Part shown: piece by piece, positions 1-64,000 of the stretch | How the letters are laid out: each line of letters starts with the position of its first letter | How positions within the stretch are numbered: the first letter of the stretch is position 1 | Translations under genes and position numbers: made by a program | Notes under the pieces: generated by a model | What the model was told of the DNA's origin: nothing | What the model saw: only the letters and a program-made list of their open reading frames with translations | Databases searched by the model: none | From: an uncultured Veillonellaceae bacterium | Lineage (GTDB): Bacteria > Bacillota > Negativicutes > Veillonellales > Negativicoccaceae | Assembly: GCA_945876385.1 (NCBI GenBank) | Contig: CAMCNU010000005.1 | Span: 1-64,000 of the forward strand | Length of the DNA: 64,000 bases | Direction of reading: 5' to 3'

Positions 1-36
1 GTTTGAGCACCATAAGGCATTACACAACTCTCAAAC
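1..36 (-). CRISPR. Type II-A CRISPR repeat at the edge of an array
   Basis: A 36-base unit with GTTTGAG and CTCAAAC ends starts at the first base of the window. The tracrRNA anti-repeat at 6101-6137 is a near copy of this strand, so crRNA is read on the minus strand, the same direction as the cas genes. Base 37 onward does not repeat, so this is the leader-proximal repeat and the array runs off the left edge. Array length and spacers cannot be seen. Confidence 0.88.
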
Positions 37-82
37 AGCAAATTTGTTTGAATTTCCCGCACACTCGGGACGGTGTATTGCC
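37..82 (-). promoter_or_regulatory. CRISPR leader segment between csn2 and the first repeat
   Basis: Only 46 bases separate the csn2 stop codon from the first repeat. Read on the minus strand the segment ends in CAAATTTGCT just before the repeat. In type II-A systems the leader end is where Cas1-Cas2 inserts new spacers. I see no good promoter in the segment, so the array may be transcribed from within csn2 or from the cas operon. Confidence 0.5.
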
Positions 83-757
83 CTATTCATATAGCTCGCA
101 CCAGCTTTCATCTATAGTATACACAATTTCGTCCGGAAATGCTCTCCTTCCATTATGACTTTCCAAGAAAATCACTCCGATATGTTTCATCTTCATTTCC
201 TGCGCAAACACGTGCAATTGCTCATCCGTAAAGTAGTCACGAAATTGGACACACACAAATCCCTGCGGCTGAAAATACTTCGTCACAGTATCAACATAAC
301 TGTATAACCGTTCAATGACATGACAATCTGCATCCTGCTCTACTTGCAAATTCATGCTCTTTAGCAGTTGCCCGACTTGCAAATGATCGCTATGCTGTAT
401 TTGCAGATTATTTCCGAGTTGGATTCTGTCGACCAAAGACATCAGCGTACGTTCAATTTCCAAATACTCTTCCATATAGTCTATCTGCAGACCGGCTTCT
501 ACTTCCTTGTATAGTCGTGTGATGATTTTCTTTTCATTCACATCCATCATGTAGGGGGAATACAAAAGCCACAACGCTTTCGTTAGCGGTACTTCTTCAT
601 AGTTTTCTTCTACAAAGAATCCGCCGTCTTTACCGTTCATCTGCCCAACGAGTTCTGTCACCAAACGCTCAAACAAAGCCGGTGATTCCCACAAAAGGGT
701 ATAGCATCCGCTTTGTAGCGGAATCACAAACTGCCAATCAACATGACGCAAATTCAT
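83..757 (-). CDS. csn2: CRISPR adaptation protein Csn2
   Basis: This 224-residue protein is last in a cas9-cas1-cas2-csn2 order, which defines subtype II-A. Known Csn2 proteins form a ring-shaped tetramer that binds free DNA ends and works with Cas1-Cas2 and Cas9 in spacer acquisition; they have a P-loop-like fold without obvious ATPase motifs. The length fits the classical family. The C-terminal half has alternating strands and helices (for example the segment near FVCVQFRDYF) as expected. Its start overlaps the cas2 stop by 4 bases, indicating translational coupling. The assignment rests on position, size and general similarity, because Csn2 sequences diverge strongly. Confidence 0.85.
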   Translation of the reverse strand: MNLRHVDWQFVIPLQSGCYTLLWESPALFERLVTELVGQMNGKDGGFFVEENYEEVPLTKALWLLYSPYMMDVNEKKIITRLYKEVEAGLQIDYMEEYLEIERTLMSLVDRIQLGNNLQIQHSDHLQVGQLLKSMNLQVEQDADCHVIERLYSYVDTVTKYFQPQGFVCVQFRDYFTDEQLHVFAQEMKMKHIGVIFLESHNGRRAFPDEIVYTIDESWCELYE

Positions 758-1074
758 AGCACAACAAACCTCTCACGAGAATCGATAACACTGCTTTTCC
801 ATTCGCCGACGATAGTTTCCATCGCCGCATATTGCTTTTCCGTGACAGTCAACACCTGTACCAAACCGCGCGGCGGTTTGATTTGATGCAGCTTGATACG
901 CAGTGAATCCGCCACCGTGGGAGTCAATGCCAATTTGACATACACGGACTCCTGCAACATCAGAAATCCCAGACGCTGAATCTCCTTACGAAAAATCCGA
1001 TACGATCTCCGCTCTGCACTAGTCGTCATCGGCAGATCAAAAAATATCATCATCCGCATGTATCTATAACTCAT
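754..1074 (-). CDS. cas2: CRISPR-associated Cas2
   Basis: Cas2 is the small ferredoxin-like dimer that bridges two Cas1 dimers in the spacer integrase. The strand-forming segment MMIFFDLPM near the N-terminus carries the conserved Asp, followed by the basic helix (RSYRIFRKEIQRLGF) typical of the family. I chose the start at 1074, giving 106 residues. The open frame reaches 1107, but the extra residues lie inside the cas1 3' end and spoil the usual beginning; starts at 1062, 1056 or 1053 are also possible. The gene overlaps the cas1 end by 11 bases and csn2 by 4. Confidence 0.9.
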   Translation of the reverse strand: MSYRYMRMMIFFDLPMTTSAERRSYRIFRKEIQRLGFLMLQESVYVKLALTPTVADSLRIKLHQIKPPRGLVQVLTVTEKQYAAMETIVGEWKSSVIDSRERFVVL

Positions 1075-1945
1075 AAGAAAAGAACCGCACTTCTTGCAGG
1101 TCGCCACTGTTTAGCGCTCGTGCAATCGAATTGACATAGATTCGAATCGCATGATGGAGCAATTGTCGGCGATTGTGAATCATCACTGTCATATCCAGCA
1201 TATTTTGCATTTTTCGCTTCTCCTCTGTAGCAAATTGTGTGAACCCACAATCATACACCCATGTATCGACAAGCGGACGAAAGGGCTCCATCAAATCACT
1301 TGAAAAGTTGAACGGATTGTGCTGATTATTGTGAAAAATGCCCAATTCCGTCAGATAACCATTTGCTTTCAACTCACGATTGAAAATAGACAGCACCATC
1401 TGGTAACCATAATTTAATCCGGCATTCACAGGACTCGGGCCGTCTCGTGAAAAGTCTGCCCCGAATAATGCGGCAAAGTAGGCTTTCGCCGCGAGGCCTT
1501 CCCGATGGGTGCAATCTGCCGGCTCGACCTCACTTTCATATTGCGCTAGCAGATTAATCGTGTCTTGTGATGCCGTTCGCTTACACAAGTGTAGCCGCTG
1601 ATTTTTAATCTTTTCACGGACAACTCGTTGCCATAGTGCCGCTTTCAATTGCGACTCCCAACTGATTTGTTGCTCGATTTTGCGACTGCAATCATGGCAT
1701 GCGTAATACGGCTGCAATTCCGACTGCGGATTGTGCTTTTCATCACAAAAAATCACGCGGATTTTTTGTCGTGTCAGTGCGACAAGCAGAGCGGCTGTCA
1801 TCGAGACCATTGTGGACTCGATGACAACGGCTTCCAGCTCGTTCAAGTTCACCCGCTGCGTATCTTCTTGGCGGCGGACGACCATGTGATTTAACCGCAA
1901 GTCAAGTTTCGCACACTGTGTCACCGTCACGACGCGCCACGTCAT
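1064..1945 (-). CDS. cas1: CRISPR-associated Cas1 integrase
   Basis: Cas1 is the metal-dependent integrase that inserts protospacers at the leader end of the array. The protein has 293 residues, normal for type II Cas1. The conserved metal ligands are visible: Glu in REGLAAKAYF (about residue 149), His in GIFHNNQHNPFN and Asp in SSDLMEPFRP. A pair of cysteines in CHDCSRK (about residue 86) is a local peculiarity. The ATG overlaps the cas9 stop codon by 4 bases, so translation is likely coupled. Confidence 0.95.
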   Translation of the reverse strand: MTWRVVTVTQCAKLDLRLNHMVVRRQEDTQRVNLNELEAVVIESTMVSMTAALLVALTRQKIRVIFCDEKHNPQSELQPYYACHDCSRKIEQQISWESQLKAALWQRVVREKIKNQRLHLCKRTASQDTINLLAQYESEVEPADCTHREGLAAKAYFAALFGADFSRDGPSPVNAGLNYGYQMVLSIFNRELKANGYLTELGIFHNNQHNPFNFSSDLMEPFRPLVDTWVYDCGFTQFATEEKRKMQNMLDMTVMIHNRRQLLHHAIRIYVNSIARALNSGDLQEVRFFSYEL

Positions 1946-4900
1946 GGCTGATTTAGCACCTTTTTGTTGACGTACAAGCCGGTCACAGATCGATTGACCA
2001 AAACCATTTTGCGCTTACTGATATTTTTACTGAATGAAGTAATGCCCGACATTTTACTTCCCCCTATTGCAGTCAAATCCGTACCGTTCATACTTGTATC
2101 CGACATCAAATGAACAGCTGCCACAATAAGCTCAACCAACAAATCTTTTTGCGCTTCTTCCGTACTCTCTGCATCCAGTTTCTCTTGATAGGATTCCATC
2201 TTGGCAATAGGGTTATTCGGGCGATCCTTAAAGGCGCCTTCTCTCAATTCATCCAAAATCGATTCATACAGCACACGCAAGTCGGTCACCGATACATCCA
2301 AATTTACCGATTTGCCAATGGCAGCTTTCTTGGATACATATCCCGTCACTTTCTTCAACAGTGCCATGTTCTCTATCTGTAATTCTTGCGCATCTGCACA
2401 ACGAATATCCGAACCGGACTTCGAGCGCATAATCAAAGAATAACCATCACATTCGACTTCACTTTGCATTCGGATTTTTTCACAGATCAATTTCGGCTGC
2501 TGCAAATGCAGTATTTCCTTGCAATACGCCATCATATCTTTTTCCGCCTGTACTTTGTACATCAACATAACGGGCTCAAATGTACGTATGCGCTTCTTTC
2601 CTTTGGTATGCTCAACCACAATGAAATATGCTACCGAAGCCTTATCGTAGCTACCGTACTTTGACAAATCCAACAAGCGCGCATCGGATGTTTTGGTCGG
2701 CGTCTTCTTTTCTGCATCCTGCCCTTTGGGTAAAATTGTCGCCTTAAACAACGCCCCTGTTTGTTCTATCGGCATACGTGTCACGTTGACGGTATGTCGC
2801 GCCAGCGTATGTTTGACATCACCAATCATTTCGGGTTTCCATATATTCACACCACTGGAGTTATTGATTTCTTTGTCAAAGAGTTTGTACAAATTGTACG
2901 GATGCTTTTCACCCATGTCCCTTTGCGCCTTGATGTATTTGAACGGATTCTCCGTAAATTTAGCATCATAGGCATTTCCGACGACAATATTGAGATACGC
3001 ATCGTGTGCATGATGTAGATTATTCAGGCCGCGGACTTTAATCAATTCATATTTATGACGAAAATCGCTGACATTACCCGCCCGTACATACACCAATTGT
3101 GTGTCCGGGTAGATTTGTTTCAGGATATCTGCCGTTGCTTTCACAATTTGGCTCGTTTCTACCAGTTGCCGACTGACAAAACCTGCCAATTCCTCCGCAG
3201 TCAACTCTTCCTTTCGTACGAGACGGTTATATTTCTTTTCGCTGAGCAATCCACTGTGCCGCAAATGCTGCCAAAATGCTTTCATTTTTTCTTGGACATT
3301 CGAATTAATCGGGTATTTGTCACCCTTTTCGCGATTCGCCGTGCTGGTGACAAGCGCCAGATTGTCCCAGCTGTCATCTTTCGTCAACGAGCGGGGATAA
3401 ATGTGATCAATATCATACGTATGTTCCTTGCGCAACAACGCATCCAAATCTATCTTCTGGCCGGTATACATACACCGCCCTTGTTGCAAGTAGTAGAGAA
3501 ACAGTCGCTTACTCCTGAGCTCTGCATCTGTTCTTTCTTCCAGTGACGCCGCCAGCTCGTGTACATCCGCCTTGCAAGCCGCGTACAATTGTTGCAACTG
3601 TGCTTTACGGGAGACCGTGCGTTTTCCTTTGTTTTTTTGCTTACTCTGCATCGTGTCCCGCGTCATTTCAAGGAATATCTTCTTCGGCGCCGCTTTGCGT
3701 ATTTTACGGATTTCTTCACAAATCAATATCGCCTGCCATACGGCGCGTTTGACCGGCGCGGAAAGATAGGTGTCTTTCATGACCGATGCAAAAGTCACTT
3801 CATCAATGGTGTCCAGACCGGCATTTTCTTTGTCGATATTTTCCCCGAAAGTATACTTTGTGCTCAAAAGCTGCATCAAGTTGTCCTGCGTATGCTCCAG
3901 CGCGTCCATCACACAGGAGAAATGCTCGCCTGTCTCCCCGTCAACGCCTTCCACACCGGTCAAGAATTTTTCTGAAAAGCGTCCCCAGCCGCTGTATTTC
4001 TTGGCGACAACTTTCTTGAGTTGCTCCGAGGTGATTTTGCCCGGATATTCGTCCTGTACTTTTTCTTTGAAAATACTCGCGTCTTCCCCGTAGAGGCATT
4101 TCCACAAAATCAAGTCCTCCACCATACGTTCGCCTGCCGGTGTATCGATTGCATCGCCGAATATCGCTTTCATTTCTACATACGATTTGTAATTGGCCTG
4201 GAATTTGCCATCAATGCCGGTGATGACTGCATCCTCTGCATCGGGATGCCCGTTACTTTTCAAGATATTACGGAATTTCGCCATGCTGACGCTACGATTT
4301 GTCTTGAACAATTTTTCGAAAATCTCTTTTTTCAATGGGATGTCCAACGGCTCACCGTCGACTCTGACATTGTTAAGCTCATTGAAAATCATGTAGCGAC
4401 TGTACAAAAGCGAATCCTTAGGGATAACATTTTCTCCCGCCAAATAGGAGCACTGATTCGTCATGCGCCGGATGAATTTTTCCGCAGAGGCTTTCCGGTC
4501 AACCATCTCTTCAAAGTTCCACGGCAATACTCGGCCGCTCCGTCGGCGAACGACCCATGCGTGTCCGTCCGCTTGGGCATGTGCCGGGTTCAACGGTCCG
4601 ACATAGTACGGAATGCGAAAAGTGAGAATAGAAATAACTTTGTCGCTCACACTCATGCCGTCCTCACCTACCTGCGCAAGGAAGGGGAAGTGCCGTTCCG
4701 CATTTTTCAGAATTTCTAACATTTCCATCTTGTGCACTTGATACGGAATGACCCCATTGTCGCTGTTGCGCATTTTCCCGAATGCCATTTTCTCTTTCAA
4801 CCGCGTCAACAGTCGTTCTTTAATCGGCGCATCACTCGCGCTGACATTCGTATAGCCGGCAATCAATTTTTCAAAATATGTATTGACTTCCTCTTGCATG

Positions 4901-6057
4901 GCACGCTTACGGATGATTTTCTTCCTACCGCCATTTTCCGTAAATCCGACATACGATGCATAATTGTCCTTCGCTCCGCTACGAAACGCCTTCGTCATAT
5001 CTCCGGGGGCGCCGTATGTTTTGATAAGGTGTTTTGCATCCCGCAAATCCTGCTGGTGCGCATCATACATCTCTACCATCGCATCCGACAGATACTGATG
5101 ATTTCCTAAAATCTGCCGTAATTTCATCCAGTCAAACACCGCTTTGGCGGCATCAATCAACGCGATGCGATCTTCCAATAACGCCGCATATTCATCGCGC
5201 ACTTCATCATAGTTGCCTTTCTTGAATTCAATGTCTTTCGGTTGTGCATCTTTGTAATCATCATCGCCAAACAATTTATGCAATTGGACTTTGCCTCCGA
5301 CAATCAGGCTCATTAATTCTTTCCAGCCTGCTTTGCGACCGACTGCAAACAGATCATTCAGTTGACTCTTCTTATCCGATATGGTCAGTTCACTATTCGT
5401 CAATATACGTTCCAGCTGGCCCATACGGGCATCCGTAAATACAGAACCTTCCACCTCGTCACCGACCATGTACTCCCCTGCCTGGGCCGCCAACTCCCGA
5501 TAGACGCCGCCAAAGTCCGGCCCGCCCGACAAATCTTGATCGCCGAAAAGGAAATGTCCCCGATTCTTAATCATATGGTGCAACGCCAAATACAAAAGTC
5601 GAACATCGTGGGCAGCCTCATCGTGAATCAACGCACTACGCAAATGATAGATTGTCGGATACGCCTTTGCATAATCGGCATCGGTAAACCCCTCATCATT
5701 AAACAAACTATATACACCGGAAACTTTTTTATCAGACGCATGAAACGGGCTTTCCGCCAGTCGCAAAAAGAAATTCGGATCAACTGCTGATATGGCTTCC
5801 GCAAACAACTCTTGCAATAATCCCAAACGAAACTTTCTGCGCATAGTGCGCCGGCGGGCAATACGAAATGCACGACGCTCACTTGCTACCTTGGCCTCAT
5901 CAAACAGCCGGCTGCCCCACATGTCTTTGCGATTAAACCGCAACAAACGATAATCCGGTGTCGTCGCCGCCCATCCTACCGAGCCGGTGCCGATATCCAG
6001 CCCCACATAATACTCTCCGTTTTGACCGTTTCCCTGCTGCATATTTTCTCCAGACAT
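1942..6057 (-). CDS. cas9: Type II-A CRISPR effector nuclease Cas9
   Basis: RNA-guided DNA endonuclease of 1371 residues, close in size to the Streptococcus pyogenes enzyme. All catalytic positions are present: RuvC-I Asp21 in GLDIGTGSVGW, RuvC-II Glu797 in KIFLEMTRD, HNH His885 in YDIDHIYPRS, and RuvC-III Asp1019 in HHAHDAYLN. An arginine-rich bridge helix follows RuvC-I (ERRAFRIARRRTMRRKFR). I start it at 6057, behind an AAGGAG ribosome site about 10 bases upstream. The longer open frame to 6120 would add 21 residues encoded by tracrRNA anti-repeat and promoter DNA, so it is not credible. It is the first gene of the cas9-cas1-cas2-csn2 operon. The PAM cannot be deduced. Confidence 0.97.
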   Translation of the reverse strand: MSGENMQQGNGQNGEYYVGLDIGTGSVGWAATTPDYRLLRFNRKDMWGSRLFDEAKVASERRAFRIARRRTMRRKFRLGLLQELFAEAISAVDPNFFLRLAESPFHASDKKVSGVYSLFNDEGFTDADYAKAYPTIYHLRSALIHDEAAHDVRLLYLALHHMIKNRGHFLFGDQDLSGGPDFGGVYRELAAQAGEYMVGDEVEGSVFTDARMGQLERILTNSELTISDKKSQLNDLFAVGRKAGWKELMSLIVGGKVQLHKLFGDDDYKDAQPKDIEFKKGNYDEVRDEYAALLEDRIALIDAAKAVFDWMKLRQILGNHQYLSDAMVEMYDAHQQDLRDAKHLIKTYGAPGDMTKAFRSGAKDNYASYVGFTENGGRKKIIRKRAMQEEVNTYFEKLIAGYTNVSASDAPIKERLLTRLKEKMAFGKMRNSDNGVIPYQVHKMEMLEILKNAERHFPFLAQVGEDGMSVSDKVISILTFRIPYYVGPLNPAHAQADGHAWVVRRRSGRVLPWNFEEMVDRKASAEKFIRRMTNQCSYLAGENVIPKDSLLYSRYMIFNELNNVRVDGEPLDIPLKKEIFEKLFKTNRSVSMAKFRNILKSNGHPDAEDAVITGIDGKFQANYKSYVEMKAIFGDAIDTPAGERMVEDLILWKCLYGEDASIFKEKVQDEYPGKITSEQLKKVVAKKYSGWGRFSEKFLTGVEGVDGETGEHFSCVMDALEHTQDNLMQLLSTKYTFGENIDKENAGLDTIDEVTFASVMKDTYLSAPVKRAVWQAILICEEIRKIRKAAPKKIFLEMTRDTMQSKQKNKGKRTVSRKAQLQQLYAACKADVHELAASLEERTDAELRSKRLFLYYLQQGRCMYTGQKIDLDALLRKEHTYDIDHIYPRSLTKDDSWDNLALVTSTANREKGDKYPINSNVQEKMKAFWQHLRHSGLLSEKKYNRLVRKEELTAEELAGFVSRQLVETSQIVKATADILKQIYPDTQLVYVRAGNVSDFRHKYELIKVRGLNNLHHAHDAYLNIVVGNAYDAKFTENPFKYIKAQRDMGEKHPYNLYKLFDKEINNSSGVNIWKPEMIGDVKHTLARHTVNVTRMPIEQTGALFKATILPKGQDAEKKTPTKTSDARLLDLSKYGSYDKASVAYFIVVEHTKGKKRIRTFEPVMLMYKVQAEKDMMAYCKEILHLQQPKLICEKIRMQSEVECDGYSLIMRSKSGSDIRCADAQELQIENMALLKKVTGYVSKKAAIGKSVNLDVSVTDLRVLYESILDELREGAFKDRPNNPIAKMESYQEKLDAESTEEAQKDLLVELIVAAVHLMSDTSMNGTDLTAIGGSKMSGITSFSKNISKRKMVLVNRSVTGLYVNKKVLNQP

Positions 6058-6058
6058 C

Positions 6059-6107
6059 TTGACACACTCTCCTTTTTGCGTTATACTGACTACAGTGCTA
6101 GTTTGAA
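6059..6107. promoter_or_regulatory. Overlapping divergent promoters for tracrRNA and cas9
   Basis: On the plus strand TTGACA (6059-6064) and TATACT (6082-6087) are 17 bases apart and drive tracrRNA from about 6094. On the minus strand a plausible cas9 promoter has TATAAC at 6080-6085 and TTCAAA at 6102-6107, spaced 16 bases. The two -10 boxes share four bases on opposite strands. The tracrRNA -35 sits between the cas9 ribosome site and its ATG, and the cas9 -35 lies in the first bases of the anti-repeat. The tracrRNA promoter is strong on sequence; the cas9 promoter is weaker. Confidence 0.7.
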
Positions 6108-6209
6108 CACCATAAGGCACTACACAACGAGTTCAAATAAAAATTTATTCAACCCGCCGCAAGGCTCTACTCTATGTAGACTAAGGTCGCTCTTCGGAGC
6201 GATTTTTTA
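6094..6209 (+). ncRNA. tracrRNA
   Basis: The anti-repeat at 6101-6137 pairs with the crRNA repeat over its whole length. A lower stem of 6 pairs comes first, then an asymmetric bulge, 7 pairs, one mismatch, 12 pairs, one mismatch and 6 pairs. This is the bulged duplex that Cas9 and RNase III recognise. The tail at 6138-6209 has an AT-rich linker, a small stem TCTAC/GTAGA (6166-6180), and a terminator hairpin TCGCTC-TTCG-GAGCGA followed by six T. A consensus promoter lies just upstream. The 5' end is inferred from the -10 position. Confidence 0.92.
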
Positions 6210-6590
6210 GTGCCTTTCTTCATGTTCCCTGACAAAAAACATTTGTCTATATAAATTATACAAAACACCAGTACCCTAATCAACCGTTTATTTTTAGTAT
6301 GGATTATTATCAGTCCTATTTCATTTTTTCTTTTTTACATATCGCCACATCTAAAAAGCTGTCATCAATTGATGACAGCTTTTTACAATACAAACTTTCT
6401 CTCGCCAAAGAATTTACACTTTCATCTTCCTTCTACACCCGTGCACACAGCACATTACATTGACAAGCCCAAAGCAAAGCAGGCATGCTCTTTTGTGGTG
6501 CCCCACTTCGCACAGTGCTCAAATTGATTACCTCATTCCAAATTCCCGACGTGTCTGTAGGAACCTTTTTCTTATCCCTTACGGTAGACA
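6210..6590. other. AT-rich spacer between the CRISPR locus and guaA
   Basis: Apart from the palindromic terminator at 6353-6384, I find no supported gene here. Two short open frames of 63 and 71 codons overlap on opposite strands near 6433-6676; they have no recognisable protein features and one runs into the guaA end, so I treat them as chance. Confidence 0.6.
6353..6384. terminator. Perfect 32-base palindromic terminator
   Basis: The arms AAAAAGCTGTCATCAA and TTGATGACAGCTTTTT are perfect inverted repeats with A and T runs at the ends, so it can stop transcription from both sides. It insulates the CRISPR locus from guaA. Confidence 0.75.
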
Positions 6591-6617
6591 AAAGGATAGG
6601 CAGTCCGCCTATCCTTT
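6591..6617 (-). terminator. Terminator after guaA
   Basis: An 11-base stem AAAGGATAGGC/GCCTATCCTTT with a 5-base loop lies 22 bases after the guaA stop codon. The following T run on the minus strand is short. Confidence 0.6.
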
Positions 6618-6638
6618 GTAGTTGCGTGTATTCGCTGC

Positions 6639-8174
6639 TTATTCCCACTCAATCGTTGCCGGGGGTTTACCGGTGATGTCGTAAACGACGCGGTTGATAC
6701 CCGCGACTTCGTTGACGATGCGGTTGCTGGCGGCGGCGAGTACTTCGTAGGGGATTTTCGCCCACTCGGCCGTCATGAAGTCGTTCGTCACGACACCGCG
6801 CAAGGCAAGTGTGTACGCATAAGTACGCGAATCGCCCATCACGCCGACGGATTGATTGGCGGTCAGTACGGCAAAGTACTGGTTGACTTTGCGTTCCCAG
6901 CCGGCATTTTTAATTTCTTCGCGCCAGATAGCATCCGCCTGTCGCAAGGTATCGAGTTTGTCTTTTGTGACTTCCCCGATGACGCGTATCGCCAATCCCG
7001 GTCCCGGGAAGGGCTGCCGCCACACGAGATAATCCGCCAAACCCAATTCTTCACCGAGGGCGCGGACTTCGTCTTTGAACAAATCGCGGAGCGGCTCGAT
7101 GAGCCCTTTGAAATCGACGACCGCCGGCAGTCCTCCGACGTTGTGGTGGCTCTTGATGACCGCTGCATTGCCTTCGCCGCTTTCGACGACGTCGGGATAA
7201 ATCGTCCCCTGCGCCAAATAGTCGACTTGCCCGATTTTGCGGCCTTCTTCTTCAAAGACACGGATAAATTCTTCGCCGATGATTTTCCGCTTGCGTTCCG
7301 GGTCGGTGACACCGGCGAGCTTATCGAGGAAACGCGCTTCGGCATTCACGCGAATGAAATGGACACCGCTGTCTTTGAATGCGGCTTCGACTTCGTCGCC
7401 TTCATGCAGGCGCATGAGGCCGTGATCGACAAAGATGCAGGTCAGTTGCGAGCCGACCGCGGCGGAAATCAGCTTGGCACAGACGGAGGAATCGACGCCG
7501 CCCGACAGGGCGAGCAGGACTTTGCCGCTACCGACTTTGGCACGGATTTCTTCAATGGCCTGGGTCGCATAATGCTCCATCGTCCACGAGCCGCTGCACC
7601 CGCAGACGTCCAGCAGGAACGACCGCAGCATGGTCTGCCCTTCGTCCGTATGCGCGACTTCCGGATGGAATTGTACACCGTAGAGTTTGCGTTTGGTGTC
7701 GGCAATGGCGGCAATCGGGGTGTGGCGGGTCGAGCCGATGACGACAAATCCGTCGGGCACTTTCGTCACATAGTCGCCGTGACTCATCCACACGCGGGTA
7801 ATCGCGCCGACATCGGCAAAGATATCCCCCGCCGTACGTTTGACGACTTCCGCATGGCCGTATTCACGGCTGTCGGAGGCGGTCACGATACCGCCGAGCG
7901 ACCGACACATCAGCTGCATGCCGTAGCAAATGCCGAGAATCGGGATGCCCGCATGAAACAGTTTCGTTTCCATCTGCGGCGCGTCGTCGGCATAGACGCT
8001 GGCCGGTCCTCCCGTAAAGATAATGCCTTTCGGCGCTTTGTCGATAATCGCGTCCGCGCCTTGGCGATAGCTGACGATTTCCGAGTAGACGCCGCACTCG
8101 CGGACACGCCGGGCAATCAGCTGGGCGTACTGTCCGCCAAAATCGACGATGACGATTCGTTCATTCGGTACCAT
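6639..8174 (-). CDS. guaA: GMP synthase (glutamine-hydrolysing)
   Basis: Converts XMP, ATP and glutamine to GMP. The 511 residues follow the usual order: class I glutamine amidotransferase with nucleophile Cys in [10 protein letters not shown] and catalytic His-Glu in VQFHPEV, then the ATP pyrophosphatase loop [10 protein letters not shown], then the C-terminal dimerisation domain ending in PATIEWE. The gene ends in ATTGAGTGGGAATAA; the conserved 3' end of guaA is known as an integration site for genomic islands, and here the AT-rich CRISPR locus lies directly beyond it. An extended -10 (TGCTATAAT, 8212-8220) precedes it. No purine riboswitch is visible in the short leader. Confidence 0.97.
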
Positions 8175-8211
8175 AGGTATTCCTCCATTGCATTGCGTAT
8201 TGATTACCTGT

Positions 8212-8220
8212 ATTATAGCA
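8212..8220 (-). promoter_or_regulatory. Extended -10 promoter of guaA
   Basis: TGCTATAAT on the minus strand lies about 37 bases before the guaA start. I see no good -35 box, which is common for extended -10 promoters. Confidence 0.55.
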
Positions 8221-8234
8221 CGCTTGCGCGCGGT

Positions 8235-9200
8235 TTAGCGAAAGGCGGGATTGCCGTTGGCGGCAAATCGCCAGCGTCGTTGCTGATTGCGGGCGGCAAT
8301 GTCCCGATACCAGTGCAGCAGCTGCGCATCTGCCCGATAGACCTCCCGCGCCACCCCGAAGCGCGGCGTTTTGCCGCGGCGTTCGGTGTATACCCGCCAC
8401 CGCACGAGGTAGCGTGCACCGTCAGCGGTAATGCCGAGCGCGATGCGGGTATTTTTGCGGCAATTTTCCTTTTCCGAGAGTGCCAATTCCTGCCGACCGA
8501 TACGGATATGATCCAGTGCCTCGTCCTCCCACAGGCTGTCTTTGTCCGGATAATCACCGAAGTAAAAATAGGCGACCGTCGGTCGGAATTCGAGCGGCCC
8601 GACCGTGCCGTGATACCGATAGTCACAGACCCCGCGCAGCAGCGGCAGGCGGCTGCAGATTTGCGCCGTATAGCGGGCATCGTTGACCGCCCGATGGGCA
8701 TCGTCGTCCATCGCAATGCCCATATATTCGCAGGCTCGCGCCAGACCGTATTGCTCGTACTCGTCCAGACAAAAACGGCCGAATATCCGTTGGGCATCGT
8801 ACCAGCGCGGAATCTCATCGGCCGGAAGTCCGTGCAGGCGGATATTTTCTCCCAATACCTGTCGGTCGCTCGTGCCCCACGAGAGCAAAATCGGCCGCCG
8901 ACCGCACCACTTGCAAAACTGCCGCCACACCCGCATAAACGACGGCGCCCGCATGAGCATGGACCAATCAATCCCCGTCAGCCGCTGTACATGCGGATGC
9001 ATACGCGTCGTAAAACTCGGCTTGACCAGGCTGCTGAATTCGTCCGTCAGTGCGCCGTCCGGTGTGATTTTGACCGCACCGATCTCGATAATTTCCCCCG
9101 ACAGCGGAAAACCGATACGATTTTGCGCGGCAAATTCATCGGCCTGGATTTCGTTCCATTCCATATCAAAGATAATATAATTCGAACGCCCCATGTTCAT
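8235..9200 (-). CDS. DnaQ-like 3'-5' exonuclease (DEDDh family)
   Basis: A 321-residue protein whose N-terminal ~190 residues form an RNase-T/DnaQ exonuclease domain: motif I DMEWNE (Asp and Glu), ExoII around residue 110 (LLSWGTSDRQVL, Asp), and ExoIII HRAVNDARYTA (His and Asp near residue 170). The remaining ~130 residues match nothing I recognise. The start overlaps the dcd stop by 4 bases, so it is likely co-translated with dcd. An alternative ATG lies 6 bases downstream. The substrate (DNA or RNA) cannot be told from sequence. Confidence 0.85.
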   Translation of the reverse strand: MNMGRSNYIIFDMEWNEIQADEFAAQNRIGFPLSGEIIEIGAVKITPDGALTDEFSSLVKPSFTTRMHPHVQRLTGIDWSMLMRAPSFMRVWRQFCKWCGRRPILLSWGTSDRQVLGENIRLHGLPADEIPRWYDAQRIFGRFCLDEYEQYGLARACEYMGIAMDDDAHRAVNDARYTAQICSRLPLLRGVCDYRYHGTVGPLEFRPTVAYFYFGDYPDKDSLWEDEALDHIRIGRQELALSEKENCRKNTRIALGITADGARYLVRWRVYTERRGKTPRFGVAREVYRADAQLLHWYRDIAARNQQRRWRFAANGNPAFR

Positions 9201-9727
9201 TTGCCTTCAAAATCCCGGAACAACAGGCTCGGCTGAATACCGACATTATTTTGATACTTGCCGCTGCGATATTCGTCGTATTCGCCTTCAATCAAGTGAT
9301 AGTAAATCTGGCAGATTTCCACGCCGGCATAAATCCGAATCGGCTGGACACAAAACATTTCCAGCGTCCAATACCCCGCAAAGCCGACATCCCCGAAACC
9401 TGCGGTCACATGGATAAACAGTCCCAGCCGGCCGACCGATGACCGGCCTTCCAGCATCGGCACCAAGTCGCGCGTACGGGTATATTCCGCCGTCCTCCCC
9501 AAGTAAAGCCGGTTGGGCTCGAGCAGGTAGCCCTCCGGCGGAATCTCAATCCGTGTGGCCGTATTTTCCTTTTTCATATCGAGCGTGTACTCGTCATAGA
9601 CCAGTAATTCATTCGCCAAGCTCAAGTTGTAGCTGTTCGGATTGAGCCGTGACGGATCGAACGGCTCGATGGTAATCTCCTTGCCCATTCGGGCGGCGAT
9701 TTCTTTGCCTGATAAAATCATACTCAC
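9197..9727 (-). CDS. dcd: dCTP deaminase
   Basis: Deaminates dCTP to dUTP for dTMP synthesis. The 176 residues show the trimeric dUTPase-like fold markers: RLNPNSYNLSL near the N-terminus, the family signature LEGRSSVGRLGLFIHVTAGFG around residues 92-112 (with catalytic Glu in TLEMFCV just after), and QNNVGIQPS near the C-terminus. It cannot be told here whether it is mono- or bifunctional (deaminase plus dUTPase). It sits in a tight four-gene run with the exonuclease and a membrane protein, each pair overlapping by 4 bases. Confidence 0.93.
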   Translation of the reverse strand: MSMILSGKEIAARMGKEITIEPFDPSRLNPNSYNLSLANELLVYDEYTLDMKKENTATRIEIPPEGYLLEPNRLYLGRTAEYTRTRDLVPMLEGRSSVGRLGLFIHVTAGFGDVGFAGYWTLEMFCVQPIRIYAGVEICQIYYHLIEGEYDEYRSGKYQNNVGIQPSLLFRDFEGK

Positions 9728-10176
9728 TGCCCCTTTGCCAAGATGCGTTCCCGATAGGTTTCGATGGTGCGAACCGCGCGCGCCGCCTCACCGGCGGCGA
9801 TACCGACGCGAAACCACTCCACTTGTGCTTGCGCCCGCCGACTGTAGCCGCCGATCACGATATGCCGCAAGTTCGGGCGTTCGTACTCTCCCTCGCGAAA
9901 CGGTACCGTGTCCACACGGTCAATCTCCGACCACGCGACGGTCATATGCGTCTGCAGGTTGCGCAGTCCTTTCGGACTCAAGTACAGCAGTTTTTTCGGA
10001 TAGAGGTACATATATACGGATTGTAACAACCCCAGCACCCCGACCGCCAGGAAAATCTCCATCCCGCGAATCTCCAAAATCTTCCAGACTGCCGCCGCCA
10101 CCACAATAACAAAGATAAATGCCGCGATACGCAAGCGATATTGTCCCCGTTCTTCCCGAATAAATACGTCTTTCAT
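9724..10176 (-). CDS. Small membrane protein with a PH-like domain
   Basis: Protein of 150 residues. Two hydrophobic segments (about residues 17-34 and 40-57) form a membrane hairpin; the remaining ~90 residues are soluble, rich in strands, and resemble the YcxB-like bacterial PH fold (LLYLSPKGLRNL, MTVAWSEIDRVDTV). No catalytic motif is visible. It is translationally coupled to dcd. The function is unknown; the PH-like call is from pattern only. Confidence 0.6.
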   Translation of the reverse strand: MKDVFIREERGQYRLRIAAFIFVIVVAAAVWKILEIRGMEIFLAVGVLGLLQSVYMYLYPKKLLYLSPKGLRNLQTHMTVAWSEIDRVDTVPFREGEYERPNLRHIVIGGYSRRAQAQVEWFRVGIAAGEAARAVRTIETYRERILAKGQ

Positions 10177-10186
10177 CTGTCACCTC

Positions 10187-12337
10187 TCACTGTCCGCCGA
10201 CCGCCGGCCGACCGTCACAATCCGCCGCCACGGTACGGCAAGCGGGATAATGCTCACATACCCATTCCCGACCGCGCCGGACAAATACGCCCCGCCGGCA
10301 ACGCGGGCACACGACCTCGCTGCGCGGTGCATCCGGCAGCGGTGCCGCTTCCGCGGTGACCGTCTCGGCAGTAGCCGGCTGCGTATGCCGACAGGCGGGA
10401 TAGCCGCTGCACCCGTAAAACGAGCCGAATTTTCCCGTCCGCAAGCGCAGCGCTTTGCCGCAAACGGGACAGGACAGCGCCGCGGCATGGGCGATATCAT
10501 CGTTGGCCATCGTCACCAAATCCGTCACATACTCCGTCTGATCCCGCAAAAACGCCTCCAGCGTATCCTCTCCCGTCCCGATGCGCGCCAGCCGCTCTTC
10601 CCATTTCGCCGTTTCATCGGGATAGGTCAATGCGGTCGGCAAGGCGTCAATCAACAGATACGCCGTCTCCGTCGGATACAGATACTTCTTTTTCCCCTTC
10701 GCGACCATCAATTTGCGCGCCGTGAGTTCGGCAATAATCGTCGCGCGCGTCGCCTCCGTACCGATACCCGCCACCGCCCGCAGCTGTTTCTTGAGGCGTT
10801 CGTCGCGGACATAGCGGTGAATCCCCTTCATCGCCTCCAACAGTGTCGACGCGGTAAACCGGGTCGGCGGTTTCGTCATTTTCGGCTCAATCTGCAGGTC
10901 GCGGTAGTGAACCGTATCGCCTTTGGCCAGCGGCGGGAACACCCCGCCCGCGTCATCACCGTCGGCTTCACTCAATTCTTGCTTTTCCTGTCGATAGAGC
11001 TCTCGCCATCCGGCCCGGCACTCGACCCGCCCCGAGGCGGTAAACAGCTCTCCGGCCGCCGTGATTTCGATTTTCGTCTGCTCATAGATATACGGCGGAT
11101 AGAACTGCGCCACATACGCCCGCGCAATCAAGGCGTAGATATCCCGCTGCACCGGCGTGAGCGTGGCGACCGGGCAAGGAACCGTCGTCGGGATAATCGC
11201 ATGGTGCGCGGTAATTTTTTTGTCATTCCACGCCCGACTTTTCAGCGTTGCGTCCGCCTGTGCCGCCATCTGCGCCAGCGGCGCAAAGGACTGTGCCAAA
11301 TGCCCTAAAATCGCCGCTCTGTCCGCCCACTGATTTTCCGGCAAATACTCGCAATCCGAACGCGGATAGGTCGTCCACTTGCGTTCATAGAGTGTCTGCG
11401 CCGCCGCCAAGACCGCATCCGGCTCGTATCCGTAGCGTTTCCCCGCCAGGACCTGCAAGGCCGAGAGCGACAACGGCAGCGGCGCCGGTTCTTGCTTGCG
11501 ACGCTTGCCGTGCGCACTGACGACACCCGTCCCGGCCGCGTCCAGACGCACGGCCAATTCCTCGGCGAGATATTGTTGGCGCAAACGGTTTTCACTGTCC
11601 AGTCCGGGCGCATCGGGTGCAGGCTTCCATTTGGCGACAAATTCCCCGTCTGCCGCGGCAAAACGCGCTTTGACCAAGTAATATTCTTCCGGCGTAAACC
11701 CGGCAATCTCCCGCTCGCGCCGCACCACCAGCGCCAATGTCGGCGTTTTGACCCGCCCGACCGGAAGTACCACTTTCGGGTTACCCTGCCTGCGCACCCT
11801 AAGCGTATACGCCCGCGAGAGATTCATCCCCATCAGCCAATCCGCCCGCGACCGCGCCAACGCGGAATCGCGCAGCGGCGCAAAATCGCTATTGTCGCGC
11901 AACTCATCCAGCGCCGCGCGAATGCTTTTCTCGTCGAGCGCATTGAGCAGGATGCGATAGACCGGTTTCGTATTGTGCAGATACTCCAAAATCTCGTCAA
12001 TCAAGAGCTGCCCCTCACGGTCGGGGTCCCCTGCGTGAACGACTTCATCCGCTGTTTGCAACAACTCGCGAATCCGGGCAAATTGGTCGCGCGCCGCCTG
12101 CGCCACTTCCAAGCGCCACTGCGGCGGGACAATCGGCAAATCTTCCGCCGTCCAGCGACGATAGCGTGCATCATACCGGCTCGGCTCCCACTGCGTCAAA
12201 ATATGACCGTACGCCCAAGTCACCACACCGCCCGCCGTCTCAATATAATCGGCATGCCGACGATGCGGTGCCGGCAGACATGCCGCCAGCTCGCGCCCCA
12301 AGCTCGGTTTTTCCGCAATATACAATCGCCGTTTCAT
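10187..12337 (-). CDS. topB: DNA topoisomerase III (type IA)
   Basis: Decatenates and relaxes DNA by single-strand passage. The 716 residues contain an N-terminal Toprim domain (YIAEKPSLGRELA, then HAGDPDREGQLL with the metal-binding acidic residues), the active-site Tyr in KWTTYPRSDCEYLPE at about residue 333, and a C-terminal zinc-ribbon region with CPVCGKALRLRTG, CSGYPACRHT, CPRCRRG and CEHYPAC. An extended -10 (TGGTACAAT, 12360-12368) lies upstream. Confidence 0.95.
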   Translation of the reverse strand: MKRRLYIAEKPSLGRELAACLPAPHRRHADYIETAGGVVTWAYGHILTQWEPSRYDARYRRWTAEDLPIVPPQWRLEVAQAARDQFARIRELLQTADEVVHAGDPDREGQLLIDEILEYLHNTKPVYRILLNALDEKSIRAALDELRDNSDFAPLRDSALARSRADWLMGMNLSRAYTLRVRRQGNPKVVLPVGRVKTPTLALVVRREREIAGFTPEEYYLVKARFAAADGEFVAKWKPAPDAPGLDSENRLRQQYLAEELAVRLDAAGTGVVSAHGKRRKQEPAPLPLSLSALQVLAGKRYGYEPDAVLAAAQTLYERKWTTYPRSDCEYLPENQWADRAAILGHLAQSFAPLAQMAAQADATLKSRAWNDKKITAHHAIIPTTVPCPVATLTPVQRDIYALIARAYVAQFYPPYIYEQTKIEITAAGELFTASGRVECRAGWRELYRQEKQELSEADGDDAGGVFPPLAKGDTVHYRDLQIEPKMTKPPTRFTASTLLEAMKGIHRYVRDERLKKQLRAVAGIGTEATRATIIAELTARKLMVAKGKKKYLYPTETAYLLIDALPTALTYPDETAKWEERLARIGTGEDTLEAFLRDQTEYVTDLVTMANDDIAHAAALSCPVCGKALRLRTGKFGSFYGCSGYPACRHTQPATAETVTAEAAPLPDAPRSEVVCPRCRRGVFVRRGREWVCEHYPACRTVAADCDGRPAVGGQ

Positions 12338-12359
12338 CGATTCACCTCAACTACCTGTT

Positions 12360-12368
12360 ATTGTACCA
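12360..12368 (-). promoter_or_regulatory. Extended -10 promoter of topB
   Basis: TGGTACAAT on the minus strand, about 23 bases before the start codon. No clear -35 box. Confidence 0.45.
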
Positions 12369-12474
12369 CATCGAGCCGCCGCCGACCGACTTTTCTGCAC
12401 GACCGAAGCCGCTCTTGCCGCATCCGCGATGCCCCCCTCGCCGTGTCGGCCCCCTTCGACATACACGAGCACAC

Positions 12475-12505
12475 AAAAAAGCACGTCCGCGCGCGGAGAC
12501 GTGCT
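12475..12505 (-). terminator. Terminator after the tRNA-Pro/tRNA-Arg unit
   Basis: On the minus strand AGCACGTC pairs with GACGTGCT and is followed by a run of T, placed 9 bases after the tRNA-Arg CCA end. Confidence 0.8.
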
Positions 12506-12513
12506 GTCAAGAC

Positions 12514-12590
12514 TGGCGTCCCAGGAGGGATTCGAACCCCCGGCCCACGGCTTAGAAGGCCGTTGCTCTATCCGGCTGAGCTACTGGGAC
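12514..12590 (-). tRNA. tRNA-Arg (anticodon TCT)
   Basis: A 77-base cloverleaf with acceptor stem GTCCCAG/CTGGGAC, encoded CCA, anticodon stem ACGGC/GCCGT with loop CTTCTAA, and T arm GGTTCGAATCC. It is the second gene of a two-tRNA transcript. Confidence 0.96.
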
Positions 12591-12603
12591 AGTATCGGCG
12601 AAT

Positions 12604-12680
12604 TGGTCGGAGCAGCAGGATTTGAACCTGCGACCCCCTGATCCCAAATCAGGTGCGCTACCAAACTGCGCTATGCCCCG
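12604..12680 (-). tRNA. tRNA-Pro (anticodon TGG)
   Basis: A 77-base cloverleaf with acceptor stem CGGGGCA/TGCTCCG (one G-U pair), encoded CCA, anticodon stem CCTGA/TCAGG with loop TTTGGGA, and T arm GGTTCAAATCC. It lies 13 bases upstream of tRNA-Arg and is transcribed first. Confidence 0.96.
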
Positions 12681-12705
12681 TTTTTCCGATCATTCGCTAT
12701 CGTTC

Positions 12706-12735
12706 ATCATAGCATATGAAATTTCCTCATGTCAA
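12706..12735 (-). promoter_or_regulatory. Promoter of the tRNA-Pro/tRNA-Arg unit
   Basis: On the minus strand TTGACA (12730-12735) and TATGAT (12706-12711) are 18 bases apart, about 26 bases before tRNA-Pro. Confidence 0.75.
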
Positions 12736-12748
12736 ACAGCGGATGCCA

Positions 12749-14152
12749 TTACGCATCGCGCTGTCCTCGGTACGCATAGAGGACGTAACCGAGCATCAGC
12801 CACACCAGCAGAATGGCCCACTCTACTGCACTGAGCGAGACGCTTCCCCACGGCCAAACGAGAAGAAGTGTAATCCCCATGCCGCAGACAATACCGCTGC
12901 CGATACAAAACTTACCTCCCGGTACGCGGTACGGGCGCCGCAAATCAGGCTCACGATCGCGCATACGCCAGCATGCCATCGCCGTCAATGTGCAAGGCAC
13001 AATAAACGCCAGCGCGGCGATTGTCGTCAGCGGCAACAGCAATCGGTGCCCCAAGAAAGGTCCGATGACTGTCAACACCGCCAAGAAGCGATTGGCCGCC
13101 ATCGGGGTGCCGGTTTTCGGATGCAGCTCACCGAACACCGACGGGAGCATGCGTTTTCGACCCATCGCCAGCAAGATTCGGGCGGTCGCTGAAAACAGTG
13201 CATTCATGGGGCCGAGCGGTCCGATAAAGGCAATCGCAACCATCACCATGTACAGGGCCGGATGAATGTCTTTGAGTACGGCCAGCGCCGGTATCGGCCG
13301 CAAAACAAATTCCGTCCACGGGACAATGGTGCTGAACGAATATATGCAGACCCCGTAAAACACCGCCGACGCGACTAACGCCATCACAATGATTTGGCCG
13401 AACTTCGCCCAATCCATCGTCTCGCTTGCTTCTTCCGCTTGGTCGGGTATCGTGTCCAATCCGGTATAAAAAAACGGCGTCAGTACAAGAACCGCCGCAA
13501 TCCCGGCGAGAAATGTGTCGGCGGCCGCAACCCCTGTCGCGCCTGCCACATGTGCATACAGCGGCAGCACATACGTCGGCGATCCGTACACCAAAGACAC
13601 GGCAACTGCCACCGCCACTCCCAGAAAAAGCGCACGCGTCAGCCACTTCTGCAACGCCGCCATATGATTGACGCCGCGAAAGTTTTGCACGATGACGCCA
13701 ACGGAAAACAGCAGGGCAATCATGACCGGAAACAAATACACCGGAGAGCCGGCTATCGTATAGAGATACACCGACTTCAACCAAGGACAAAAATCGGCGA
13801 CCAATTCCGTCAGAATCGTCGCCATCGCCAGTGATTCCCAGGGGCACAATACCCCGTCCCCGAATACCAACAACCAGCCGGCGAAAAATGCCGTCCGCCT
13901 GCCGAAGGAACGCTCAATGTAGTCGATAATACCGCCCGATGTCGGGAGCGCGGCGGAAAGCTCCCCTAAGACCGCGCCGATCGGCAACAGACAAACGGCG
14001 CCGACAGCAAACGCAATCATAGCCGCCAGCGGACCGCCGCCCAGGGTCACCCAGTCTCCCACCATCAGGACCCACCCGGTTCCGACAATGGAGCCGAAAC
14101 CGATTGTGAAATATTGATAGAGCGTTAATGTCTTGTGTGTGGATGGTTTCAT
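12749..14152 (-). CDS. APC-superfamily amino acid/polyamine permease
   Basis: A 467-residue membrane protein with about twelve hydrophobic segments. The first helix carries the glycine-rich APC signature FGSIVGTGWVL (about residues 18-28), and helix 6 contains PFFYTGLDTIPDQAEE, typical of amino-acid permeases. I start it at 14152, six bases after the RuvX-like stop; the open frame extends to 14227 but those residues overlap the previous gene. The substrate cannot be assigned. It is the last gene of the long leftward block, and its link with lipopolysaccharide genes is probably positional only. Confidence 0.85.
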   Translation of the reverse strand: MKPSTHKTLTLYQYFTIGFGSIVGTGWVLMVGDWVTLGGGPLAAMIAFAVGAVCLLPIGAVLGELSAALPTSGGIIDYIERSFGRRTAFFAGWLLVFGDGVLCPWESLAMATILTELVADFCPWLKSVYLYTIAGSPVYLFPVMIALLFSVGVIVQNFRGVNHMAALQKWLTRALFLGVAVAVAVSLVYGSPTYVLPLYAHVAGATGVAAADTFLAGIAAVLVLTPFFYTGLDTIPDQAEEASETMDWAKFGQIIVMALVASAVFYGVCIYSFSTIVPWTEFVLRPIPALAVLKDIHPALYMVMVAIAFIGPLGPMNALFSATARILLAMGRKRMLPSVFGELHPKTGTPMAANRFLAVLTVIGPFLGHRLLLPLTTIAALAFIVPCTLTAMACWRMRDREPDLRRPYRVPGGKFCIGSGIVCGMGITLLLVWPWGSVSLSAVEWAILLVWLMLGYVLYAYRGQRDA

Positions 14153-14157
14153 TCCTA

Positions 14158-14601
14158 CTAATCTTTCATCAGGTACGGCAACGGCTCGGGATTCGCCTTG
14201 CCGAAATATTTTTCCGCCAGAACCCAAGCCGCATAGTCATCGACCGGCACAGGCGGCGTCTGCCAGCCCGTCGGTATCCAGCGCCGCCACCCCCGCGGAG
14301 GCCGACAGCGCCAGTAGCGGGCGACCGCCATTTCCGTCGTGTGCCGCTCGTCGACCGTCACGACACGTACCGCAGCCGACTGTACGGCGGGAATCGTCTC
14401 CAACCGCTGACGGTAATCCGCGCTGCGTGTCCCGTCGCCGATGACAATGACCCGCACGGAGTATGCCGTCAGCAGCGCCGCAACGACATCGGCCGCCTCT
14501 TCCGTCCGCACAATCCGCTTCTCGCGCAAACAGTCCGGTGCCGTCACCACCGCGATGCCGGTCTTTTCACTGCCGGGATCAATCGCCACTACGGTTTCCA
14601 T
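14158..14601 (-). CDS. RuvX/YqgF-like RNase H-fold protein
   Basis: A 147-residue protein with an N-terminal strand AIDPGSEKTGIAVV holding the first acidic residue, followed by VIVIGDGT and VTVDERHTTEMA (about residue 85), which together match the RNase H-like fold of YqgF/RuvX pre-16S rRNA nucleases and Holliday resolvases. It diverges from canonical RuvX, so it may be a lineage-specific relative rather than the housekeeping gene. It lies 6 bases from the DUF3084 gene, within the same transcript. Confidence 0.7.
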   Translation of the reverse strand: METVVAIDPGSEKTGIAVVTAPDCLREKRIVRTEEAADVVAALLTAYSVRVIVIGDGTRSADYRQRLETIPAVQSAAVRVVTVDERHTTEMAVARYWRCRPPRGWRRWIPTGWQTPPVPVDDYAAWVLAEKYFGKANPEPLPYLMKD

Positions 14602-14607
14602 ATGCCC

Positions 14608-15792
14608 TCAATCCCGGCTCACGATAATTCGGATTTTAACAGGGCCTTCCGTGTAGATATCCTCCGTGGCCACCGCCGTCAGATGCGCCCGTTCGCCGAC
14701 CCGCTCCGCCTCGCGAATCGTCGTAAACAGTTCCTGCCCGTCCAGCTGCCCGACATTGCCGGTAATCGGATCGGGCAGCACGCCTTGCCCGCGCGCCCGC
14801 GTATTCACATCACGCAAGAAAGCCAATACTTTCATTTCCACCGAACGATATTGGTCATACTCGTCCATGTATTTGTCAAAGACGATATCACCCTTGTGAT
14901 AAGTCATCCGATTGTCAAAAATCAAAAATTCCACCCATGCCGGCTCGCCGACGACGATATTGCCTACGGATACGACCCGTACCAAACCGGGCACGGTGCG
15001 CCCTTCTACCGCATCGACCGCTTCGTCAAATGTCTCCGGCAAAATCCGAACGACTTCCTGCTCGCCTTCGACGCCGAGACGTTTGAGCAAAATCCGATTC
15101 GTGTCATTCAAAATACTTGCCAACACCTTGACCGTATCGTCATGCGAGAGACCTTCCTTCACCACCGCGCTGGAAATGACCTCGCCCACGCGGAACATGA
15201 CCTGTCCTTCGCGAATGGCGGTGATATCCGTACGCAAGCGTTCCGCCTCGTCATTTAAACGGCCGATGGCATCGGTCAGTTCCGTCTTGGTCCGCTCCAG
15301 TTCCTGAATTTCCTCGGCCGAAGCGGTGACGTCCGCCTGCGCCTTGCGGTATGCAGACTCGACGACTGCGAGCTGGGCCTGCATATATTGCTGTTGCTCT
15401 TCGGCGCGCGCCAAAGCACGTCCCGTCTCGCGTACCCGCTCGCTCATTTCTTCGTATTCACGGTTCTTGGCCGCCAGCATCGTCTTGCCGCGTTCCAACT
15501 CTTCCGTTTTGTGTTCGACCTGCGTCGTCAACATCGCCATCTTTTGCCGCAATTCGTCCATCCCGAACAGCGCCACGCGGACATTATCCGAGAGGATACT
15601 CATCACGCCGATAGTCAGCAACGCAATCAGCATCCCGGTGATAATCGTCACGACAATCGAGGTGTGCTTCGGTCGCAATCCCCACAGCGAGATGCGCCGC
15701 TTGCCGACCTTACTGCCCAACTTATCACCGATGAACGCAATGACGCCGCCGGTGACCGTCAACACCAAAAAAGTAATTATCCCGTCAATCAT
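14608..15792 (-). CDS. DUF3084 membrane-anchored coiled-coil protein
   Basis: A 394-residue protein. Two N-terminal hydrophobic segments (about residues 4-24 and 44-68) flank a short basic loop containing RRISLWGLRPKHTS. A long coiled coil follows (about residues 78-195, rich in Glu, Lys and Gln with heptad spacing), then a globular C-terminal half. This layout matches DUF3084, of unknown role. Its place directly after the Lpt genes suggests, without proving, a role in the cell envelope. Confidence 0.8.
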   Translation of the reverse strand: MIDGIITFLVLTVTGGVIAFIGDKLGSKVGKRRISLWGLRPKHTSIVVTIITGMLIALLTIGVMSILSDNVRVALFGMDELRQKMAMLTTQVEHKTEELERGKTMLAAKNREYEEMSERVRETGRALARAEEQQQYMQAQLAVVESAYRKAQADVTASAEEIQELERTKTELTDAIGRLNDEAERLRTDITAIREGQVMFRVGEVISSAVVKEGLSHDDTVKVLASILNDTNRILLKRLGVEGEQEVVRILPETFDEAVDAVEGRTVPGLVRVVSVGNIVVGEPAWVEFLIFDNRMTYHKGDIVFDKYMDEYDQYRSVEMKVLAFLRDVNTRARGQGVLPDPITGNVGQLDGQELFTTIREAERVGERAHLTAVATEDIYTEGPVKIRIIVSRD

Positions 15793-15804
15793 ACATCTGA
15801 CCCC

Positions 15805-16893
15805 TTATTTGACACGCAAATGTAACCATATCCCGACGCCCAGCGCCGTCAAGTTCGGAATCCATACCGCCACCATCGGCGGCAACACGCCGCCCTCGCC
15901 GAGCGTGCCCGTCAGCATCATCAATGCATAGTAAACAAATATCACCAACACACACAGTCCGAAACCGACCGACGACGAAGACCGTTGCCGTTGAATCCCC
16001 AGCGGTGTCCCCAAGACCGCAAACACCAGACTGGCAAGCGGCAGCGAAAAGCGCCGATGCAATTCCACTTCCAGTTTGGACGTATCCGCATAGGCCGCCT
16101 GATAGGCTTGAATCTCATGTCGCAATTCGCGGATGGTCATTTGGTCGGCGTCTTTTTTGCGGGTGCCGACCTGTGCCGGTGTATCGGTAAACGGCAGTAC
16201 CTGTTCCTCAAAACGCAGCATCCGCTGTACACCTTCGCCGCCGTCCAAATCATAGACCGTCCCGTTTTTCATATACCATTTGCCGTCACGCCAAGACGCT
16301 TGCGGCGCATTCTCGACCCGTACCAATTCGTTGTCACGAAATTCCTGTATGGTAATATGTTGCAATGTCTCCGTATCGGGATCGTAGCGGTTGGCATACA
16401 GCAAGTAGCGGATATCATCGTCGACGACCCGTTTCAATACGATATGCGTTTGCGCCTGTTGCGGGCGCATATTGCCTTTGATTTCCTCCTGCAACGTCCG
16501 CTCATAGGCGGTATTGGCCGCCGGGACGACGTATTCGTTGAACACGATATTGACCAGACTGATGACCAGCGCCGCCCAAATAATCGGCGTGACCAGCCGG
16601 GCGAAACTCTGCCCCGCCGCCCGCATCACAATCAACTCGCTACTGCTCGACAACCGTACAATCGCCATCAGTGCGCCCAACAATACGGACATGGGAAACG
16701 TATAGACGATAATCCGCGGCAATGCCAGGACGAATATTTTGCTCACCGCCCACAACGATGCGCCGTACTCCGTCATCAGCCCCGCGATACGAAACAGCAA
16801 ATCCCCGCCGATAAAGAGCGAGGTAAATACCGCCACTCCGTACAAAAACGGCTGCAAAAACTCGCGCAGCATATATCGATCCAGTCGCCTCAT
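15805..16893 (-). CDS. LPS export permease LptF/LptG family
   Basis: Inner-membrane subunit of the Lpt lipopolysaccharide extractor. The 362 residues have the YjgP/YjgQ layout: three N-terminal helices (starting MRRLDRYMLREFLQPFLYG), a large periplasmic beta-jellyroll region (about 130-265), and three C-terminal helices including FVFAVLGTPLGIQRQR-like sequence near residue 300. Only one LptF/G gene is present here, so either it forms a homodimer or a second copy lies elsewhere. It follows lptB by 49 bases. Confidence 0.92.
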   Translation of the reverse strand: MRRLDRYMLREFLQPFLYGVAVFTSLFIGGDLLFRIAGLMTEYGASLWAVSKIFVLALPRIIVYTFPMSVLLGALMAIVRLSSSSELIVMRAAGQSFARLVTPIIWAALVISLVNIVFNEYVVPAANTAYERTLQEEIKGNMRPQQAQTHIVLKRVVDDDIRYLLYANRYDPDTETLQHITIQEFRDNELVRVENAPQASWRDGKWYMKNGTVYDLDGGEGVQRMLRFEEQVLPFTDTPAQVGTRKKDADQMTIRELRHEIQAYQAAYADTSKLEVELHRRFSLPLASLVFAVLGTPLGIQRQRSSSSVGFGLCVLVIFVYYALMMLTGTLGEGGVLPPMVAVWIPNLTALGVGIWLHLRVK

Positions 16894-16942
16894 AGCCCAC
16901 TCCCGCTTACCATTACTATATCACACTTATTCACCGCGACGT

Positions 16943-17668
16943 TTATACCAACCGGAAACTGTCCCCCAAGTAAAACTTGCGCGCCGTCGGATCACTCGCA
17001 ATTGTTTCGGCATCGCCTTCCAGCAACACCTTGCCTTCGCTGATAATATAGGCCGTATCTACAATCGACAAGGTTTCCCGTACATTATGATCCGTAATCA
17101 ATACGCCGATACCGCGCTGCCGCAATGTCCGGATGACGTCCTGGATATCGGCGACCGCAATCGGATCGACCCCGGCAAACGGCTCGTCCAATAAAATAAA
17201 TGCGGGATCGGTCGTCAGACTGCGCGCGATTTCCGCCCGCCGCCGTTCACCGCCCGACAGCTCACGTCCCAAGCGGTCCGCGACATGTGTCAGGCGAAAT
17301 TCTTCAAGCAATCCGTCCGCCCGCTCGCGGCATTCGTCCGCCGACAACTCGGCACGCGTTTCCAACACGGAGAGCAGGTTGTCCCGTACCGACATCTGCC
17401 GAAATACCGACGCTTCCTGCGGCAGGTAGCTGATACCGTGACGCGCACGACGATGAATCGGCTCGGTCGTAATACGGCGGTCATCGATATAGATATTCCC
17501 TTCGCCCGGATGCACAATGCCGACAATCATATAAAACGTCGTGGTTTTGCCGGCACCGTTCGGCCCGAGCAGGCCCACAACGCGTCCCGCCTCGACGCGG
17601 ATATCGACATGATCCACCACGCGGCGGCCGCCGTAAATTTTGACCAATCCCTCTGTCCGTATCTCCAT
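16943..17668 (-). CDS. lptB: LPS export ABC transporter ATPase LptB
   Basis: Cytoplasmic ATPase that powers LptFG. The 241 residues contain Walker A GLLGPNGAGKTTTFYM (about residue 37), Q-loop SYLPQEASVFRQ, signature LSGGERRRAEIAR, Walker B FILLDEPFAGVD and the switch His in ITDHNVRETL, the usual LptB set. It lies 3 bases downstream of lptA. Confidence 0.96.
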   Translation of the reverse strand: MEIRTEGLVKIYGGRRVVDHVDIRVEAGRVVGLLGPNGAGKTTTFYMIVGIVHPGEGNIYIDDRRITTEPIHRRARHGISYLPQEASVFRQMSVRDNLLSVLETRAELSADECRERADGLLEEFRLTHVADRLGRELSGGERRRAEIARSLTTDPAFILLDEPFAGVDPIAVADIQDVIRTLRQRGIGVLITDHNVRETLSIVDTAYIISEGKVLLEGDAETIASDPTARKFYLGDSFRLV

Positions 17669-17671
17669 GAT

Positions 17672-18376
17672 TTATTCCTTCGTTTGTATAATCAGCGTGC
17701 TGCGCCCCTTGGTTTCGACGACACGATCTTGCAAGCGGATATCGAGCCGCGGTCCGCGCACGGTATGCCCCGACTGTGTCGCCGTCGCATCACCTTCCAG
17801 CACGGCATACCCGTCATCGGCGCCCGGCGTCTGCGTGTAGGTAATGCGATCCCCCGTCGCCGTAAATTCGTTCGCATACTGCCGCAGCGATACTCCGCCG
17901 CTGCCGATGAGACGAATCTCCCGTGTATACGCTTCGATTTCTCCGGCCTGCATCTCGGCCTCGCCCGTTTGCACTGTCGCACCGCCGCGGACATGCGCAT
18001 AGCCGTCGACAGTATCGTAGCGTACATGGCTGCCGACCAGTATACGGTCACCGTCCGCCAGCCGCACGTCGCCCTCCGCCGTCAGCAACCGACCGCCGTC
18101 CCATGTCAATGTCTCTGCCGTCATCACCCGTGCCGCATCCGTGTAACGGACGCCGCCGCGCAATACCGCCGTACCCGCGTCGAGCACGTATGACCCCGCA
18201 TCGCCTTCCAGTGTCGCGGTATCTTTCTTGACCACGACATGCCCGCGCGCGTCGACCGTATCCGCCGCCCCGCGATACGTCAATTCATCCGCCGTGATGG
18301 CCACTTCCGCGGCCGCCGCCGTGAGCGTCGCACCGCTCATCAAGACAGCCAGACAACCTGCATACCACCGTTTCAT
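17672..18376 (-). CDS. lptA: LPS transport periplasmic protein LptA (OstA-like)
   Basis: Bridges inner and outer membrane for lipopolysaccharide passage. The 234 residues begin with a signal peptide (MKRWYAGCLAVLMSGATLTAAAA) followed by repeated short beta-strand units such as ITADELTYRGAADTVDARGHVVV, ADTATLEGDAGSYVL-like and DGDRILVGSHVRYD, typical of the OstA jellyroll. It overlaps lptC by 4 bases. Confidence 0.9.
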   Translation of the reverse strand: MKRWYAGCLAVLMSGATLTAAAAEVAITADELTYRGAADTVDARGHVVVKKDTATLEGDAGSYVLDAGTAVLRGGVRYTDAARVMTAETLTWDGGRLLTAEGDVRLADGDRILVGSHVRYDTVDGYAHVRGGATVQTGEAEMQAGEIEAYTREIRLIGSGGVSLRQYANEFTATGDRITYTQTPGADDGYAVLEGDATATQSGHTVRGPRLDIRLQDRVVETKGRSTLIIQTKE

Positions 18377-18915
18377 TCGGACTCTCCTTTCACCGCTCGC
18401 GCATGACCGCTCACGGTTATCTCCCGCAACGTACGATCCGCTGTCAAGCGCTCTCCCGTCAAGACGACATCCCCGCGTCGGATGCGCACACCGCCCGTCG
18501 CCGACAGACGATTGGCCGCGCCGTCGTATACGACATCGCTCAGTTTTGCCGCCGTGCCGTCGTTACCGTGCACCTCGACCGTTCCCTGCAACGTGACCAT
18601 CTTTGTCGAGCAATCCGCCGTCGCCTGCCGGGCACGAATCGCGACCTCCCGCTCGCCGTCACGACATAACAATTCCGCATCTTCCAAATAGAGTATCCCC
18701 GTCGCGGGGTCAATGAATATTTGCTTGGCACCGAGCCGCCACACCGTCTCGCCGTCTTGCTCCTGCGCCAGCTGCGCTCCCGTAAATTCGACGCGATTGC
18801 CCGCCGCGGCAGGGACATGCTCCTGCGGCGGATCTACCGACAACGCATAGAGTATCGCCGACACCAGCACGGCAAGAACGCCGCCCAGCCACCATTTAGT
18901 CTGTTTCATGGCCAT
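18373..18915 (-). CDS. lptC: LPS export protein LptC
   Basis: Bitopic inner-membrane protein that passes lipopolysaccharide from LptFG to LptA. The 180 residues have one N-terminal membrane helix (about 8-24) and a periplasmic OstA-like fold with DPATGILYLEDAELL and an RIRRGDVVLTGERL segment near the C-terminus. It overlaps the upstream acyltransferase by about 20 bases; an alternative ATG two codons in would shorten this. Confidence 0.85.
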   Translation of the reverse strand: MAMKQTKWWLGGVLAVLVSAILYALSVDPPQEHVPAAAGNRVEFTGAQLAQEQDGETVWRLGAKQIFIDPATGILYLEDAELLCRDGEREVAIRARQATADCSTKMVTLQGTVEVHGNDGTAAKLSDVVYDGAANRLSATGGVRIRRGDVVLTGERLTADRTLREITVSGHARAVKGESE

Positions 18916-19828
18916 CTCCTTGCCAATCGGCCGCCCGTCGGATATCTTCCGGTGCCGTCCACCAACGCCGCTGAATCCAGAGCCATTGCGTCGGATACCG
19001 TCGGATAAAATCTTCCATGATGCTCGTCATCTTCTGCATCTCCCGATCCGTATCCGCCCGCATGTCGCCGGTATCGGTATAATGATACGGCTCGCCGACA
19101 CAAATGACATGACCGATACCGTCATCGCGGCGCCGAATGAACAACGGTACAATCGGTGCCCGAAAGCGACGGGCAAACACAGCCGGTCCTTCCACCGCCG
19201 ATGACAACCGCCCCAAAAACATCACGGGTACACCGTCTTTGTCGCCGTCTTTATCCGTCAAAAAGCCGAGTATTTTTTTGCGTTTCATTGCCCGCGCCGC
19301 CCCGATAATATCCGAGCCGCCGCTGTGAAACACATCCAATCCCGCCAGCTGTCGATATTCATTCAAAATTTTTGTGACCTGGTCATTCGGCTGTCGCTTG
19401 GCAATCGTCGTCGTCGGGAAACCGTAGAGAGCCAATCCCGCACCGAGCCATTCCCAATTGCCGATATGCGCCGTCAATCCGACCACGCCGTGCCCTTCGT
19501 CCAATGCCGCTTGCAAGAGCTCCGGATGGTCGATGGTCACGTACCGCGCCAATTGCTCCCGCTCCGCCACCAAGCGCGGCGTATACAAAATCTCGAGCGC
19601 CGTCATACCCAAATGCTCGAAATGTCGTTGCAACAACGCATCCGCCTCGGCGCGGGACAGTCCCAAGCCGGTCTCCAGTTGCTCCAAACCGCGTCGTTTC
19701 GGTTTCGCCAGACGATTGAGCACCAGCGGTCCCAGCCACTTCCCGACCGCCAGCACCCGCTCGTAGGAAAGCCGGCAAAGCAAGCGACTGCACAGGGTAA
19801 TCAAGCGGTATTGCCACCGATTAGTCAT
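18896..19828 (-). CDS. Lipid A biosynthesis acyltransferase (LpxL/HtrB family)
   Basis: Transfers a secondary acyl chain to Kdo-lipid A. The 310 residues show the family motif with catalytic His in LTAHIGNWEWLG (about residue 125), DKDGDKDGVPVMFLGR and a C-terminal QWLWIQRRW. I start it at 19828 with an AAAGGGGAGC ribosome site; the open frame to 20014 lies inside kdsC. It overlaps kdsC by 8 bases. Only one such acyltransferase is present, so whether it acts as LpxL or LpxM is open. Confidence 0.92.
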   Translation of the reverse strand: MTNRWQYRLITLCSRLLCRLSYERVLAVGKWLGPLVLNRLAKPKRRGLEQLETGLGLSRAEADALLQRHFEHLGMTALEILYTPRLVAEREQLARYVTIDHPELLQAALDEGHGVVGLTAHIGNWEWLGAGLALYGFPTTTIAKRQPNDQVTKILNEYRQLAGLDVFHSGGSDIIGAARAMKRKKILGFLTDKDGDKDGVPVMFLGRLSSAVEGPAVFARRFRAPIVPLFIRRRDDGIGHVICVGEPYHYTDTGDMRADTDREMQKMTSIMEDFIRRYPTQWLWIQRRWWTAPEDIRRAADWQGDGHETD

Positions 19829-20345
19829 GTTGCTCCCCTTTGCTGTCCGGTGCGGGTTGCTCCGCGCGAACGGCCAAGAGCAAATCGAGCCATTCGCGGG
19901 CCGCCCCCTGACCGCCGACGGCGCGCGTGCGATACGTCGCAACGGCCGACGCCAACGCATCCGCATCGGCCGGCACCGCCGCCAAGGCCACCCGCTCCAA
20001 AATCGGCACATCATTACAATCGTCGCCCATAAACGCCGCCTGTTCCCAGGTCCACCGCCGCGCCGTCAGCTCCGCTTGCAGCGCGGCGACTTTGTCGTCT
20101 ACACCGTCATAGCAAAAGTCCAACCCGAGCTCCGCCGCCCGACGCTTCGTGATGGCGGACTTGCGCCCGCTGATGAGCCCCACGACCAGCCCTGCCCGTC
20201 GCGCCATGACCATCCCCATCCCGTCGCGGGCATGGAACCGTTTCAGACATTCACCGTCCGGCCCGAGATAAATCCCGCCGTCCGTCAACGTCCCGTCCAC
20301 ATCAAATGCGACCAGCCGAATCCGTTGCCACAGTGCGCGGTTCAT
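19821..20345 (-). CDS. kdsC: 3-deoxy-D-manno-octulosonate-8-phosphate phosphatase
   Basis: Removes phosphate from Kdo-8-phosphate. A 174-residue HAD-family phosphatase without a cap domain: nucleophile motif FDVDGTLTDGG (about residue 14), ISGRKS, and motif IV GDDCNDVPIL. Size and motifs match KdsC, and the neighbours kdsD and kdsA supply the preceding Kdo steps. It has a 4-base overlap with kdsD. Confidence 0.94.
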   Translation of the reverse strand: MNRALWQRIRLVAFDVDGTLTDGGIYLGPDGECLKRFHARDGMGMVMARRAGLVVGLISGRKSAITKRRAAELGLDFCYDGVDDKVAALQAELTARRWTWEQAAFMGDDCNDVPILERVALAAVPADADALASAVATYRTRAVGGQGAAREWLDLLLAVRAEQPAPDSKGEQHD

Positions 20346-21313
20346 ACAATCCCCCGCCGTAGCAAATCCGTAATATGCAGCATGCCGACGGCTTGCCGAT
20401 TCGCATCGACGACCGGCAGTACCGTAATCGGTCGCGGTTGATGCTGTTCCATCAGGTGCAACGCCTCCGCCGCCAAGCGGTCGGGTCCGATGACTTGCGG
20501 TGCCGCGGTCATGACCGTCACCACATCACGCAACATCAATTCCGGTCCGCGACTGAGTGCGCGACGGATATCTCCGTCCGTCACCAAACCGATAAGCGTG
20601 CCGTCGTCGTCCACGACATTCGTCGCACCGAGCCCTTTTTCCGTCATCACAAAGAGCGCGTCCTGGACAGTCGCCGCTGCATCGACGACCGGATTATCCT
20701 CGCCGCCGTGCATCACCTCGCCGACCGTCATCAACAGCTTGCGGCCGAGTGCCCCGCCCGGATGAAAGATGGCAAAATGCTCCGCGGTAAATCCGTGCCG
20801 TTTCATTAACGCCACCGCCAGCGCATCACCGAGCGCCAGCGCCACCGTCGTGCTGGTCGTCGGTGCCATATCGAGCGGACAGGCTTCGCGAGCGACTCCC
20901 ACATCCAGCGTCACATCCGCCATCCGGCCGAGCGTCGAATCCGTCTTGCCGACGACGGCGATGAGTTTTGCCCCGATACGCCGCAACGATGGCAAAATCG
21001 CCAGCACTTCCGCCGTTTCACCGCTGTTGGAAAAGGCCATGACCACATCATCGGCCGTGACCATCCCCAAATCGCCGTGAATACCTTCCGCCGGGTGCAA
21101 CCAAAACGCCGGCGTACCGGTACTGGCCAGCGTCGCGGCGACCTTGTGGGCGATATGCCCGGATTTGCCCATACCGGTCACCACGACCCGTCCGCGCACG
21201 TCGCTCATCAACTCCACCGCCGCCGCCGTATTGTCGTCAATCCGCCGCGCCAACTCCTCGATTCCGGCCGCTTCCGCTTGCAAGACGGCGACGACATCCT
21301 CCCGTATACTCAT
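20342..21313 (-). CDS. kdsD: Arabinose-5-phosphate isomerase
   Basis: Converts ribulose-5-phosphate to arabinose-5-phosphate, the first Kdo step. The 323 residues have a SIS domain (VVVTGMGKSGHIAHKVAATLASTG region, PAEGIHGDLGMV, FSNSGETAEVL) followed by two CBS domains (about 205-320, including GATNVVDDDGTLIGLVTDGDIRRAL). The start abuts the kdsA stop. GutQ-type isomers share this architecture, but the context favours KdsD. Confidence 0.94.
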   Translation of the reverse strand: MSIREDVVAVLQAEAAGIEELARRIDDNTAAAVELMSDVRGRVVVTGMGKSGHIAHKVAATLASTGTPAFWLHPAEGIHGDLGMVTADDVVMAFSNSGETAEVLAILPSLRRIGAKLIAVVGKTDSTLGRMADVTLDVGVAREACPLDMAPTTSTTVALALGDALAVALMKRHGFTAEHFAIFHPGGALGRKLLMTVGEVMHGGEDNPVVDAAATVQDALFVMTEKGLGATNVVDDDGTLIGLVTDGDIRRALSRGPELMLRDVVTVMTAAPQVIGPDRLAAEALHLMEQHQPRPITVLPVVDANRQAVGMLHITDLLRRGIV

Positions 21314-22137
21314 CAGCGACCTCCCCGATGCGCAATCGCGTGGATATCCAGCAAATCCCGAAGTAACGCTTCCAATTGATCCAAGTAGAGCATATTCGAG
21401 CCGTCGGAGAGCGCCTCTTCCGGGTTGTCATGTACTTCCATAAACAGTCCGTCCACCCCGGTTGCGACCGCTGCGCGAGTCAGATAGGGGATGAACTCCC
21501 GTTGCCCCGCCGTCGATGTCCCCGCGCCGCCCGGCAACTGCACACTGTGCGTACCGTCAAAGACGACCGGATACCCGAACCGCCGCATAATCGCCAAGCT
21601 GCGCATATCGACAACCAAATTATGATATCCGAACGAGCAGCCCCGCTCCGTCAGCATGATGTTCTCATTGCCGGCTTCACGGATTTTATTGACCACATTT
21701 TGCATATCGTCCGGTGCCAAAAATTGTCCTTTTTTCACATTGACCGTCTTGCCCGTCAGTCCCGCGCCGTAGACAAGATCGGTCTGCCGGCACAAAAACG
21801 CCGGTATCTGCAAGACATCGAGCACTTCCGCCGCCGGTGCAATCTGCGCCTCCGTATGGATATCCGACACGACGGGTACTTGCAATTCCTCTTTCACCCG
21901 TTGCAATATAGCCAGCCCTTTTTCCAAGCCGGGGCCGCGAAACGAACCGAACGAAGTCCGATTGGCCTTGTCAAACGACGCCTTGAAAATATACGGTACA
22001 CCCAAGCGCTCACAAATCCCCTTGATTTCTCTGCCGATCATCAATATGCGGTCATAGCTTTCAATGACGCAAGGTCCCGCCAGCAAAAACAGGTCTCCGC
22101 CGCCCAATTGCCACTTACCGATTTGTACTTGCTTCAT
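21313..22137 (-). CDS. kdsA: Kdo-8-phosphate synthase
   Basis: Condenses phosphoenolpyruvate with arabinose-5-phosphate. The 274 residues contain [44 protein letters not shown] and [10 protein letters not shown], all typical of KdsA. The Cys in AGPCVIES is shared by the family; the metal-dependent form would need Cys at the equivalent of CSFGYHN versus Asn, and this protein has CSFGYHN. I start it at 22137 behind GGAGG; the frame continues to 22152. It overlaps the kdsB end by 23 bases. Confidence 0.96.
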
Positions 22138-22864
22138 GATGCCCTCCTTCAAACAATGCGCGTACCCTTAGTAATTCTTCCAATGTATCGACACCGATAA
22201 GTTCCCGTTCTGTCGGAATGACACCGATCCGATAACCGTGCTCCAGTGCCCGCAGCTGCTCCAGTGACTCCGTACGCTCCGCCGGTGTGGGGGAAAGCGC
22301 CGCAAACGCCAGCAAAAAATCCCGCCGATAAGCATAGATGCCGACATGCTTTTGCGGCGGTGCGGCAAAGGCATGGCGCGGATAGGGAATCAGTGAACGG
22401 GAAAAATACATGGCCTCACCGTTGCAATTGCAAACGACTTTGACGGCATTTCGATTATCATAGTCTGCCTCGGCCAAGGGCGCCGCCGCCGTCACCATGG
22501 CGAGGTCGTCACGTTCGGCAATCCGTGCCGCGAGCCGATCGATTAACTGCGGATCGATGAGCGGCTCATCTCCCTGGACATTGACGATGATGTCATAGTC
22601 CGCATACTGCGTCGCCACCTCCGCCAAGCGGTCGGTCCCCGTCGGGTGCGTCGCCAGCGTCATGACCGCTTCGCCGCCGAAAGCCTCGACCACGGCCGCG
22701 ATTTTTTCATGATCGGTCGCCACGACCACCCGTTCGGGATGCGAAGCGAGAGCCGCGCGCTCATAGACCCGTTGAATGAGCGGCTTGCCGGCAATATCCA
22801 AGAGCGGTTTCCCCGGTAATCGGGTCGAACCGTAACGCGCCGGTATCACGCAGATTGTCTTCAT
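22115..22864 (-). CDS. kdsB: CMP-Kdo synthetase
   Basis: Activates Kdo with CTP. The 249 residues start [21 protein letters not shown], the nucleotidyltransferase signature of KdsB, with [24 protein letters not shown] and [12 protein letters not shown] further on. I start it at 22864 where it overlaps the lpxK stop by 4 bases; the longer frame to 22900 is inside lpxK. Confidence 0.96.
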
Positions 22865-23982
22865 CCCCGTACCTCCCGTTCTTCCTTGATATACGACCAA
22901 AATTCTTCTTCCCCGGAAAGGATGCGCAGTTCCAACGTCAAGACATACAAGTCTTCCGTATCAAGCGGTACACAATCCAGCAGCTTGACCGCGTCTTTTT
23001 CCGTCACCACCAACCCCTGCGCCTGCTCGTTGCGGGCATAGGCCTGTGCGTCTTGCCAATCCGCCGCCGTGTAACGATGGTGATCGACATGACGGATATG
23101 CCCCACCGCCTGCATACCGGCCTGCCGCACACTGCGCTCAAACGAAGCCGGATTGCCCAAGGCGCACATCGTGACCACGCGCCGCGGCGGCGGCGTCGTG
23201 CTCTCCCGTTGCGCCGCCCAATCGGCAAATGACAACATTCGCCCCGGATGATGCGCCGTCACCATAATCGGCGCTTGTGACGAGAAACTCTTCAAATTAT
23301 CGATGATTTCATCCAAACGCTCTTCCGCGACCGCGTCCGCCTTGGTCACGACATACACATGCGCCCGTTCCAGATGATCCAACGGTTCGCGCAACAGACC
23401 GCGCGGCAAGACCCGTCCGTTGCTGAACGGATTGGTCGCGTCAATCAGGACGATATCCACGTCGCGATGCAACGACCAGTGCTGAAACGCATCATCCAGC
23501 AGTACCACCGAGGGGTGATACTTTTGCTCTACCTGCGCGGCGATTTGTGCACGTTTGCGACCGACCGCGACGATGACCTTCGGTAAGACCCGCGCCAGCA
23601 AGTAGGGCTCATCCCCCGCCTCCTGTGCCGTCGCATAGACCCGCTCGCCGTCACTGACGATACCGCCGCGCGCCTCCCAGCCGCTGCGGTAGCCGCGACT
23701 GACAATCGCGACGGTTTCCCCCTCAGCCGCCAACCGCGCCGCCATATAGCGCACAAAGGGCGTCTTGCCCGTTCCGCCGGCGGTAATATTACCGATGCTC
23801 AGCGTATACGCCGCCAACTCATGCCGATGCAAGTGGCCGATATCGTAAAACGATACCCACATATTGAGCAAAAACGAATATATTTTTTCAACCCCGCCCA
23901 AAAGCAACAAGGCCGCATGGTCCTGCAAGCTTTTCGGATCGTCGCCGAATAAATGGCGCGCATAGCTTTCTCTGTTTCTCAT
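22861..23982 (-). CDS. lpxK: Tetraacyldisaccharide 4'-kinase
   Basis: Phosphorylates the lipid A precursor at position 4'. The 373 residues have a membrane-binding N-terminal helix and the Walker A SIGNITAGGTGKTPFVRY (about residue 58), SRGYRS, and the DDAFQHWSLHRDVDIVLID segment. The start at 23982 overlaps the waaA stop by 4 bases; the longer frame to 24084 lies within waaA. Confidence 0.94.
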   Translation of the reverse strand: MRNRESYARHLFGDDPKSLQDHAALLLLGGVEKIYSFLLNMWVSFYDIGHLHRHELAAYTLSIGNITAGGTGKTPFVRYMAARLAAEGETVAIVSRGYRSGWEARGGIVSDGERVYATAQEAGDEPYLLARVLPKVIVAVGRKRAQIAAQVEQKYHPSVVLLDDAFQHWSLHRDVDIVLIDATNPFSNGRVLPRGLLREPLDHLERAHVYVVTKADAVAEERLDEIIDNLKSFSSQAPIMVTAHHPGRMLSFADWAAQRESTTPPPRRVVTMCALGNPASFERSVRQAGMQAVGHIRHVDHHRYTAADWQDAQAYARNEQAQGLVVTEKDAVKLLDCVPLDTEDLYVLTLELRILSGEEEFWSYIKEEREVRG

Positions 23983-25292
23983 TCTTCGGCTCCTCGCAAC
24001 GCAATCCCTTCCCGTTTCGCCAGCGCGGCGAATGCATCGACATTCCGCCGCGTCGCGCCGCGGTTTTCCTGAATCAGCCGCCACGCATTGTCGCCCAATT
24101 CACGCAGGCGCTTTTCGTCGGCCAAGAGGTCCGTGACTTGCGCGGTCAGCTCCGCCGCACTGGTCATCACCACCGCCTCATGGCGTTCCATCAAAGCAAA
24201 TATGTCTTTGAAATTAAACATATACGGTCCGACGACAATCGGCTTGCCGTGCGCGGCCGGCTCCAATATGTTATGGCCGCCGACCGGTACGAAACTGCCG
24301 CCGACAATCACCAAATCCGCCAGACTGTAAATCCGCCCCAATTCGCCGATGGTATCGAGAATCAGTACATCGGCCTGCGCCGTGTCGGCGTCCATACGCG
24401 TCCGCCGTACGACACGATACCCTCGCGCCGCCGCCAGCTCCGCAACCTGACCGCTGCGCGGCAACTCCCGCGGTGCCATTATCAACACCGCCGCGGGATA
24501 CCGCCGGCGCACTTCGGCAAATACATCGAGCATCAGCTCGTCTTCACCTTTGTGGATACTGCCCGCCACGATGACGGGATGCTGATGCCCGACGGTAAAT
24601 TCCTGCCGCAGCGCTTCTTTTTCCGCCGTGCTGACCTCCGCATACGTCTGATCGTACTTCGTATTACCGGTGATTTCCACCTGTGCGGGGCAGGCTCCCA
24701 TTTGAATGATATACTCGGCGTCCTGCTCCGATTGCATACAAAACCACTTAATCTGCGCCAACATCCGTTGCGTAAAACGGCGTATCAGCGCATACCGGCG
24801 GGCACTGCGATCACTGATACGGCCGTTGACCATCATCACGGGGAATCCCCGCTCCTCGGCCAGCCGCAAAAAGTTCGGCCACAATTCCGTTTCTACGAGC
24901 AAAATCACCTTCGGCGCGACAATATCCACAATCCGCGCCGTGATAATCGGTAAATCGACCGGAAAAAAGATATGTCCGTCCGCCTCCGGAATAATCCGCT
25001 GTGCCATGCGATGCCCCGTTGCGGTTACCACGGACACCACGACCGTTTCCTCGGGATAGCGCCGCTTGAGCTCGCGCACGACGGGGCTGGCGGCGACGAT
25101 TTCACCGACCGAAGCCGCATGCACCCAAATCCCGTTGGAGCCGTATATTTTTTGCAATGTCGGTTGCGGCATAATCCCCGCGCTCTGTTTCAGCCGATCG
25201 TAAAACCCTTCTTCAAACGCCAAGCGATACAGCAAGACGGGAATCAAAAACAACCAATACCCGACCAGACAAATATTATATAGCCAGTACAT
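23979..25292 (-). CDS. waaA: Kdo transferase (WaaA/KdtA)
   Basis: Adds Kdo residues from CMP-Kdo to the lipid A precursor at the inner membrane. The 437 residues have an N-terminal membrane anchor (YNICLVGYWLFLIPVLLYRLA), a glycosyltransferase-B fold with IWVHAASVGEI (catalytic Glu region near residue 58), VETELWPNFL and the C-terminal GGHNILEPAAHGKPIVVGP nucleotide-binding motif. How many Kdo units it adds cannot be read from sequence. It starts on the msbA stop codon. Confidence 0.95.
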   Translation of the reverse strand: MYWLYNICLVGYWLFLIPVLLYRLAFEEGFYDRLKQSAGIMPQPTLQKIYGSNGIWVHAASVGEIVAASPVVRELKRRYPEETVVVSVVTATGHRMAQRIIPEADGHIFFPVDLPIITARIVDIVAPKVILLVETELWPNFLRLAEERGFPVMMVNGRISDRSARRYALIRRFTQRMLAQIKWFCMQSEQDAEYIIQMGACPAQVEITGNTKYDQTYAEVSTAEKEALRQEFTVGHQHPVIVAGSIHKGEDELMLDVFAEVRRRYPAAVLIMAPRELPRSGQVAELAAARGYRVVRRTRMDADTAQADVLILDTIGELGRIYSLADLVIVGGSFVPVGGHNILEPAAHGKPIVVGPYMFNFKDIFALMERHEAVVMTSAAELTAQVTDLLADEKRLRELGDNAWRLIQENRGATRRNVDAFAALAKREGIALRGAEE

Positions 25293-27022
25293 TACGTCGG
25301 TTCTCCTTGTTGCCGCAACGTGTACAGATTGTAGTACATGCCTTCGGCAGCCAGCAATTCGTCATGCGTGCCGCGTTCGACGATACGCCCGCGGTCAATG
25401 ACCAAAATCAAATCCGCCCGCTGAATCGTCGACAAACGATGCGCTACCACCATGGCGGTACGTCCGATTAGCAAGCGGTCCAAGGCGTCCTGCACCACGC
25501 GTTCGCTTTCCGTATCCAATGCCGACGTCGCTTCATCCAGCACCAGAATCCGCGGATTTTTGAGCAGCGCGCGGGCAATCGCAATGCGCTGTCGCTGTCC
25601 GCCCGACAGCACCAGTCCCCGGTCGCCGATGACGGTCTGCAGACCGTCCGGCATCTCGTCGATAAACGATTCCGCATTCGCCGCGGCCAGTGCCGCGCGA
25701 ATCTCCGCCTCGGTCGCATCCAAACGACCGTAACGGATATTTTCCTCAATGGTCGTATTGAACAAAACCGTTTCCTGCGGGACGATACCGATCTGCTCGC
25801 GCAACGACGCCAGCGTCACATCCCGCACGTCGTGTCCGTCGACCAAGACCGCGCCCGCCGTCACATCATAAAAACGCGGCAAGAGATTGGCCACGGTCGA
25901 TTTGCCCGACCCGCTCGGGCCGACCAGCGCAATCGTCTGCCCCGGCTCGGCGCAAAAACCGAGTCCCTGCAAAACCGGTTTGGACGGCTCGTAGGCAAAC
26001 GACACGTCGCGAAACTCCACACGTCCTGCCACCGGCGGCAACACTACCGCCTGCGGCCGTTCGCGCACGGACGGCTCTTCATCCAGCACGGAAAATACGC
26101 GTTCCGCCGCCGCCAGCGCCTTTTGGACATTGGCATACAAACTGCTCAGTCGGCGCACGGGATTGGCCAGATTAATCGCATAAATCAAAAACGCAATCAG
26201 CTCGCCCGATGTCAACTCTCCGTGGATGACACTCCAACCGCCGTACCAAATAATCGCGATAATCGCGAGCGCCGCCAAGAATTCCACCAGCGGCGACAAC
26301 TGGCTCGTCTGCTGGGCCGCTTTCATCAGCGCGCCGAAATTACGCTCGTTAATCTGCCGAAACCGCTCGATTTCATGTGCTTCGCGATGAAACGACTTGA
26401 CCACACGAATTCCCGCAATCGACTCCTGCAGATGCGCCGTCACATCGGCCACCGATTCTTGTACCCGCCGGCCGCTGCGCTTAATTTTACGGCCGAAGTA
26501 GCGAATCGTCGTCGATACCAGTGGCACAATGACCAGGCACAAGAGTGTCAACTTCCAGTGCAACCAGACCATCGCAACAATGGACCCGAGCAAAATCACG
26601 CTTTCTTTGACGATATCGACGATATTGTCGACAATGGCCGTTTGCAAGGCGTTGACATCATTGGTCAACTTGCTCATCAGGCTGCCTGTCTTGCGCCGGT
26701 CGAAATACGCCAGCGACAATCGTTGTAAATGCGCATACACCCGCAAGCGGATATCAATGATGACCCGATTGCCGATATAACTCATCAAGTAGCCGTGCCC
26801 GAAAGTAAAGACCCCGCGCACAAAAAATATCAACAAAATCGCGACGGCAATGAGGTTGAGCGCCATCATATTTTTAGCGGTCAAGACATCGTCGACGATA
26901 TCACGAATAATCCACGGCACCAACAATGTCGTCACGGCGGCGACTATCATACACAGTGCGGCCGCTACGCCCCGCCGCCAATACGGTTTGACATATTGCA
27001 ATAAGCGAAGATAATCGTTCAT
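25292..27022 (-). CDS. msbA: Lipid A export ABC transporter MsbA
   Basis: Flips core-lipid A across the inner membrane. The 576 residues are a half-transporter: six helices (about 20-310), then an ATPase domain with Walker A LVGPSGSGKSTVANLLPRFYD, signature LSGGQRQRIAIAR, Walker B ILVLDEATSALD and H-loop His in VVAHRLSTI. MsbA-type exporters cannot be told from other lipid or drug exporters by sequence alone, but the place between lpxB and waaA makes MsbA the best call. Confidence 0.93.
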   Translation of the reverse strand: MNDYLRLLQYVKPYWRRGVAAALCMIVAAVTTLLVPWIIRDIVDDVLTAKNMMALNLIAVAILLIFFVRGVFTFGHGYLMSYIGNRVIIDIRLRVYAHLQRLSLAYFDRRKTGSLMSKLTNDVNALQTAIVDNIVDIVKESVILLGSIVAMVWLHWKLTLLCLVIVPLVSTTIRYFGRKIKRSGRRVQESVADVTAHLQESIAGIRVVKSFHREAHEIERFRQINERNFGALMKAAQQTSQLSPLVEFLAALAIIAIIWYGGWSVIHGELTSGELIAFLIYAINLANPVRRLSSLYANVQKALAAAERVFSVLDEEPSVRERPQAVVLPPVAGRVEFRDVSFAYEPSKPVLQGLGFCAEPGQTIALVGPSGSGKSTVANLLPRFYDVTAGAVLVDGHDVRDVTLASLREQIGIVPQETVLFNTTIEENIRYGRLDATEAEIRAALAAANAESFIDEMPDGLQTVIGDRGLVLSGGQRQRIAIARALLKNPRILVLDEATSALDTESERVVQDALDRLLIGRTAMVVAHRLSTIQRADLILVIDRGRIVERGTHDELLAAEGMYYNLYTLRQQGEPT

Positions 27023-28155
27023 CGGCCGGCCCTTTCCGCGGTTTCCCGTACCAACTCTGCCACTCGCATGACCGCGCCCGGCGTACCGAGACGTGTCCGT
27101 ATCTCTCCCAATGCCGCTACCATCTCCCGACGACGCGGACCGTCCGAAAGAAGCGGTGTCAATTCTTCCGCCATTCGCGTCGGCGTCGCATCATCCTGCA
27201 GCAGCTCCGGTATCACGCCGCGACCGGCGACGATATTCGGCAGACCGATGTACGGTGTTTTGACCAAACGCCGCCCGAGCCAATACGTCAGCGACGACAC
27301 CCGATACACCAGCACCGTCGGGAGTCCCATCAATGCCGCCTCGAGCGTCACCGTCCCCGAGGCCGCCAACGCCGCATCGGCGATTTGCATCAAATCATAC
27401 ACGCCGCCTTCGGTCACCGTCACCTCCACGCCGGCGGCGGCTATCAGACTTTCCAACCGCTCACGGGCAATGGTCGTCGCCCGCGGCAAAAAGCACTGTA
27501 TCTCCTGACGGTCACCGAGTATCCGCACCGCCTCCAGCATGGACGGCAGCAGACGTTCGATTTCCTGGCGGCGGCTGCCGGGCAACAGCAATACCCGCCG
27601 CGCCGATGCCCGTGCACCGAAATCGCGCATCGCGGCCTCTACACTGCGAGTCGGCCGCACCGTATCCAAAAGCGGATGCCCGACAAATGTCGCATGCGCG
27701 CCCATCGCCCGATAGGCCGCTTCTTCAAACGGAAAGATACAGGCGACCGCATCGGTATCCCGTGCAATCGCATGGCCGCGACTTTCGTGCCACGCCCAAA
27801 TCGTCGGTGCAATGTAGTACACCACGGGAACCCCCTGCGCATGGACGGTGCGGGCGAGCCGCATATTGAATCCCGGATAGTCCACACAAACCAAGACGTC
27901 GGGCCGCTCGCGCCGAACCGCCGCGGCCAATTCATCCCGCAAGCGGAAGAAAAACGGCAATCGACGAACGACTTCCGCAATCCCGATGACACCGAGATCG
28001 TCGATATCCCGCAGCAGGTGCACACCGGCCGCCGCCATCGCGCGGCCGCCCATACCGAACATCTCGACCGACGGATCGGCATCACGCAACGCCCGCGCCA
28101 CCGCCGCGGCATGCACATCCCCCGAGGCCTCGCCCGCGGAAAACATCACCTTCAT
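27019..28155 (-). CDS. lpxB: Lipid-A-disaccharide synthase
   Basis: Joins UDP-2,3-diacylglucosamine and lipid X. The 378 residues begin MKVMFSAGEASGDVHAAAVARAL, the LpxB signature, with FGMGGRAMAAAG, CVDYPGFNMRLA, YYIAPTIWAWHESR and LLPGSRRQEIERLLP. The start at 28155 overlaps the lpxI stop by 4 bases; the frame to 28200 lies in lpxI. Confidence 0.96.
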   Translation of the reverse strand: MKVMFSAGEASGDVHAAAVARALRDADPSVEMFGMGGRAMAAAGVHLLRDIDDLGVIGIAEVVRRLPFFFRLRDELAAAVRRERPDVLVCVDYPGFNMRLARTVHAQGVPVVYYIAPTIWAWHESRGHAIARDTDAVACIFPFEEAAYRAMGAHATFVGHPLLDTVRPTRSVEAAMRDFGARASARRVLLLPGSRRQEIERLLPSMLEAVRILGDRQEIQCFLPRATTIARERLESLIAAAGVEVTVTEGGVYDLMQIADAALAASGTVTLEAALMGLPTVLVYRVSSLTYWLGRRLVKTPYIGLPNIVAGRGVIPELLQDDATPTRMAEELTPLLSDGPRRREMVAALGEIRTRLGTPGAVMRVAELVRETAERAGR

Positions 28156-28991
28156 AGCGGCATCTCCGGCGCCTGCGCCTGTTCCTGCGTCACCGCACAA
28201 ATCGCAATTCCCCGCCGATCGGCTTCGGCGATGACGGCCTCGCGCTCGACAAACAGCGTTCTCCCCGCTTCAATCGCCAACACCGCGCCGTCGTGCGCCA
28301 GCATGGACTGCAGCGTTTGCATGCCGACCGTCGGCACATCAAACCGCGTATCCTGCTGCGGCTTGGCCGTCTTGACAACGACCGCCCCGCGCCGCGCGAG
28401 TGCACAACCGCGGGCAATACAGGCATCCGTACCTTCGATGGCCTCGATTGCCATCACCGCGCGGCGGCTGACCACCACCGTCTGCCCGATATCAAGGCGC
28501 CCCATCTGCTTGGCCGTGGCAAATCCGAAACGGATATCCGCCCACTCTTCTGCCGTCGGCCGCCGCCGGGTAAACACTTGCGGCGCCGGCAGCAGAGCGC
28601 GCAAATACAGCGTCTGATCCGGCACGCGAATCCCGTCCGCCGCAAGCTCTTCGACCAGCGCCTCCATAATGGTATCGTCTTTGCGATTACGGAGCCGGCG
28701 GAGCACCTTGAGTGCCCGCGCATCCGGCAACGCCATCTGCTTAAATAAAATTTCCTTCGTGACTTTGCCGAGCATCGTCGCTTCCGTGACACCTTCCGCC
28801 ACCAGCGTCCGAATAATCCGGTTCAGTTTGAGTACATGGATGTAGTAAAAGACATCCGCTTCCCGTTGCAATTCGGGAGCCGCTCCGTCGGTGACCGCAA
28901 TGGTCACGACGCGATGGCCGTCTCGCTGCGCCGCCCGCAAGAACTCGACCGGCAAATGACCGATGCCGGCAAGCAAACCGATTGTCGCCAT
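28152..28991 (-). CDS. lpxI: UDP-2,3-diacylglucosamine pyrophosphatase LpxI
   Basis: Hydrolyses UDP-2,3-diacylglucosamine to lipid X, replacing the unrelated LpxH. The 279 residues start IGLLAGIGHLPVEFLRAA, and the C-terminal half has the DUF1009 features DIGQTVVVSRRAVMAIEAIEGTD-like sequence and FDVPTVGMQTLQSM. Position next to lpxB fits. A terminator separates it from lpxA, so it probably begins its own transcript; TGGTAAAAT about 40 bases upstream is a possible extended -10. Confidence 0.94.
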   Translation of the reverse strand: MATIGLLAGIGHLPVEFLRAAQRDGHRVVTIAVTDGAAPELQREADVFYYIHVLKLNRIIRTLVAEGVTEATMLGKVTKEILFKQMALPDARALKVLRRLRNRKDDTIMEALVEELAADGIRVPDQTLYLRALLPAPQVFTRRRPTAEEWADIRFGFATAKQMGRLDIGQTVVVSRRAVMAIEAIEGTDACIARGCALARRGAVVVKTAKPQQDTRFDVPTVGMQTLQSMLAHDGAVLAIEAGRTLFVEREAVIAEADRRGIAICAVTQEQAQAPEMPL

Positions 28992-29093
28992 GACGTTCCT
29001 CCCCTGCTGATACTTCTTTTATTTTACCATACTTACACGGCGCGCTGACGGGTTTCTCCGGATAAACCCGATATCTTCCCGAATCCCTTCATC

Positions 29094-29128
29094 AAAAAAA
29101 CACCCCGACGACGACCGTCGCCGGGATG
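29094..29128 (-). terminator. Terminator between lpxA and lpxI
   Basis: Read on the minus strand, a GC-rich stem (CCCGGCGACG/CGTCGTCGGGG with a mismatch) is followed by seven T. It lies just after the lpxA stop, so the lpxI-to-permease genes need another promoter. Confidence 0.75.
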
Positions 29129-29132
29129 TATA

Positions 29133-29948
29133 TCATGACTCTTTGCGTGTCCGCACGATACCGCGCTCGCAATTGCGCAAGAATCGCAGAAAATGCTCGA
29201 TTTCCTCGTAGGCGTGCAGCTCCTGCTCCATTTCCTGAATCGCCGCGACCAGACTGAGGCCGGAACGATAGAGCAGACGATACGCCTTCTTGAGGTCCGA
29301 CTTGACTTCAGGCGATACACCGTTGCGCGCCAGTCCTACATGATTGAGCCCCACGACCCGCGCGGGATTGCCGTCAACGATAATGTACGGCGGCGCATCC
29401 TGCACCACCTTGGTCATCGCGCCGACCATGCACGTACGGCCGATTTTGACGAATTGGTGCACACCCGCCATCCCGCCGATGATGGCGCCGTCTTCCAGCG
29501 TCACATGCCCCGCCAGCCCCGAAAAGCTGCTCATCACGACATGATTGCCGACTTGGCAGTTGTGGGCGACGTGCGTATAGGCTTGCAACAAGCAATGCGA
29601 ACCGACACGCGTCTGCTGGTCCTCGCCGGTGGCACGGCTGACCGTTACATACTCGCGAATCTGCGTCGCATCACCGATAATCGTAAAACTGCGCTCGCCT
29701 TTGAATTTCAAATCCTGCGGCTCGCCGCCGATTGAGGCGCTGGGAAAAATCCGGCAACGGGCGCCGATGGTCGTATACGGATGAATGACCGCATGGGCAT
29801 CAATCTGCGTCCCTTCTCCGATTTCCGTATGCGGGCCGATGACTGCGTACGGTCCGATTTTCACATTCGCGTGTAACTTCGCCGACGGATCGACAATCGC
29901 CGTCGGGTGGACGTTCGGTGCTTCCGTCTTGACTACTTGTAATCCCAT
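29133..29948 (-). CDS. lpxA: UDP-N-acetylglucosamine acyltransferase
   Basis: First lipid A enzyme. A 271-residue left-handed beta-helix protein with hexapeptide repeats over about residues 14-190 (for example VHPTAIVDPSAKLHANVKIGP-type repeats), the catalytic His in VGSHCLLQAYTHVAHNCQVG, and the C-terminal helical domain. It follows fabZ after 160 bases. Confidence 0.96.
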   Translation of the reverse strand: MGLQVVKTEAPNVHPTAIVDPSAKLHANVKIGPYAVIGPHTEIGEGTQIDAHAVIHPYTTIGARCRIFPSASIGGEPQDLKFKGERSFTIIGDATQIREYVTVSRATGEDQQTRVGSHCLLQAYTHVAHNCQVGNHVVMSSFSGLAGHVTLEDGAIIGGMAGVHQFVKIGRTCMVGAMTKVVQDAPPYIIVDGNPARVVGLNHVGLARNGVSPEVKSDLKKAYRLLYRSGLSLVAAIQEMEQELHAYEEIEHFLRFLRNCERGIVRTRKES

Positions 29949-30107
29949 TCTGTCTCCTTCATCTGCGTGTGTTGTCTCCCGTTTTCACGGGCTATCAATA
30001 TATAGTCGGGCGGCGGACCGGAAAATCAACTCGCCTCTTGCACAATGACACTCGATTATCGTTTTTATCCGTCGTTTAACTCTTGTTTTCTGCTTTTTTC
30101 AGCCGAT

Positions 30108-30578
30108 TTAATCTTTTTCTTCTTCCGTTGCGGGCTCTGCATCGGCTGTCTTGGGAAATTGCAAGTAAAACATAAATTCCCCTTCCGCCTTCAGCGTCTC
30201 GCCGACATAGCCGCAACAATGGACCTTGCCCATTTTTCCTTTGATTTTGAGCACTTCCGCTTCCGTGCGCAAGGTGTCGCCCGGCACGACCGAGGAGCGA
30301 AATCTCGTCCGATTGATGCCCGTGAACATCGGCAAGACACCTTTCTCATCAATCCCGCACAGCAAGGCAACGCCGGCCACTTGCGCCATGGCTTCGCAAA
30401 TCAAAACCCCCGGCATCACCGGCTCTTGCGGAAAATGCCCCGCAAAAAACGGTTCGTTGACCGTGACATTTTTGATACCGACCGCCCGCTTGAGCGGTTC
30501 GACTTCCAAAATCCGATCCACCAGCAGCATCGGATATCGATGCGGCAAAATGGCCATGATGTCTTGTATATTCAGCAT
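30108..30578 (-). CDS. fabZ: 3-hydroxyacyl-ACP dehydratase FabZ
   Basis: Dehydrates 3-hydroxyacyl-ACP and shares its substrate pool with LpxA. The 156 residues contain ILPHRYPMLLVDRI and the catalytic His/Glu stretch FFAGHFPQEPVMPGVL (His and Glu about residues 52-66). I choose the ATG at 30578: the SD AGGAGG is 7 bases upstream, whereas the ATG at 30584 is too close to it and overlaps the lpxC stop. The tail is slightly longer than usual (DAEPATEEEKD). Confidence 0.95.
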   Translation of the reverse strand: MLNIQDIMAILPHRYPMLLVDRILEVEPLKRAVGIKNVTVNEPFFAGHFPQEPVMPGVLICEAMAQVAGVALLCGIDEKGVLPMFTGINRTRFRSSVVPGDTLRTEAEVLKIKGKMGKVHCCGYVGETLKAEGEFMFYLQFPKTADAEPATEEEKD

Positions 30579-30580
30579 GC

Positions 30581-31414
30581 TCATTCCTCCTCTGCCCACT
30601 GCGCGGCCATTTTTTTGGCCAACTCCGTATTCAATTGGTGACTCGACTTGCGGGCGATAATATGCGCCTGCACCCTTCCTGCCAAGTACATATCGCCGAT
30701 GACGTCCAGTACTTTGTGCCGGACCAGCTCATCGGGATAATGCGGCGCGGACAGGCATTCCGTCTCCGAATACACCAGCGCATTCTCGAGATTGCCGCCC
30801 TGCGCCAACCCCATCGCCCGCAACTTGTCCAATTCATACGTAAATCCGATGGTGCGCGCCCGCATGATTTCCCGTTGATACGATGCCGGCGTCACGTCCA
30901 CATCAACTACCTGCGTCCCCAAGAGCGGGTGCGGATTTTCCGACACAAACGTCACCCGAAATCCGTCATACGGCACCGCGAGGATAAATCGATCCCCCGC
31001 ATCGTCATACACCGCGCAACTCTCCGTCAAGTGACGCAACCGCGAGCGCCCCTCCTGCTCGACAATTCCCGCCTGCAGGATGAGTGCGACAAAATCCGCC
31101 GCGCCGCCATCGGCCACCGGCGGCTCGGGCGAGTCCATCTCGACGATACAATTATCGACGCCCATCGCATGCAGCGCGCTCAATACATGCTCGACGGTAA
31201 TGACAAATACGTCCCCGCTGCCGAGCGCTGTCGCCCGCATCGTCGTCGTAATTTGCGCGACATTGACCGGAATCGGCGCCGCCTGCGCCAAGTCCGTCCG
31301 TACGAATACGACGCCGCTGTCGGCGGCGGCCGGTCGCAAGGTCATTCGTACCGGCTTTCCCAGATGTAAGCCCGTTCCTTCATAGGTAACGGTTTTTCCC
31401 AAAGTGTATTGCAT
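30581..31414 (-). CDS. lpxC: UDP-3-O-acyl-N-acetylglucosamine deacetylase
   Basis: Zinc deacetylase that commits the pathway. The 277 residues include the zinc-binding His in TVEHVLSALHAMGVDN (about residue 79), LGTQVVDVDVTPASYQREIMRARTIGF-type middle, and the paired His-Asp region HKVLDVIGDMYLAG. It is a single LpxC domain, not fused to FabZ as in some lineages. A consensus-like promoter precedes it, so lpxC-fabZ-lpxA is one unit. Confidence 0.96.
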   Translation of the reverse strand: MQYTLGKTVTYEGTGLHLGKPVRMTLRPAAADSGVVFVRTDLAQAAPIPVNVAQITTTMRATALGSGDVFVITVEHVLSALHAMGVDNCIVEMDSPEPPVADGGAADFVALILQAGIVEQEGRSRLRHLTESCAVYDDAGDRFILAVPYDGFRVTFVSENPHPLLGTQVVDVDVTPASYQREIMRARTIGFTYELDKLRAMGLAQGGNLENALVYSETECLSAPHYPDELVRHKVLDVIGDMYLAGRVQAHIIARKSSHQLNTELAKKMAAQWAEEE

Positions 31415-31452
31415 GCTGACTCCTTTATGAACTTCCTTGTTGTAACCTTTTT

Positions 31453-31482
31453 ATTATACCCTGTACAAGTGTATGGTCGCAA
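31453..31482 (-). promoter_or_regulatory. Promoter of lpxC-fabZ-lpxA
   Basis: On the minus strand TTGCGA (31477-31482) and TATAAT (31453-31458) are 18 bases apart, about 40 bases before the lpxC start. Confidence 0.75.
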
Positions 31483-31521
31483 GTCTCGCCCGGCCCGCGC
31501 AGGAATCGGCGAATCGATATG

Positions 31522-31550
31522 AAAAAAGACCCGACCGAAATCGGGTCTTT
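31522..31550 (-). terminator. Terminator after rpsI
   Basis: Stem AAAGACCCGA/TCGGGTCTTT with a 6-base loop, followed on the minus strand by further T. It separates the ribosomal genes from lpxC. Confidence 0.85.
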
Positions 31551-31558
31551 CCGTTGTC

Positions 31559-31951
31559 TTAACGTTTGGAGAACTGCGACGCCTTACGCGCTTTTTTAAG
31601 ACCGTATTTCTTACGTTCTTTCATGCGCGGATCGCGTGTCAGGAACCCTGCTTTTTTCAGCGCCTGACGATAGTCGCCGTCCACTTGCAACAACGCCCGG
31701 CTGATGCCGTGACGAATCGCACCGGCTTGACCGGTGGTACCGCCGCCGTGAACATTGACCAACACATCATACTGTGCGGTCGTTCCCGTCAATTCGAGCG
31801 GCTGCTTGACAATCAATTCCAGCGTCTTCATGCCGAAATAATCGTCCATGTGGCGTTGGTTAATGATGATATTGCCTTGACCCGGAACCAGACGAACTCT
31901 GGCAACGGATTTTTTTCTGCGGCCGGTGCCGTAGTATTGTGCTTCTGCCAT
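31559..31951 (-). CDS. rpsI: 30S ribosomal protein S9
   Basis: Small-subunit protein whose C-terminal tail reaches the P-site tRNA. The 130 residues start [17 protein letters not shown] and end [17 protein letters not shown], both classic S9 sequences. Second gene of the rplM-rpsI unit, 21 bases after rplM. Confidence 0.98.
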
Positions 31952-31972
31952 GTGATGTTCCTCCTTCCGGTA

Positions 31973-32413
31973 TTACCGAATATTCAATTCCAACACTTCC
32001 GGTTGCTGCGCCTGATGCGGATGTTCCGCGCCGGCGTATACCTTCAGTTTACGATACATATTTTGCCCGAGGGTGTTCTTCGGAAGCATCCCCCGCACCG
32101 CCATCTCGATAACCTGTTCCGGACGACGTTCCAACAGCCATTGCAGACCGATGAACCGTCCGCCACCCGGATATCCCGAATGCCGGAAATATTTCTTTTG
32201 TACCAATTTCTTACCCGTGACCGCTACTTTGGCCGCGTTGATTACGATGACAAAATCGCCGGTATCTTGGTGCGGCGTGTACGTAGGCTTATGTTTACCC
32301 CGTAGGATTTTCGCTACTTCGGCAGCAAGACGTCCTAACGTTTTGCCTTCCGCGTCAACGATGTACCATTTCCGCTCAATATTGCTCGGATTGGCCATAA
32401 ACGTGGTTTTCAT
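31973..32413 (-). CDS. rplM: 50S ribosomal protein L13
   Basis: Large-subunit assembly protein. The 146 residues contain [38 protein letters not shown] and the conserved [20 protein letters not shown]. An AGGAGG site precedes the start. An internal ATG at 32398 could also serve. Confidence 0.98.
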
Positions 32414-32499
32414 GCTGGTTCATTCCTCCTTGTACATATTCAGACGTGAATGGTTTATCCTTCCGGGGCTAAGGGTAAGGACAAATGCTCACTCCTACT

Positions 32500-32528
32500 A
32501 TTTTATGTGATTTAGCACGACTTGTCAA
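32500..32528 (-). promoter_or_regulatory. Proximal promoter of rplM-rpsI
   Basis: On the minus strand TTGACA (32523-32528) and TAAAAT (32500-32505) are exactly 17 bases apart, giving a leader of about 80 bases before rplM. Confidence 0.85.
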
Positions 32529-32541
32529 GCCGCGGGCTTGC

Positions 32542-32570
32542 CTTTTATTGCAGACGTTCTTGTCTGTCAA
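32542..32570 (-). promoter_or_regulatory. Second, distal promoter candidate of rplM
   Basis: On the minus strand TTGACA (32565-32570) and TAAAAG (32542-32547) are 17 bases apart. The spacer holds an inverted repeat CAGAC/GTCTG (32551-32566) that could be an operator. It lies 42 bases upstream of the proximal promoter. Confidence 0.5.
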
Positions 32571-32670
32571 GACATATGTGACACTTCGGAGAAGTGGACG
32601 GGCGACCACCTCATCAGGGCGTTGAAAGTCAGGCGCACAGTTCGCCGTCCGACACAATCATGCCGCATAC

Positions 32671-32701
32671 AAAAAGGCTCTCTACCTACGGCGAGAGCCT
32701 T
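32671..32701 (-). terminator. Terminator after tRNA-Leu
   Basis: On the minus strand AAGGCTCTC pairs with GAGAGCCTT and is followed by TTT, about 53 bases beyond the tRNA CCA end. Confidence 0.8.
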
Positions 32702-32753
32702 GTCTTCCGCTCGGATAACCGATAGCAAAATGTGAAAACTTGGCAAAAAGGAA

Positions 32754-32837
32754 TGGTGCGAGAGAAGGGACTTGAACCCCCACGCCCGAAGGCGCCGGAT
32801 CCTAAATCCGGTGCGTCTGCCATTCCGCCACTCTCGC
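32754..32837 (-). tRNA. tRNA-Leu (anticodon TAG)
   Basis: An 84-base class II tRNA with acceptor stem GCGAGAG/CTCTCGC, encoded CCA, anticodon stem CCGGA/TCCGG with loop TTTAGGA, and a long variable arm (CGCCTTCGGGCG). Confidence 0.96.
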
Positions 32838-32846
32838 AACAAGGTC

Positions 32847-32876
32847 ATTATACGCAGGAGCGCAGGAAAAAGTCAA
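32847..32876 (-). promoter_or_regulatory. Promoter of tRNA-Leu
   Basis: On the minus strand TTGACT (32871-32876) and TATAAT (32847-32852) are 18 bases apart and end 10 bases before the tRNA. The -35 lies right beside the stop codon of the upstream kinase gene. Confidence 0.8.
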
Positions 32877-32878
32877 CT

Positions 32879-34525
32879 TCAACGAGTCGCACACATGTCC
32901 GTGCCGATAAATTCCCGCAAGATGGAGTTGCTCGGTACGAGCGTCGGTGACAGCGGCGCAAACAAATCCAGGAACCGCAACAGCCGATGCGCCGTCGTCG
33001 ACAGCGGACTGTCGGACGCGATTCGGTGCAGCAGCGGCTCCGCGCAGGTTTTCAAGACAGGCAGCTCATAGAGGAGCGCGCTGTTGAAAATGACGTCCGC
33101 CCGATGCTGGTAGGGGAAAATGTACTGTTCTTCACCGTGACGGACCGCTTCCCAAATGCCGAGCGTCGTTTCCGGTGCATGACCGCGCATGCGTTCATCC
33201 CGTACCAGACGGCGCAATAGCCGCGTGTCGGTCGTGGAGACACGGATATGGTCGCTTACCGTCAGCGGGCTCAGGGCATTGATAAAGACATTGAGCCGCT
33301 GGTGCGCAGGTACGACCCGTGACACTTTCGGATTGAGTGCGTGCAGCCCTTCCAAAATAATCGGTTGCCCCGGCTCGAGAACGGTCGGCGTCTCGTCAAA
33401 GGTACGGCCGTTGTCCTTAAAGTCGAAATGTACCAAGTTGACGGGTTGACCGCTCATCAGTGCCAATAACTGCAGTTCGAGCAGTGTCAAATCCAGCGCC
33501 TCGACGGATTCGTTGTCAATGTCCCCGTTCGGCAGCAAGGGGCGTTCGGAGCGTTCTTTGTAATAATCGTCCAGCGAGACCTGGACGGGACGCAGGCCGT
33601 TGACCCGCATTTGAATCATCAGGCGACGCATGGTCGTCGTCTTGCCGGCCGACGACGGCCCCGCAATGGTGACCAGCCGTACGCCCGAACGGTCCTGCGC
33701 AATACGGTCGGCGATTTCCGCCAGTTTCTTTTCGTGCCGGGCTTCACTGATGGCAATGATGTCCGCGATTTGTTCCGTCCGCATGGCCTGATTGAGGTCG
33801 GCGACATAGCGGCATCCCAGCTGCCTGCTCCACTCGGTCGATTCGAAGAAAATCCGCGAATATTGCGCGATTTCTTCATAGGGCTGCATGTCCGTCCCCT
33901 GATGCGGCTCGGGCAGACGCAGCAAAAACCCGGGCGCATACGGCACGATTTCAAAGTTGAGCAAGTAGCTCATCGCCGGCAAGAGCGGCCCGAGGTAGTA
34001 GTCATAGTAATTGCCGCAACGATACAGCAACAAGCGATCGGTACGCATGGCAGCGAGTTCCTGCGCGAGTTCGTGCCGGCGTTCGTTGGTGCAAATCGTC
34101 ATGGCGAGCTCCGTATTGTCCGCCAGGCGTTCGATTCGCCGCCCTTCCCGTACCAACTGATGCATGTATTCTTCGATGTCGCGATAGTCGTTCGGTGTGA
34201 CCCGATGCCCCGTTTCCAATACGCCGTAAACGGCCTTGCCGAGCGAATGCTCAATCCGCACCCGCCCCTGCGGATACATTTCGTAGACGGCGGTGGCCAT
34301 CAATAAAATCAACGTCCGCTGATAGGCCAGGTAGCCGTCATAGGACGCGGCGTCCACCCATTCCAATTGCGCGTCGTGACGCAACGGCGTATAAAAATCC
34401 GCCAGCTCGCCCTCAACCTTGGCCAGCACCGCTGTCGGTGCCGTCTCGCGTACCTGCTGCCACAGTTCCCCGACGGTGGTATAGGACGCGATTTCGTATG
34501 TCTGTTCTCCGATTGTAATCCGCAT
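32879..34525 (-). CDS. Uridine-kinase-like nucleoside kinase with TGS-like N-terminus
   Basis: A 548-residue protein. The first ~65 residues (MRITIGEQTYEIASYTTVGEL) resemble a TGS/ubiquitin-like domain, a middle part resembles threonyl-tRNA synthetase editing-like regions, and the C-terminal ~260 residues form a phosphoribulokinase/uridine kinase domain with P-loop IAGPSSAGKTTTMRRL (about residue 290) and SLDDYYKE. Similar proteins are annotated as nucleoside kinases of unsettled substrate. I start it at 34525 behind AAAGGGGAAT; the frame extends to 34621 without a ribosome site. Confidence 0.82.
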   Translation of the reverse strand: MRITIGEQTYEIASYTTVGELWQQVRETAPTAVLAKVEGELADFYTPLRHDAQLEWVDAASYDGYLAYQRTLILLMATAVYEMYPQGRVRIEHSLGKAVYGVLETGHRVTPNDYRDIEEYMHQLVREGRRIERLADNTELAMTICTNERRHELAQELAAMRTDRLLLYRCGNYYDYYLGPLLPAMSYLLNFEIVPYAPGFLLRLPEPHQGTDMQPYEEIAQYSRIFFESTEWSRQLGCRYVADLNQAMRTEQIADIIAISEARHEKKLAEIADRIAQDRSGVRLVTIAGPSSAGKTTTMRRLMIQMRVNGLRPVQVSLDDYYKERSERPLLPNGDIDNESVEALDLTLLELQLLALMSGQPVNLVHFDFKDNGRTFDETPTVLEPGQPIILEGLHALNPKVSRVVPAHQRLNVFINALSPLTVSDHIRVSTTDTRLLRRLVRDERMRGHAPETTLGIWEAVRHGEEQYIFPYQHRADVIFNSALLYELPVLKTCAEPLLHRIASDSPLSTTAHRLLRFLDLFAPLSPTLVPSNSILREFIGTDMCATR

Positions 34526-34591
34526 GCCGATTCCCCTTTCGCCGACGATATCTCCGTGCCGACTTCCGACACAAGTCCGCCGATTACTGGT

Positions 34592-34600
34592 ATTATAGCA
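34592..34600 (-). promoter_or_regulatory. Extended -10 promoter of the nucleoside kinase gene
   Basis: TGCTATAAT on the minus strand, about 67 bases upstream of the chosen start at 34525 and divergent from the bioY-cluster promoter. Confidence 0.55.
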
Positions 34601-34640
34601 TACCGCCTCGCGTCCCCTCACGAAAAGAGAGTATTTATTA

Positions 34641-34694
34641 TTGTAAACTAGTTTGTATTCTCATGTTGACTAACATGTCTTTTTCCCGTATAAT
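34641..34694 (+). promoter_or_regulatory. Promoter and candidate operator of the bioY cluster
   Basis: TTGACT (34666-34671) and TATAAT (34689-34694) are 17 bases apart. The -35 is embedded in an inverted repeat CATGTT-GACT-AACATG (34662-34677). Just upstream lies TTGTAAACT (34641-34649), which matches the left half of the known BirA operator, but the right half is poor and the spacing is longer than usual. Biotin control by BirA is therefore only a possibility. Confidence 0.65.
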
Positions 34695-34724
34695 TCCACT
34701 AACGATACGAGGTGAGGTGACGGT

Positions 34725-35243
34725 ATGCATACTTTATATCAGACGGCCTGTCGCACGGACAGCGGGCTGGCGCCCGATGCGCTGATCGGACGACTGATCC
34801 GGAGCGATGAGCACGGCCCCGATGCGGTCACGGTACGCACGCGCAGGCACAGTGCAATTATCACCGTCCGCAATGCGGAAGGGACATTGTCACTGCATCT
34901 GCTGGAGCCGCGGACGCCGCCTGCCGTCGCACCGGCAAGCACGAGCCTGCCGCCGGATGCGAGCGCATGGCACCGGTATACGGCGGCAGAAGTGCTGGCG
35001 TTTGTCGAAGCTGTCGGCGATACCAATCCCGTCCACCGGACGGCTGACCCCATCGTACCGGCCTACTGCCTCTTATACGACATCGCGGCACCGTTTGTCG
35101 CATCCCGCTATGATTTGCGCCTGCGGTGTCCCGTCCGCGCCGGTGAGATGCTCTATCTGGCGCATCATGCCGACCGTATCGAGGGCTACACAGAGCGCGG
35201 CCATGTATGTACACTCACCGTCACTCCAAGAAAGGAAGTATGA
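34725..35243 (+). CDS. MaoC-like hotdog-fold protein
   Basis: A 172-residue protein. The segment FVEAVGDTNPVHRTADPIVP (about residues 92-111) is the MaoC/R-specific hydratase signature with the Asp and His that activate water in enoyl-CoA hydration, followed by hotdog strands RLRCPVRAGEMLYLAHHAD. The N-terminal ~80 residues are unassigned. First gene of a four-gene cluster with bioY, thiolase and acyl-CoA ligase, suggesting acyl-CoA chemistry. It may be a hydratase/dehydratase or a non-catalytic relative. Confidence 0.65.
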   Translation: MHTLYQTACRTDSGLAPDALIGRLIRSDEHGPDAVTVRTRRHSAIITVRNAEGTLSLHLLEPRTPPAVAPASTSLPPDASAWHRYTAAEVLAFVEAVGDTNPVHRTADPIVPAYCLLYDIAAPFVASRYDLRLRCPVRAGEMLYLAHHADRIEGYTERGHVCTLTVTPRKEV

Positions 35244-35246
35244 TGT

Positions 35247-35765
35247 ATGCAACTCAACACACGTGATTTGACCAAAATTTCTTTACTGCTGGCACTGACC
35301 TGCGTGTCGGGATATATCTCGATTCCGATTCCGCTGTCGCCGTCGCCGATTTCCGCGGTCACGCTGATTTTGAATTTGGCGGCATTTTTGCTCACACCGC
35401 TGCAGACTTTGATTATGATTGCGGCCTATATCCTGCTCGGTGCGATCGGACTACCGGTATTCAGCGGCGGCACGGGCGGATTGACAATGCTGGTCGGCCC
35501 GCGCGGCGGATTTTATGTCGGCTTTTTGGTCGCGTATCCGCTCATCAGTTATTTCTGCGGTCGCTTGCGTTCGTTTTGGCGCTATTTTCTCATTTCGGTC
35601 GGCATCGGGATTCCGGTGACCTACATCGGCGGCGTCGCGGGGATGATGTACTTCCTGCAAATCGACCTTTGGGCGGCTCTCGTCGCCGGCGCGTTCCCCT
35701 TTATTTTCGGCGATGTACTGAAATGTGCACTCGCCTCGTATATTGCTACCAAGGTGAGACTCTGA
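35247..35765 (+). CDS. bioY: Biotin transporter BioY (ECF S component)
   Basis: Membrane substrate-binding subunit for biotin. The 172 residues have about six hydrophobic segments and the BioY features IPIPLSPSPISAVTL, LLGAIGLPVFSGGTGGL and GPRGGFYVGFLVAYPLI. It begins 3 bases after the MaoC-like gene and ends 1 base before the thiolase. No EcfA/EcfT genes lie here; a shared energising module elsewhere or solitary function is possible. Confidence 0.95.
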   Translation: MQLNTRDLTKISLLLALTCVSGYISIPIPLSPSPISAVTLILNLAAFLLTPLQTLIMIAAYILLGAIGLPVFSGGTGGLTMLVGPRGGFYVGFLVAYPLISYFCGRLRSFWRYFLISVGIGIPVTYIGGVAGMMYFLQIDLWAALVAGAFPFIFGDVLKCALASYIATKVRL

Positions 35766-35766
35766 A

Positions 35767-36897
35767 ATGAATGACGTCTATATCGTCGCCGCTTGCCGTA
35801 CGCCCATCGGTGTACGGGGCGGCGCTTTTTCTCATACACCGCCGGAACGGCTGGCGGCACAACTGTTTACGCATTTATACACGACCTGCGGGCGGCCCGC
35901 GATCGATGCCGTCATCGGCGGCAACGCGGTCGGCCCCGGCGGTAATCTCACCCGCCTGGCCGCGCTGTATGCCGACTGGCCGGAAACGATTCCCGCGTGG
36001 ACCGTCGACCAGCAATGTGCGTCCGCGGCGGCGGCGCTCGGTGAGGGCGCGGTGCGGATTGCGGCGGGGGCGGCCGATGTCGTCATCGCCGGCGGCATGG
36101 AAAGTGCCTCACTCCAACCGATTCGCCGCTATGCGCCGGGTGATGACCGGCAGGGCGAATTTACGGTCGCCCAATTTTCGCCGACGGAAAATGCGCCGGA
36201 TGCCATGCTGCGCGGCGCCGAACGGGCGGCTCATGCGCTCGACGTCTCCCGCGAGACGCTGGATGCGTATGCTTTGGACTCGCATCGCAAGGCACTGGCC
36301 GCCGCCGAACGCGGCCTCTTGACGCCGTATATCGTCCCCACTGATGAGCTCACGACCGATGAATGCCTGCGGCCGCGCATCAATCGGCGTCTGCTGGCAC
36401 GCATGCCGCTCCTGCTCGGTCCCGATACCCGCATCACCGCCGGCAACTCCTGCCTGATTCACGACGGTGCGGCGTTTGCCCTGCTCGCCTCCGCCGCCGC
36501 CGTGCGCCGCTACGGCTGGACACCGCAGGCCCGCATTCGTACGGTCGCGGCCGCGGCGGGTGCGCCACTGCTGTCACCGCTCAGTGTCGGTGCCGTCACC
36601 GACGAATTATTACGACGCAGCGGCCTTGCTCCGAGCGATATCGATTGCTTTGAATGGAACGAGGCCTTTGCCGTCATCGATGCCCTCTTTGCCGCGCGCT
36701 GGCCGGCGCTCCTCGCCCACTATAACCGTGTCGGCGGGGCACTGGCCTACGGACATCCCTACGGCGCCTCGGGCGCGATATTGTTGGTGCATCTGCTCGC
36801 CGCCTTGCAGGACTGCGGCGGCCGCATCGGCCTGCTGGCTATCGCCGGCGCCGGCGGCACGGGAGCCGGACTCATCGTGGAGGCGTACCATGACTGA
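35767..36897 (+). CDS. Thiolase-family acyltransferase lacking the C-terminal Cys
   Basis: A 376-residue thiolase. The nucleophilic Cys is in TVDQQCASAAAAL (about residue 83), and NEAFAV and the His of GGALAYGHPYGASGA are present. The usual C-terminal CxGGG motif, whose Cys acts as base, reads AIAGAGGTG with Ala in the Cys position. It may therefore catalyse an altered reaction. B. subtilis has a comparable grouping of a BioY gene with a thiolase and an acyl-CoA ligase (yhfS, yhfT, yhfU), known to be controlled by BirA. Confidence 0.88.
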   Translation: MNDVYIVAACRTPIGVRGGAFSHTPPERLAAQLFTHLYTTCGRPAIDAVIGGNAVGPGGNLTRLAALYADWPETIPAWTVDQQCASAAAALGEGAVRIAAGAADVVIAGGMESASLQPIRRYAPGDDRQGEFTVAQFSPTENAPDAMLRGAERAAHALDVSRETLDAYALDSHRKALAAAERGLLTPYIVPTDELTTDECLRPRINRRLLARMPLLLGPDTRITAGNSCLIHDGAAFALLASAAAVRRYGWTPQARIRTVAAAAGAPLLSPLSVGAVTDELLRRSGLAPSDIDCFEWNEAFAVIDALFAARWPALLAHYNRVGGALAYGHPYGASGAILLVHLLAALQDCGGRIGLLAIAGAGGTGAGLIVEAYHD

Positions 36898-38167
36898 TCC
36901 GTGGTATGCCCGCCTCTGCGCCCATGCGGCGGCGCGCCCCGACACGACAGCATGGGCGGACGATCGACGCACACTGACCTATCGGGAATGGGCAGATATC
37001 GTCACCGCTCGCGCGGCGGACTTTGCCGATGCGTGCGGCCGCCCCGTCGCCATTCAAACCGCCGACCCTTATCTCCAATGGCGCGACTGGCTGGCCGCGC
37101 AAGCCGCCGGTGCGATTCCCGTCCTCTTTCACACCACGCTCGATGCGGCGGATACCGAGGCACTCTGCCGTACCCACGGCATCGGCCGCTCCGCAGCCGC
37201 CAAGCCGCCGGCCGGTGCCGGTTTCGGGATATTGTCATCAGGCTCGACCGGTCTGCCCAAGTTGTTTTGGCGGCGTTCGCACTCATGGATTGACTTTTTT
37301 CCGATCCAAAATCCGCTCTTTGCACTGACGTCCGACAGCCGCCTCTTTTTCCACGGCAGCTTGAGTTTTACCGGCAATCTCAATGCCTGCGCCTCCGTCT
37401 TCTGGGAAGGCGGCGCACTCATCACGACCGCCCGCAAGCGTCCCGATGCGTGGTGGAAGGTCATCACCGACCGCGACGTCACCGCCATGTACCTGCTGCC
37501 GGTCAAGCTGCGCCACTTGCTTCACGTCGCGCCGTCGGTGTATCCGCGCCTGCACAGTCTGTTTGCCGGCTCGCAAGCGCTGGACCGCGAACTGGTGAAT
37601 GCGATCCAGACATGCTTTCCTGCGGCGACCTGTACACTCTACTACGGCGCAGGGGAGTTGAATTTCATCACCTATTGCCGACTCGAGGAATGGCAACGCA
37701 ATCCCGGCATCGTCGGCCGCCCCTTTGCGGGTGTCCGTGTCCGTATCGCCGCAGACGGCCGCATCTACGTCACGACCCCCTACGGCGTCTGCGGCACGGA
37801 AACGGAGACCACGTTGGGTGACCTCGGCGCGTGGACCGACGACGGTATGATTCGCTTTCTCGGTCGCTGTGACGATGTCATGAACTGCGCCGGCCACAAA
37901 TGCTCGTTGGCGCATATCGAGTCCGTCTTACGCAGTCATAGCGCCGTACGGGATATCGCCGTATTTGCCGTCCCCGACGAGTTGCGCGGCGAAATCCCCG
38001 TCGCGGCCTTTGTCAGCGAGACGGCGGGCACTGAGGAGATGCGGCGCATCGCGACCGTATTGCCCCCGCTCGAACGCCCCCGTCGCTGGTATCGCTATGA
38101 CGAACTGCCGCTAACGGATTGCTCCAAGGTCGATTATCGGCTCTTACGCCGCCGCCACCGCCACTAA
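36890..38167 (+). CDS. AMP-forming acyl-CoA ligase-like protein
   Basis: A 425-residue member of the adenylate-forming family, shorter than typical 500-residue ligases. Motifs in order: SSGSTGLPKLFW (P-loop, about residue 110), LYYGAGELNFITY, TLGDLGAWTDDGMIRFLGR, NCAGHKCSLAHIE and C-terminal TDCSKVDYRLL with the catalytic Lys. It overlaps the thiolase end by 8 bases; longer in-frame extension to 36467 is inside the thiolase gene. Likely activates a carboxylic acid linked to the thiolase and biotin transport; the substrate is unknown. Confidence 0.87.
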   Translation: MTDPWYARLCAHAAARPDTTAWADDRRTLTYREWADIVTARAADFADACGRPVAIQTADPYLQWRDWLAAQAAGAIPVLFHTTLDAADTEALCRTHGIGRSAAAKPPAGAGFGILSSGSTGLPKLFWRRSHSWIDFFPIQNPLFALTSDSRLFFHGSLSFTGNLNACASVFWEGGALITTARKRPDAWWKVITDRDVTAMYLLPVKLRHLLHVAPSVYPRLHSLFAGSQALDRELVNAIQTCFPAATCTLYYGAGELNFITYCRLEEWQRNPGIVGRPFAGVRVRIAADGRIYVTTPYGVCGTETETTLGDLGAWTDDGMIRFLGRCDDVMNCAGHKCSLAHIESVLRSHSAVRDIAVFAVPDELRGEIPVAAFVSETAGTEEMRRIATVLPPLERPRRWYRYDELPLTDCSKVDYRLLRRRHRH

Positions 38168-38192
38168 AAAAAGACGCGTTTGCGTCTTTTTT
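38165..38192. terminator. Bidirectional terminator between the ligase gene and recG
   Basis: AAAAAAAGACGC and GCGTCTTTTTTT pair with a GTTT loop, giving a T run in both directions for the convergent genes. Confidence 0.9.
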
Positions 38193-38201
38193 TGTGCCGT
38201 A

Positions 38202-40232
38202 TCAATGATAGACCCGCTCCCAAAACGCATGACCGAATCGTCGCTCCAATTCCGCCAGCAATGCGGGAGACGGATTGGCCGCATACGCCGTCGCCGCCTG
38301 CCGGGCATCGACCAGCAGGCGCCAATCCCGAACGGGGTCGGCCACCCGCAAGTCGGGCCAGCCGTGTTGCCGATAGCCGAAGAGCTCTCCCGCACCGCGC
38401 AAGAGCAAATCCCGCTCCGCCAGTACAAACCCGTCCTGCGTTTCCGTCATCCACTGTAGTCGGAGCGCGGCCTGCTCACTGTTGCCGTTGTACATCAAAA
38501 TACAATACGATTGCCACTCGCCCCGACCGACGCGCCCGCGCAACTGATGCAACTGCGACAGACCGAACCGCTCCGCCGCATCGATATACATCACCGTCGC
38601 CTGCGGGACATTGACCCCTACTTCGACCACGCTGGTCGCGACCAGGAGCCGGTCCTCACCGTCGGCAAACCGCCGCATCGCCGCCTCTTTATCCGCGCCG
38701 GGCATGCTGCCGTACACCAGTCCGACGCCGTACGACGGAAACCGGCGCGTCAGGCGTTCGTACATATCCATCGCCGCATTCAAATCACTGCGCGCCGACT
38801 CGGCAATCAGCGGACAGACGACATAGACCTGATGCCCCTGTGCCATTTCCCGCTCAAAAAAGCGAAAAATCCGCTCCTCCTGCGCCCGCCGTGCCACATA
38901 CGTCCGAATCGGTTGCCGTCCGGGCGGCAACTCACGAATCACCGAACTGTCCAAATCACCGTACACCGACAACGCCATCGTCCGCGGTATCGGGGTGGCG
39001 GTCATCACCAAGGTATGGACATGGGCGCCCTTGCGCTCCAATTGCATCCGTTGTTTCACGCCGAAACGATGCTGCTCGTCCGTGATGACCAGTCCCAAGG
39101 CGGCGAATTCGACCTCTTCTTCAATCAATGCATGCGTGCCGACGACGATATTGGTCTCGCCCGCGGCAATCGCCGCCAGCGCCGCCCGCCTCTCGGCCGC
39201 GCTCAGCCGCCCCGTGAGCAACGTCACGCGAATCGGTGTCGGCGAAAGCCACGCCCGCAGTGTCTCCACATGCTGCACCGCCAATATCTCCGTCGGTACC
39301 ATCAAGGCGGCCTGGTAGCCGTTTTCGGCGATTTTGGCCAGCGCCAGCGCGGCCACCGCCGTTTTCCCCGAGCCGACATCGCCTTGCAGCAGCCGGCGCA
39401 TCGGTACCGCTTCTTCCATATCGTCGGCAATCTCCGCCGCCGCCCGCAACTGGTCTTGTGTCAGCGTAAAAGGAAATTGCTCGTAGACAGCCCGCACCCA
39501 TGCCCCGTTCGGGACGCATTTGATACCCGTGACCCCCTGCCGCTCCGCCCACCGCCAGCGCAAGAGTCCGAGCTGCAAGTAAAACAATTCCTCAAAGGCC
39601 AAGGCCTCGCGCGCCCGTGCTTGCGTCTGCGCATCGGGCGGGCGGTGCATGACCGCAATCGCCTCCCGCCGCGACCCGTAGCCGCGTGCCGTCCGCACGG
39701 CGGCGGGAAGCGTCTCGGGAATCTCTTTGACCGCGTCAAGCGCAATCTGAATCCAGCCTTCCAGCGCATTGGCGCGGACACCCTCCGTCAGCGGGTAGAC
39801 CGGAGTGATCGCGCCTTCGGTCGGCGTCACACCGGCTGCGCACACCTCCGCATTGACGATTTGGATCCGTCCGTACGCGACTTTCGTCCGCCCGCGAATC
39901 AACAGCCGCTGCCCCGGTACGAACTGACTGCGGCGCCAAGCCTGATTGAAATACACCAACTCGATATGCGCGGTATCGTCGGCCACTTCCACCGCCAATA
40001 TCGTCAGTCGTGCCCGCGGACGCCGTTCCGTCACGCGCACCACCTCGCCGCTCACGATGACGTCTTGTCCGTCACGCAATTCACGCATCGCCGTCACCGC
40101 CGCAAACTCCCGGTATTCCCGCGGGAAATACTGCAACAAATCCCCTACCGTCGCAATCCCCAGCCCCGCGAGCCGCGTTTTCATTTTCGGCCCGATGCCC
40201 TTGATGACACTGATCGAATCATGCAGCTCCAT
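38202..40232 (-). CDS. recG: ATP-dependent DNA helicase RecG
   Basis: Remodels stalled replication forks and branched DNA. The 676 residues have an N-terminal helix-hairpin-helix and wedge/OB region (VIKGIGPKMKTRLAGLGI), then helicase motifs: Walker A LLQGDVGSGKTAVAALA (about residue 283), GTHALIEE, ITDEQHRFGVKQR (DEQH box), and TATPIPRTMALSVYGDLDSS, with motif VI QLRGRVGRGEWQSYC. TGGTATAAT (40254-40262) is a likely extended -10. Confidence 0.96.
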   Translation of the reverse strand: MELHDSISVIKGIGPKMKTRLAGLGIATVGDLLQYFPREYREFAAVTAMRELRDGQDVIVSGEVVRVTERRPRARLTILAVEVADDTAHIELVYFNQAWRRSQFVPGQRLLIRGRTKVAYGRIQIVNAEVCAAGVTPTEGAITPVYPLTEGVRANALEGWIQIALDAVKEIPETLPAAVRTARGYGSRREAIAVMHRPPDAQTQARAREALAFEELFYLQLGLLRWRWAERQGVTGIKCVPNGAWVRAVYEQFPFTLTQDQLRAAAEIADDMEEAVPMRRLLQGDVGSGKTAVAALALAKIAENGYQAALMVPTEILAVQHVETLRAWLSPTPIRVTLLTGRLSAAERRAALAAIAAGETNIVVGTHALIEEEVEFAALGLVITDEQHRFGVKQRMQLERKGAHVHTLVMTATPIPRTMALSVYGDLDSSVIRELPPGRQPIRTYVARRAQEERIFRFFEREMAQGHQVYVVCPLIAESARSDLNAAMDMYERLTRRFPSYGVGLVYGSMPGADKEAAMRRFADGEDRLLVATSVVEVGVNVPQATVMYIDAAERFGLSQLHQLRGRVGRGEWQSYCILMYNGNSEQAALRLQWMTETQDGFVLAERDLLLRGAGELFGYRQHGWPDLRVADPVRDWRLLVDARQAATAYAANPSPALLAELERRFGHAFWERVYH

Positions 40233-40253
40233 ATCGTCCTCCCTCTGTCGTTT

Positions 40254-40262
40254 ATTATACCA
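40254..40262 (-). promoter_or_regulatory. Extended -10 promoter of recG
   Basis: TGGTATAAT on the minus strand, 22 bases before the recG start. The short leader and lack of a -35 make it provisional. Confidence 0.5.
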
Positions 40263-40324
40263 CTCCCGTCCGCACCGCCCTGCCGCGAATGCAGATACCC
40301 CGTCATTATCAATTCGGCATAATG

Positions 40325-40333
40325 TGGTATAAT
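40325..40333 (+). promoter_or_regulatory. Extended -10 promoter of the class A PBP gene
   Basis: TGGTATAAT on the plus strand, 38 bases before the start; TTATCA about 16 bases upstream may be a weak -35. Confidence 0.6.
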
Positions 40334-40371
40334 AATGTCATCATACTACCGATTTCATATATGGAGGCGCT

Positions 40372-42426
40372 ATGAAACACTCAAGTACCCGACCCCGCAC
40401 GCGACGCAACAAATCCCGTCGCAGCCTGTGGCTCGGGTTAATCATTGTCCTGATTATCGTACTGGGAGCCGGTTGCGGCTTTCTCGGCGCGACCATCAAC
40501 AACCTGCCCGAGGTCGATCAGTCGCATCGTCCGGAAGCTTCTTCGCAGGTATTCGACATCAACGGTCGCCTGATTGCGACCATCCATGCGGAGCAAAACC
40601 GCCTGCCCGTACCGATTGACCAAGTACCGCAGACACTGCAGGACGCGTTTATCGCTGCGGAAGATATCCGCTTTTACGACCACTACGGCATCGACCCGCG
40701 CGGTATCTTGCGCGCGCTGTGGGCCAATATCAGCAGTCAGGGCGTCGCGCAAGGCGGCAGTACGATTACCCAGCAGCTGGCCCGTAATGCGTTTTTGACG
40801 CAAGACAGAACCATCAGCCGTAAACTCCAAGAAGCGATTTTGGCACTCGAAATCGAACGCGAGTACTCCAAGCGGGAAATCCTCGAGATGTACATGAACC
40901 AGATTTATTTCGGTCAGGGTGCCTACGGCATTCAGACCGCATCGCATGTCTACTTCGGCAAAGACGTCAGTGAGCTCACACTCGCGCAGGCCGCCATGTT
41001 GGCCGGACTGCCGCAGAGTCCGAACTACTATTCGCCGCTGACCAATCTGGAGGCCGCCCAAACGCGGCAACGTACCGTACTGAACCAAATGGCCAAGTAC
41101 GGATTCATCACGCAGGACGAAGCGGATGCCGCCGCCGCCGCGGATTTGGGCTTGCGCGGGCGCGGTGACGCCGGTGATGACGGAGCGTCCGCCTCGTACT
41201 TCATCAGCTACATCGAACAACTCATCAGCGACAAATACGATGCGGAAGCGCTCTACAAGGAAGGCCTGAAGATTTATACCACGCTCGACTTGGACGTCCA
41301 AGCTGCCGCGGAACGGGCCTTACGCGCGCATCTGCCGGACTTCTATACCGATGAAAACGGCCTGCAACAACCGCAAGGCGCCATCATCGCCCTCAATCCG
41401 CACACCGGGCACATTCTCGCCATGGTCGGCGGACGCGGCACGGATCATTTCAATCGGGCCACCCAAGCCCTGCGTCAGCCGGGTTCGGCATTCAAGCCGT
41501 TTGTCTATGTGACCGCGATTGAAAAAGGCATGACCCCGGGCACCATCATCGACGACTCACCGCTGAAAATCGGCGACTGGAGTCCGCAAAACTACGGCCG
41601 CAATTTCAGCGGCAAGATGACCCTGCGCTATGCCTTGATGCATTCCGTCAACGTCCCCGCCGTCAAACTGGCGCAGGAAGTCGGCATGCACAACATTTTG
41701 GCCAATGCGGAAAACATGGGAATCAGCACCATCGTCCATGACGGCGCGGTCAACGATAACAACCTCGCGGTCGCCTTAGGCGGGATGACGCAGGGCGTGA
41801 CCCCGCTGGATATGGCCTCGGCCTACGGCGTTCTCGCCAACGGCGGGGTACGCGTACAGCCGATTGCCATTTTGCGCATCATCGACCGCAACGGCAATAT
41901 CCTGGAAGAAAACGAGAGCAAGGAAACACAGGTCATCAGTGAAAAGGCGGCCTACATCACGACCAACATGCTCGAATCGGCCGTACTGCAAGGCACCGGC
42001 GGTAACGCCTACATCGGTCAGCCGATGGCCGGCAAGACCGGTACGACGGACGACACCAAAGACGCTTGGTTCGTCGGCTATACACCGGAAATCTCGGCCG
42101 CCGTCTGGATTGGCGACGACTTTGACGGCGACTTGCAAGGGCTCACCGGCGGTACGGTGCCGGCGGCCATCTGGCGCGATTTCATGAGTACGGCGGCGGG
42201 GATTTACCCCGGCGGTAACTTCATCGCACCGGCCGGTGTCGCCGGCATCGCAGCCGAAGGCTTCCAAAATCCCAAGGACGACAAAGATAAAGATAAAGAC
42301 AAGGACAAAAAGAAAGACAAAGACAAATCCGACGGCGCGGGCAAGACGTCAGGCGATACCGACAGCGACAGCACGACAAGCGAGCGGGCGCCGGGACGCG
42401 TCAAGGGCGCACCGGCCGAAGACTGA
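40372..42426 (+). CDS. Class A penicillin-binding protein (PBP1A-like)
   Basis: Bifunctional peptidoglycan synthase of 684 residues anchored by one helix (about 20-43). The glycosyltransferase domain shows the catalytic Glu in AAEDIRFYDHYGID, GGSTITQQLARN and LEMYMNQIYFGQGAYG. The transpeptidase has SXXK in GSAFKPF (about residue 370), SVN in HSVNVPAVK, and KTG in GKTGTTDD. The last ~50 residues are low complexity (KDDKDKDKDKDKKKDKD) and probably cytoplasm-free periplasmic linker-like sequence. Confidence 0.95.
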   Translation: MKHSSTRPRTRRNKSRRSLWLGLIIVLIIVLGAGCGFLGATINNLPEVDQSHRPEASSQVFDINGRLIATIHAEQNRLPVPIDQVPQTLQDAFIAAEDIRFYDHYGIDPRGILRALWANISSQGVAQGGSTITQQLARNAFLTQDRTISRKLQEAILALEIEREYSKREILEMYMNQIYFGQGAYGIQTASHVYFGKDVSELTLAQAAMLAGLPQSPNYYSPLTNLEAAQTRQRTVLNQMAKYGFITQDEADAAAAADLGLRGRGDAGDDGASASYFISYIEQLISDKYDAEALYKEGLKIYTTLDLDVQAAAERALRAHLPDFYTDENGLQQPQGAIIALNPHTGHILAMVGGRGTDHFNRATQALRQPGSAFKPFVYVTAIEKGMTPGTIIDDSPLKIGDWSPQNYGRNFSGKMTLRYALMHSVNVPAVKLAQEVGMHNILANAENMGISTIVHDGAVNDNNLAVALGGMTQGVTPLDMASAYGVLANGGVRVQPIAILRIIDRNGNILEENESKETQVISEKAAYITTNMLESAVLQGTGGNAYIGQPMAGKTGTTDDTKDAWFVGYTPEISAAVWIGDDFDGDLQGLTGGTVPAAIWRDFMSTAAGIYPGGNFIAPAGVAGIAAEGFQNPKDDKDKDKDKDKKKDKDKSDGAGKTSGDTDSDSTTSERAPGRVKGAPAED

Positions 42427-42430
42427 ACCG

Positions 42431-42465
42431 AAAAAGAGCTTTTCCCATCGGGAAAAGCTCTTTTT
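42431..42465 (+). terminator. Terminator after the PBP gene
   Basis: A 16-base stem AAAAAGAGCTTTTCCC/GGGAAAAGCTCTTTTT with a 3-base loop, four bases after the stop codon. Nearly symmetric, so it may also act leftward. Confidence 0.9.
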
Positions 42466-42846
42466 CTTGCCTGCCGCAGGCAGTCCATATTAACCGCGGG
42501 GAGTCCAGACCGCGTCCGCTACTCCGCACACGCAACGCCCCCGCTCCGTCGGCGCCCTCATCAAAGCGCTCGATGTCGGCAGATTGCACCGATGACGGCA
42601 CGCACCGCTATCCGTATCCGCGCGACGCAATCTCCGCACTGCGAACGCCAACAAGCGTCGCCGCCTCCCGTGTCCTCTCGGCGCTCACCTTCTTTCATGC
42701 CTCTCCGCACGACCGGACACGGCAACGCCCCGACGTCACCCAATGCGCACCGCGTACGCAGATTCTCCATATTCCGACGGATTGCACTTTCCTTGGCGTG
42801 CGAGAGGGGTATGCGAGGGGGCAAAGAATTCTCGCATTGCAAGCAC
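42466..42846. other. GC-rich intergenic stretch without a recognisable gene
   Basis: About 380 bases between two terminators. Open frames on both strands overlap each other and show no protein features. Short GC hairpins such as GCCTGC/GCAGGC near 42470 are present, but I find no repeat family or RNA I know. Confidence 0.5.
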
Positions 42847-42874
42847 AAAAAACGGCAGGAAATCCCGCCGTTTT
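42847..42874 (-). terminator. Terminator after nrdG
   Basis: On the minus strand AAAACGGC pairs with GCCGTTTT, continuing into more T, 8 bases after the nrdG stop. Confidence 0.85.
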
Positions 42875-42881
42875 ACCTGTG

Positions 42882-43403
42882 TTACGATATGGGTTCGCCC
42901 GTGAGCCGGTCACGATGCATGACCACCTGTCCCGCCAAGAGCGAGCGGGCGATATCAATGACCCGCTGATTGGACGATCCGCGAAAACGCAGCGCCGGAT
43001 CGCGTAAGGCATTGATAAACAGTCCGTCCACCAACACGTCACAAAGGCGAAGCAACGCCAAACGATGCGCGTCGGCCAAAATCTGTTCCCATGTATATCC
43101 CGAATACACCCAAATATTTTTTTGCGGCTGGGCGGCCCGTACCGCCCGCACGACCCGACACAGCCCCTGCGTGTTTTGCATCGGTTCGCCGCCGAGCAAC
43201 GTCAGCCCTGCGACATTCGGATCCGAGACATAGCGCACGACCGTCTCCGTCTCTTCCTCCGTCCATTCCTTACCGGCCTGAAAATTTTGATATTCCTCGT
43301 TGAAGCACTCGGGGCATTTGTGCGTGCATCCCGTGACAAAAATGCTGGTACGTATGCCCTCGCCGTTGGCGATATCATATTGCCGGATTTGCCCGTAGCG
43401 CAT
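42882..43403 (-). CDS. nrdG: Anaerobic ribonucleotide reductase activating enzyme
   Basis: Radical-SAM enzyme that installs the glycyl radical on NrdD. The 173 residues carry the 4Fe-4S motif in VTGCTHKCPECFNEEYQ (CX3CX2C, about residues 26-33), then LLGGEPMQN and VYSGYTWEQI. Its ATG abuts the nrdD stop, indicating coupled expression. Confidence 0.95.
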   Translation of the reverse strand: MRYGQIRQYDIANGEGIRTSIFVTGCTHKCPECFNEEYQNFQAGKEWTEEETETVVRYVSDPNVAGLTLLGGEPMQNTQGLCRVVRAVRAAQPQKNIWVYSGYTWEQILADAHRLALLRLCDVLVDGLFINALRDPALRFRGSSNQRVIDIARSLLAGQVVMHRDRLTGEPIS

Positions 43404-45553
43404 CAGATATGCATGACGCGGTCACGGATTTCTTTGGTGCGGCCCAGGTTCCAGAAATTTTCCCCCAGGTAGCCGCAAGTCCGCCGGATGACGGTTAATT
43501 TATTACGGTCCTTATTATGACAGCGCGGGCATTCCCACTCGACATCATCATTGCAGATGATTTCTCCGTCAAACCCGCATTCATGGCAATAGTCGGACTT
43601 GGTATTAAATTCCGCATAGCAGATATTGTCATAGATGAATTGAATCATCGTCAAGACCGCTTCGACGTTATTCGTCATATTCGGAATTTCCGCATACGAG
43701 ATACATCCGCCCGTCGAAATTTCCTGGAACTCCGATTCAAACCGGAACTTGTCAAAGACGGTAATCGGTTCGCGAACGTCGACATGGTAGCTGTTCGTGT
43801 AATAGCCTTTGTCGGTAATGTCGGCAATCTCGCCGAAACGCGCCCGGTCAATCGAGGCAAAGCGGTTCGTCAGGCTTTCCGCCGGCGTACCGTACAGCGC
43901 AAATCCCAGTCCTGTCTGCGCCTTCCATTCATCGACCGCGGCACGCAACCGATGCATCAATTTCGCGGCAAAATCATGCCCTGCCCGCTCCGTATGCGAG
44001 GCGCCCGTGATGAGTTTCGTCGCTTCATACACGCCGATATAGCCGAGTGAAATCGTCGCGTAGCCGTTTTGCAGCAGCGGGTAAATCTTTTCCCCTTTGT
44101 CCAAGCGGGCAATCGCGCCGTATTGCCAGTGAATCGGCGACACGTCGCTGGTGACGTCTTTGAGCAAATCGTAGCGGAGCATCAGCGCCTTGTAGCACAG
44201 TTGCAGACGTTTTTCCAAAATCTGGAAGAATTTATCCTCCGAACCTTCCGCCAAAATCCCGATCTGCGGCAAATTCAGCGAGACGACGCCCATATTGAAG
44301 CGACCGTCAAAGACGTACTCGCCCGCGTCGTTTTGCCACGGCGACAAGAACGAGCGGCATCCCATCGGAGCAAAGACATTGCCGGCATAGGTTTCGCGCA
44401 TTTTCTTGGCGGAAATGTAGTCCGGATACATGCGTTTAGCGGTACATTTTGCCGCCAATTGTGTCAGGTAGTAGTACGGCGCCCCGGGCGTCGCGTTGTG
44501 TTCGTCAAGGACATACACCAACTTCGGAAAGGCCGGCGTAATATAGACATCCGCTTCGTTCTTGACGCCTTCATAGCGCTGCGAAAGGATTTCTTCCGTA
44601 ATCATCGCCGCTTCTTTGGCGTATTCGCTCGTCGGATCGAAATGCATGCACAAGGTGACGAACGGCGCCTGTCCGTTGGTCGTCATCAAGGTGTTAATCT
44701 GGTATTGAATCGTCTGAATACCGTCCTTGACTTCTTTGCGCGTCCGTTTCCAGGCGATTTCTTCGGCTTTTGCCATATCCGGCTCGATGCCGTAGACTTC
44801 CTGCTGTTCTTCGACGACCCCCGCCAAAATCTTGCGGTAGGATTTACGCACAAACGGCGCCAAAATGCGGTCGACACCGTTGATACTCTGCCCGCCGTAC
44901 TGACCGCTCGCGACCTGCGCGATGATTTGCGTCGTCACCGTACAGGCGACTTGGAAGGATTTGGGCGAGTCGATTTTCTTGCCGTTAATCACCGTGCCGT
45001 TCGTCAGCATATCTTCCAAATTAATCAGACAGCAATTGAACATCGGCTGGATGATGTAGTCCATGTCGTGGAAGTGAATCGCGCCGCTGTCATGCGCCTG
45101 CACGATATCCGCCGGAATGAGCTTGCGGCGGGCGATATCTTTCGATACTTCGCCGGCAATCAAGTCCCGCTGCGTCGAAACGACATGCGCATCCTTGTTG
45201 GAATTTTCATCGAGGACCGCGATGTTGCTCTTATTGAGCAGACCGAAAATGCTGTCGTCGGTGGTATTTTCATGCCGTTTGAACGTCTGTACGGCTTTAT
45301 AGTTTTCATACGCACGCGCCGTGGCGGGGTTATGATTTTCAATGAGCTTATAATAGACTTTGTCTTCGATTTCATAAATCGTCAGCGGCTTGTCCGCTTG
45401 CCGTGCTTCTTTTTCGATTTCCCAGGCGATTTTGTCGGCCTGGCCGATTTCATAGACGCCGCTGGAGCTGTTCATCGCTTTTTCAATCGCCAGCGTAATT
45501 TTGGAACGGTCAAAAGGCACTGCCGTACCGTCGCGTTTGACTACCTGCAACAT
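43403..45553 (-). CDS. nrdD: Anaerobic (class III) ribonucleoside-triphosphate reductase
   Basis: Makes deoxyribonucleotides without oxygen. The 716 residues begin with an ATP-cone domain (VVKRDGTAVPFDRSKITLAIEKAM), then the ten-stranded barrel. Near the C-terminus is a zinc site with CHECGFDGE and CPRCHNK, followed by the glycyl-radical loop RRTCGYLGENFWNLGR (Gly about residue 697). Extreme oxygen sensitivity of this class supports an anaerobic host. Confidence 0.96.
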   Translation of the reverse strand: MLQVVKRDGTAVPFDRSKITLAIEKAMNSSSGVYEIGQADKIAWEIEKEARQADKPLTIYEIEDKVYYKLIENHNPATARAYENYKAVQTFKRHENTTDDSIFGLLNKSNIAVLDENSNKDAHVVSTQRDLIAGEVSKDIARRKLIPADIVQAHDSGAIHFHDMDYIIQPMFNCCLINLEDMLTNGTVINGKKIDSPKSFQVACTVTTQIIAQVASGQYGGQSINGVDRILAPFVRKSYRKILAGVVEEQQEVYGIEPDMAKAEEIAWKRTRKEVKDGIQTIQYQINTLMTTNGQAPFVTLCMHFDPTSEYAKEAAMITEEILSQRYEGVKNEADVYITPAFPKLVYVLDEHNATPGAPYYYLTQLAAKCTAKRMYPDYISAKKMRETYAGNVFAPMGCRSFLSPWQNDAGEYVFDGRFNMGVVSLNLPQIGILAEGSEDKFFQILEKRLQLCYKALMLRYDLLKDVTSDVSPIHWQYGAIARLDKGEKIYPLLQNGYATISLGYIGVYEATKLITGASHTERAGHDFAAKLMHRLRAAVDEWKAQTGLGFALYGTPAESLTNRFASIDRARFGEIADITDKGYYTNSYHVDVREPITVFDKFRFESEFQEISTGGCISYAEIPNMTNNVEAVLTMIQFIYDNICYAEFNTKSDYCHECGFDGEIICNDDVEWECPRCHNKDRNKLTVIRRTCGYLGENFWNLGRTKEIRDRVMHI

Positions 45554-45638
45554 GTCTGTCTCTCTCCTCTTCCTAACAAAATCGGCGACCGCGGACGCAT
45601 CCGTTTCCCTGTATGCCGCCGTCCTTCTTTACCTCAAC

Positions 45639-45698
45639 AGTATACTACATGTGGTAGTTGAGGCGCAACACAAAACAATGTGATTTCTATATATTGTT
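45639..45698 (-). promoter_or_regulatory. Promoter region of nrdD with an NrdR-like box
   Basis: On the minus strand TTGCGC (45663-45668) and TATACT (45639-45644) are 18 bases apart. Just upstream, CTATATATTGT on the plus strand (45687-45697) matches the core of the NrdR box consensus. A second box at the expected phasing is not clear, so NrdR control is tentative. Confidence 0.4.
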
Positions 45699-45807
45699 TT
45701 TGCATACGGACGATGAAGGCGCGCATCGACCGCTCACCGTGCCGCCCCCTGCCTGCCGCATGCATCTCGCCCCGCCATCCGAAGGCTATATTCATTTCCC
45801 GCATACG

Positions 45808-45836
45808 TTGACAGACTGATGCACGAATGCTATAAT
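45808..45836 (+). promoter_or_regulatory. Promoter of the S-box and metN-metI unit
   Basis: TTGACA (45808-45813) and TATAAT (45831-45836) are 17 bases apart, with TGC before the -10. This is a full consensus promoter. Confidence 0.88.
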
Positions 45837-45865
45837 ACCGTTTAACCATTTAATTTCATACTGTA

Positions 45866-46013
45866 TTTCATCCAGAGTGACGGAGGGACCGGCCCTATGA
45901 TGTCGCGGCAACCATCTCGACCGAGAACGGTGCCAATTCCGACGGGCAACCGCCCGACAGATGAAGAAGACCGGATACACAACTCTTCATCTTTATGGTA
46001 TGAAGAGTTTTTT
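45866..46013 (+). promoter_or_regulatory. SAM-I (S-box) riboswitch with terminator
   Basis: The aptamer at 45866-45966 has P1 formed by TTCATC/GATGAA, the conserved GACGGAGGGACCGGCCCTATGA region and GCGGCAACC, which identify an S-box. The terminator AACTCTTCA/TGAAGAGTT plus T run is at 45981-46013. GATGAAGA (45960-45967) can instead pair with TCTTCATC (45984-45991) as antiterminator, so SAM binding should favour termination before metN. Confidence 0.95.
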
Positions 46014-46032
46014 GATTAAAGGAGTGATTCGT

Positions 46033-47076
46033 ATGATTGACCTGCGTCATGTCGGCAAGACATATCGCGGCGCGCACGAGGTGGAAGCCCTGCGCGACAT
46101 CAACCTGCACATTCCGGCAGGGAGTATCTGCGGCATCATCGGCTTGTCCGGTGCCGGCAAGTCGACCTTAATCCGCTGCATCAACATGCTCGAGCGCCCG
46201 ACCGCGGGCGAGGTCATCGTAGACGGCAAGGATCTCACCTCGCTCGGTGAGCGTGAATTGCGGGAGGAGCGCAAGCACATCGGGATGATTTTCCAGCATT
46301 TCAACCTGCTCTCCAACCGGACCGTCTATGACAATATCGCGTTTCCGCTGGAACTCGCCGGTCTCGGCAAGGAAGAACGCGCGCGCCGGATTGAGCCGAT
46401 TCTCGAGTTGGTAGGGCTCTCCGACCGCCGCCACAACTATCCGTCACAACTGTCCGGCGGCCAAAAGCAACGCGTCGGCATCGCCCGCGCTCTGGTGTCC
46501 GAGCCGAAGGTGCTGCTGTGCGACGAAGCGACCAGCGCGCTTGACCCGCAGACGACCAAATCGATTTTGGCATTGCTCAAGGACATCAATCAACGCTTGC
46601 AGCTGACCATCGTCCTCATCACGCACGAAATGCAAGTCATCAAAGAGATTTGCAACCAGGTTGCCGTCATTGAAAACGGCGAAATCATCGAGCAAGGCGC
46701 CGTCATCGACATCTTTACCAAGCCGTCGTCGCCGACGACCAAGGAATTTATCGGCGACGTTCTCAGCGATGCGCTGCCGGAAAGCTTGCAACATTTGCCG
46801 ATTCAGACGCAACGCACGCCGGATGCCGATTTGATTTTGCGGCTGTCCTTCGTCGGTGACGTCACGGACGAGCCGCTGCTCGGTAATCTCATTCGCAAGT
46901 TTGACTTGAATGTCAGCATTCTCTACGCCACGGTCGACTATATCCAAGAACGGCCCTTCGGGCGACTGATTGTCACGGTCGACGGTCATGAAGGCCGCGT
47001 CAACGACGCGCTTGCCTACTTGCGGGCCCTGCCTATTGAAAGCGAGGTGATCGGCTATGTCTCCGGAAATCATTGA
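46033..47076 (+). CDS. metN: Methionine ABC transporter ATPase MetN
   Basis: The 347 residues contain Walker A GLSGAGKSTLIRC (about residue 39), LSGGQKQRVGIARAL, Walker B LLCDEATSALD and a C-terminal NIL regulatory domain (about 265-347), which in MetN binds methionine and inhibits transport. The start at 46033 has an AAAGGAG site; the frame to 45961 runs into the riboswitch. SAM riboswitch control fits methionine import. Confidence 0.95.
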   Translation: MIDLRHVGKTYRGAHEVEALRDINLHIPAGSICGIIGLSGAGKSTLIRCINMLERPTAGEVIVDGKDLTSLGERELREERKHIGMIFQHFNLLSNRTVYDNIAFPLELAGLGKEERARRIEPILELVGLSDRRHNYPSQLSGGQKQRVGIARALVSEPKVLLCDEATSALDPQTTKSILALLKDINQRLQLTIVLITHEMQVIKEICNQVAVIENGEIIEQGAVIDIFTKPSSPTTKEFIGDVLSDALPESLQHLPIQTQRTPDADLILRLSFVGDVTDEPLLGNLIRKFDLNVSILYATVDYIQERPFGRLIVTVDGHEGRVNDALAYLRALPIESEVIGYVSGNH

Positions 47077-47710
47077 GTTGCTTTGGCAATCCCTGTACGA
47101 AACCTTGTACATGGTCGCGGTATCATCGGCGCTCTCGGCCGTCTTCGGCATCCCGCTGGGGGTACTGCTGCTGGTCACCGACAAGGGACACATCTTGGAA
47201 AATGCGGCCATCAACAAACCGCTCGGTGCCGTCGTCAATATGCTCCGTTCCGTCCCCTTCATCATCCTGATGGTGGCCATCATTCCGCTGACGCGGCTGA
47301 TTGCGGGCACGTCCATCGGGACGACGGCCGCCTGCGTCCCGCTGACATTGGCGGCGATTCCGTTTGCGGGGCGGCTCGTCGAGACCTCGCTCAAGGAAGT
47401 CCCCTTCGGCCTGATTGAGGCGGCGCAGGCGATGGGTGCCTCCCCCCTGCAGATTATCCGCAAAGTCCTCATCCCCGAAGCGCTCCCTGCGATTATCGAC
47501 AACATGACCAATGTCATCGTCAACTTAATCAGCTATTCCGCGATGGCGGGGGCGATCGGCGGTGGCGGCCTCGGCGACTTGGCGATTCGCTACGGCTACC
47601 AACGCTTCCGCGCCGATATCATGCTGCTGACGATTGTCATCTTGGTGGTCATCGTCCAGCTCATCCAAAGCGCGGGCAACCTCTTGGCGCGGCGCGTCAA
47701 CAAACGCTGA
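47057..47710 (+). CDS. metI: Methionine ABC transporter permease MetI
   Basis: Permease of 217 residues with about five helices and the EAA-type loop EVPFGLIEAAQAMGASPLQIIRKVLIPEA, plus YSAMAGAIGGGGLGDLAIRYGYQRF, typical of MetI. It overlaps metN by 20 bases. No metQ substrate-binding gene follows; it must be elsewhere or another lipoprotein is used. Confidence 0.95.
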   Translation: MSPEIIELLWQSLYETLYMVAVSSALSAVFGIPLGVLLLVTDKGHILENAAINKPLGAVVNMLRSVPFIILMVAIIPLTRLIAGTSIGTTAACVPLTLAAIPFAGRLVETSLKEVPFGLIEAAQAMGASPLQIIRKVLIPEALPAIIDNMTNVIVNLISYSAMAGAIGGGGLGDLAIRYGYQRFRADIMLLTIVILVVIVQLIQSAGNLLARRVNKR

Positions 47711-47757
47711 GCCGCACGGACGGCAGGTACAAATTTTCCGCTTGCCGCCGCACGTAC

Positions 47758-47786
47758 TTGCTATTTGAGGTCGCCTATGCTAGAAT
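47758..47786 (+). promoter_or_regulatory. Promoter of rpmB
   Basis: TTGCTA (47758-47763) and TAGAAT (47781-47786, preceded by TGC) are 17 bases apart. Confidence 0.65.
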
Positions 47787-47826
47787 ATTACTGTTGCAAC
47801 CACGGAATGACGAGGAGGTGTAGATA

Positions 47827-48018
47827 ATGGCAAGTTATTGCGAAGTTTGCGGCAAGAAAACGGGTAGCGGCATGAACGTCAGCCACTCGCACTTAAAAAC
47901 CAAAAGACAATGGAAACCCAACATTCAACGCGTCCGCGCGGTGATTGACGGGAAAGTCAAACGAACGAATGTCTGCACTCGGTGCCTTCGTTCCGGAAAA
48001 GTGGATCGTGCCGTATAA
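47827..48018 (+). CDS. rpmB: 50S ribosomal protein L28
   Basis: A 63-residue L28 beginning ASYCEVCGKKTGSGMNVSHSH with a CXXC pair and a second pair in VCTRCLRSGKV, suggesting a zinc-binding (C+) version. An AGGAGG site lies upstream. Confidence 0.97.
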   Translation: MASYCEVCGKKTGSGMNVSHSHLKTKRQWKPNIQRVRAVIDGKVKRTNVCTRCLRSGKVDRAV

Positions 48019-48028
48019 ACACAACAAC

Positions 48029-48056
48029 AAAAAAGACCGCTCAGCGGTCTTTTTTA
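48029..48056. terminator. Bidirectional terminator between rpmB and the dgt-like gene
   Basis: AAAAGACCGC/GCGGTCTTTT with a 3-base loop and flanking A and T runs; it serves both convergent genes. Confidence 0.9.
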
Positions 48057-48067
48057 TTGTGCGTTTT

Positions 48068-49057
48068 TCAGATATCCCAAAAACGCGGAATAAACAGTTC
48101 TTTGTACAGCCGAATGGCATAGTGGTCGGTGAGCCCGGCGATATAGTCGACGACCGTAGTCTCCGTCACCGTTTCACCGCGCCGATGCTCGGCGGGCAGG
48201 CGGTCGGGATGCGCCAAGTAATACCGGCACAACTCCTGCACCAAACGATACCCGCGCTCCCGGTCGGGGACGAGCGTCGGCGACTGGTAGACATGCGCGA
48301 ACATAAACGTCCGAAACTCGTCCATGACGCCTTCCACCTCACTCGTCATCCGCACGGACGCATAGTCGGACGACGCGGCAATCACATCCGTCACCATCGT
48401 CGTAATCATTCCCGAATGTGTCGTGCCGAGTTCTCGGCGTACACGCGCGGGCAAATCCGCCACCGTCAGCATACCCGCCCGCATGGCGTCGTCAAAATCA
48501 TGCGACAAATACGCAATCCGGTCGGCATAGCGTACAATCTGTCCTTCGAGCGTCTTGGCCCGCACCTCACCCGTGTGATGCACGATACCGTCACGCACCG
48601 CCTCGGTGAGATTGAGCCCCGCACCGTCTTTTTCCAGCACGTCCAAGACGCGCAGGCTCTGCTCGTTGTGATTGAAATGCCCGAGCAGATCGCGCAGGGC
48701 AAACTCGCCGATATGCCCGAACGGCGTATGGCCGACATCGTGCCCGAGTGCAATCGCCTCCGTCAGTTCTTCATTCAGGGCGAGCGCCCGTGCAATCGTC
48801 CGCGCAATCTGGCTCACTTCGAGCGAATGCGTCATCCGCGTCCGATAATGATCGCCGGGCGCGATATAGACCTGCGTCTTGTGCTTCAGGCGGCGAAACG
48901 CCTTGCTGTGCAAAATGCGGTCACGATCCCGCTGGTACTCCGTCCGCAGCGGGCACTTGGCCTCCTGTACCCGACGCACGGCATCGCGGCTTTTCGCCGC
49001 CTGCGGCGCGAGAAACGTATACTCGCGCGCCTCGTTATCTTCCCGTATCGTCGTCAT
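48068..49057 (-). CDS. dGTP triphosphohydrolase-like HD protein
   Basis: A 329-residue HD-domain protein. The metal ligands are visible in TRMTHSLEVSQIA (His), ALGHDVGHTPFGHIGE (HD) and the Asp of QIVRYADRIAYLSHD. Length and the N-terminal RDRILHSKAFRRLKHKTQVYI place it among deoxyguanosinetriphosphate triphosphohydrolase-like proteins. It overlaps the ppsR stop by 4 bases. Confidence 0.92.
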   Translation of the reverse strand: MTTIREDNEAREYTFLAPQAAKSRDAVRRVQEAKCPLRTEYQRDRDRILHSKAFRRLKHKTQVYIAPGDHYRTRMTHSLEVSQIARTIARALALNEELTEAIALGHDVGHTPFGHIGEFALRDLLGHFNHNEQSLRVLDVLEKDGAGLNLTEAVRDGIVHHTGEVRAKTLEGQIVRYADRIAYLSHDFDDAMRAGMLTVADLPARVRRELGTTHSGMITTMVTDVIAASSDYASVRMTSEVEGVMDEFRTFMFAHVYQSPTLVPDRERGYRLVQELCRYYLAHPDRLPAEHRRGETVTETTVVDYIAGLTDHYAIRLYKELFIPRFWDI

Positions 49058-49875
49058 CGTCCGTGCAACCGTGCATTGCGTTCCACGATTTCCAGCACTT
49101 GATTGGCCGTCTCTTCGATGGCCTTGCTGGACACGTCAATCACCGGGCAATGGAGCTTGCGCATGATTTCACGCGCATAGGCGAGTTCTTCGTTGATTCG
49201 TTCGACCGCGGCATAATTGGCACCGTCCGCCAGCCCCATCGTCTTGAGCCGCTCACTGCGGATATAGTTGAGTTTCATCGGGTCGATAATCAGGCCGACG
49301 ATTTTATACGGCGGCAACTTGAACAACTCTTCCGGTAACGACACCTCCGGCACCAGCGGCAAATTCGCCACCTTGATACTCTTGTGCGCCAGGTACATCG
49401 ACAGCGGCGTCTTCGACGTCCGCGATACCCCGATAATCACGATATCGGCCTTGAGAAATCCCGCGGGGTTTTTGCCGTCGTCATACTTGACCGCAAACTC
49501 AATCGCCTCCACCTTTTTGAAATATTCCCGGTCGAGCTTGTGGACCATGCCCGGCTGCAGGCGCGGCTTGGTCGTCGCAATCGAGCCGACCGCCTCGAGC
49601 ATCGGGCCGAGGATATCGACCGAGCGGACTTCGTTTTCCGCCGTCACCCGATCAAAATACTCCCGCAACGTTTCCGAGACGATGGTATGACAAATAATAC
49701 CGTCATTCGCCTTGGCCTCCAAGACCGCCTCTTCTATCTGTTCGGTATTGGCGATATAGGGAATCCTGACGATATCGATTTCTTCCTTGTCAAACTGGCT
49801 GATGGTGGCCCGTGCCACATTTTCCGCCGTTTCGCCGAGCGAATCGGACAATACATAAATGGTCGGTACTTTCAT
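49054..49875 (-). CDS. ppsR: PEP synthase regulatory protein (kinase/pyrophosphorylase)
   Basis: A 273-residue DUF299 protein. Known members inactivate PEP synthase (or PPDK) by ADP-dependent phosphorylation of a Thr beside the catalytic His and reverse it phosphorolytically. The P-loop-like segment IIGVSRTSKTPLSMYLA (about residues 148-164) is present. The start at 49875 overlaps the upstream regulator stop by 4 bases; the frame to 50004 lies inside that gene. Because the neighbour is PpsA, the PpsR role is most likely. Confidence 0.92.
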   Translation of the reverse strand: MKVPTIYVLSDSLGETAENVARATISQFDKEEIDIVRIPYIANTEQIEEAVLEAKANDGIICHTIVSETLREYFDRVTAENEVRSVDILGPMLEAVGSIATTKPRLQPGMVHKLDREYFKKVEAIEFAVKYDDGKNPAGFLKADIVIIGVSRTSKTPLSMYLAHKSIKVANLPLVPEVSLPEELFKLPPYKIVGLIIDPMKLNYIRSERLKTMGLADGANYAAVERINEELAYAREIMRKLHCPVIDVSSKAIEETANQVLEIVERNARLHGR

Positions 49876-50519
49876 TCGTTCACTCTCCTTGATCCCTGAC
49901 CGATATCTACAAACAAACGGACGATATTCGTTTTGGAGATGCGCCCGCGCACGCGGTACTCGCGTTTGCCGTCGCGTTGCACGACCTCGACTACCGGCAG
50001 ACAATCGATTTCATGGTCAATCATCTTTTGCGCCGCCGAGAGGACGTCATCTCCCATCTCCGCATAAATCAACCGTCCCGCGCCCGTCATCACCATCCGT
50101 ACGGGCATTGTCGTCAAGTCCCGCTTGCCCAGTGCCGACTTCAGCAAATCCTTACGGGAAACGACACCTTCGAGCGACTCCTCGCTGCCGACGAAAATCG
50201 TGCCGACATCTTCCGTAAACATCCCGACAATCGCGTCATAGACCGAGGCTTCCCCCGCCACGATGACGGGTCGCGAAAGCGCCGTATCCACCAAGAGCGA
50301 GCGGATTTTGTCGGCGATGAGATCCGTCGATTCGTTGCCGATGTAGAAATACCCCAACTTCGGCCGTGCATCGAGGATGCCGAGCATGGTCAAAATCGCC
50401 AAATCGCTCCGTAACGCCGCCCGCGTCACGTGCAACCGCCGCGCAATCTCATTGCCCGGAATCGGCCCGTCGGCATGCACCATCTCCGCTATTTTTTCCT
50501 GTCGTTCAGACAATAACAC
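49872..50519 (-). CDS. HTH-CBS transcriptional regulator (CcpN-like)
   Basis: A 215-residue protein with an N-terminal winged HTH (RQEKIAEMVHADGPIPGNEIARRLHVTRAALRSDL, about residues 6-42) and two CBS domains (about 80-200). It matches the CcpN/YqzB family, which in Bacillus represses gluconeogenic genes in response to ATP/ADP. Its position between ppsA and ppsR suggests control of PEP synthesis. Confidence 0.85.
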   Translation of the reverse strand: MLLSERQEKIAEMVHADGPIPGNEIARRLHVTRAALRSDLAILTMLGILDARPKLGYFYIGNESTDLIADKIRSLLVDTALSRPVIVAGEASVYDAIVGMFTEDVGTIFVGSEESLEGVVSRKDLLKSALGKRDLTTMPVRMVMTGAGRLIYAEMGDDVLSAAQKMIDHEIDCLPVVEVVQRDGKREYRVRGRISKTNIVRLFVDIGQGSRRVNE

Positions 50520-50537
50520 CGTCTCACCACCTATACG

Positions 50538-50562
50538 AAAAAAGGGCCCGCAGGGGCCCTTG
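50538..50562 (-). terminator. Terminator after ppsA
   Basis: On the minus strand AAGGGCCC pairs with GGGCCCTT and is followed by a T run, shortly after the ppsA stop. The CBS regulator starts just beyond, so it may be expressed by read-through or its own promoter. Confidence 0.8.
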
Positions 50563-50568
50563 ATATCA

Positions 50569-52956
50569 TTACCATTCCGCTTCGTCGGTCGGATATTGTA
50601 ACCCTTTGCCTGTCAATGCATCCAGCATGATGCGCTGTTCGAGTTGCGCCACCATCTTCTTGGTTGCCTTGACCATGTCCGGATTGACCGAAACGGAGTC
50701 GATACCGCTGCGAATGAGGAACGCGGTAAAGTCCGGATACACGCTCGGTGCCTGTCCGCAAATCGATACCGTCTTGCCGTCCCGATGCGCCACTTCAATC
50801 AGACGACGAATCGCCCGACGAACCGCGAGATTGCGTTCATCATAGATATGCGATACCGTGTCGTTGTCGCGATCGCAGCCGAGTACCAGCATCGTCAGGT
50901 CATTCGAGCCGATGGAATAGCCGTCCACAAATTCGTTGAACTGATCCGCCAGAATAATATTCGACGGGACTTCCGCCATCAGCCAGACTTTGAAGTCCGG
51001 TCCGCGCCGCAATCCTTCTTGCGCCATCAAGTCGACGACCTTGCGTGCTTCATCCACTGTCCGGCAGAACGGAATCATGACGTGCAGGTTTTTGAAGCCG
51101 TATTCTTCGCGCACTTTGCGCACCGCCGCCAATTCCAAGCGGAAGGCTTCGATATACGCCGGATCGTAGTAACGCGACGCCCCGCGCCAGCCGAGCAGTG
51201 CACTCGGTTCGTACGGTTCGTACTTGTCCCCGCCTTTCAAATCACGGTATTCGCTCGATTTGAAATCGCTGAACCGCAACGTCACCGGGCGCGGCGCCAT
51301 GGCCTGGCACACCTTGCGGATGCCGTCCGCCAAACCGTCCACGACCCGTTCCGGATGGCCGATTTCGATGAGATAGAGCGGATGTTCGTGGATGAATGTC
51401 GTCCAGATGAACTCTTCGCGCATCAGGCCGATACCGTCGCACGGCAGTTTGCCGTATTTTTCCGCCAAATCCGGGTCACCCAGATTCATATATACTTTTG
51501 TACCCGTCGGCGCATAGTACTCCGCCACCGGTGCCAGCGGCCCTTGTTCTTCTTCCTTGGCCACCAGGTCTTCTATCAGTCCATCATATACGATTCCGTT
51601 CGTCGCGTCAACGGTAATCATCGCCCCGTCGGGAATCGTCGTGGTCGCTTCCGCGCCGCGGCTCTTTGTCCCGACGATACACGGAATCCCGAGCTCACGC
51701 GACACAATCGACGCATGGCAGGTCATGCCGCCCGCATCCGTCACAATCGCTTTCGCTTTTTTCATCGCCGGTACCCAGTCCGGTGCCGTCATCGTCGTAA
51801 TGAGGATTTCGCCCTCTTTGAAGGTATCAATCAGCGCCGGATCCAAAATCACATGCGCCTTGCCTCCGATGCGTCCCGGGCTTGCCGGCAAGCCTTTGAC
51901 CAGCGATGTCCGTTCTGTCGTATACGTATCTGCCACAGCCGTTTCTCCTTTGCCTTCCTTATGTTTTTTCGACCATACCGTTTCCGGACGGGCCTGCAAA
52001 ATTTTAATCGAATCATCGCGTTCATCGACGGCCCATTCGATATCCATGTAGCATCCGTAATGCTGCTCGATGGCCTTGGCGTACTTCGCCAACTCCTGCG
52101 CCTGCGCATCGGTAATCGAGGCCGCGTTGGCCTTGTCGGCGGGAACGGTCTGTTCTTCGACCCCGCTGCCGGGCTTACGCGTCAACATGACCGGCTTTTC
52201 GTTGATGACTTTGTCTTTAATCGCAAGCGTTTCTTTTTCGATAATGAAATTGTCCGGCGTCACGGTTCCCTGAACGACATACTCACCCAGCCCCCACGCG
52301 CCTTCAATCATGATATTTTTATCGCTGCCGGTCGCCAAATCGACGGTAAACATGACCCCCGACGCTTTGGAAAAGACCATCATCTGCACGACGGCCGAGA
52401 GCGCGACTTCCATATGGTCAAAGCCCTGTTTGACCCGATAATATACCGCCCGATCGGTGAATGTCGAGGCATAGCATTCTTTGACCCGCGCAATGACCTC
52501 ATCGGCACCGTGGACATTCAAGTACGTATCCTGTTGGCCCGCAAAACTGGCATCGGGCAAGTCTTCCGCCGTCGCACTCGAACGTACCGCAACAAACGGT
52601 TCGTCCTCATTGACCTTGCCGGCCAATTCGCCGTACGCCTTGCGAATCTCTCCCGCAATCTCCGCCGGCATCTCGGCATCCATAATCGCGCGGCGAATCT
52701 TGGCGCAAACATCACGCAACTGTATCGAATCTTCCACGTCGGTCAACTCACCGAGCAACGCTTCCACCTGCGCTTCGGCGCCCGACTCCTGCATAAAAGT
52801 CCGATACGCATGCGCCGTCGTGGCAAACCCGTACGGCACCGGCACTTTTGTCTGCGATGTCATTTCCCCCAGCGACGACGACTTGCCGCCGACCAAGTTC
52901 ACATCTTCGCGACGCAACTGCTCAAACCATAATACATACGCCTGTTCTCGTTCCAT
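50569..52956 (-). CDS. ppsA: Phosphoenolpyruvate synthase
   Basis: Converts pyruvate and ATP to phosphoenolpyruvate, AMP and phosphate. The 795 residues have the pyruvate/ATP-grasp domain (LVGGKSSSLGEM, VAVRSSATAEDLPDASFAGQ), the swivelling phospho-His domain DAGGMTCHASIVSRELG (His about residue 431, preceded by the Thr target of PpsR), and the TIM-barrel PEP domain (IGSNDLTMLVLGCDRDN). The length and GGMTCHA motif distinguish PpsA from pyruvate phosphate dikinase (~880). Confidence 0.95.
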   Translation of the reverse strand: MEREQAYVLWFEQLRREDVNLVGGKSSSLGEMTSQTKVPVPYGFATTAHAYRTFMQESGAEAQVEALLGELTDVEDSIQLRDVCAKIRRAIMDAEMPAEIAGEIRKAYGELAGKVNEDEPFVAVRSSATAEDLPDASFAGQQDTYLNVHGADEVIARVKECYASTFTDRAVYYRVKQGFDHMEVALSAVVQMMVFSKASGVMFTVDLATGSDKNIMIEGAWGLGEYVVQGTVTPDNFIIEKETLAIKDKVINEKPVMLTRKPGSGVEEQTVPADKANAASITDAQAQELAKYAKAIEQHYGCYMDIEWAVDERDDSIKILQARPETVWSKKHKEGKGETAVADTYTTERTSLVKGLPASPGRIGGKAHVILDPALIDTFKEGEILITTMTAPDWVPAMKKAKAIVTDAGGMTCHASIVSRELGIPCIVGTKSRGAEATTTIPDGAMITVDATNGIVYDGLIEDLVAKEEEQGPLAPVAEYYAPTGTKVYMNLGDPDLAEKYGKLPCDGIGLMREEFIWTTFIHEHPLYLIEIGHPERVVDGLADGIRKVCQAMAPRPVTLRFSDFKSSEYRDLKGGDKYEPYEPSALLGWRGASRYYDPAYIEAFRLELAAVRKVREEYGFKNLHVMIPFCRTVDEARKVVDLMAQEGLRRGPDFKVWLMAEVPSNIILADQFNEFVDGYSIGSNDLTMLVLGCDRDNDTVSHIYDERNLAVRRAIRRLIEVAHRDGKTVSICGQAPSVYPDFTAFLIRSGIDSVSVNPDMVKATKKMVAQLEQRIMLDALTGKGLQYPTDEAEW

Positions 52957-53088
52957 TGCGATCCTCCTTCGGATACTTCATCCTTCGTTCATGGTATGCT
53001 ATATCACTAACTTACCTATATAGTATATTCTATTTTTCTCCATGTCAAGACCGTTTGCGAAAATCATCCCCGGCAAACGCGCCCACAC

Positions 53089-53116
53089 AAAAAAGCGACA
53101 ACTTTCGTTGTCGCTT
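53089..53116 (-). terminator. Terminator after tyrS
   Basis: AAGCGACAAC/GTTGTCGCTT with a 4-base loop followed on the minus strand by TTTT. Confidence 0.9.
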
Positions 53117-53123
53117 GTCATAC

Positions 53124-54329
53124 TCAACCTTGAATCGCAATCCGCTTATACTTACGTTTGCCGACTTGCAGGACATCGTCCGCCGCAAAGGTATACGTCT
53201 CACCGTCGACTTTTTCGCCGTTGACACGCACCGCCCCCTGCGCAATCGCCCGCTTGGCGTCGCTGTTGCTCGAAGCCATCTCCGCATCCTGCAGTAACTG
53301 CGGGAGCCAGACCTCTCCGGCCGGTACGGTCAGCGTTTCCATATCCGTCGGCAGATCGCCTTGCTGGAACACGCGCACGAATTCCGCCTGTGCCGCATCC
53401 GCCGCCGCACTGCCGTGGTACAGATTGACGATTTCCCACGCCAAACGCATTTTGGCATCGCGCGGATGGACACTGCCGTCCGCCAAGCCGGCCGCTATCC
53501 GTTCCTGCTCGGCGACCGGTACATCCGTCACCAGCATGTAGTAGCGCATCATCAATGCATCGGGAATCGACATCGATTTACCGAACATTTCGTTGGGATC
53601 TTCATCGATACCGATATAGTTGCCGAGCGATTTGCTCATCTTCTGTACACCGTCGAGACCTTCGAGCAACGGCATCGTGATGACCGTCTGCGACGCCATC
53701 CCCGATTCGCTTTGCAAATGCCGGCCGACAATCAGATTAAATGTCTGGTCCGTGCCGCCGAATTCGATATCCGCCTCGGTAGCAATCGAATCGTACCCCT
53801 GCATCAGCGGGTACATAAATTCATGAATGGAAATCGGGCGTTCTTCTTCCATCCGCTTGCGGAAGTCATCCCGTTCGAGCATCCGCGCCACCGTATATTT
53901 GGATGCGAGTGCCAATACATCGGCAAAATCCATTTTGCCGAGCCATTCGCTGTTGAAATGCAATTCCGTTTTGCTGCGATCCAAAATCTTGAACAACTGG
54001 TCTTCATACGTACGGGCATTGGCCATGACCTGCTCTTCCGTGAGCGGCTTGCGGGCCGCGCTCTTGCCGGACGGGTCGCCGATACGTCCCGTGAAGTCGC
54101 CGATAATCAATACGATTTGATGCCCCATGTCCTGGAACTGCTTGAGCTTGCGCAGGACGACCGTGTGTCCCAAATGGATATCGGGTGCGGACGGATCCAA
54201 CCCCAATTTTACCCGTAGCGGCCGCTGTTCTTTCGCTGCCGCCTCCAATTTATGACGCAATCCGTCTGCCGGCAAAATCTCCGCCGTGCCGTATTCCAAC
54301 TGCGCCAACTGCTCTTCGATTGAACGCAT
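53124..54329 (-). CDS. tyrS: Tyrosyl-tRNA synthetase
   Basis: Class I synthetase of 401 residues. HIGH-like motif in DIHLGHTVV (about residue 49), KMSKS-like KMSKSLGN (about residue 225), and a C-terminal S4 RNA-binding domain ([25 protein letters not shown]). TGGTATAAT (54362-54370) is a likely extended -10. The leader before it is short and shows no T-box, unusual for a Firmicutes synthetase gene. Confidence 0.96.
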
Positions 54330-54361
54330 CTTGTTGCCTCCTCTGCTTGATATTGGTATCG

Positions 54362-54370
54362 ATTATACCA
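54362..54370 (-). promoter_or_regulatory. Extended -10 promoter of tyrS
   Basis: TGGTATAAT on the minus strand, 33 bases before the start; no clear -35. Confidence 0.55.
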
Positions 54371-54394
54371 CACCGTGCGGCATTTTGCCTGCCG

Positions 54395-55561
54395 TCAAGC
54401 CGATTTTTTTGCGGAAGATACGCCGTAGCGCAGCCACGAATACCCGCACACGCCGGACAAAATCGAACCGACAAACACGCCGATTTTGGCATGGTCTTGC
54501 CACTCCGGCACCCCGAAGGCCAGCATCGTGATAAACAGACTCATCGTAAAGCCGATCCCGCAGAGCATCGCCACGCCCCAGACCTGGCTCCAGCTCGCCC
54601 CTTTGGGCATGGCAACCCAGCCGGCCCGAATCAGCACGTACACCGTCGAAAAAATCCCGACAGGCTTACCCACGAAGAGCCCCAGTGCCACACCGACGAC
54701 AATCGGATCCAGCAGCATGTCCGCACTCATTCCGGCAAAGCTCACGCCCGCATTCACAAAACCGAACACCGGCAAAATAAAGTACGTGACCGGCGTCGTC
54801 AACGCATGCTCCCAATCGGTCAGCGGCGTCTTTTCCACGCCGTCGGAGGTTTTTCCCTGCAAGGGAATCGTCATCGCCAGCAAAACGCCCGCGAGTGTCG
54901 CATGAATCCCCGAACGCAACATACAAAACCACAGCACCGCACCGAGCAACAGGTACGGCACGGGACGGACCACGCGCCGCTGATCCATCCCGAGCAAGAT
55001 GACGAAGACGACGGCCGCCACCGCCAGATAGGCCCATTCCAAACCGCTCGAATAGAAAAAGGCAATGATGAGCACCGCCAGCAAATCATCAATAATCGCC
55101 AGCGCCGTCACAAAAATTTTCAGCGAGGCGGGGACACGCCGCCCGAGCAGCGCGACGACCCCCAGCGTAAAGGCGATATCCGTCGCCGCAGGGATGGCCC
55201 ATCCGCGCAGGGTCGCCGGAGTAATCCAGTTGCACGCAATATAAATCAACGCCGGCACCGCCAAGCCGAAAAACGCCGCCAATCCGGGCAAGAGCCGCTG
55301 TGACGGCTTGTTCAGCTCGCCGATTTTGATTTCCCGCTTGATTTCCAACCCCACTTGCAGAAAGAAAATCGTCATCAGAAAATCATTGACCCAATGCAGC
55401 ATACTCAGGCCGGCGAATTCCCATTCCCAAAACGAAAAATACGAACCCGCCCAGGGGGTATTCGCGACGACCACCCCCAAAAACGATGCCGCCATCAAAA
55501 TCAATCCGCCCTGTACACCCGACTCTACCACTTCTCCGTCAAATTGTGCGTGATTTGCCAT
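54395..55561 (-). CDS. nhaA: Na+/H+ antiporter NhaA
   Basis: A 388-residue membrane protein with about twelve helices. The paired aspartates essential for transport are in LAIIDDLLAVLIIAFFYS (about residues 152-153), and PAATDIAFTLGVVALLG and FLMTIFFLQVGLEIKRE match the family. It ends 65 bases before tyrS start and is likely transcribed separately. Confidence 0.95.
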   Translation of the reverse strand: MANHAQFDGEVVESGVQGGLILMAASFLGVVVANTPWAGSYFSFWEWEFAGLSMLHWVNDFLMTIFFLQVGLEIKREIKIGELNKPSQRLLPGLAAFFGLAVPALIYIACNWITPATLRGWAIPAATDIAFTLGVVALLGRRVPASLKIFVTALAIIDDLLAVLIIAFFYSSGLEWAYLAVAAVVFVILLGMDQRRVVRPVPYLLLGAVLWFCMLRSGIHATLAGVLLAMTIPLQGKTSDGVEKTPLTDWEHALTTPVTYFILPVFGFVNAGVSFAGMSADMLLDPIVVGVALGLFVGKPVGIFSTVYVLIRAGWVAMPKGASWSQVWGVAMLCGIGFTMSLFITMLAFGVPEWQDHAKIGVFVGSILSGVCGYSWLRYGVSSAKKSA

Positions 55562-55665
55562 TGCTTCACTCCTCTCCGTACCCCTTACTTACTGACCTCC
55601 TATCCCTCCGTCACTTGCCGCATCACGGCCTACCCCGTATACTGGTAGCAAAGGAGGAATTACGA

Positions 55666-56262
55666 ATGAACTATCTGTCTGTCATACTCTCACTGTGTCT
55701 GGTCGGCGCCTTGGCCGGCTGTCAAGCCGACGTCGCAGCACCTCCCAAACCCGCCACCGTCTCCATCCGTACCGCGTCCATGGACGCGTGGCATCGCGGT
55801 GTCACCGCCGCGCAAGCCGGTCGGCATGATGACGCGCTGGCGGCCTATACCAACGCCATCGACATCGACGATCGTAACTTTCACGCCCTCGCCGACAAAG
55901 GACTCCTGCTCTCCCTGGAAGGGCGCTATCAAGAAGGCGAATCGTACTTGACTCGGGCGTTGGCCATTGCCCCCGACAGCATTGCCGTCCATTATAATTG
56001 CGCGATTCATTACAAATTACAAGACCGCTTGGATGAAGCCGCCGACGAATTTCGGTTCGTGCTCGCCGCACAACCGCAGCATGCCTGGAGCCTGTACGGC
56101 CTGGCGACGATTGCGGCCGACCGCGGCGACACGGAGCCGGCGCTGCAGTATCTCGCACAAGCCGTCGCGGCCGATGCGGCGACCGCCGAGGCCGCACGCA
56201 CGCAAGCGCATTTTGACGGCATGCGCGACCTGCCCCGCTTCCGCGCCCTCGTCAATCCGTAA
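55666..56262 (+). CDS. TPR-repeat lipoprotein
   Basis: A 198-residue protein with a lipoprotein signal peptide ending VGALAGC (lipobox, Cys about residue 19). Three tetratricopeptide repeats follow (about 45-165), for example GRHDDALAAYTNAIDIDDRN and GRYQEGESYLTRALAIAPDS. The start at 55666 has an AAAGGAGG site; the open frame to 55486 is longer but starts in a non-coding region. Function is unknown; such proteins often scaffold envelope complexes. Confidence 0.85.
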   Translation: MNYLSVILSLCLVGALAGCQADVAAPPKPATVSIRTASMDAWHRGVTAAQAGRHDDALAAYTNAIDIDDRNFHALADKGLLLSLEGRYQEGESYLTRALAIAPDSIAVHYNCAIHYKLQDRLDEAADEFRFVLAAQPQHAWSLYGLATIAADRGDTEPALQYLAQAVAADAATAEAARTQAHFDGMRDLPRFRALVNP

Positions 56263-56273
56263 TCCGACCAATG

Positions 56274-56309
56274 AAAAAAGGAGACCGGCACCCGCCGTGT
56301 CTCCTTTTT
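56274..56309. terminator. Bidirectional terminator between the TPR gene and rpmF
   Basis: AAAAAGGAGAC pairs with GTCTCCTTTTT across a GC-rich loop, giving T runs both ways for the convergent genes. Confidence 0.85.
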
Positions 56310-56319
56310 GCTGCCGTCA

Positions 56320-56496
56320 TTATCCGACACTGATGACGGTTTTACCCTTGTATGCGCCGCAATACGAGCACACCCGATGCGGCATAATCAATTCATGACA
56401 TTGCGGGCACTCCTGCAATCCCGGCACTGTCAACTTCCAATTCGCACGACGACGATCGCGTCTGCTTTTCGACATTTTTCTCTTTGGTACTGCCAT
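56320..56496 (-). CDS. rpmF: 50S ribosomal protein L32
   Basis: A 58-residue protein [20 protein letters not shown] with two CXXC pairs (CPQC and CSYC), which matches zinc-binding L32. It follows yceD by 19 bases, the usual yceD-rpmF arrangement. Confidence 0.97.
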
Positions 56497-56515
56497 GGTA
56501 ACGCACCTCCCATCC

Positions 56516-57022
56516 CTACTGTTTCGTGGTCAACAATTCGCGCAATGCCGCCCACTGAGGAGGTACTTCCTCCGGCACGCATTGACAACTCTCATGATTC
56601 AAATTCACACCGCACCCCGGACACAATCCGCGACAATCGTCCCGACACAACACCTGCGCCCCTGCCGCCATAATGACGATATCGCGCGCGAGTGCGTCCA
56701 AGTCAATGTAACTGCCGTCAAACGGTAACGCATCAAAATCCGTTTCCGCAGCGGTTGCCGTTTTCACATACACTTCACTGAACGGCAATGTCTGCCGACA
56801 CTCCGCGTCGTCCAGACAGCGTGTGCAGGTAGTGCGTCCGTGTACATGCAGCTCACCGTCCACATAGACATACCGACCGTCACGCCGATAGTGACCGTCT
56901 ATCTGCGGCGCGTCCAGCAAGGCCTCGCCTTCCGGCTCGGCTTGCCACTCCGTCGTGTCAATACTTCCGTGAAAAGCAATCGCTTCTCCCGGCACTGTGA
57001 CCTCACTAATCTGCAGTTTCAT
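56516..57022 (-). CDS. DUF177/YceD family protein
   Basis: A 168-residue YceD-like protein. It has [23 protein letters not shown] (about residue 64-85) with a CXXC, and a C-terminal [23 protein letters not shown] zinc-binding-like cluster. YceD proteins are tied to 23S rRNA and usually precede rpmF, as here. I start it at 57022 (MKLQISEV); the frame extends to 57070. Confidence 0.92.
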
Positions 57023-57095
57023 CTTGTACCTCGACTTTCTTATTATATCGGCCGTCACCCGTTTTGTCAATATAACGACTTGTCATCCGCCGCCG

Positions 57096-57851
57096 TCACC
57101 AACTCCGCCCCGCACCGCCGCCGCCCGAGCTGCCGCCGCCGAATCCGCCCGATGAACCGCCGCCGCGAGTCCCGCCGCCGTGCCCGCCCCCACGACCGCC
57201 ACTGACGCCGCCACGGGAACGATAGAGCATGAGCAAGACGACCGCGCAGATAAATGCCGTCGTGAGCGGGTCGTCCGTGGCGGAAGCAGACGCCGCGATC
57301 GGTACCGTACCGAACAACTCCGCCGTATCGGCACCGTATTCATGCGCCGTTTCCGTGCACAGGGCGCGATACGTCCGCTCCACCGCCCTGTCCAAATCGC
57401 CCTCCCGCGCCGCCGGCACAAACTCCCGATCCAACATCGCACCGACTTTGGCGTCGTTCAGTGCGCCTTCCAAGCCGTAGCCGACTTCGACGCGAACCTG
57501 TCGCGTCGCGGGCACCACCAATAGCAATATCCCGTTGTGCTTCTCCCTATCGCCGATGCCCCATGCCCGAAACAGCCCCGTCGCATACGGTTCTATCGGC
57601 TGCCCGTCCGTATCCTGCACCACCGCGACGACCGCTTGTGCCCCGGTCGCTTCATATAGCTTGAGCCCGGTGGCGTTGAGCGTCAATACCGTCTCCGGCG
57701 CCAACGCCCCGACGATATCCTGTACATAGAGCGTATCCGCTTGCGGCGCGGGATACGCCGCCTGCACCGCCGTCAGCCACAGCATCGCCCACCCGAGCAC
57801 GAACGCACCTGCTGCGCGTGCCATCGCTCGCCATGCCGCATTCGCCTGCAT
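57096..57851 (-). CDS. TPM-domain (YgcG-like) secreted or membrane protein
   Basis: A 251-residue protein. A signal peptide (about 1-32), a TPM domain (about 40-170, with LYVQDIVGALAPETVL and NGILLLVVPATRQVRVEVGYGLEG), one helix near 195-215 and a Gly-rich tail ending in GGGGAGRSW. It follows its close paralogue at 57899-58678, with a terminator between them, so expression may be lower or separate. TPM domains have been linked to phosphatase-like folds and photosystem repair, but the function is unclear. Confidence 0.85.
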   Translation of the reverse strand: MQANAAWRAMARAAGAFVLGWAMLWLTAVQAAYPAPQADTLYVQDIVGALAPETVLTLNATGLKLYEATGAQAVVAVVQDTDGQPIEPYATGLFRAWGIGDREKHNGILLLVVPATRQVRVEVGYGLEGALNDAKVGAMLDREFVPAAREGDLDRAVERTYRALCTETAHEYGADTAELFGTVPIAASASATDDPLTTAFICAVVLLMLYRSRGGVSGGRGGGHGGGTRGGGSSGGFGGGSSGGGGAGRSW

Positions 57852-57863
57852 ACATCCTCCTGC

Positions 57864-57893
57864 AAAAAAACGGACCGCTCCGCGAGCGATCCG
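57864..57893 (-). terminator. Terminator between the two TPM genes
   Basis: On the minus strand ACGGATCGCTC pairs with GAGCGGTCCGT (one mismatch) and is followed by seven T. Confidence 0.85.
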
Positions 57894-57898
57894 TCACC

Positions 57899-58678
57899 TC
57901 ACCAGCTGCGACCGGCACCGCCGCCGCCCGAACTGCCACCGCCGCCGCCGCGAAAACCGCCGCCTCCGCCGCCGCGACTGTGCAATAAAATGCAAATAAT
58001 CAATTGGGTCAAGCGACCGCCGTTAAATACCAAATCCAAGCCGATGACGACCAAAATCAGTATCGCCCACACCACCGTCATCCAATTCCATTCCGCGGGG
58101 GCGGGCTGACTCGGCGCGGCCAAATCGTCCGCGGTCAGTCCGTACTCTTTCATCGTCTGCACCAGCAGCGCTTCGTACATCTGCCGACACGCCAATTCGA
58201 GATTGCCCTCTCGTGCGGCCGGCACAAAGTAGCGATCGAGCAACGCGCCGACCTTGGCGTCATTGAGCGCGCCTTCCAGTCCGTAGCCGACCTCGACGCG
58301 GACTTGATTCGTCGCCGGAATCACCAAGAGCAAGACACCGTTATTTTTCTCTTTGTCGCCGATTTGCCAATGGCGATACAAGTCCGTCGCATACGTGGCG
58401 ATATCCTCGTTCGGCGCCGACGGCATCACCGCGACCACCACCTGCGCGCCGCTTTTCGCGTCCAATGCTGCGCCCAGTCGATCGAGCCGCTGCACCGTCC
58501 CGGCGGAGAGTACCCCGACAAAATCCTGTGCGTAGATATCGCCGCGCAAAGCAGGATACGGATTCGCCGTCTGCGCGACCGGCGCCGCCCAGGCCGTCCA
58601 CCACATGCCGAGCCACAGGACCAACAGCGCGACCCATGTGCGTACCTCACGCAGTGAGCGTAGTCCCGCCTGCATCAT
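57899..58678 (-). CDS. TPM-domain (YgcG-like) protein, second copy
   Basis: A 259-residue protein with the same layout as the next gene: signal peptide (about 1-31), TPM domain (about 45-175; NGVLLLVIPATNQVRVEVGYGLEG), two possible helices near 195-225 and a Gly-rich tail ending in GGGGAGRSW. It lies 16 bases downstream of lemA, a grouping seen in many bacteria, suggesting a shared envelope function. Confidence 0.87.
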   Translation of the reverse strand: MMQAGLRSLREVRTWVALLVLWLGMWWTAWAAPVAQTANPYPALRGDIYAQDFVGVLSAGTVQRLDRLGAALDAKSGAQVVVAVMPSAPNEDIATYATDLYRHWQIGDKEKNNGVLLLVIPATNQVRVEVGYGLEGALNDAKVGALLDRYFVPAAREGNLELACRQMYEALLVQTMKEYGLTADDLAAPSQPAPAEWNWMTVVWAILILVVIGLDLVFNGGRLTQLIICILLHSRGGGGGGFRGGGGGSSGGGGAGRSW

Positions 58679-58694
58679 CTGCCCGTACCGTCAC

Positions 58695-59249
58695 TCAAAA
58701 CTGTACTGTCGGCGGGGTTTGTGCGCCTTCCGCCGCGCGGAAATATTCCCGTTCGTCGAATCCGAACACACCGGCGACGACGTTGGTCGGGAACGTCCGA
58801 ATGCGAGCGTTGTACGCCTGTACCGAACCGTTGTAATCACGGCGGGCGGTGGCAATGCGGTTTTCCGTACCGGCCAACTCATCCTGCAAGGCGCGGAAGT
58901 TTTCATTGGCTTTCAGCAACGGATAATTTTCCGCAATCGCAAACAACCGACCCAACGCCTGCGTCAATTCGCCGTCCGCTTCCGCGGCTTCGCCGACCGT
59001 TTGTGCCCCGGCCAACTTCGCCCGTGCTTCGGCGACATTGGTAAAAATGCCTTCCTCATGTGCGGCATATCCCTTGACCGTATTCACCAAATTCGGAATC
59101 AAATCACTGCGCCGTTGCAACTGTGTATCGACTTGTGCCCATTTTCCGTTCACATCTTCATTGATGCCGACCAGTCCGTTGTACTGACCGACCGTCCAAC
59201 CGGCAATCAAGACTACGACTGCCAGCACAATCCACCATACTCGTTTCAT
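58695..59249 (-). CDS. LemA family protein
   Basis: A 184-residue protein with one N-terminal helix (about 5-22) and the LemA signature YNGLVGINEDVNGKWAQVDTQLQRRSDLIPNLVNTVKGYA followed by helical segments (QALGRLFAIAENYPLLKANENF). The function of LemA proteins is not settled; the pairing with TPM-domain genes is conserved. An extended -10 TGGTATAAT lies at 59293-59301. Confidence 0.93.
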   Translation of the reverse strand: MKRVWWIVLAVVVLIAGWTVGQYNGLVGINEDVNGKWAQVDTQLQRRSDLIPNLVNTVKGYAAHEEGIFTNVAEARAKLAGAQTVGEAAEADGELTQALGRLFAIAENYPLLKANENFRALQDELAGTENRIATARRDYNGSVQAYNARIRTFPTNVVAGVFGFDEREYFRAAEGAQTPPTVQF

Positions 59250-59292
59250 ACATACGCCTCCTTAGTTACGATTGTATCGGTTTGACGATTTT

Positions 59293-59301
59293 ATTATACC
59301 A
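59293..59301 (-). promoter_or_regulatory. Extended -10 promoter of lemA
   Basis: TGGTATAAT on the minus strand, 44 bases before the start. Confidence 0.55.
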
Positions 59302-59356
59302 TACCTTGCCTCCGCCTCCGAACCTGCCGAAAGCATGGCTATGCGGACAAGATAAA

Positions 59357-59382
59357 GGCTCCGATGCATCGCACCGGAGCCG
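59357..59382 (-). terminator. Terminator candidate after the DIP1984-family gene
   Basis: On the minus strand GGCTCCG and CGGAGCC flank a small loop with internal pairs and are followed by TTTATC, a weak T run. Confidence 0.5.
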
Positions 59383-59527
59383 CCCCGTTCCCACCCGATC
59401 GTTGAAATCAGTCGATGGTTGTAACTTTCACTTGTGACAATCACATCTCACCGTACTCGGTCACTGTCATCTCACACTGTAAAAATTTCGCCGACTCGCC
59501 TTTCACCGACCCGCCAATTACATCTAC

Positions 59528-59998
59528 TCAGCCGACGACCAAATCAGTCGTCCAGTTCAATTCCTGAATCGCCAAATCAAGACGGCGCGCCCGCTCTGCC
59601 ATCCGGTCGATACGCGCCTGCACATCCGCCGCATCAATCCGGCTCACTTGCCGGATTTCCGTCAGGGAATAGCGCACCTGCTCCACCGCCGCTTTATCGG
59701 CAATATCGCGCATGTAACGCACCATACGGATGAGTCCGTCGCGCTCCGCCAACGCATCGGCGATTGTCCGACCGTCCGGCATCCGCACCGTCATATTCGT
59801 GCGGTTAATCGCCTGCACCAATCCGATCAACTCTTGATTGGCGTCCTGCAATTGCCGGAGCAATTCATTCGGATTTTCCAGCGGCTCGTCGCCTTCTTGA
59901 CTGATTGCGTTGTTGCCGATACGCATCGCCAATTCATTCAGCTTTTGCCGTAATTCTTTGCGCATAATCAAGGCCGCCGCCAACTTCATCGTCTCCAT
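59528..59998 (-). CDS. DIP1984-family protein (septicolysin-like)
   Basis: A 156-residue, mostly helical protein. MKLAAALIMRKELRQKLNEL, the segment NNAISQEGDEPLENPNELL, the INRTNMTVRMPDGRTIADALAERD box and QELNWTTDLV at the C-terminus match the DIP1984 family of unknown function. I place the start at 59998 (METMKL); 59989 is an alternative. The open frame to 60130 overlaps mnmA. Confidence 0.8.
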   Translation of the reverse strand: METMKLAAALIMRKELRQKLNELAMRIGNNAISQEGDEPLENPNELLRQLQDANQELIGLVQAINRTNMTVRMPDGRTIADALAERDGLIRMVRYMRDIADKAAVEQVRYSLTEIRQVSRIDAADVQARIDRMAERARRLDLAIQELNWTTDLVVG

Positions 59999-60053
59999 GC
60001 CCGTCTCACGTTCCTTTCCCGCTGTCACTCCATTGGATGATACTGTCGTCACA

Positions 60054-62332
<2,279 letters not shown>

Positions 62333-62365
62333 TGGCCGCTCCCTTATCCTAACCGTATCAATTGT

Positions 62366-62374
62366 ATTATAGCA
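62366..62374 (-). promoter_or_regulatory. Extended -10 promoter of the cysteine desulfurase gene
   Basis: TGCTATAAT on the minus strand, 34 bases before the start. Confidence 0.6.
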
Positions 62375-62485
62375 TACCGTCTTCCCGACCGTTGCGATAC
62401 CAACAGCCGAGAAGCGCATCCGCGCTGACATGCGTACCGTCCTCTCTCCGTAAGCGCCGCATCGGGCGAGCACCCACGGTAAAAC

Positions 62486-62693
62486 GTGGCGCTCCCCGCA
62501 GGCGCGGGCACCGTCAGACACCTCTTCCGTCTCGGTGAGGGGCGGCCGCGCTCCGCAAGCGCGGGGCCGCATCAACAATTTTTTTGGCAAAGTAACCGCC
62601 CGGCGGCCGCGCTCTGCAGACACGGGGTCACCTGTAACCTTTGCGGTGAAGTTGACAGGCCGGCGGGTCACGTTCCGCAGACGCGGGGTCAGC
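62486..62693. repeat. Four degenerate tandem copies of a ~60-base GC-rich unit
   Basis: Copies start near 62486, 62542, 62603 and 62663, a period of 56-61 bases. The core reads like GCGGCCGCGCTCCGCAAGCG with hairpin potential (CCGC-loop-GCGG). On the minus strand the period is about 20 codons and the frame is open, but no ribosome site or known domain supports a protein. Confidence 0.7.
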
Positions 62694-62801
62694 GTACCGG
62701 ATTGTCACCCCGCAGCATGACGCGCCCCACACATTCAGTGCCGCCGTAACGCCGCTTGTCGCCCACCGGCGACACATGCATCACCAAAATGTGCGCAACC
62801 G

Positions 62802-62823
62802 AAAACAGAACCCGAAGGTTCTG
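62802..62823 (-). terminator. Terminator of the structured non-coding RNA
   Basis: On the minus strand CAGAACC-TTCG-GGTTCTG is followed by TTTT. The C(UUCG)G tetraloop is extra stable and supports minus-strand transcription. Confidence 0.8.
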
Positions 62824-63152
62824 TTGTCTGCAGTCCTGCTATGCAGTTTCGGATGAGATATGGCTTCCCTGGACCATACCTCACAAATATGAATAATGTT
62901 TCCTCAAACATTATCGTAAAAAGGATGCGGAGACAATCTCCGCGTAGGAGATGAACTGCCGATAATCGGCTATATACACGGGCATGCCCGTATCTGTAAA
63001 AAGAAAGGGGGAAGAGAATAATGTTCCCAGGCACTATTCTCTTCAAAAGGAGATGAACGCAACTTTTCCGTAGGCCAATACAGAAAAGCTACTCGGGGTG
63101 TTAGCCCCGTGAAGGATGATATGCAAAAGTTTTCCGAAGAAAACGATTTGCC
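62802..63152 (-). ncRNA. Candidate structured RNA under cobalamin riboswitch control
   Basis: On the minus strand about ten consecutive hairpins can form, among them GTTTTC-TTCG-GAAAAC (63128-63143), CGGGG/CCCCG (63093-63108), GAAGAGAATA/TATTCTCTTC, GCCGA/TCGGC, GCGGAGA/TCTCCGC, AATGTTT/AAACATT and GGTATGG/CCATATC. Between them lie CAUCC or CAUCUCC segments at 63114-63120, 63045-63058, 62944-62957, 62918-62927 and 62847-62857. Two of these read GUUCAUCUCCU, the complement of a ribosome site plus AUG (AGGAGAUGAAC). It follows the two riboswitches and ends in an intrinsic terminator. No open frame here has a ribosome site and coding character. I know no RNA family that matches; function is inferred. 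Confidence 0.6.
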
Positions 63153-63187
63153 AATAAAATGAGCCCCTCACGAAAACGAGAGCGGCT
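63153..63187 (-). terminator. Terminator in the platform of cobalamin riboswitch B
   Basis: On the minus strand AGCCGCTCTCG pairs with CGTGAGGGGCT (two mismatches) around a TTTT loop and is followed by CATTTTATT. Confidence 0.65.
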
Positions 63188-63233
63188 GTCAAGCCAACCT
63201 CCCCATCGCTCGTGAGTCAAACGGTTGTATCCG

Positions 63234-63377
63234 AACAGGCAGGTCTCCTGACTTCGCTTCCTCGCTCGTTTTCCCTTCTCGGTTGCCCAATGGTGATGAA
63301 AATTCGCTCTGCTTCACAGTGGCGGGACCGTGTCGGCTTTACACCGATCTTCCCTATTATGCCTTGCGGCACCTGTT
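63234..63377 (-). promoter_or_regulatory. Cobalamin riboswitch B
   Basis: On the minus strand the aptamer has the conserved core CCGCCACTGTGAAGC, the B12-box region AAGTCAGGAGACCTGCCTG, GGGAAGATCGGTG, and a P1 stem AACAGG/CCTGTT. It is a near-duplicate of riboswitch A 271 bases away, followed by its own terminator and then by the structured RNA rather than a protein gene. Confidence 0.93.
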
Positions 63378-63400
63378 GGTCATATATGTATTTCGTTCAA

Positions 63401-63440
63401 TAAAAAATCTCTTTACCATGACACGGCGTCAGTAAAGAGA
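63401..63440 (-). terminator. Terminator in the platform of cobalamin riboswitch A
   Basis: On the minus strand TCTCTTTAC pairs with GTAAAGAGA and is followed by TTTTTTATT, a strong intrinsic terminator between the two riboswitches. Confidence 0.9.
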
Positions 63441-63503
63441 GTATGCAAAATAGGTTTGCAGATTCTCCGTCCCTATCGCTCGTAGGTCAAATGGTGAATG
63501 TCA

Positions 63504-63648
63504 AACAGGCAGTTCTCCTGACTTTGCTTCCTTGCTTGTTTCGCCTTCTCGGTTTCCCAATGGCATACTGAAACTCGCTCTGCTTCACAGTGGCGGGACC
63601 GTGTCGGCATCACACCGATCTTCCCTATTAAGCCTCGCGGCACCTGTT
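63504..63648 (-). promoter_or_regulatory. Cobalamin riboswitch A
   Basis: On the minus strand the aptamer begins AACAGGTGCCGCGAGGC, contains GGGAAGATCGGTG and CCGCCACTGTGAAGC and closes with AGTCAGGAGAACTGCCTGTT, the typical cobalamin pattern. It lies just downstream of a consensus promoter. Confidence 0.94.
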
Positions 63649-63671
63649 CCTCTTCTTATGAACTTGACTAC

Positions 63672-63700
63672 ATTATAGACCCGTCGTCTCTTCTTGTCAA
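63672..63700 (-). promoter_or_regulatory. Consensus promoter of the tandem cobalamin riboswitches
   Basis: On the minus strand TTGACA (63695-63700) and TATAAT (63672-63677) are exactly 17 bases apart; the start would be near 63665, about 17 bases before aptamer A. Confidence 0.9.
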
Positions 63701-63861
63701 ATCTTTTTTTACGGTTTTTGCGAACTTTTCTTAATTCATGCATGCCGTTTACGCAACAGTCGGGCCTGTTTCTGCACAGGTCGCATACGGCAGGCGGTTT
63801 GTGCCTATCCGTCCTACTCGCTCCCACGTGCGCCGATTCGGCACGGACAGGCGACAACCAA
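63701..63861. other. Intergenic stretch without a recognised feature
   Basis: Between the riboswitch promoter and the terminator at 63862, I see no gene. Overlapping open frames on both strands have no coding signs. Confidence 0.5.
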
Positions 63862-63887
63862 AACGGCACCGCAAGTGCAGTGCCGTT
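63862..63887 (-). terminator. Terminator after the gene at the right edge
   Basis: On the minus strand AACGGCAC pairs with GTGCCGTT and is followed by TTGG; the T run is short. Confidence 0.65.
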
Positions 63888-63932
63888 CATGTCAACCTAT
63901 TCGGCTGCCCGTATATGATAGTCGGTCCTTCG

Positions 63933-64000
63933 TTACGGTAATCCTTCCGCCATCAGGCCCGCATAGCGTTCCTGCAGCTTGCGCACCACCGGTCCCGGCT
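63933..64000 (-). CDS. C-terminal end of a gene entering from the right
   Basis: One minus-strand frame reads PGPVVRKLQERYAGLMAEGLP and then stops at 63933-63935, followed about 45 bases later by a terminator. The end looks like a real protein terminus, but 22 residues are too few to name the product. Confidence 0.45.
   Translation of the reverse strand, partial: PGPVVRKLQERYAGLMAEGLP

What the first reader, a model, noticed from the sequence alone, without database searches (positions are those of the whole stretch)
62802..63720. B12 riboswitch pair that appears to control a non-coding RNA
On the minus strand a consensus promoter is followed by two cobalamin riboswitches, each with an intrinsic terminator, and then by about 360 bases of consecutive hairpins ending in a C(UUCG)G terminator. 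No protein gene lies between the riboswitches and that terminator. Cobalamin riboswitches usually control B12 uptake or synthesis genes. A precedent exists in the B12-regulated RNAs Rli55 (Listeria) and EutX (Enterococcus), which sequester the antiterminator EutV, but the hairpins here lack the A-to-G hexaloop pairs typical of EutV sites. The RNA looks like a new member of that general logic. Function is inference.
Basis: partly seen in the sequence, partly recalled or inferred. Interest (0 to 1): 0.85.

Follow-up and report, generated by a model that had tools for sequence, protein, structure and literature searches.

The report
B12-controlled RNA silencing a B12 enzyme
A pair of vitamin B12-sensing RNA switches controls a small RNA instead of a protein gene, and the conserved part of that small RNA matches the translation start site of methylmalonyl-CoA mutase, so these gut and mouth bacteria probably stop making this B12-dependent enzyme when B12 runs out.

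Summary
On the minus strand a perfect sigma-70 promoter is followed by two cobalamin riboswitches (Rfam 93.1 and 95.5 bits), about 360 nt of strongly folded non-coding RNA, and a C(UUCG)G terminator.

The RNA gene is conserved across the window's order (Dialister and, by inference, Veillonella relatives), while the gene downstream of it differs.

The best explanation differs from sequestration of a regulator. Single-stranded linkers (GUUCAUCUCCUU and variants; UUCAUCAUC(A)UCCUAA in the Veillonella-like family) are complementary to the Shine-Dalgarno region of the 548-aa methylmalonyl-CoA mutase gene, TTTTTTAGGAGGATGATGAACACATG in the window's own genome. The mutase acts between succinate and propionate and needs B12.

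RNA gene and mutase co-occur in 41 of 41 genomes of the order and are both absent from the other 20. The leader motif is missing from 20 mutase leaders outside the order. In Dialister-like genomes the RNA gene often lies near mutase operons.

Inferred logic: low B12, terminators open, RNA made, mutase translation blocked. Pairing, effect and ligand response are untested. Statistics are strong in the Veillonella-like family (no equal among 160 ribosome-binding sites) but modest in the window's genome (6 of 256 equal or better), and G002/G003 pair poorly.

The parts
63672..63700 (-). sigma-70 promoter TTGACA-17-TATAAT
   Evidence: 12/12 consensus match
63491..63662 (-). cobalamin riboswitch 1
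   Evidence: RF00174, 93.1 bits, full-length
63402..63439 (-). intrinsic terminator of riboswitch 1 (CTCTTTAC / GTAAAGAG, then TTTTTT)
   Evidence: read directly from sequence; same arrangement in relatives
63221..63390 (-). cobalamin riboswitch 2
   Evidence: RF00174, 95.5 bits, full-length
63162..63187 (-). terminator-like hairpin of riboswitch 2 (imperfect U run)
   Evidence: consensus scan, stronger in relatives
62801..63160 (-). body of the non-coding RNA
   Evidence: fold z -7.4; conserved in the order; no conserved frame
63111..63120 (-). antisense linker A, AUCAUCCUUC, complementary to GGAGGAUGAU of the mutase Shine-Dalgarno region
   Evidence: 8 contiguous Watson-Crick pairs with the own mutase leader, 10 when G-U is counted (read from sequence); same linker in G001
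63045..63058 (-). antisense linker B, GUUCAUCUCCUUUU, complementary to AGGAGGA(U)GAUGAAC of the mutase leader with one bulge
   Evidence: duplex -18.3 kcal/mol; own genome holds only four sites for AGGAN{0,2}GATGAAC: two are this RNA, one the mutase leader, one inside a coding sequence
63011..63044 (-). hairpin with octaloop CCUGGGAA
   Evidence: fold; model R2 hit E 4e-5; covariation in the hairpin family
62944..62956 (-). antisense linker C, GUUCAUCUCCUAC
   Evidence: accessible pairing, -12.6 kcal/mol net, with the mutase leader
62892..62915 (-). hairpin with GAGG/UUGAGGAA loop
   Evidence: fold
62853..62884 (-). hairpin with octaloop CCAGGGAA
   Evidence: fold; model R2 hit E 0.027
62801..62826 (-). 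C(UUCG)G terminator of the RNA
   Evidence: read from sequence, fold

Best explanation
This is a stand-alone gene for a small regulatory RNA. Two cobalamin riboswitches with terminators gate its transcription, so the full RNA is made only when B12 is scarce. Its exposed linkers then pair with the Shine-Dalgarno region and spacer of the mRNA for the 548-aa methylmalonyl-CoA mutase (with its separate 132-aa B12-binding subunit, MeaB, epimerase and decarboxylase in the same operon) and block translation. The cell stops making an enzyme that cannot work without B12. Shown by sequence: promoter, riboswitches, conserved RNA gene, conserved complementarity, co-occurrence, linkage in one family. Inferred: that B12 terminates transcription here, that the RNA pairs in the cell, and that pairing represses. 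The GGGAA-loop hairpins are an added element of two families with unknown role (stability or protein binding).
For: (1) Two full-length aptamers and a perfect promoter. (2) RNA gene conserved with different downstream genes (nifS, tRNA-Leu, gpx, pnp, others), so it is not a leader. (3) In seven Veillonella-like genomes the linker complement with at most 1 mismatch recurs at the mutase Shine-Dalgarno (7 of 7); one further site recurs with 1-2 mismatches in six. (4) In eleven genomes of the other two families AGGAN{0,2}GATGAAC always hits the mutase leader, which is the only hit in G002 and G004; among the 30 hits read, no other gene start recurs. (5) Linker/leader duplexes against other ribosome-binding sites of the same genome: G007 0/160 equal or better (z -5.4), G037 0/169 (-3.9), G012 2/156 (-2.6), G000 6/256 (-2.0). 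(6) 20 mutase leaders from outside the order: none has GATGAA in the spacer. (7) The mutase leader is 19-23 of 24 identical between families, against about 10-11 (maximum 14) for 16 other ortholog pairs. (8) Linkers and leaders change together: most Dialister-like linkers pair best with GGAAGATGAAC leaders, Veillonella-like ones with GGATGATGAA leaders. (9) Co-occurrence 41/41 and 0/20. (10) The RNA gene lies 3-14 kb from mutase genes in six Dialister-like genomes, directly downstream of the operon in G015 and G018. (11) Paralogous mutase genes in the window's family lack the complementary leader.
Against: In the window's own genome pairing energy alone does not single out the mutase: with accessibility it ranks 17th among 243 sites. 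CU-rich linkers pair with any strong Shine-Dalgarno. G002 and G003 pair poorly (G003 -11.8 kcal/mol, no better than outgroup leaders; both have a longest run of only 6 pairs), and by longest run most single genomes are not significant. G144 has a degenerate linker (about 7 pairs). The genomes are related, so the concordance counts few independent events (at least three joint absences). No expression data.
Confidence: 0.8

Rival explanations
1. The RNA is an Rli55/EutX-like sponge: made at low B12, it sequesters the ANTAR response regulator that all these genomes carry.
For: Every relative searched (40/40) has an ANTAR protein. In the window's genome it sits next to a HisKA_2/PdtaS-like kinase, resembling the EutW/EutV type of pair. 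Riboswitch plus RNA logic is the same as in EutX/Rli55 (PMC6317780). A UUGGCC hexaloop with G at position 4 occurs in three of the four genomes of the window's family.
Against: ANTAR sites need hexaloops with A1 and G4 (PMC8934654); none here has A1. The UUGGCC loop is missing in the other two families. ANTAR is present equally in genomes without the RNA. It would not explain the mutase complementarity.
Confidence: 0.07
2. The RNA is a CsrB/RsmZ-like sponge for CsrA, because the hairpin loops carry AGGGA (ANGGA) motifs.
For: Repeated nnAGGGAA(A) loops, one to several per RNA, with strong covariation in the stems.
Against: No CsrA in any of 40 genomes, while the control search finds it in E. 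coli, B. subtilis and T. maritima. The hairpins are missing in the Veillonella-like family.
Confidence: 0.02
3. The RNA has a wider role: CU-rich linkers block many Shine-Dalgarno sites (RoxS/RsaE-like) and the mutase is only one of many targets.
For: Linkers resemble an anti-Shine-Dalgarno sequence; in G000 several other start sites pair as well or better. A second recurring site lies upstream of a reductase-like gene in six of seven Veillonella-like genomes.
Against: Among the hits read, no other start site recurs across genomes of the other two families, and the mutase leader shows unusual conservation.
Confidence: 0.25
4. The riboswitches and hairpins are a long leader that controls the next gene (nifS in the window).
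For: The RNA lies upstream of nifS on the same strand.
Against: The next gene differs between genomes and is a tRNA in several; the RNA ends in a strong terminator and nifS starts about 470 nt further on.
Confidence: 0.02

Closest known systems
Rli55 (Listeria) and EutX (Enterococcus), B12-riboswitch-controlled RNAs (PMC6317780, PMC8934654)
   Same: AdoCbl riboswitch with terminator gates a non-coding RNA; the RNA is made at low B12 and should lower a B12-dependent pathway.
   Different: Those RNAs sequester the ANTAR protein EutV through A1/G4 hexaloops and belong to eut; here A1/G4 hexaloops are missing, two families have tandem riboswitches, and the conserved part is complementary to a mutase ribosome-binding site.
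Trans-acting sRNAs that block Shine-Dalgarno sites with C-rich seeds (RsaE/RoxS; from general knowledge)
   Same: Own promoter and terminator, exposed CU-rich linkers, complementarity to a ribosome-binding site.
   Different: No Rfam match above threshold (RsaE 17.7 bits against a cut-off of 79); transcription here is gated by a riboswitch.
AspocR, the B12-riboswitch-controlled antisense RNA of Listeria pocR (from general knowledge)
   Same: A B12 riboswitch controls an antisense RNA.
   Different: AspocR is cis-antisense to its target; here the target lies elsewhere, on G000 contig 3.
Cobalamin riboswitch in front of mutA in Veillonella parvula (PMC9600662)
   Same: Same riboswitch class, a mutase as the regulated product.
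   Different: That riboswitch acts in cis on mutA (the fused mutase, by inference from L121); the RNA here is complementary to the other, 548-aa mutase.

Membership tests
Cobalamin riboswitch RF00174 | Match to the covariance model above the gathering score | tested here: met
   93.1 and 95.5 bits against 31.5
Cobalamin riboswitch RF00174 | Ligand-dependent termination | not testable with these tools
   Terminators are present; [quoted passage not shown]
Rli55/EutX-type ANTAR sponge | B12 riboswitch upstream of a non-coding RNA | tested here: met
Rli55/EutX-type ANTAR sponge | Hexaloop hairpins with A1 and G4 | tested here: not met
   Hairpin loops in the window RNA include hexaloops CUAACA and UUGGCC and octaloops CCUGGGAA and CCAGGGAA; none is a hexaloop with A1 and G4
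Rli55/EutX-type ANTAR sponge | Association of the RNA with an ANTAR regulator it serves | tested here: inconclusive
   ANTAR in 40/40 genomes, 15 of which lack the RNA: universal, so presence says nothing
CsrB/RsmZ-type CsrA sponge | CsrA in the genome | tested here: not met
   0 of 40 genomes
Trans-acting antisense sRNA on a ribosome-binding site | Independent transcription unit | tested here: met
   promoter, terminator, changing neighbours; transcript itself not measured
Trans-acting antisense sRNA on a ribosome-binding site | Conserved complementarity to one target leader | tested here: met
   weak in G002, G003, G144
Trans-acting antisense sRNA on a ribosome-binding site | Repression through pairing | not testable with these tools
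   needs a reporter and compensatory mutations
RsaE/RoxS | Rfam RF01820 match | tested here: not met
   17.7 bits against 79, E 4.5

The most novel reading that the evidence does not exclude
One ligand drives an exchange of two B12-dependent mutases. When B12 falls, the cis riboswitch releases the fused mutAB operon while the riboswitch-controlled RNA silences the 548-aa mutase operon, so the cell changes isozymes rather than only economising. Both halves occur in genomes of all three families, although some genomes (for example G002, G015, G037) have no fused mutAB.
Probability: 0.3. Interest if true: 0.85.

Novelty: new variant of a known kind. Interest (0 to 1): 0.78.

Why it matters
If true, it is a B12-riboswitch-controlled RNA that acts by base pairing on the mRNA of a B12-dependent enzyme, not by catching a protein. 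It would explain how Veillonella and Dialister relatives, whose route from succinate to propionate runs through this mutase, match that route to B12 supply. It names a target and a site, so a reporter with compensatory mutations can settle it. No published report of such an RNA turned up in the library searched (open-access papers only).

Tried and rejected
CsrA sponge: rejected, no CsrA. ANTAR sponge: demoted, see rivals. Leader of nifS: rejected. Coding frame: rejected. RNAduplex of the whole RNA against start sites without accessibility is dominated by GC-rich stems and uninformative. The first module covariance model (R1) came out with 4 pairs because stems of unequal length were misaligned, and was not used. 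The pattern scan of genome contigs gave nine hits, of which three records belong to this group (two uncultured Veillonellaceae, Dialister succinatiphilus); the rest are from unrelated phyla and were read as chance. Longest-run shuffle tests in single genomes are mostly not significant.

Full report
WHAT IS THERE. On the minus strand, TTGACA-17-TATAAT (63700-63672) is a 12/12 promoter match. Two full-length cobalamin aptamers follow, at 63662-63491 and 63390-63221 (93.1 and 95.5 bits). A good terminator ends the first; the second has a weaker one. The next 360 nt fold far better than shuffles (z -7.4) and end in a C(UUCG)G terminator at 62826-62801. No other Rfam family matches there, and no protein frame is conserved.

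IT IS A CONSERVED STAND-ALONE RNA. A DNA search of 40 relatives found the riboswitch region in 36; many of those hits are ordinary riboswitches, so the loci were read. In two families (the window's own, f1, and a Dialister-like one, f2) the arrangement is one or, mostly, two riboswitches followed by an RNA of 220 to 720 nt with a terminator. The next gene differs: nifS, tRNA-Leu, gpx, pnp, a copper-amine-oxidase-like gene, a UPF0597-like gene. A third family (f4), Veillonella-like, has one riboswitch and a shorter RNA, in most cases upstream of tRNA-Leu. The name Veillonella for f4 is my inference.

ANATOMY. In f1 and f2 the RNA is a series of hairpins, several with an nnAGGGAA(A) loop, and these are often preceded by a linker such as GGUUCAUCUCCUU. 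The stems covary strongly: 28 cells with a change on both sides against 8.1 for shuffles. A model of this hairpin finds it in 13 of 61 genomes of the order, namely all 13 f1/f2 genomes that also have a mutase; a few extra hits elsewhere in those genomes are weaker. It is missing in f4. What all three families share is the linker: UUCAUCUCC or UUCAUCAUC(A)UCC, with variants such as UCAUUUUCCUCC.

TARGET. Before searching I expected that the linker might pair with leaders of B12-dependent enzymes. In seven f4 genomes the complement TTAGGATGATGATGAA was sought with up to 2 mismatches. TTAGGAGGATGATGAA recurs in 7 of 7, and it is the Shine-Dalgarno region of a methylmalonyl-CoA mutase gene. One further site recurs in six of seven, about 40 nt upstream of a gene for a reductase-like haemoprotein. 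The same mutase gene was then read in the other genomes. Its leader is TTTTTTAGGAGGATGATGAACACATG in the window's genome, TTTTTAGGAGGAAGATGAACTTATG in f2 and TTTTTTTAGGAGGATGATGAAAACATG in f4. In eleven f1/f2 genomes AGGAN{0,2}GATGAAC always hits this leader. In the window's genome there are four sites: two are the RNA itself, one the leader, one lies inside a coding sequence.

CONTROLS. Mutase leaders of 20 genomes outside the order have Shine-Dalgarno sites, but none has GATGAA in the spacer. The motif TAGGAGGAWGATGA was sought in 300 genomes of the class: it is present in 39 of the 41 mutase-bearing genomes of the order, and none of the 20 sites outside the order is at a mutase start that one search lists (that list was cut short). 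Between families the mutase leader is 19 to 23 of 24 identical; 16 other ortholog pairs average about 10 to 11, maximum 14. Duplex energies against other start sites of the same genome: 0/160 and 0/169 equal or better in two f4 genomes, 2/156 in D. succinatiphilus, 6/256 in the window's genome. A swap test shows that linkers of f2 and f4 pair best with leaders of their own type. A second mutase gene of the same type in the window's family lacks the complementary leader, and the fused mutA leaders pair worse (-14.1 and -4.5 kcal/mol).

CO-OCCURRENCE AND LINKAGE. Of 61 genomes of the order, 41 have a mutase gene and 20 have none. The same 41 have the RNA: 13 by hairpin model, 27 by the pattern GGGCRTRCATN{0,8}CATCATC and G144 by DNA similarity, with a degenerate linker. 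The one other pattern hit, in G142, lies on a different contig from its riboswitch matches and is read as chance. The 20 without include one whole family (f3) and, separately, G006 and a genus with G009 and G024, so at least three joint absences. Six f2 genomes carry the RNA gene 3 to 14 kb from mutase genes (coordinates). In G015 and G018 it lies just downstream of the mutase-decarboxylase operon, and in G004 close behind the fused mutAB operon.

MECHANISM. The target operon in the window's genome is CoA transferase, mutase (548 aa), B12-binding subunit (132 aa), MeaB, epimerase, carboxyltransferase-type decarboxylase: the succinate to propionate route. Functional cobalamin riboswitches tested in B. 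subtilis reporters, among them V. parvula mutA, repress on corrinoid addition (PMC9600662). So at low B12 the RNA should be made and cover the mutase Shine-Dalgarno. The ligand response of these two riboswitches, the transcript, the pairing and the repression are not shown.

WEAK POINTS. Energy alone does not single out the mutase in the window's genome (rank 17 of 243 with accessibility). G002 and G003 pair poorly. G030, a draft, has the RNA but only the fused mutase was found. Single-genome run-length tests are mostly not significant. The case for the window's own genome therefore rests on comparison.

COMPARISON. It works like Rli55/EutX in its logic but does not meet the ANTAR hexaloop test (PMC8934654), and ANTAR proteins occur with and without it. 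It is not a CsrA sponge. It is best filed as a riboswitch-gated, base-pairing RNA: a new variant of a known kind. An exchange between two mutases is possible, because the fused mutAB operon has its own B12 riboswitch, but some genomes lack mutAB.

Noticed in passing
L117:1210-1378 and L121 (G000:C1:160709-160877; G007:C1:2013364-2013547): The fused 730-aa mutAB operon lies behind its own cobalamin riboswitch with a terminator, although its products need B12. Same arrangement by coordinates in G004, G021, G019 and G039.
   Followed up: partly
L060, L063-L066 (Veillonella-like genomes): A second conserved site complementary to the RNA linker, ATAGGATGATG(A/G)TGAA, about 40 nt upstream of a reductase-like haemoprotein gene with its own Shine-Dalgarno; possible second target.
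   Followed up: partly
L123:1885-3935 (G000:C1): ANTAR response regulator next to a PdtaS-like histidine kinase; an ANTAR protein is present in all 40 relatives and its RNA targets are unknown.
   Followed up: partly
63060-63092 (-): Hairpin with a UUGGCC hexaloop, G at position 4 but no A1, conserved in G000, G002 and G003 only.
   Followed up: no
62450-62760 (-): GC-rich imperfect repeats (GACCCCGCGTCTGCGG... types) between the RNA terminator and nifS.
   Followed up: no
45865-45967 (+): SAM riboswitch (RF00162, 85.8 bits).
   Followed up: no
63045-63058 (-) and the same linker in relatives: GGUUCAUCUCCUUU resembles the 16S rRNA 3' end GGAUCACCUCCUUU (compared from memory), as expected for a sequence that pairs with Shine-Dalgarno sites.
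   Followed up: no
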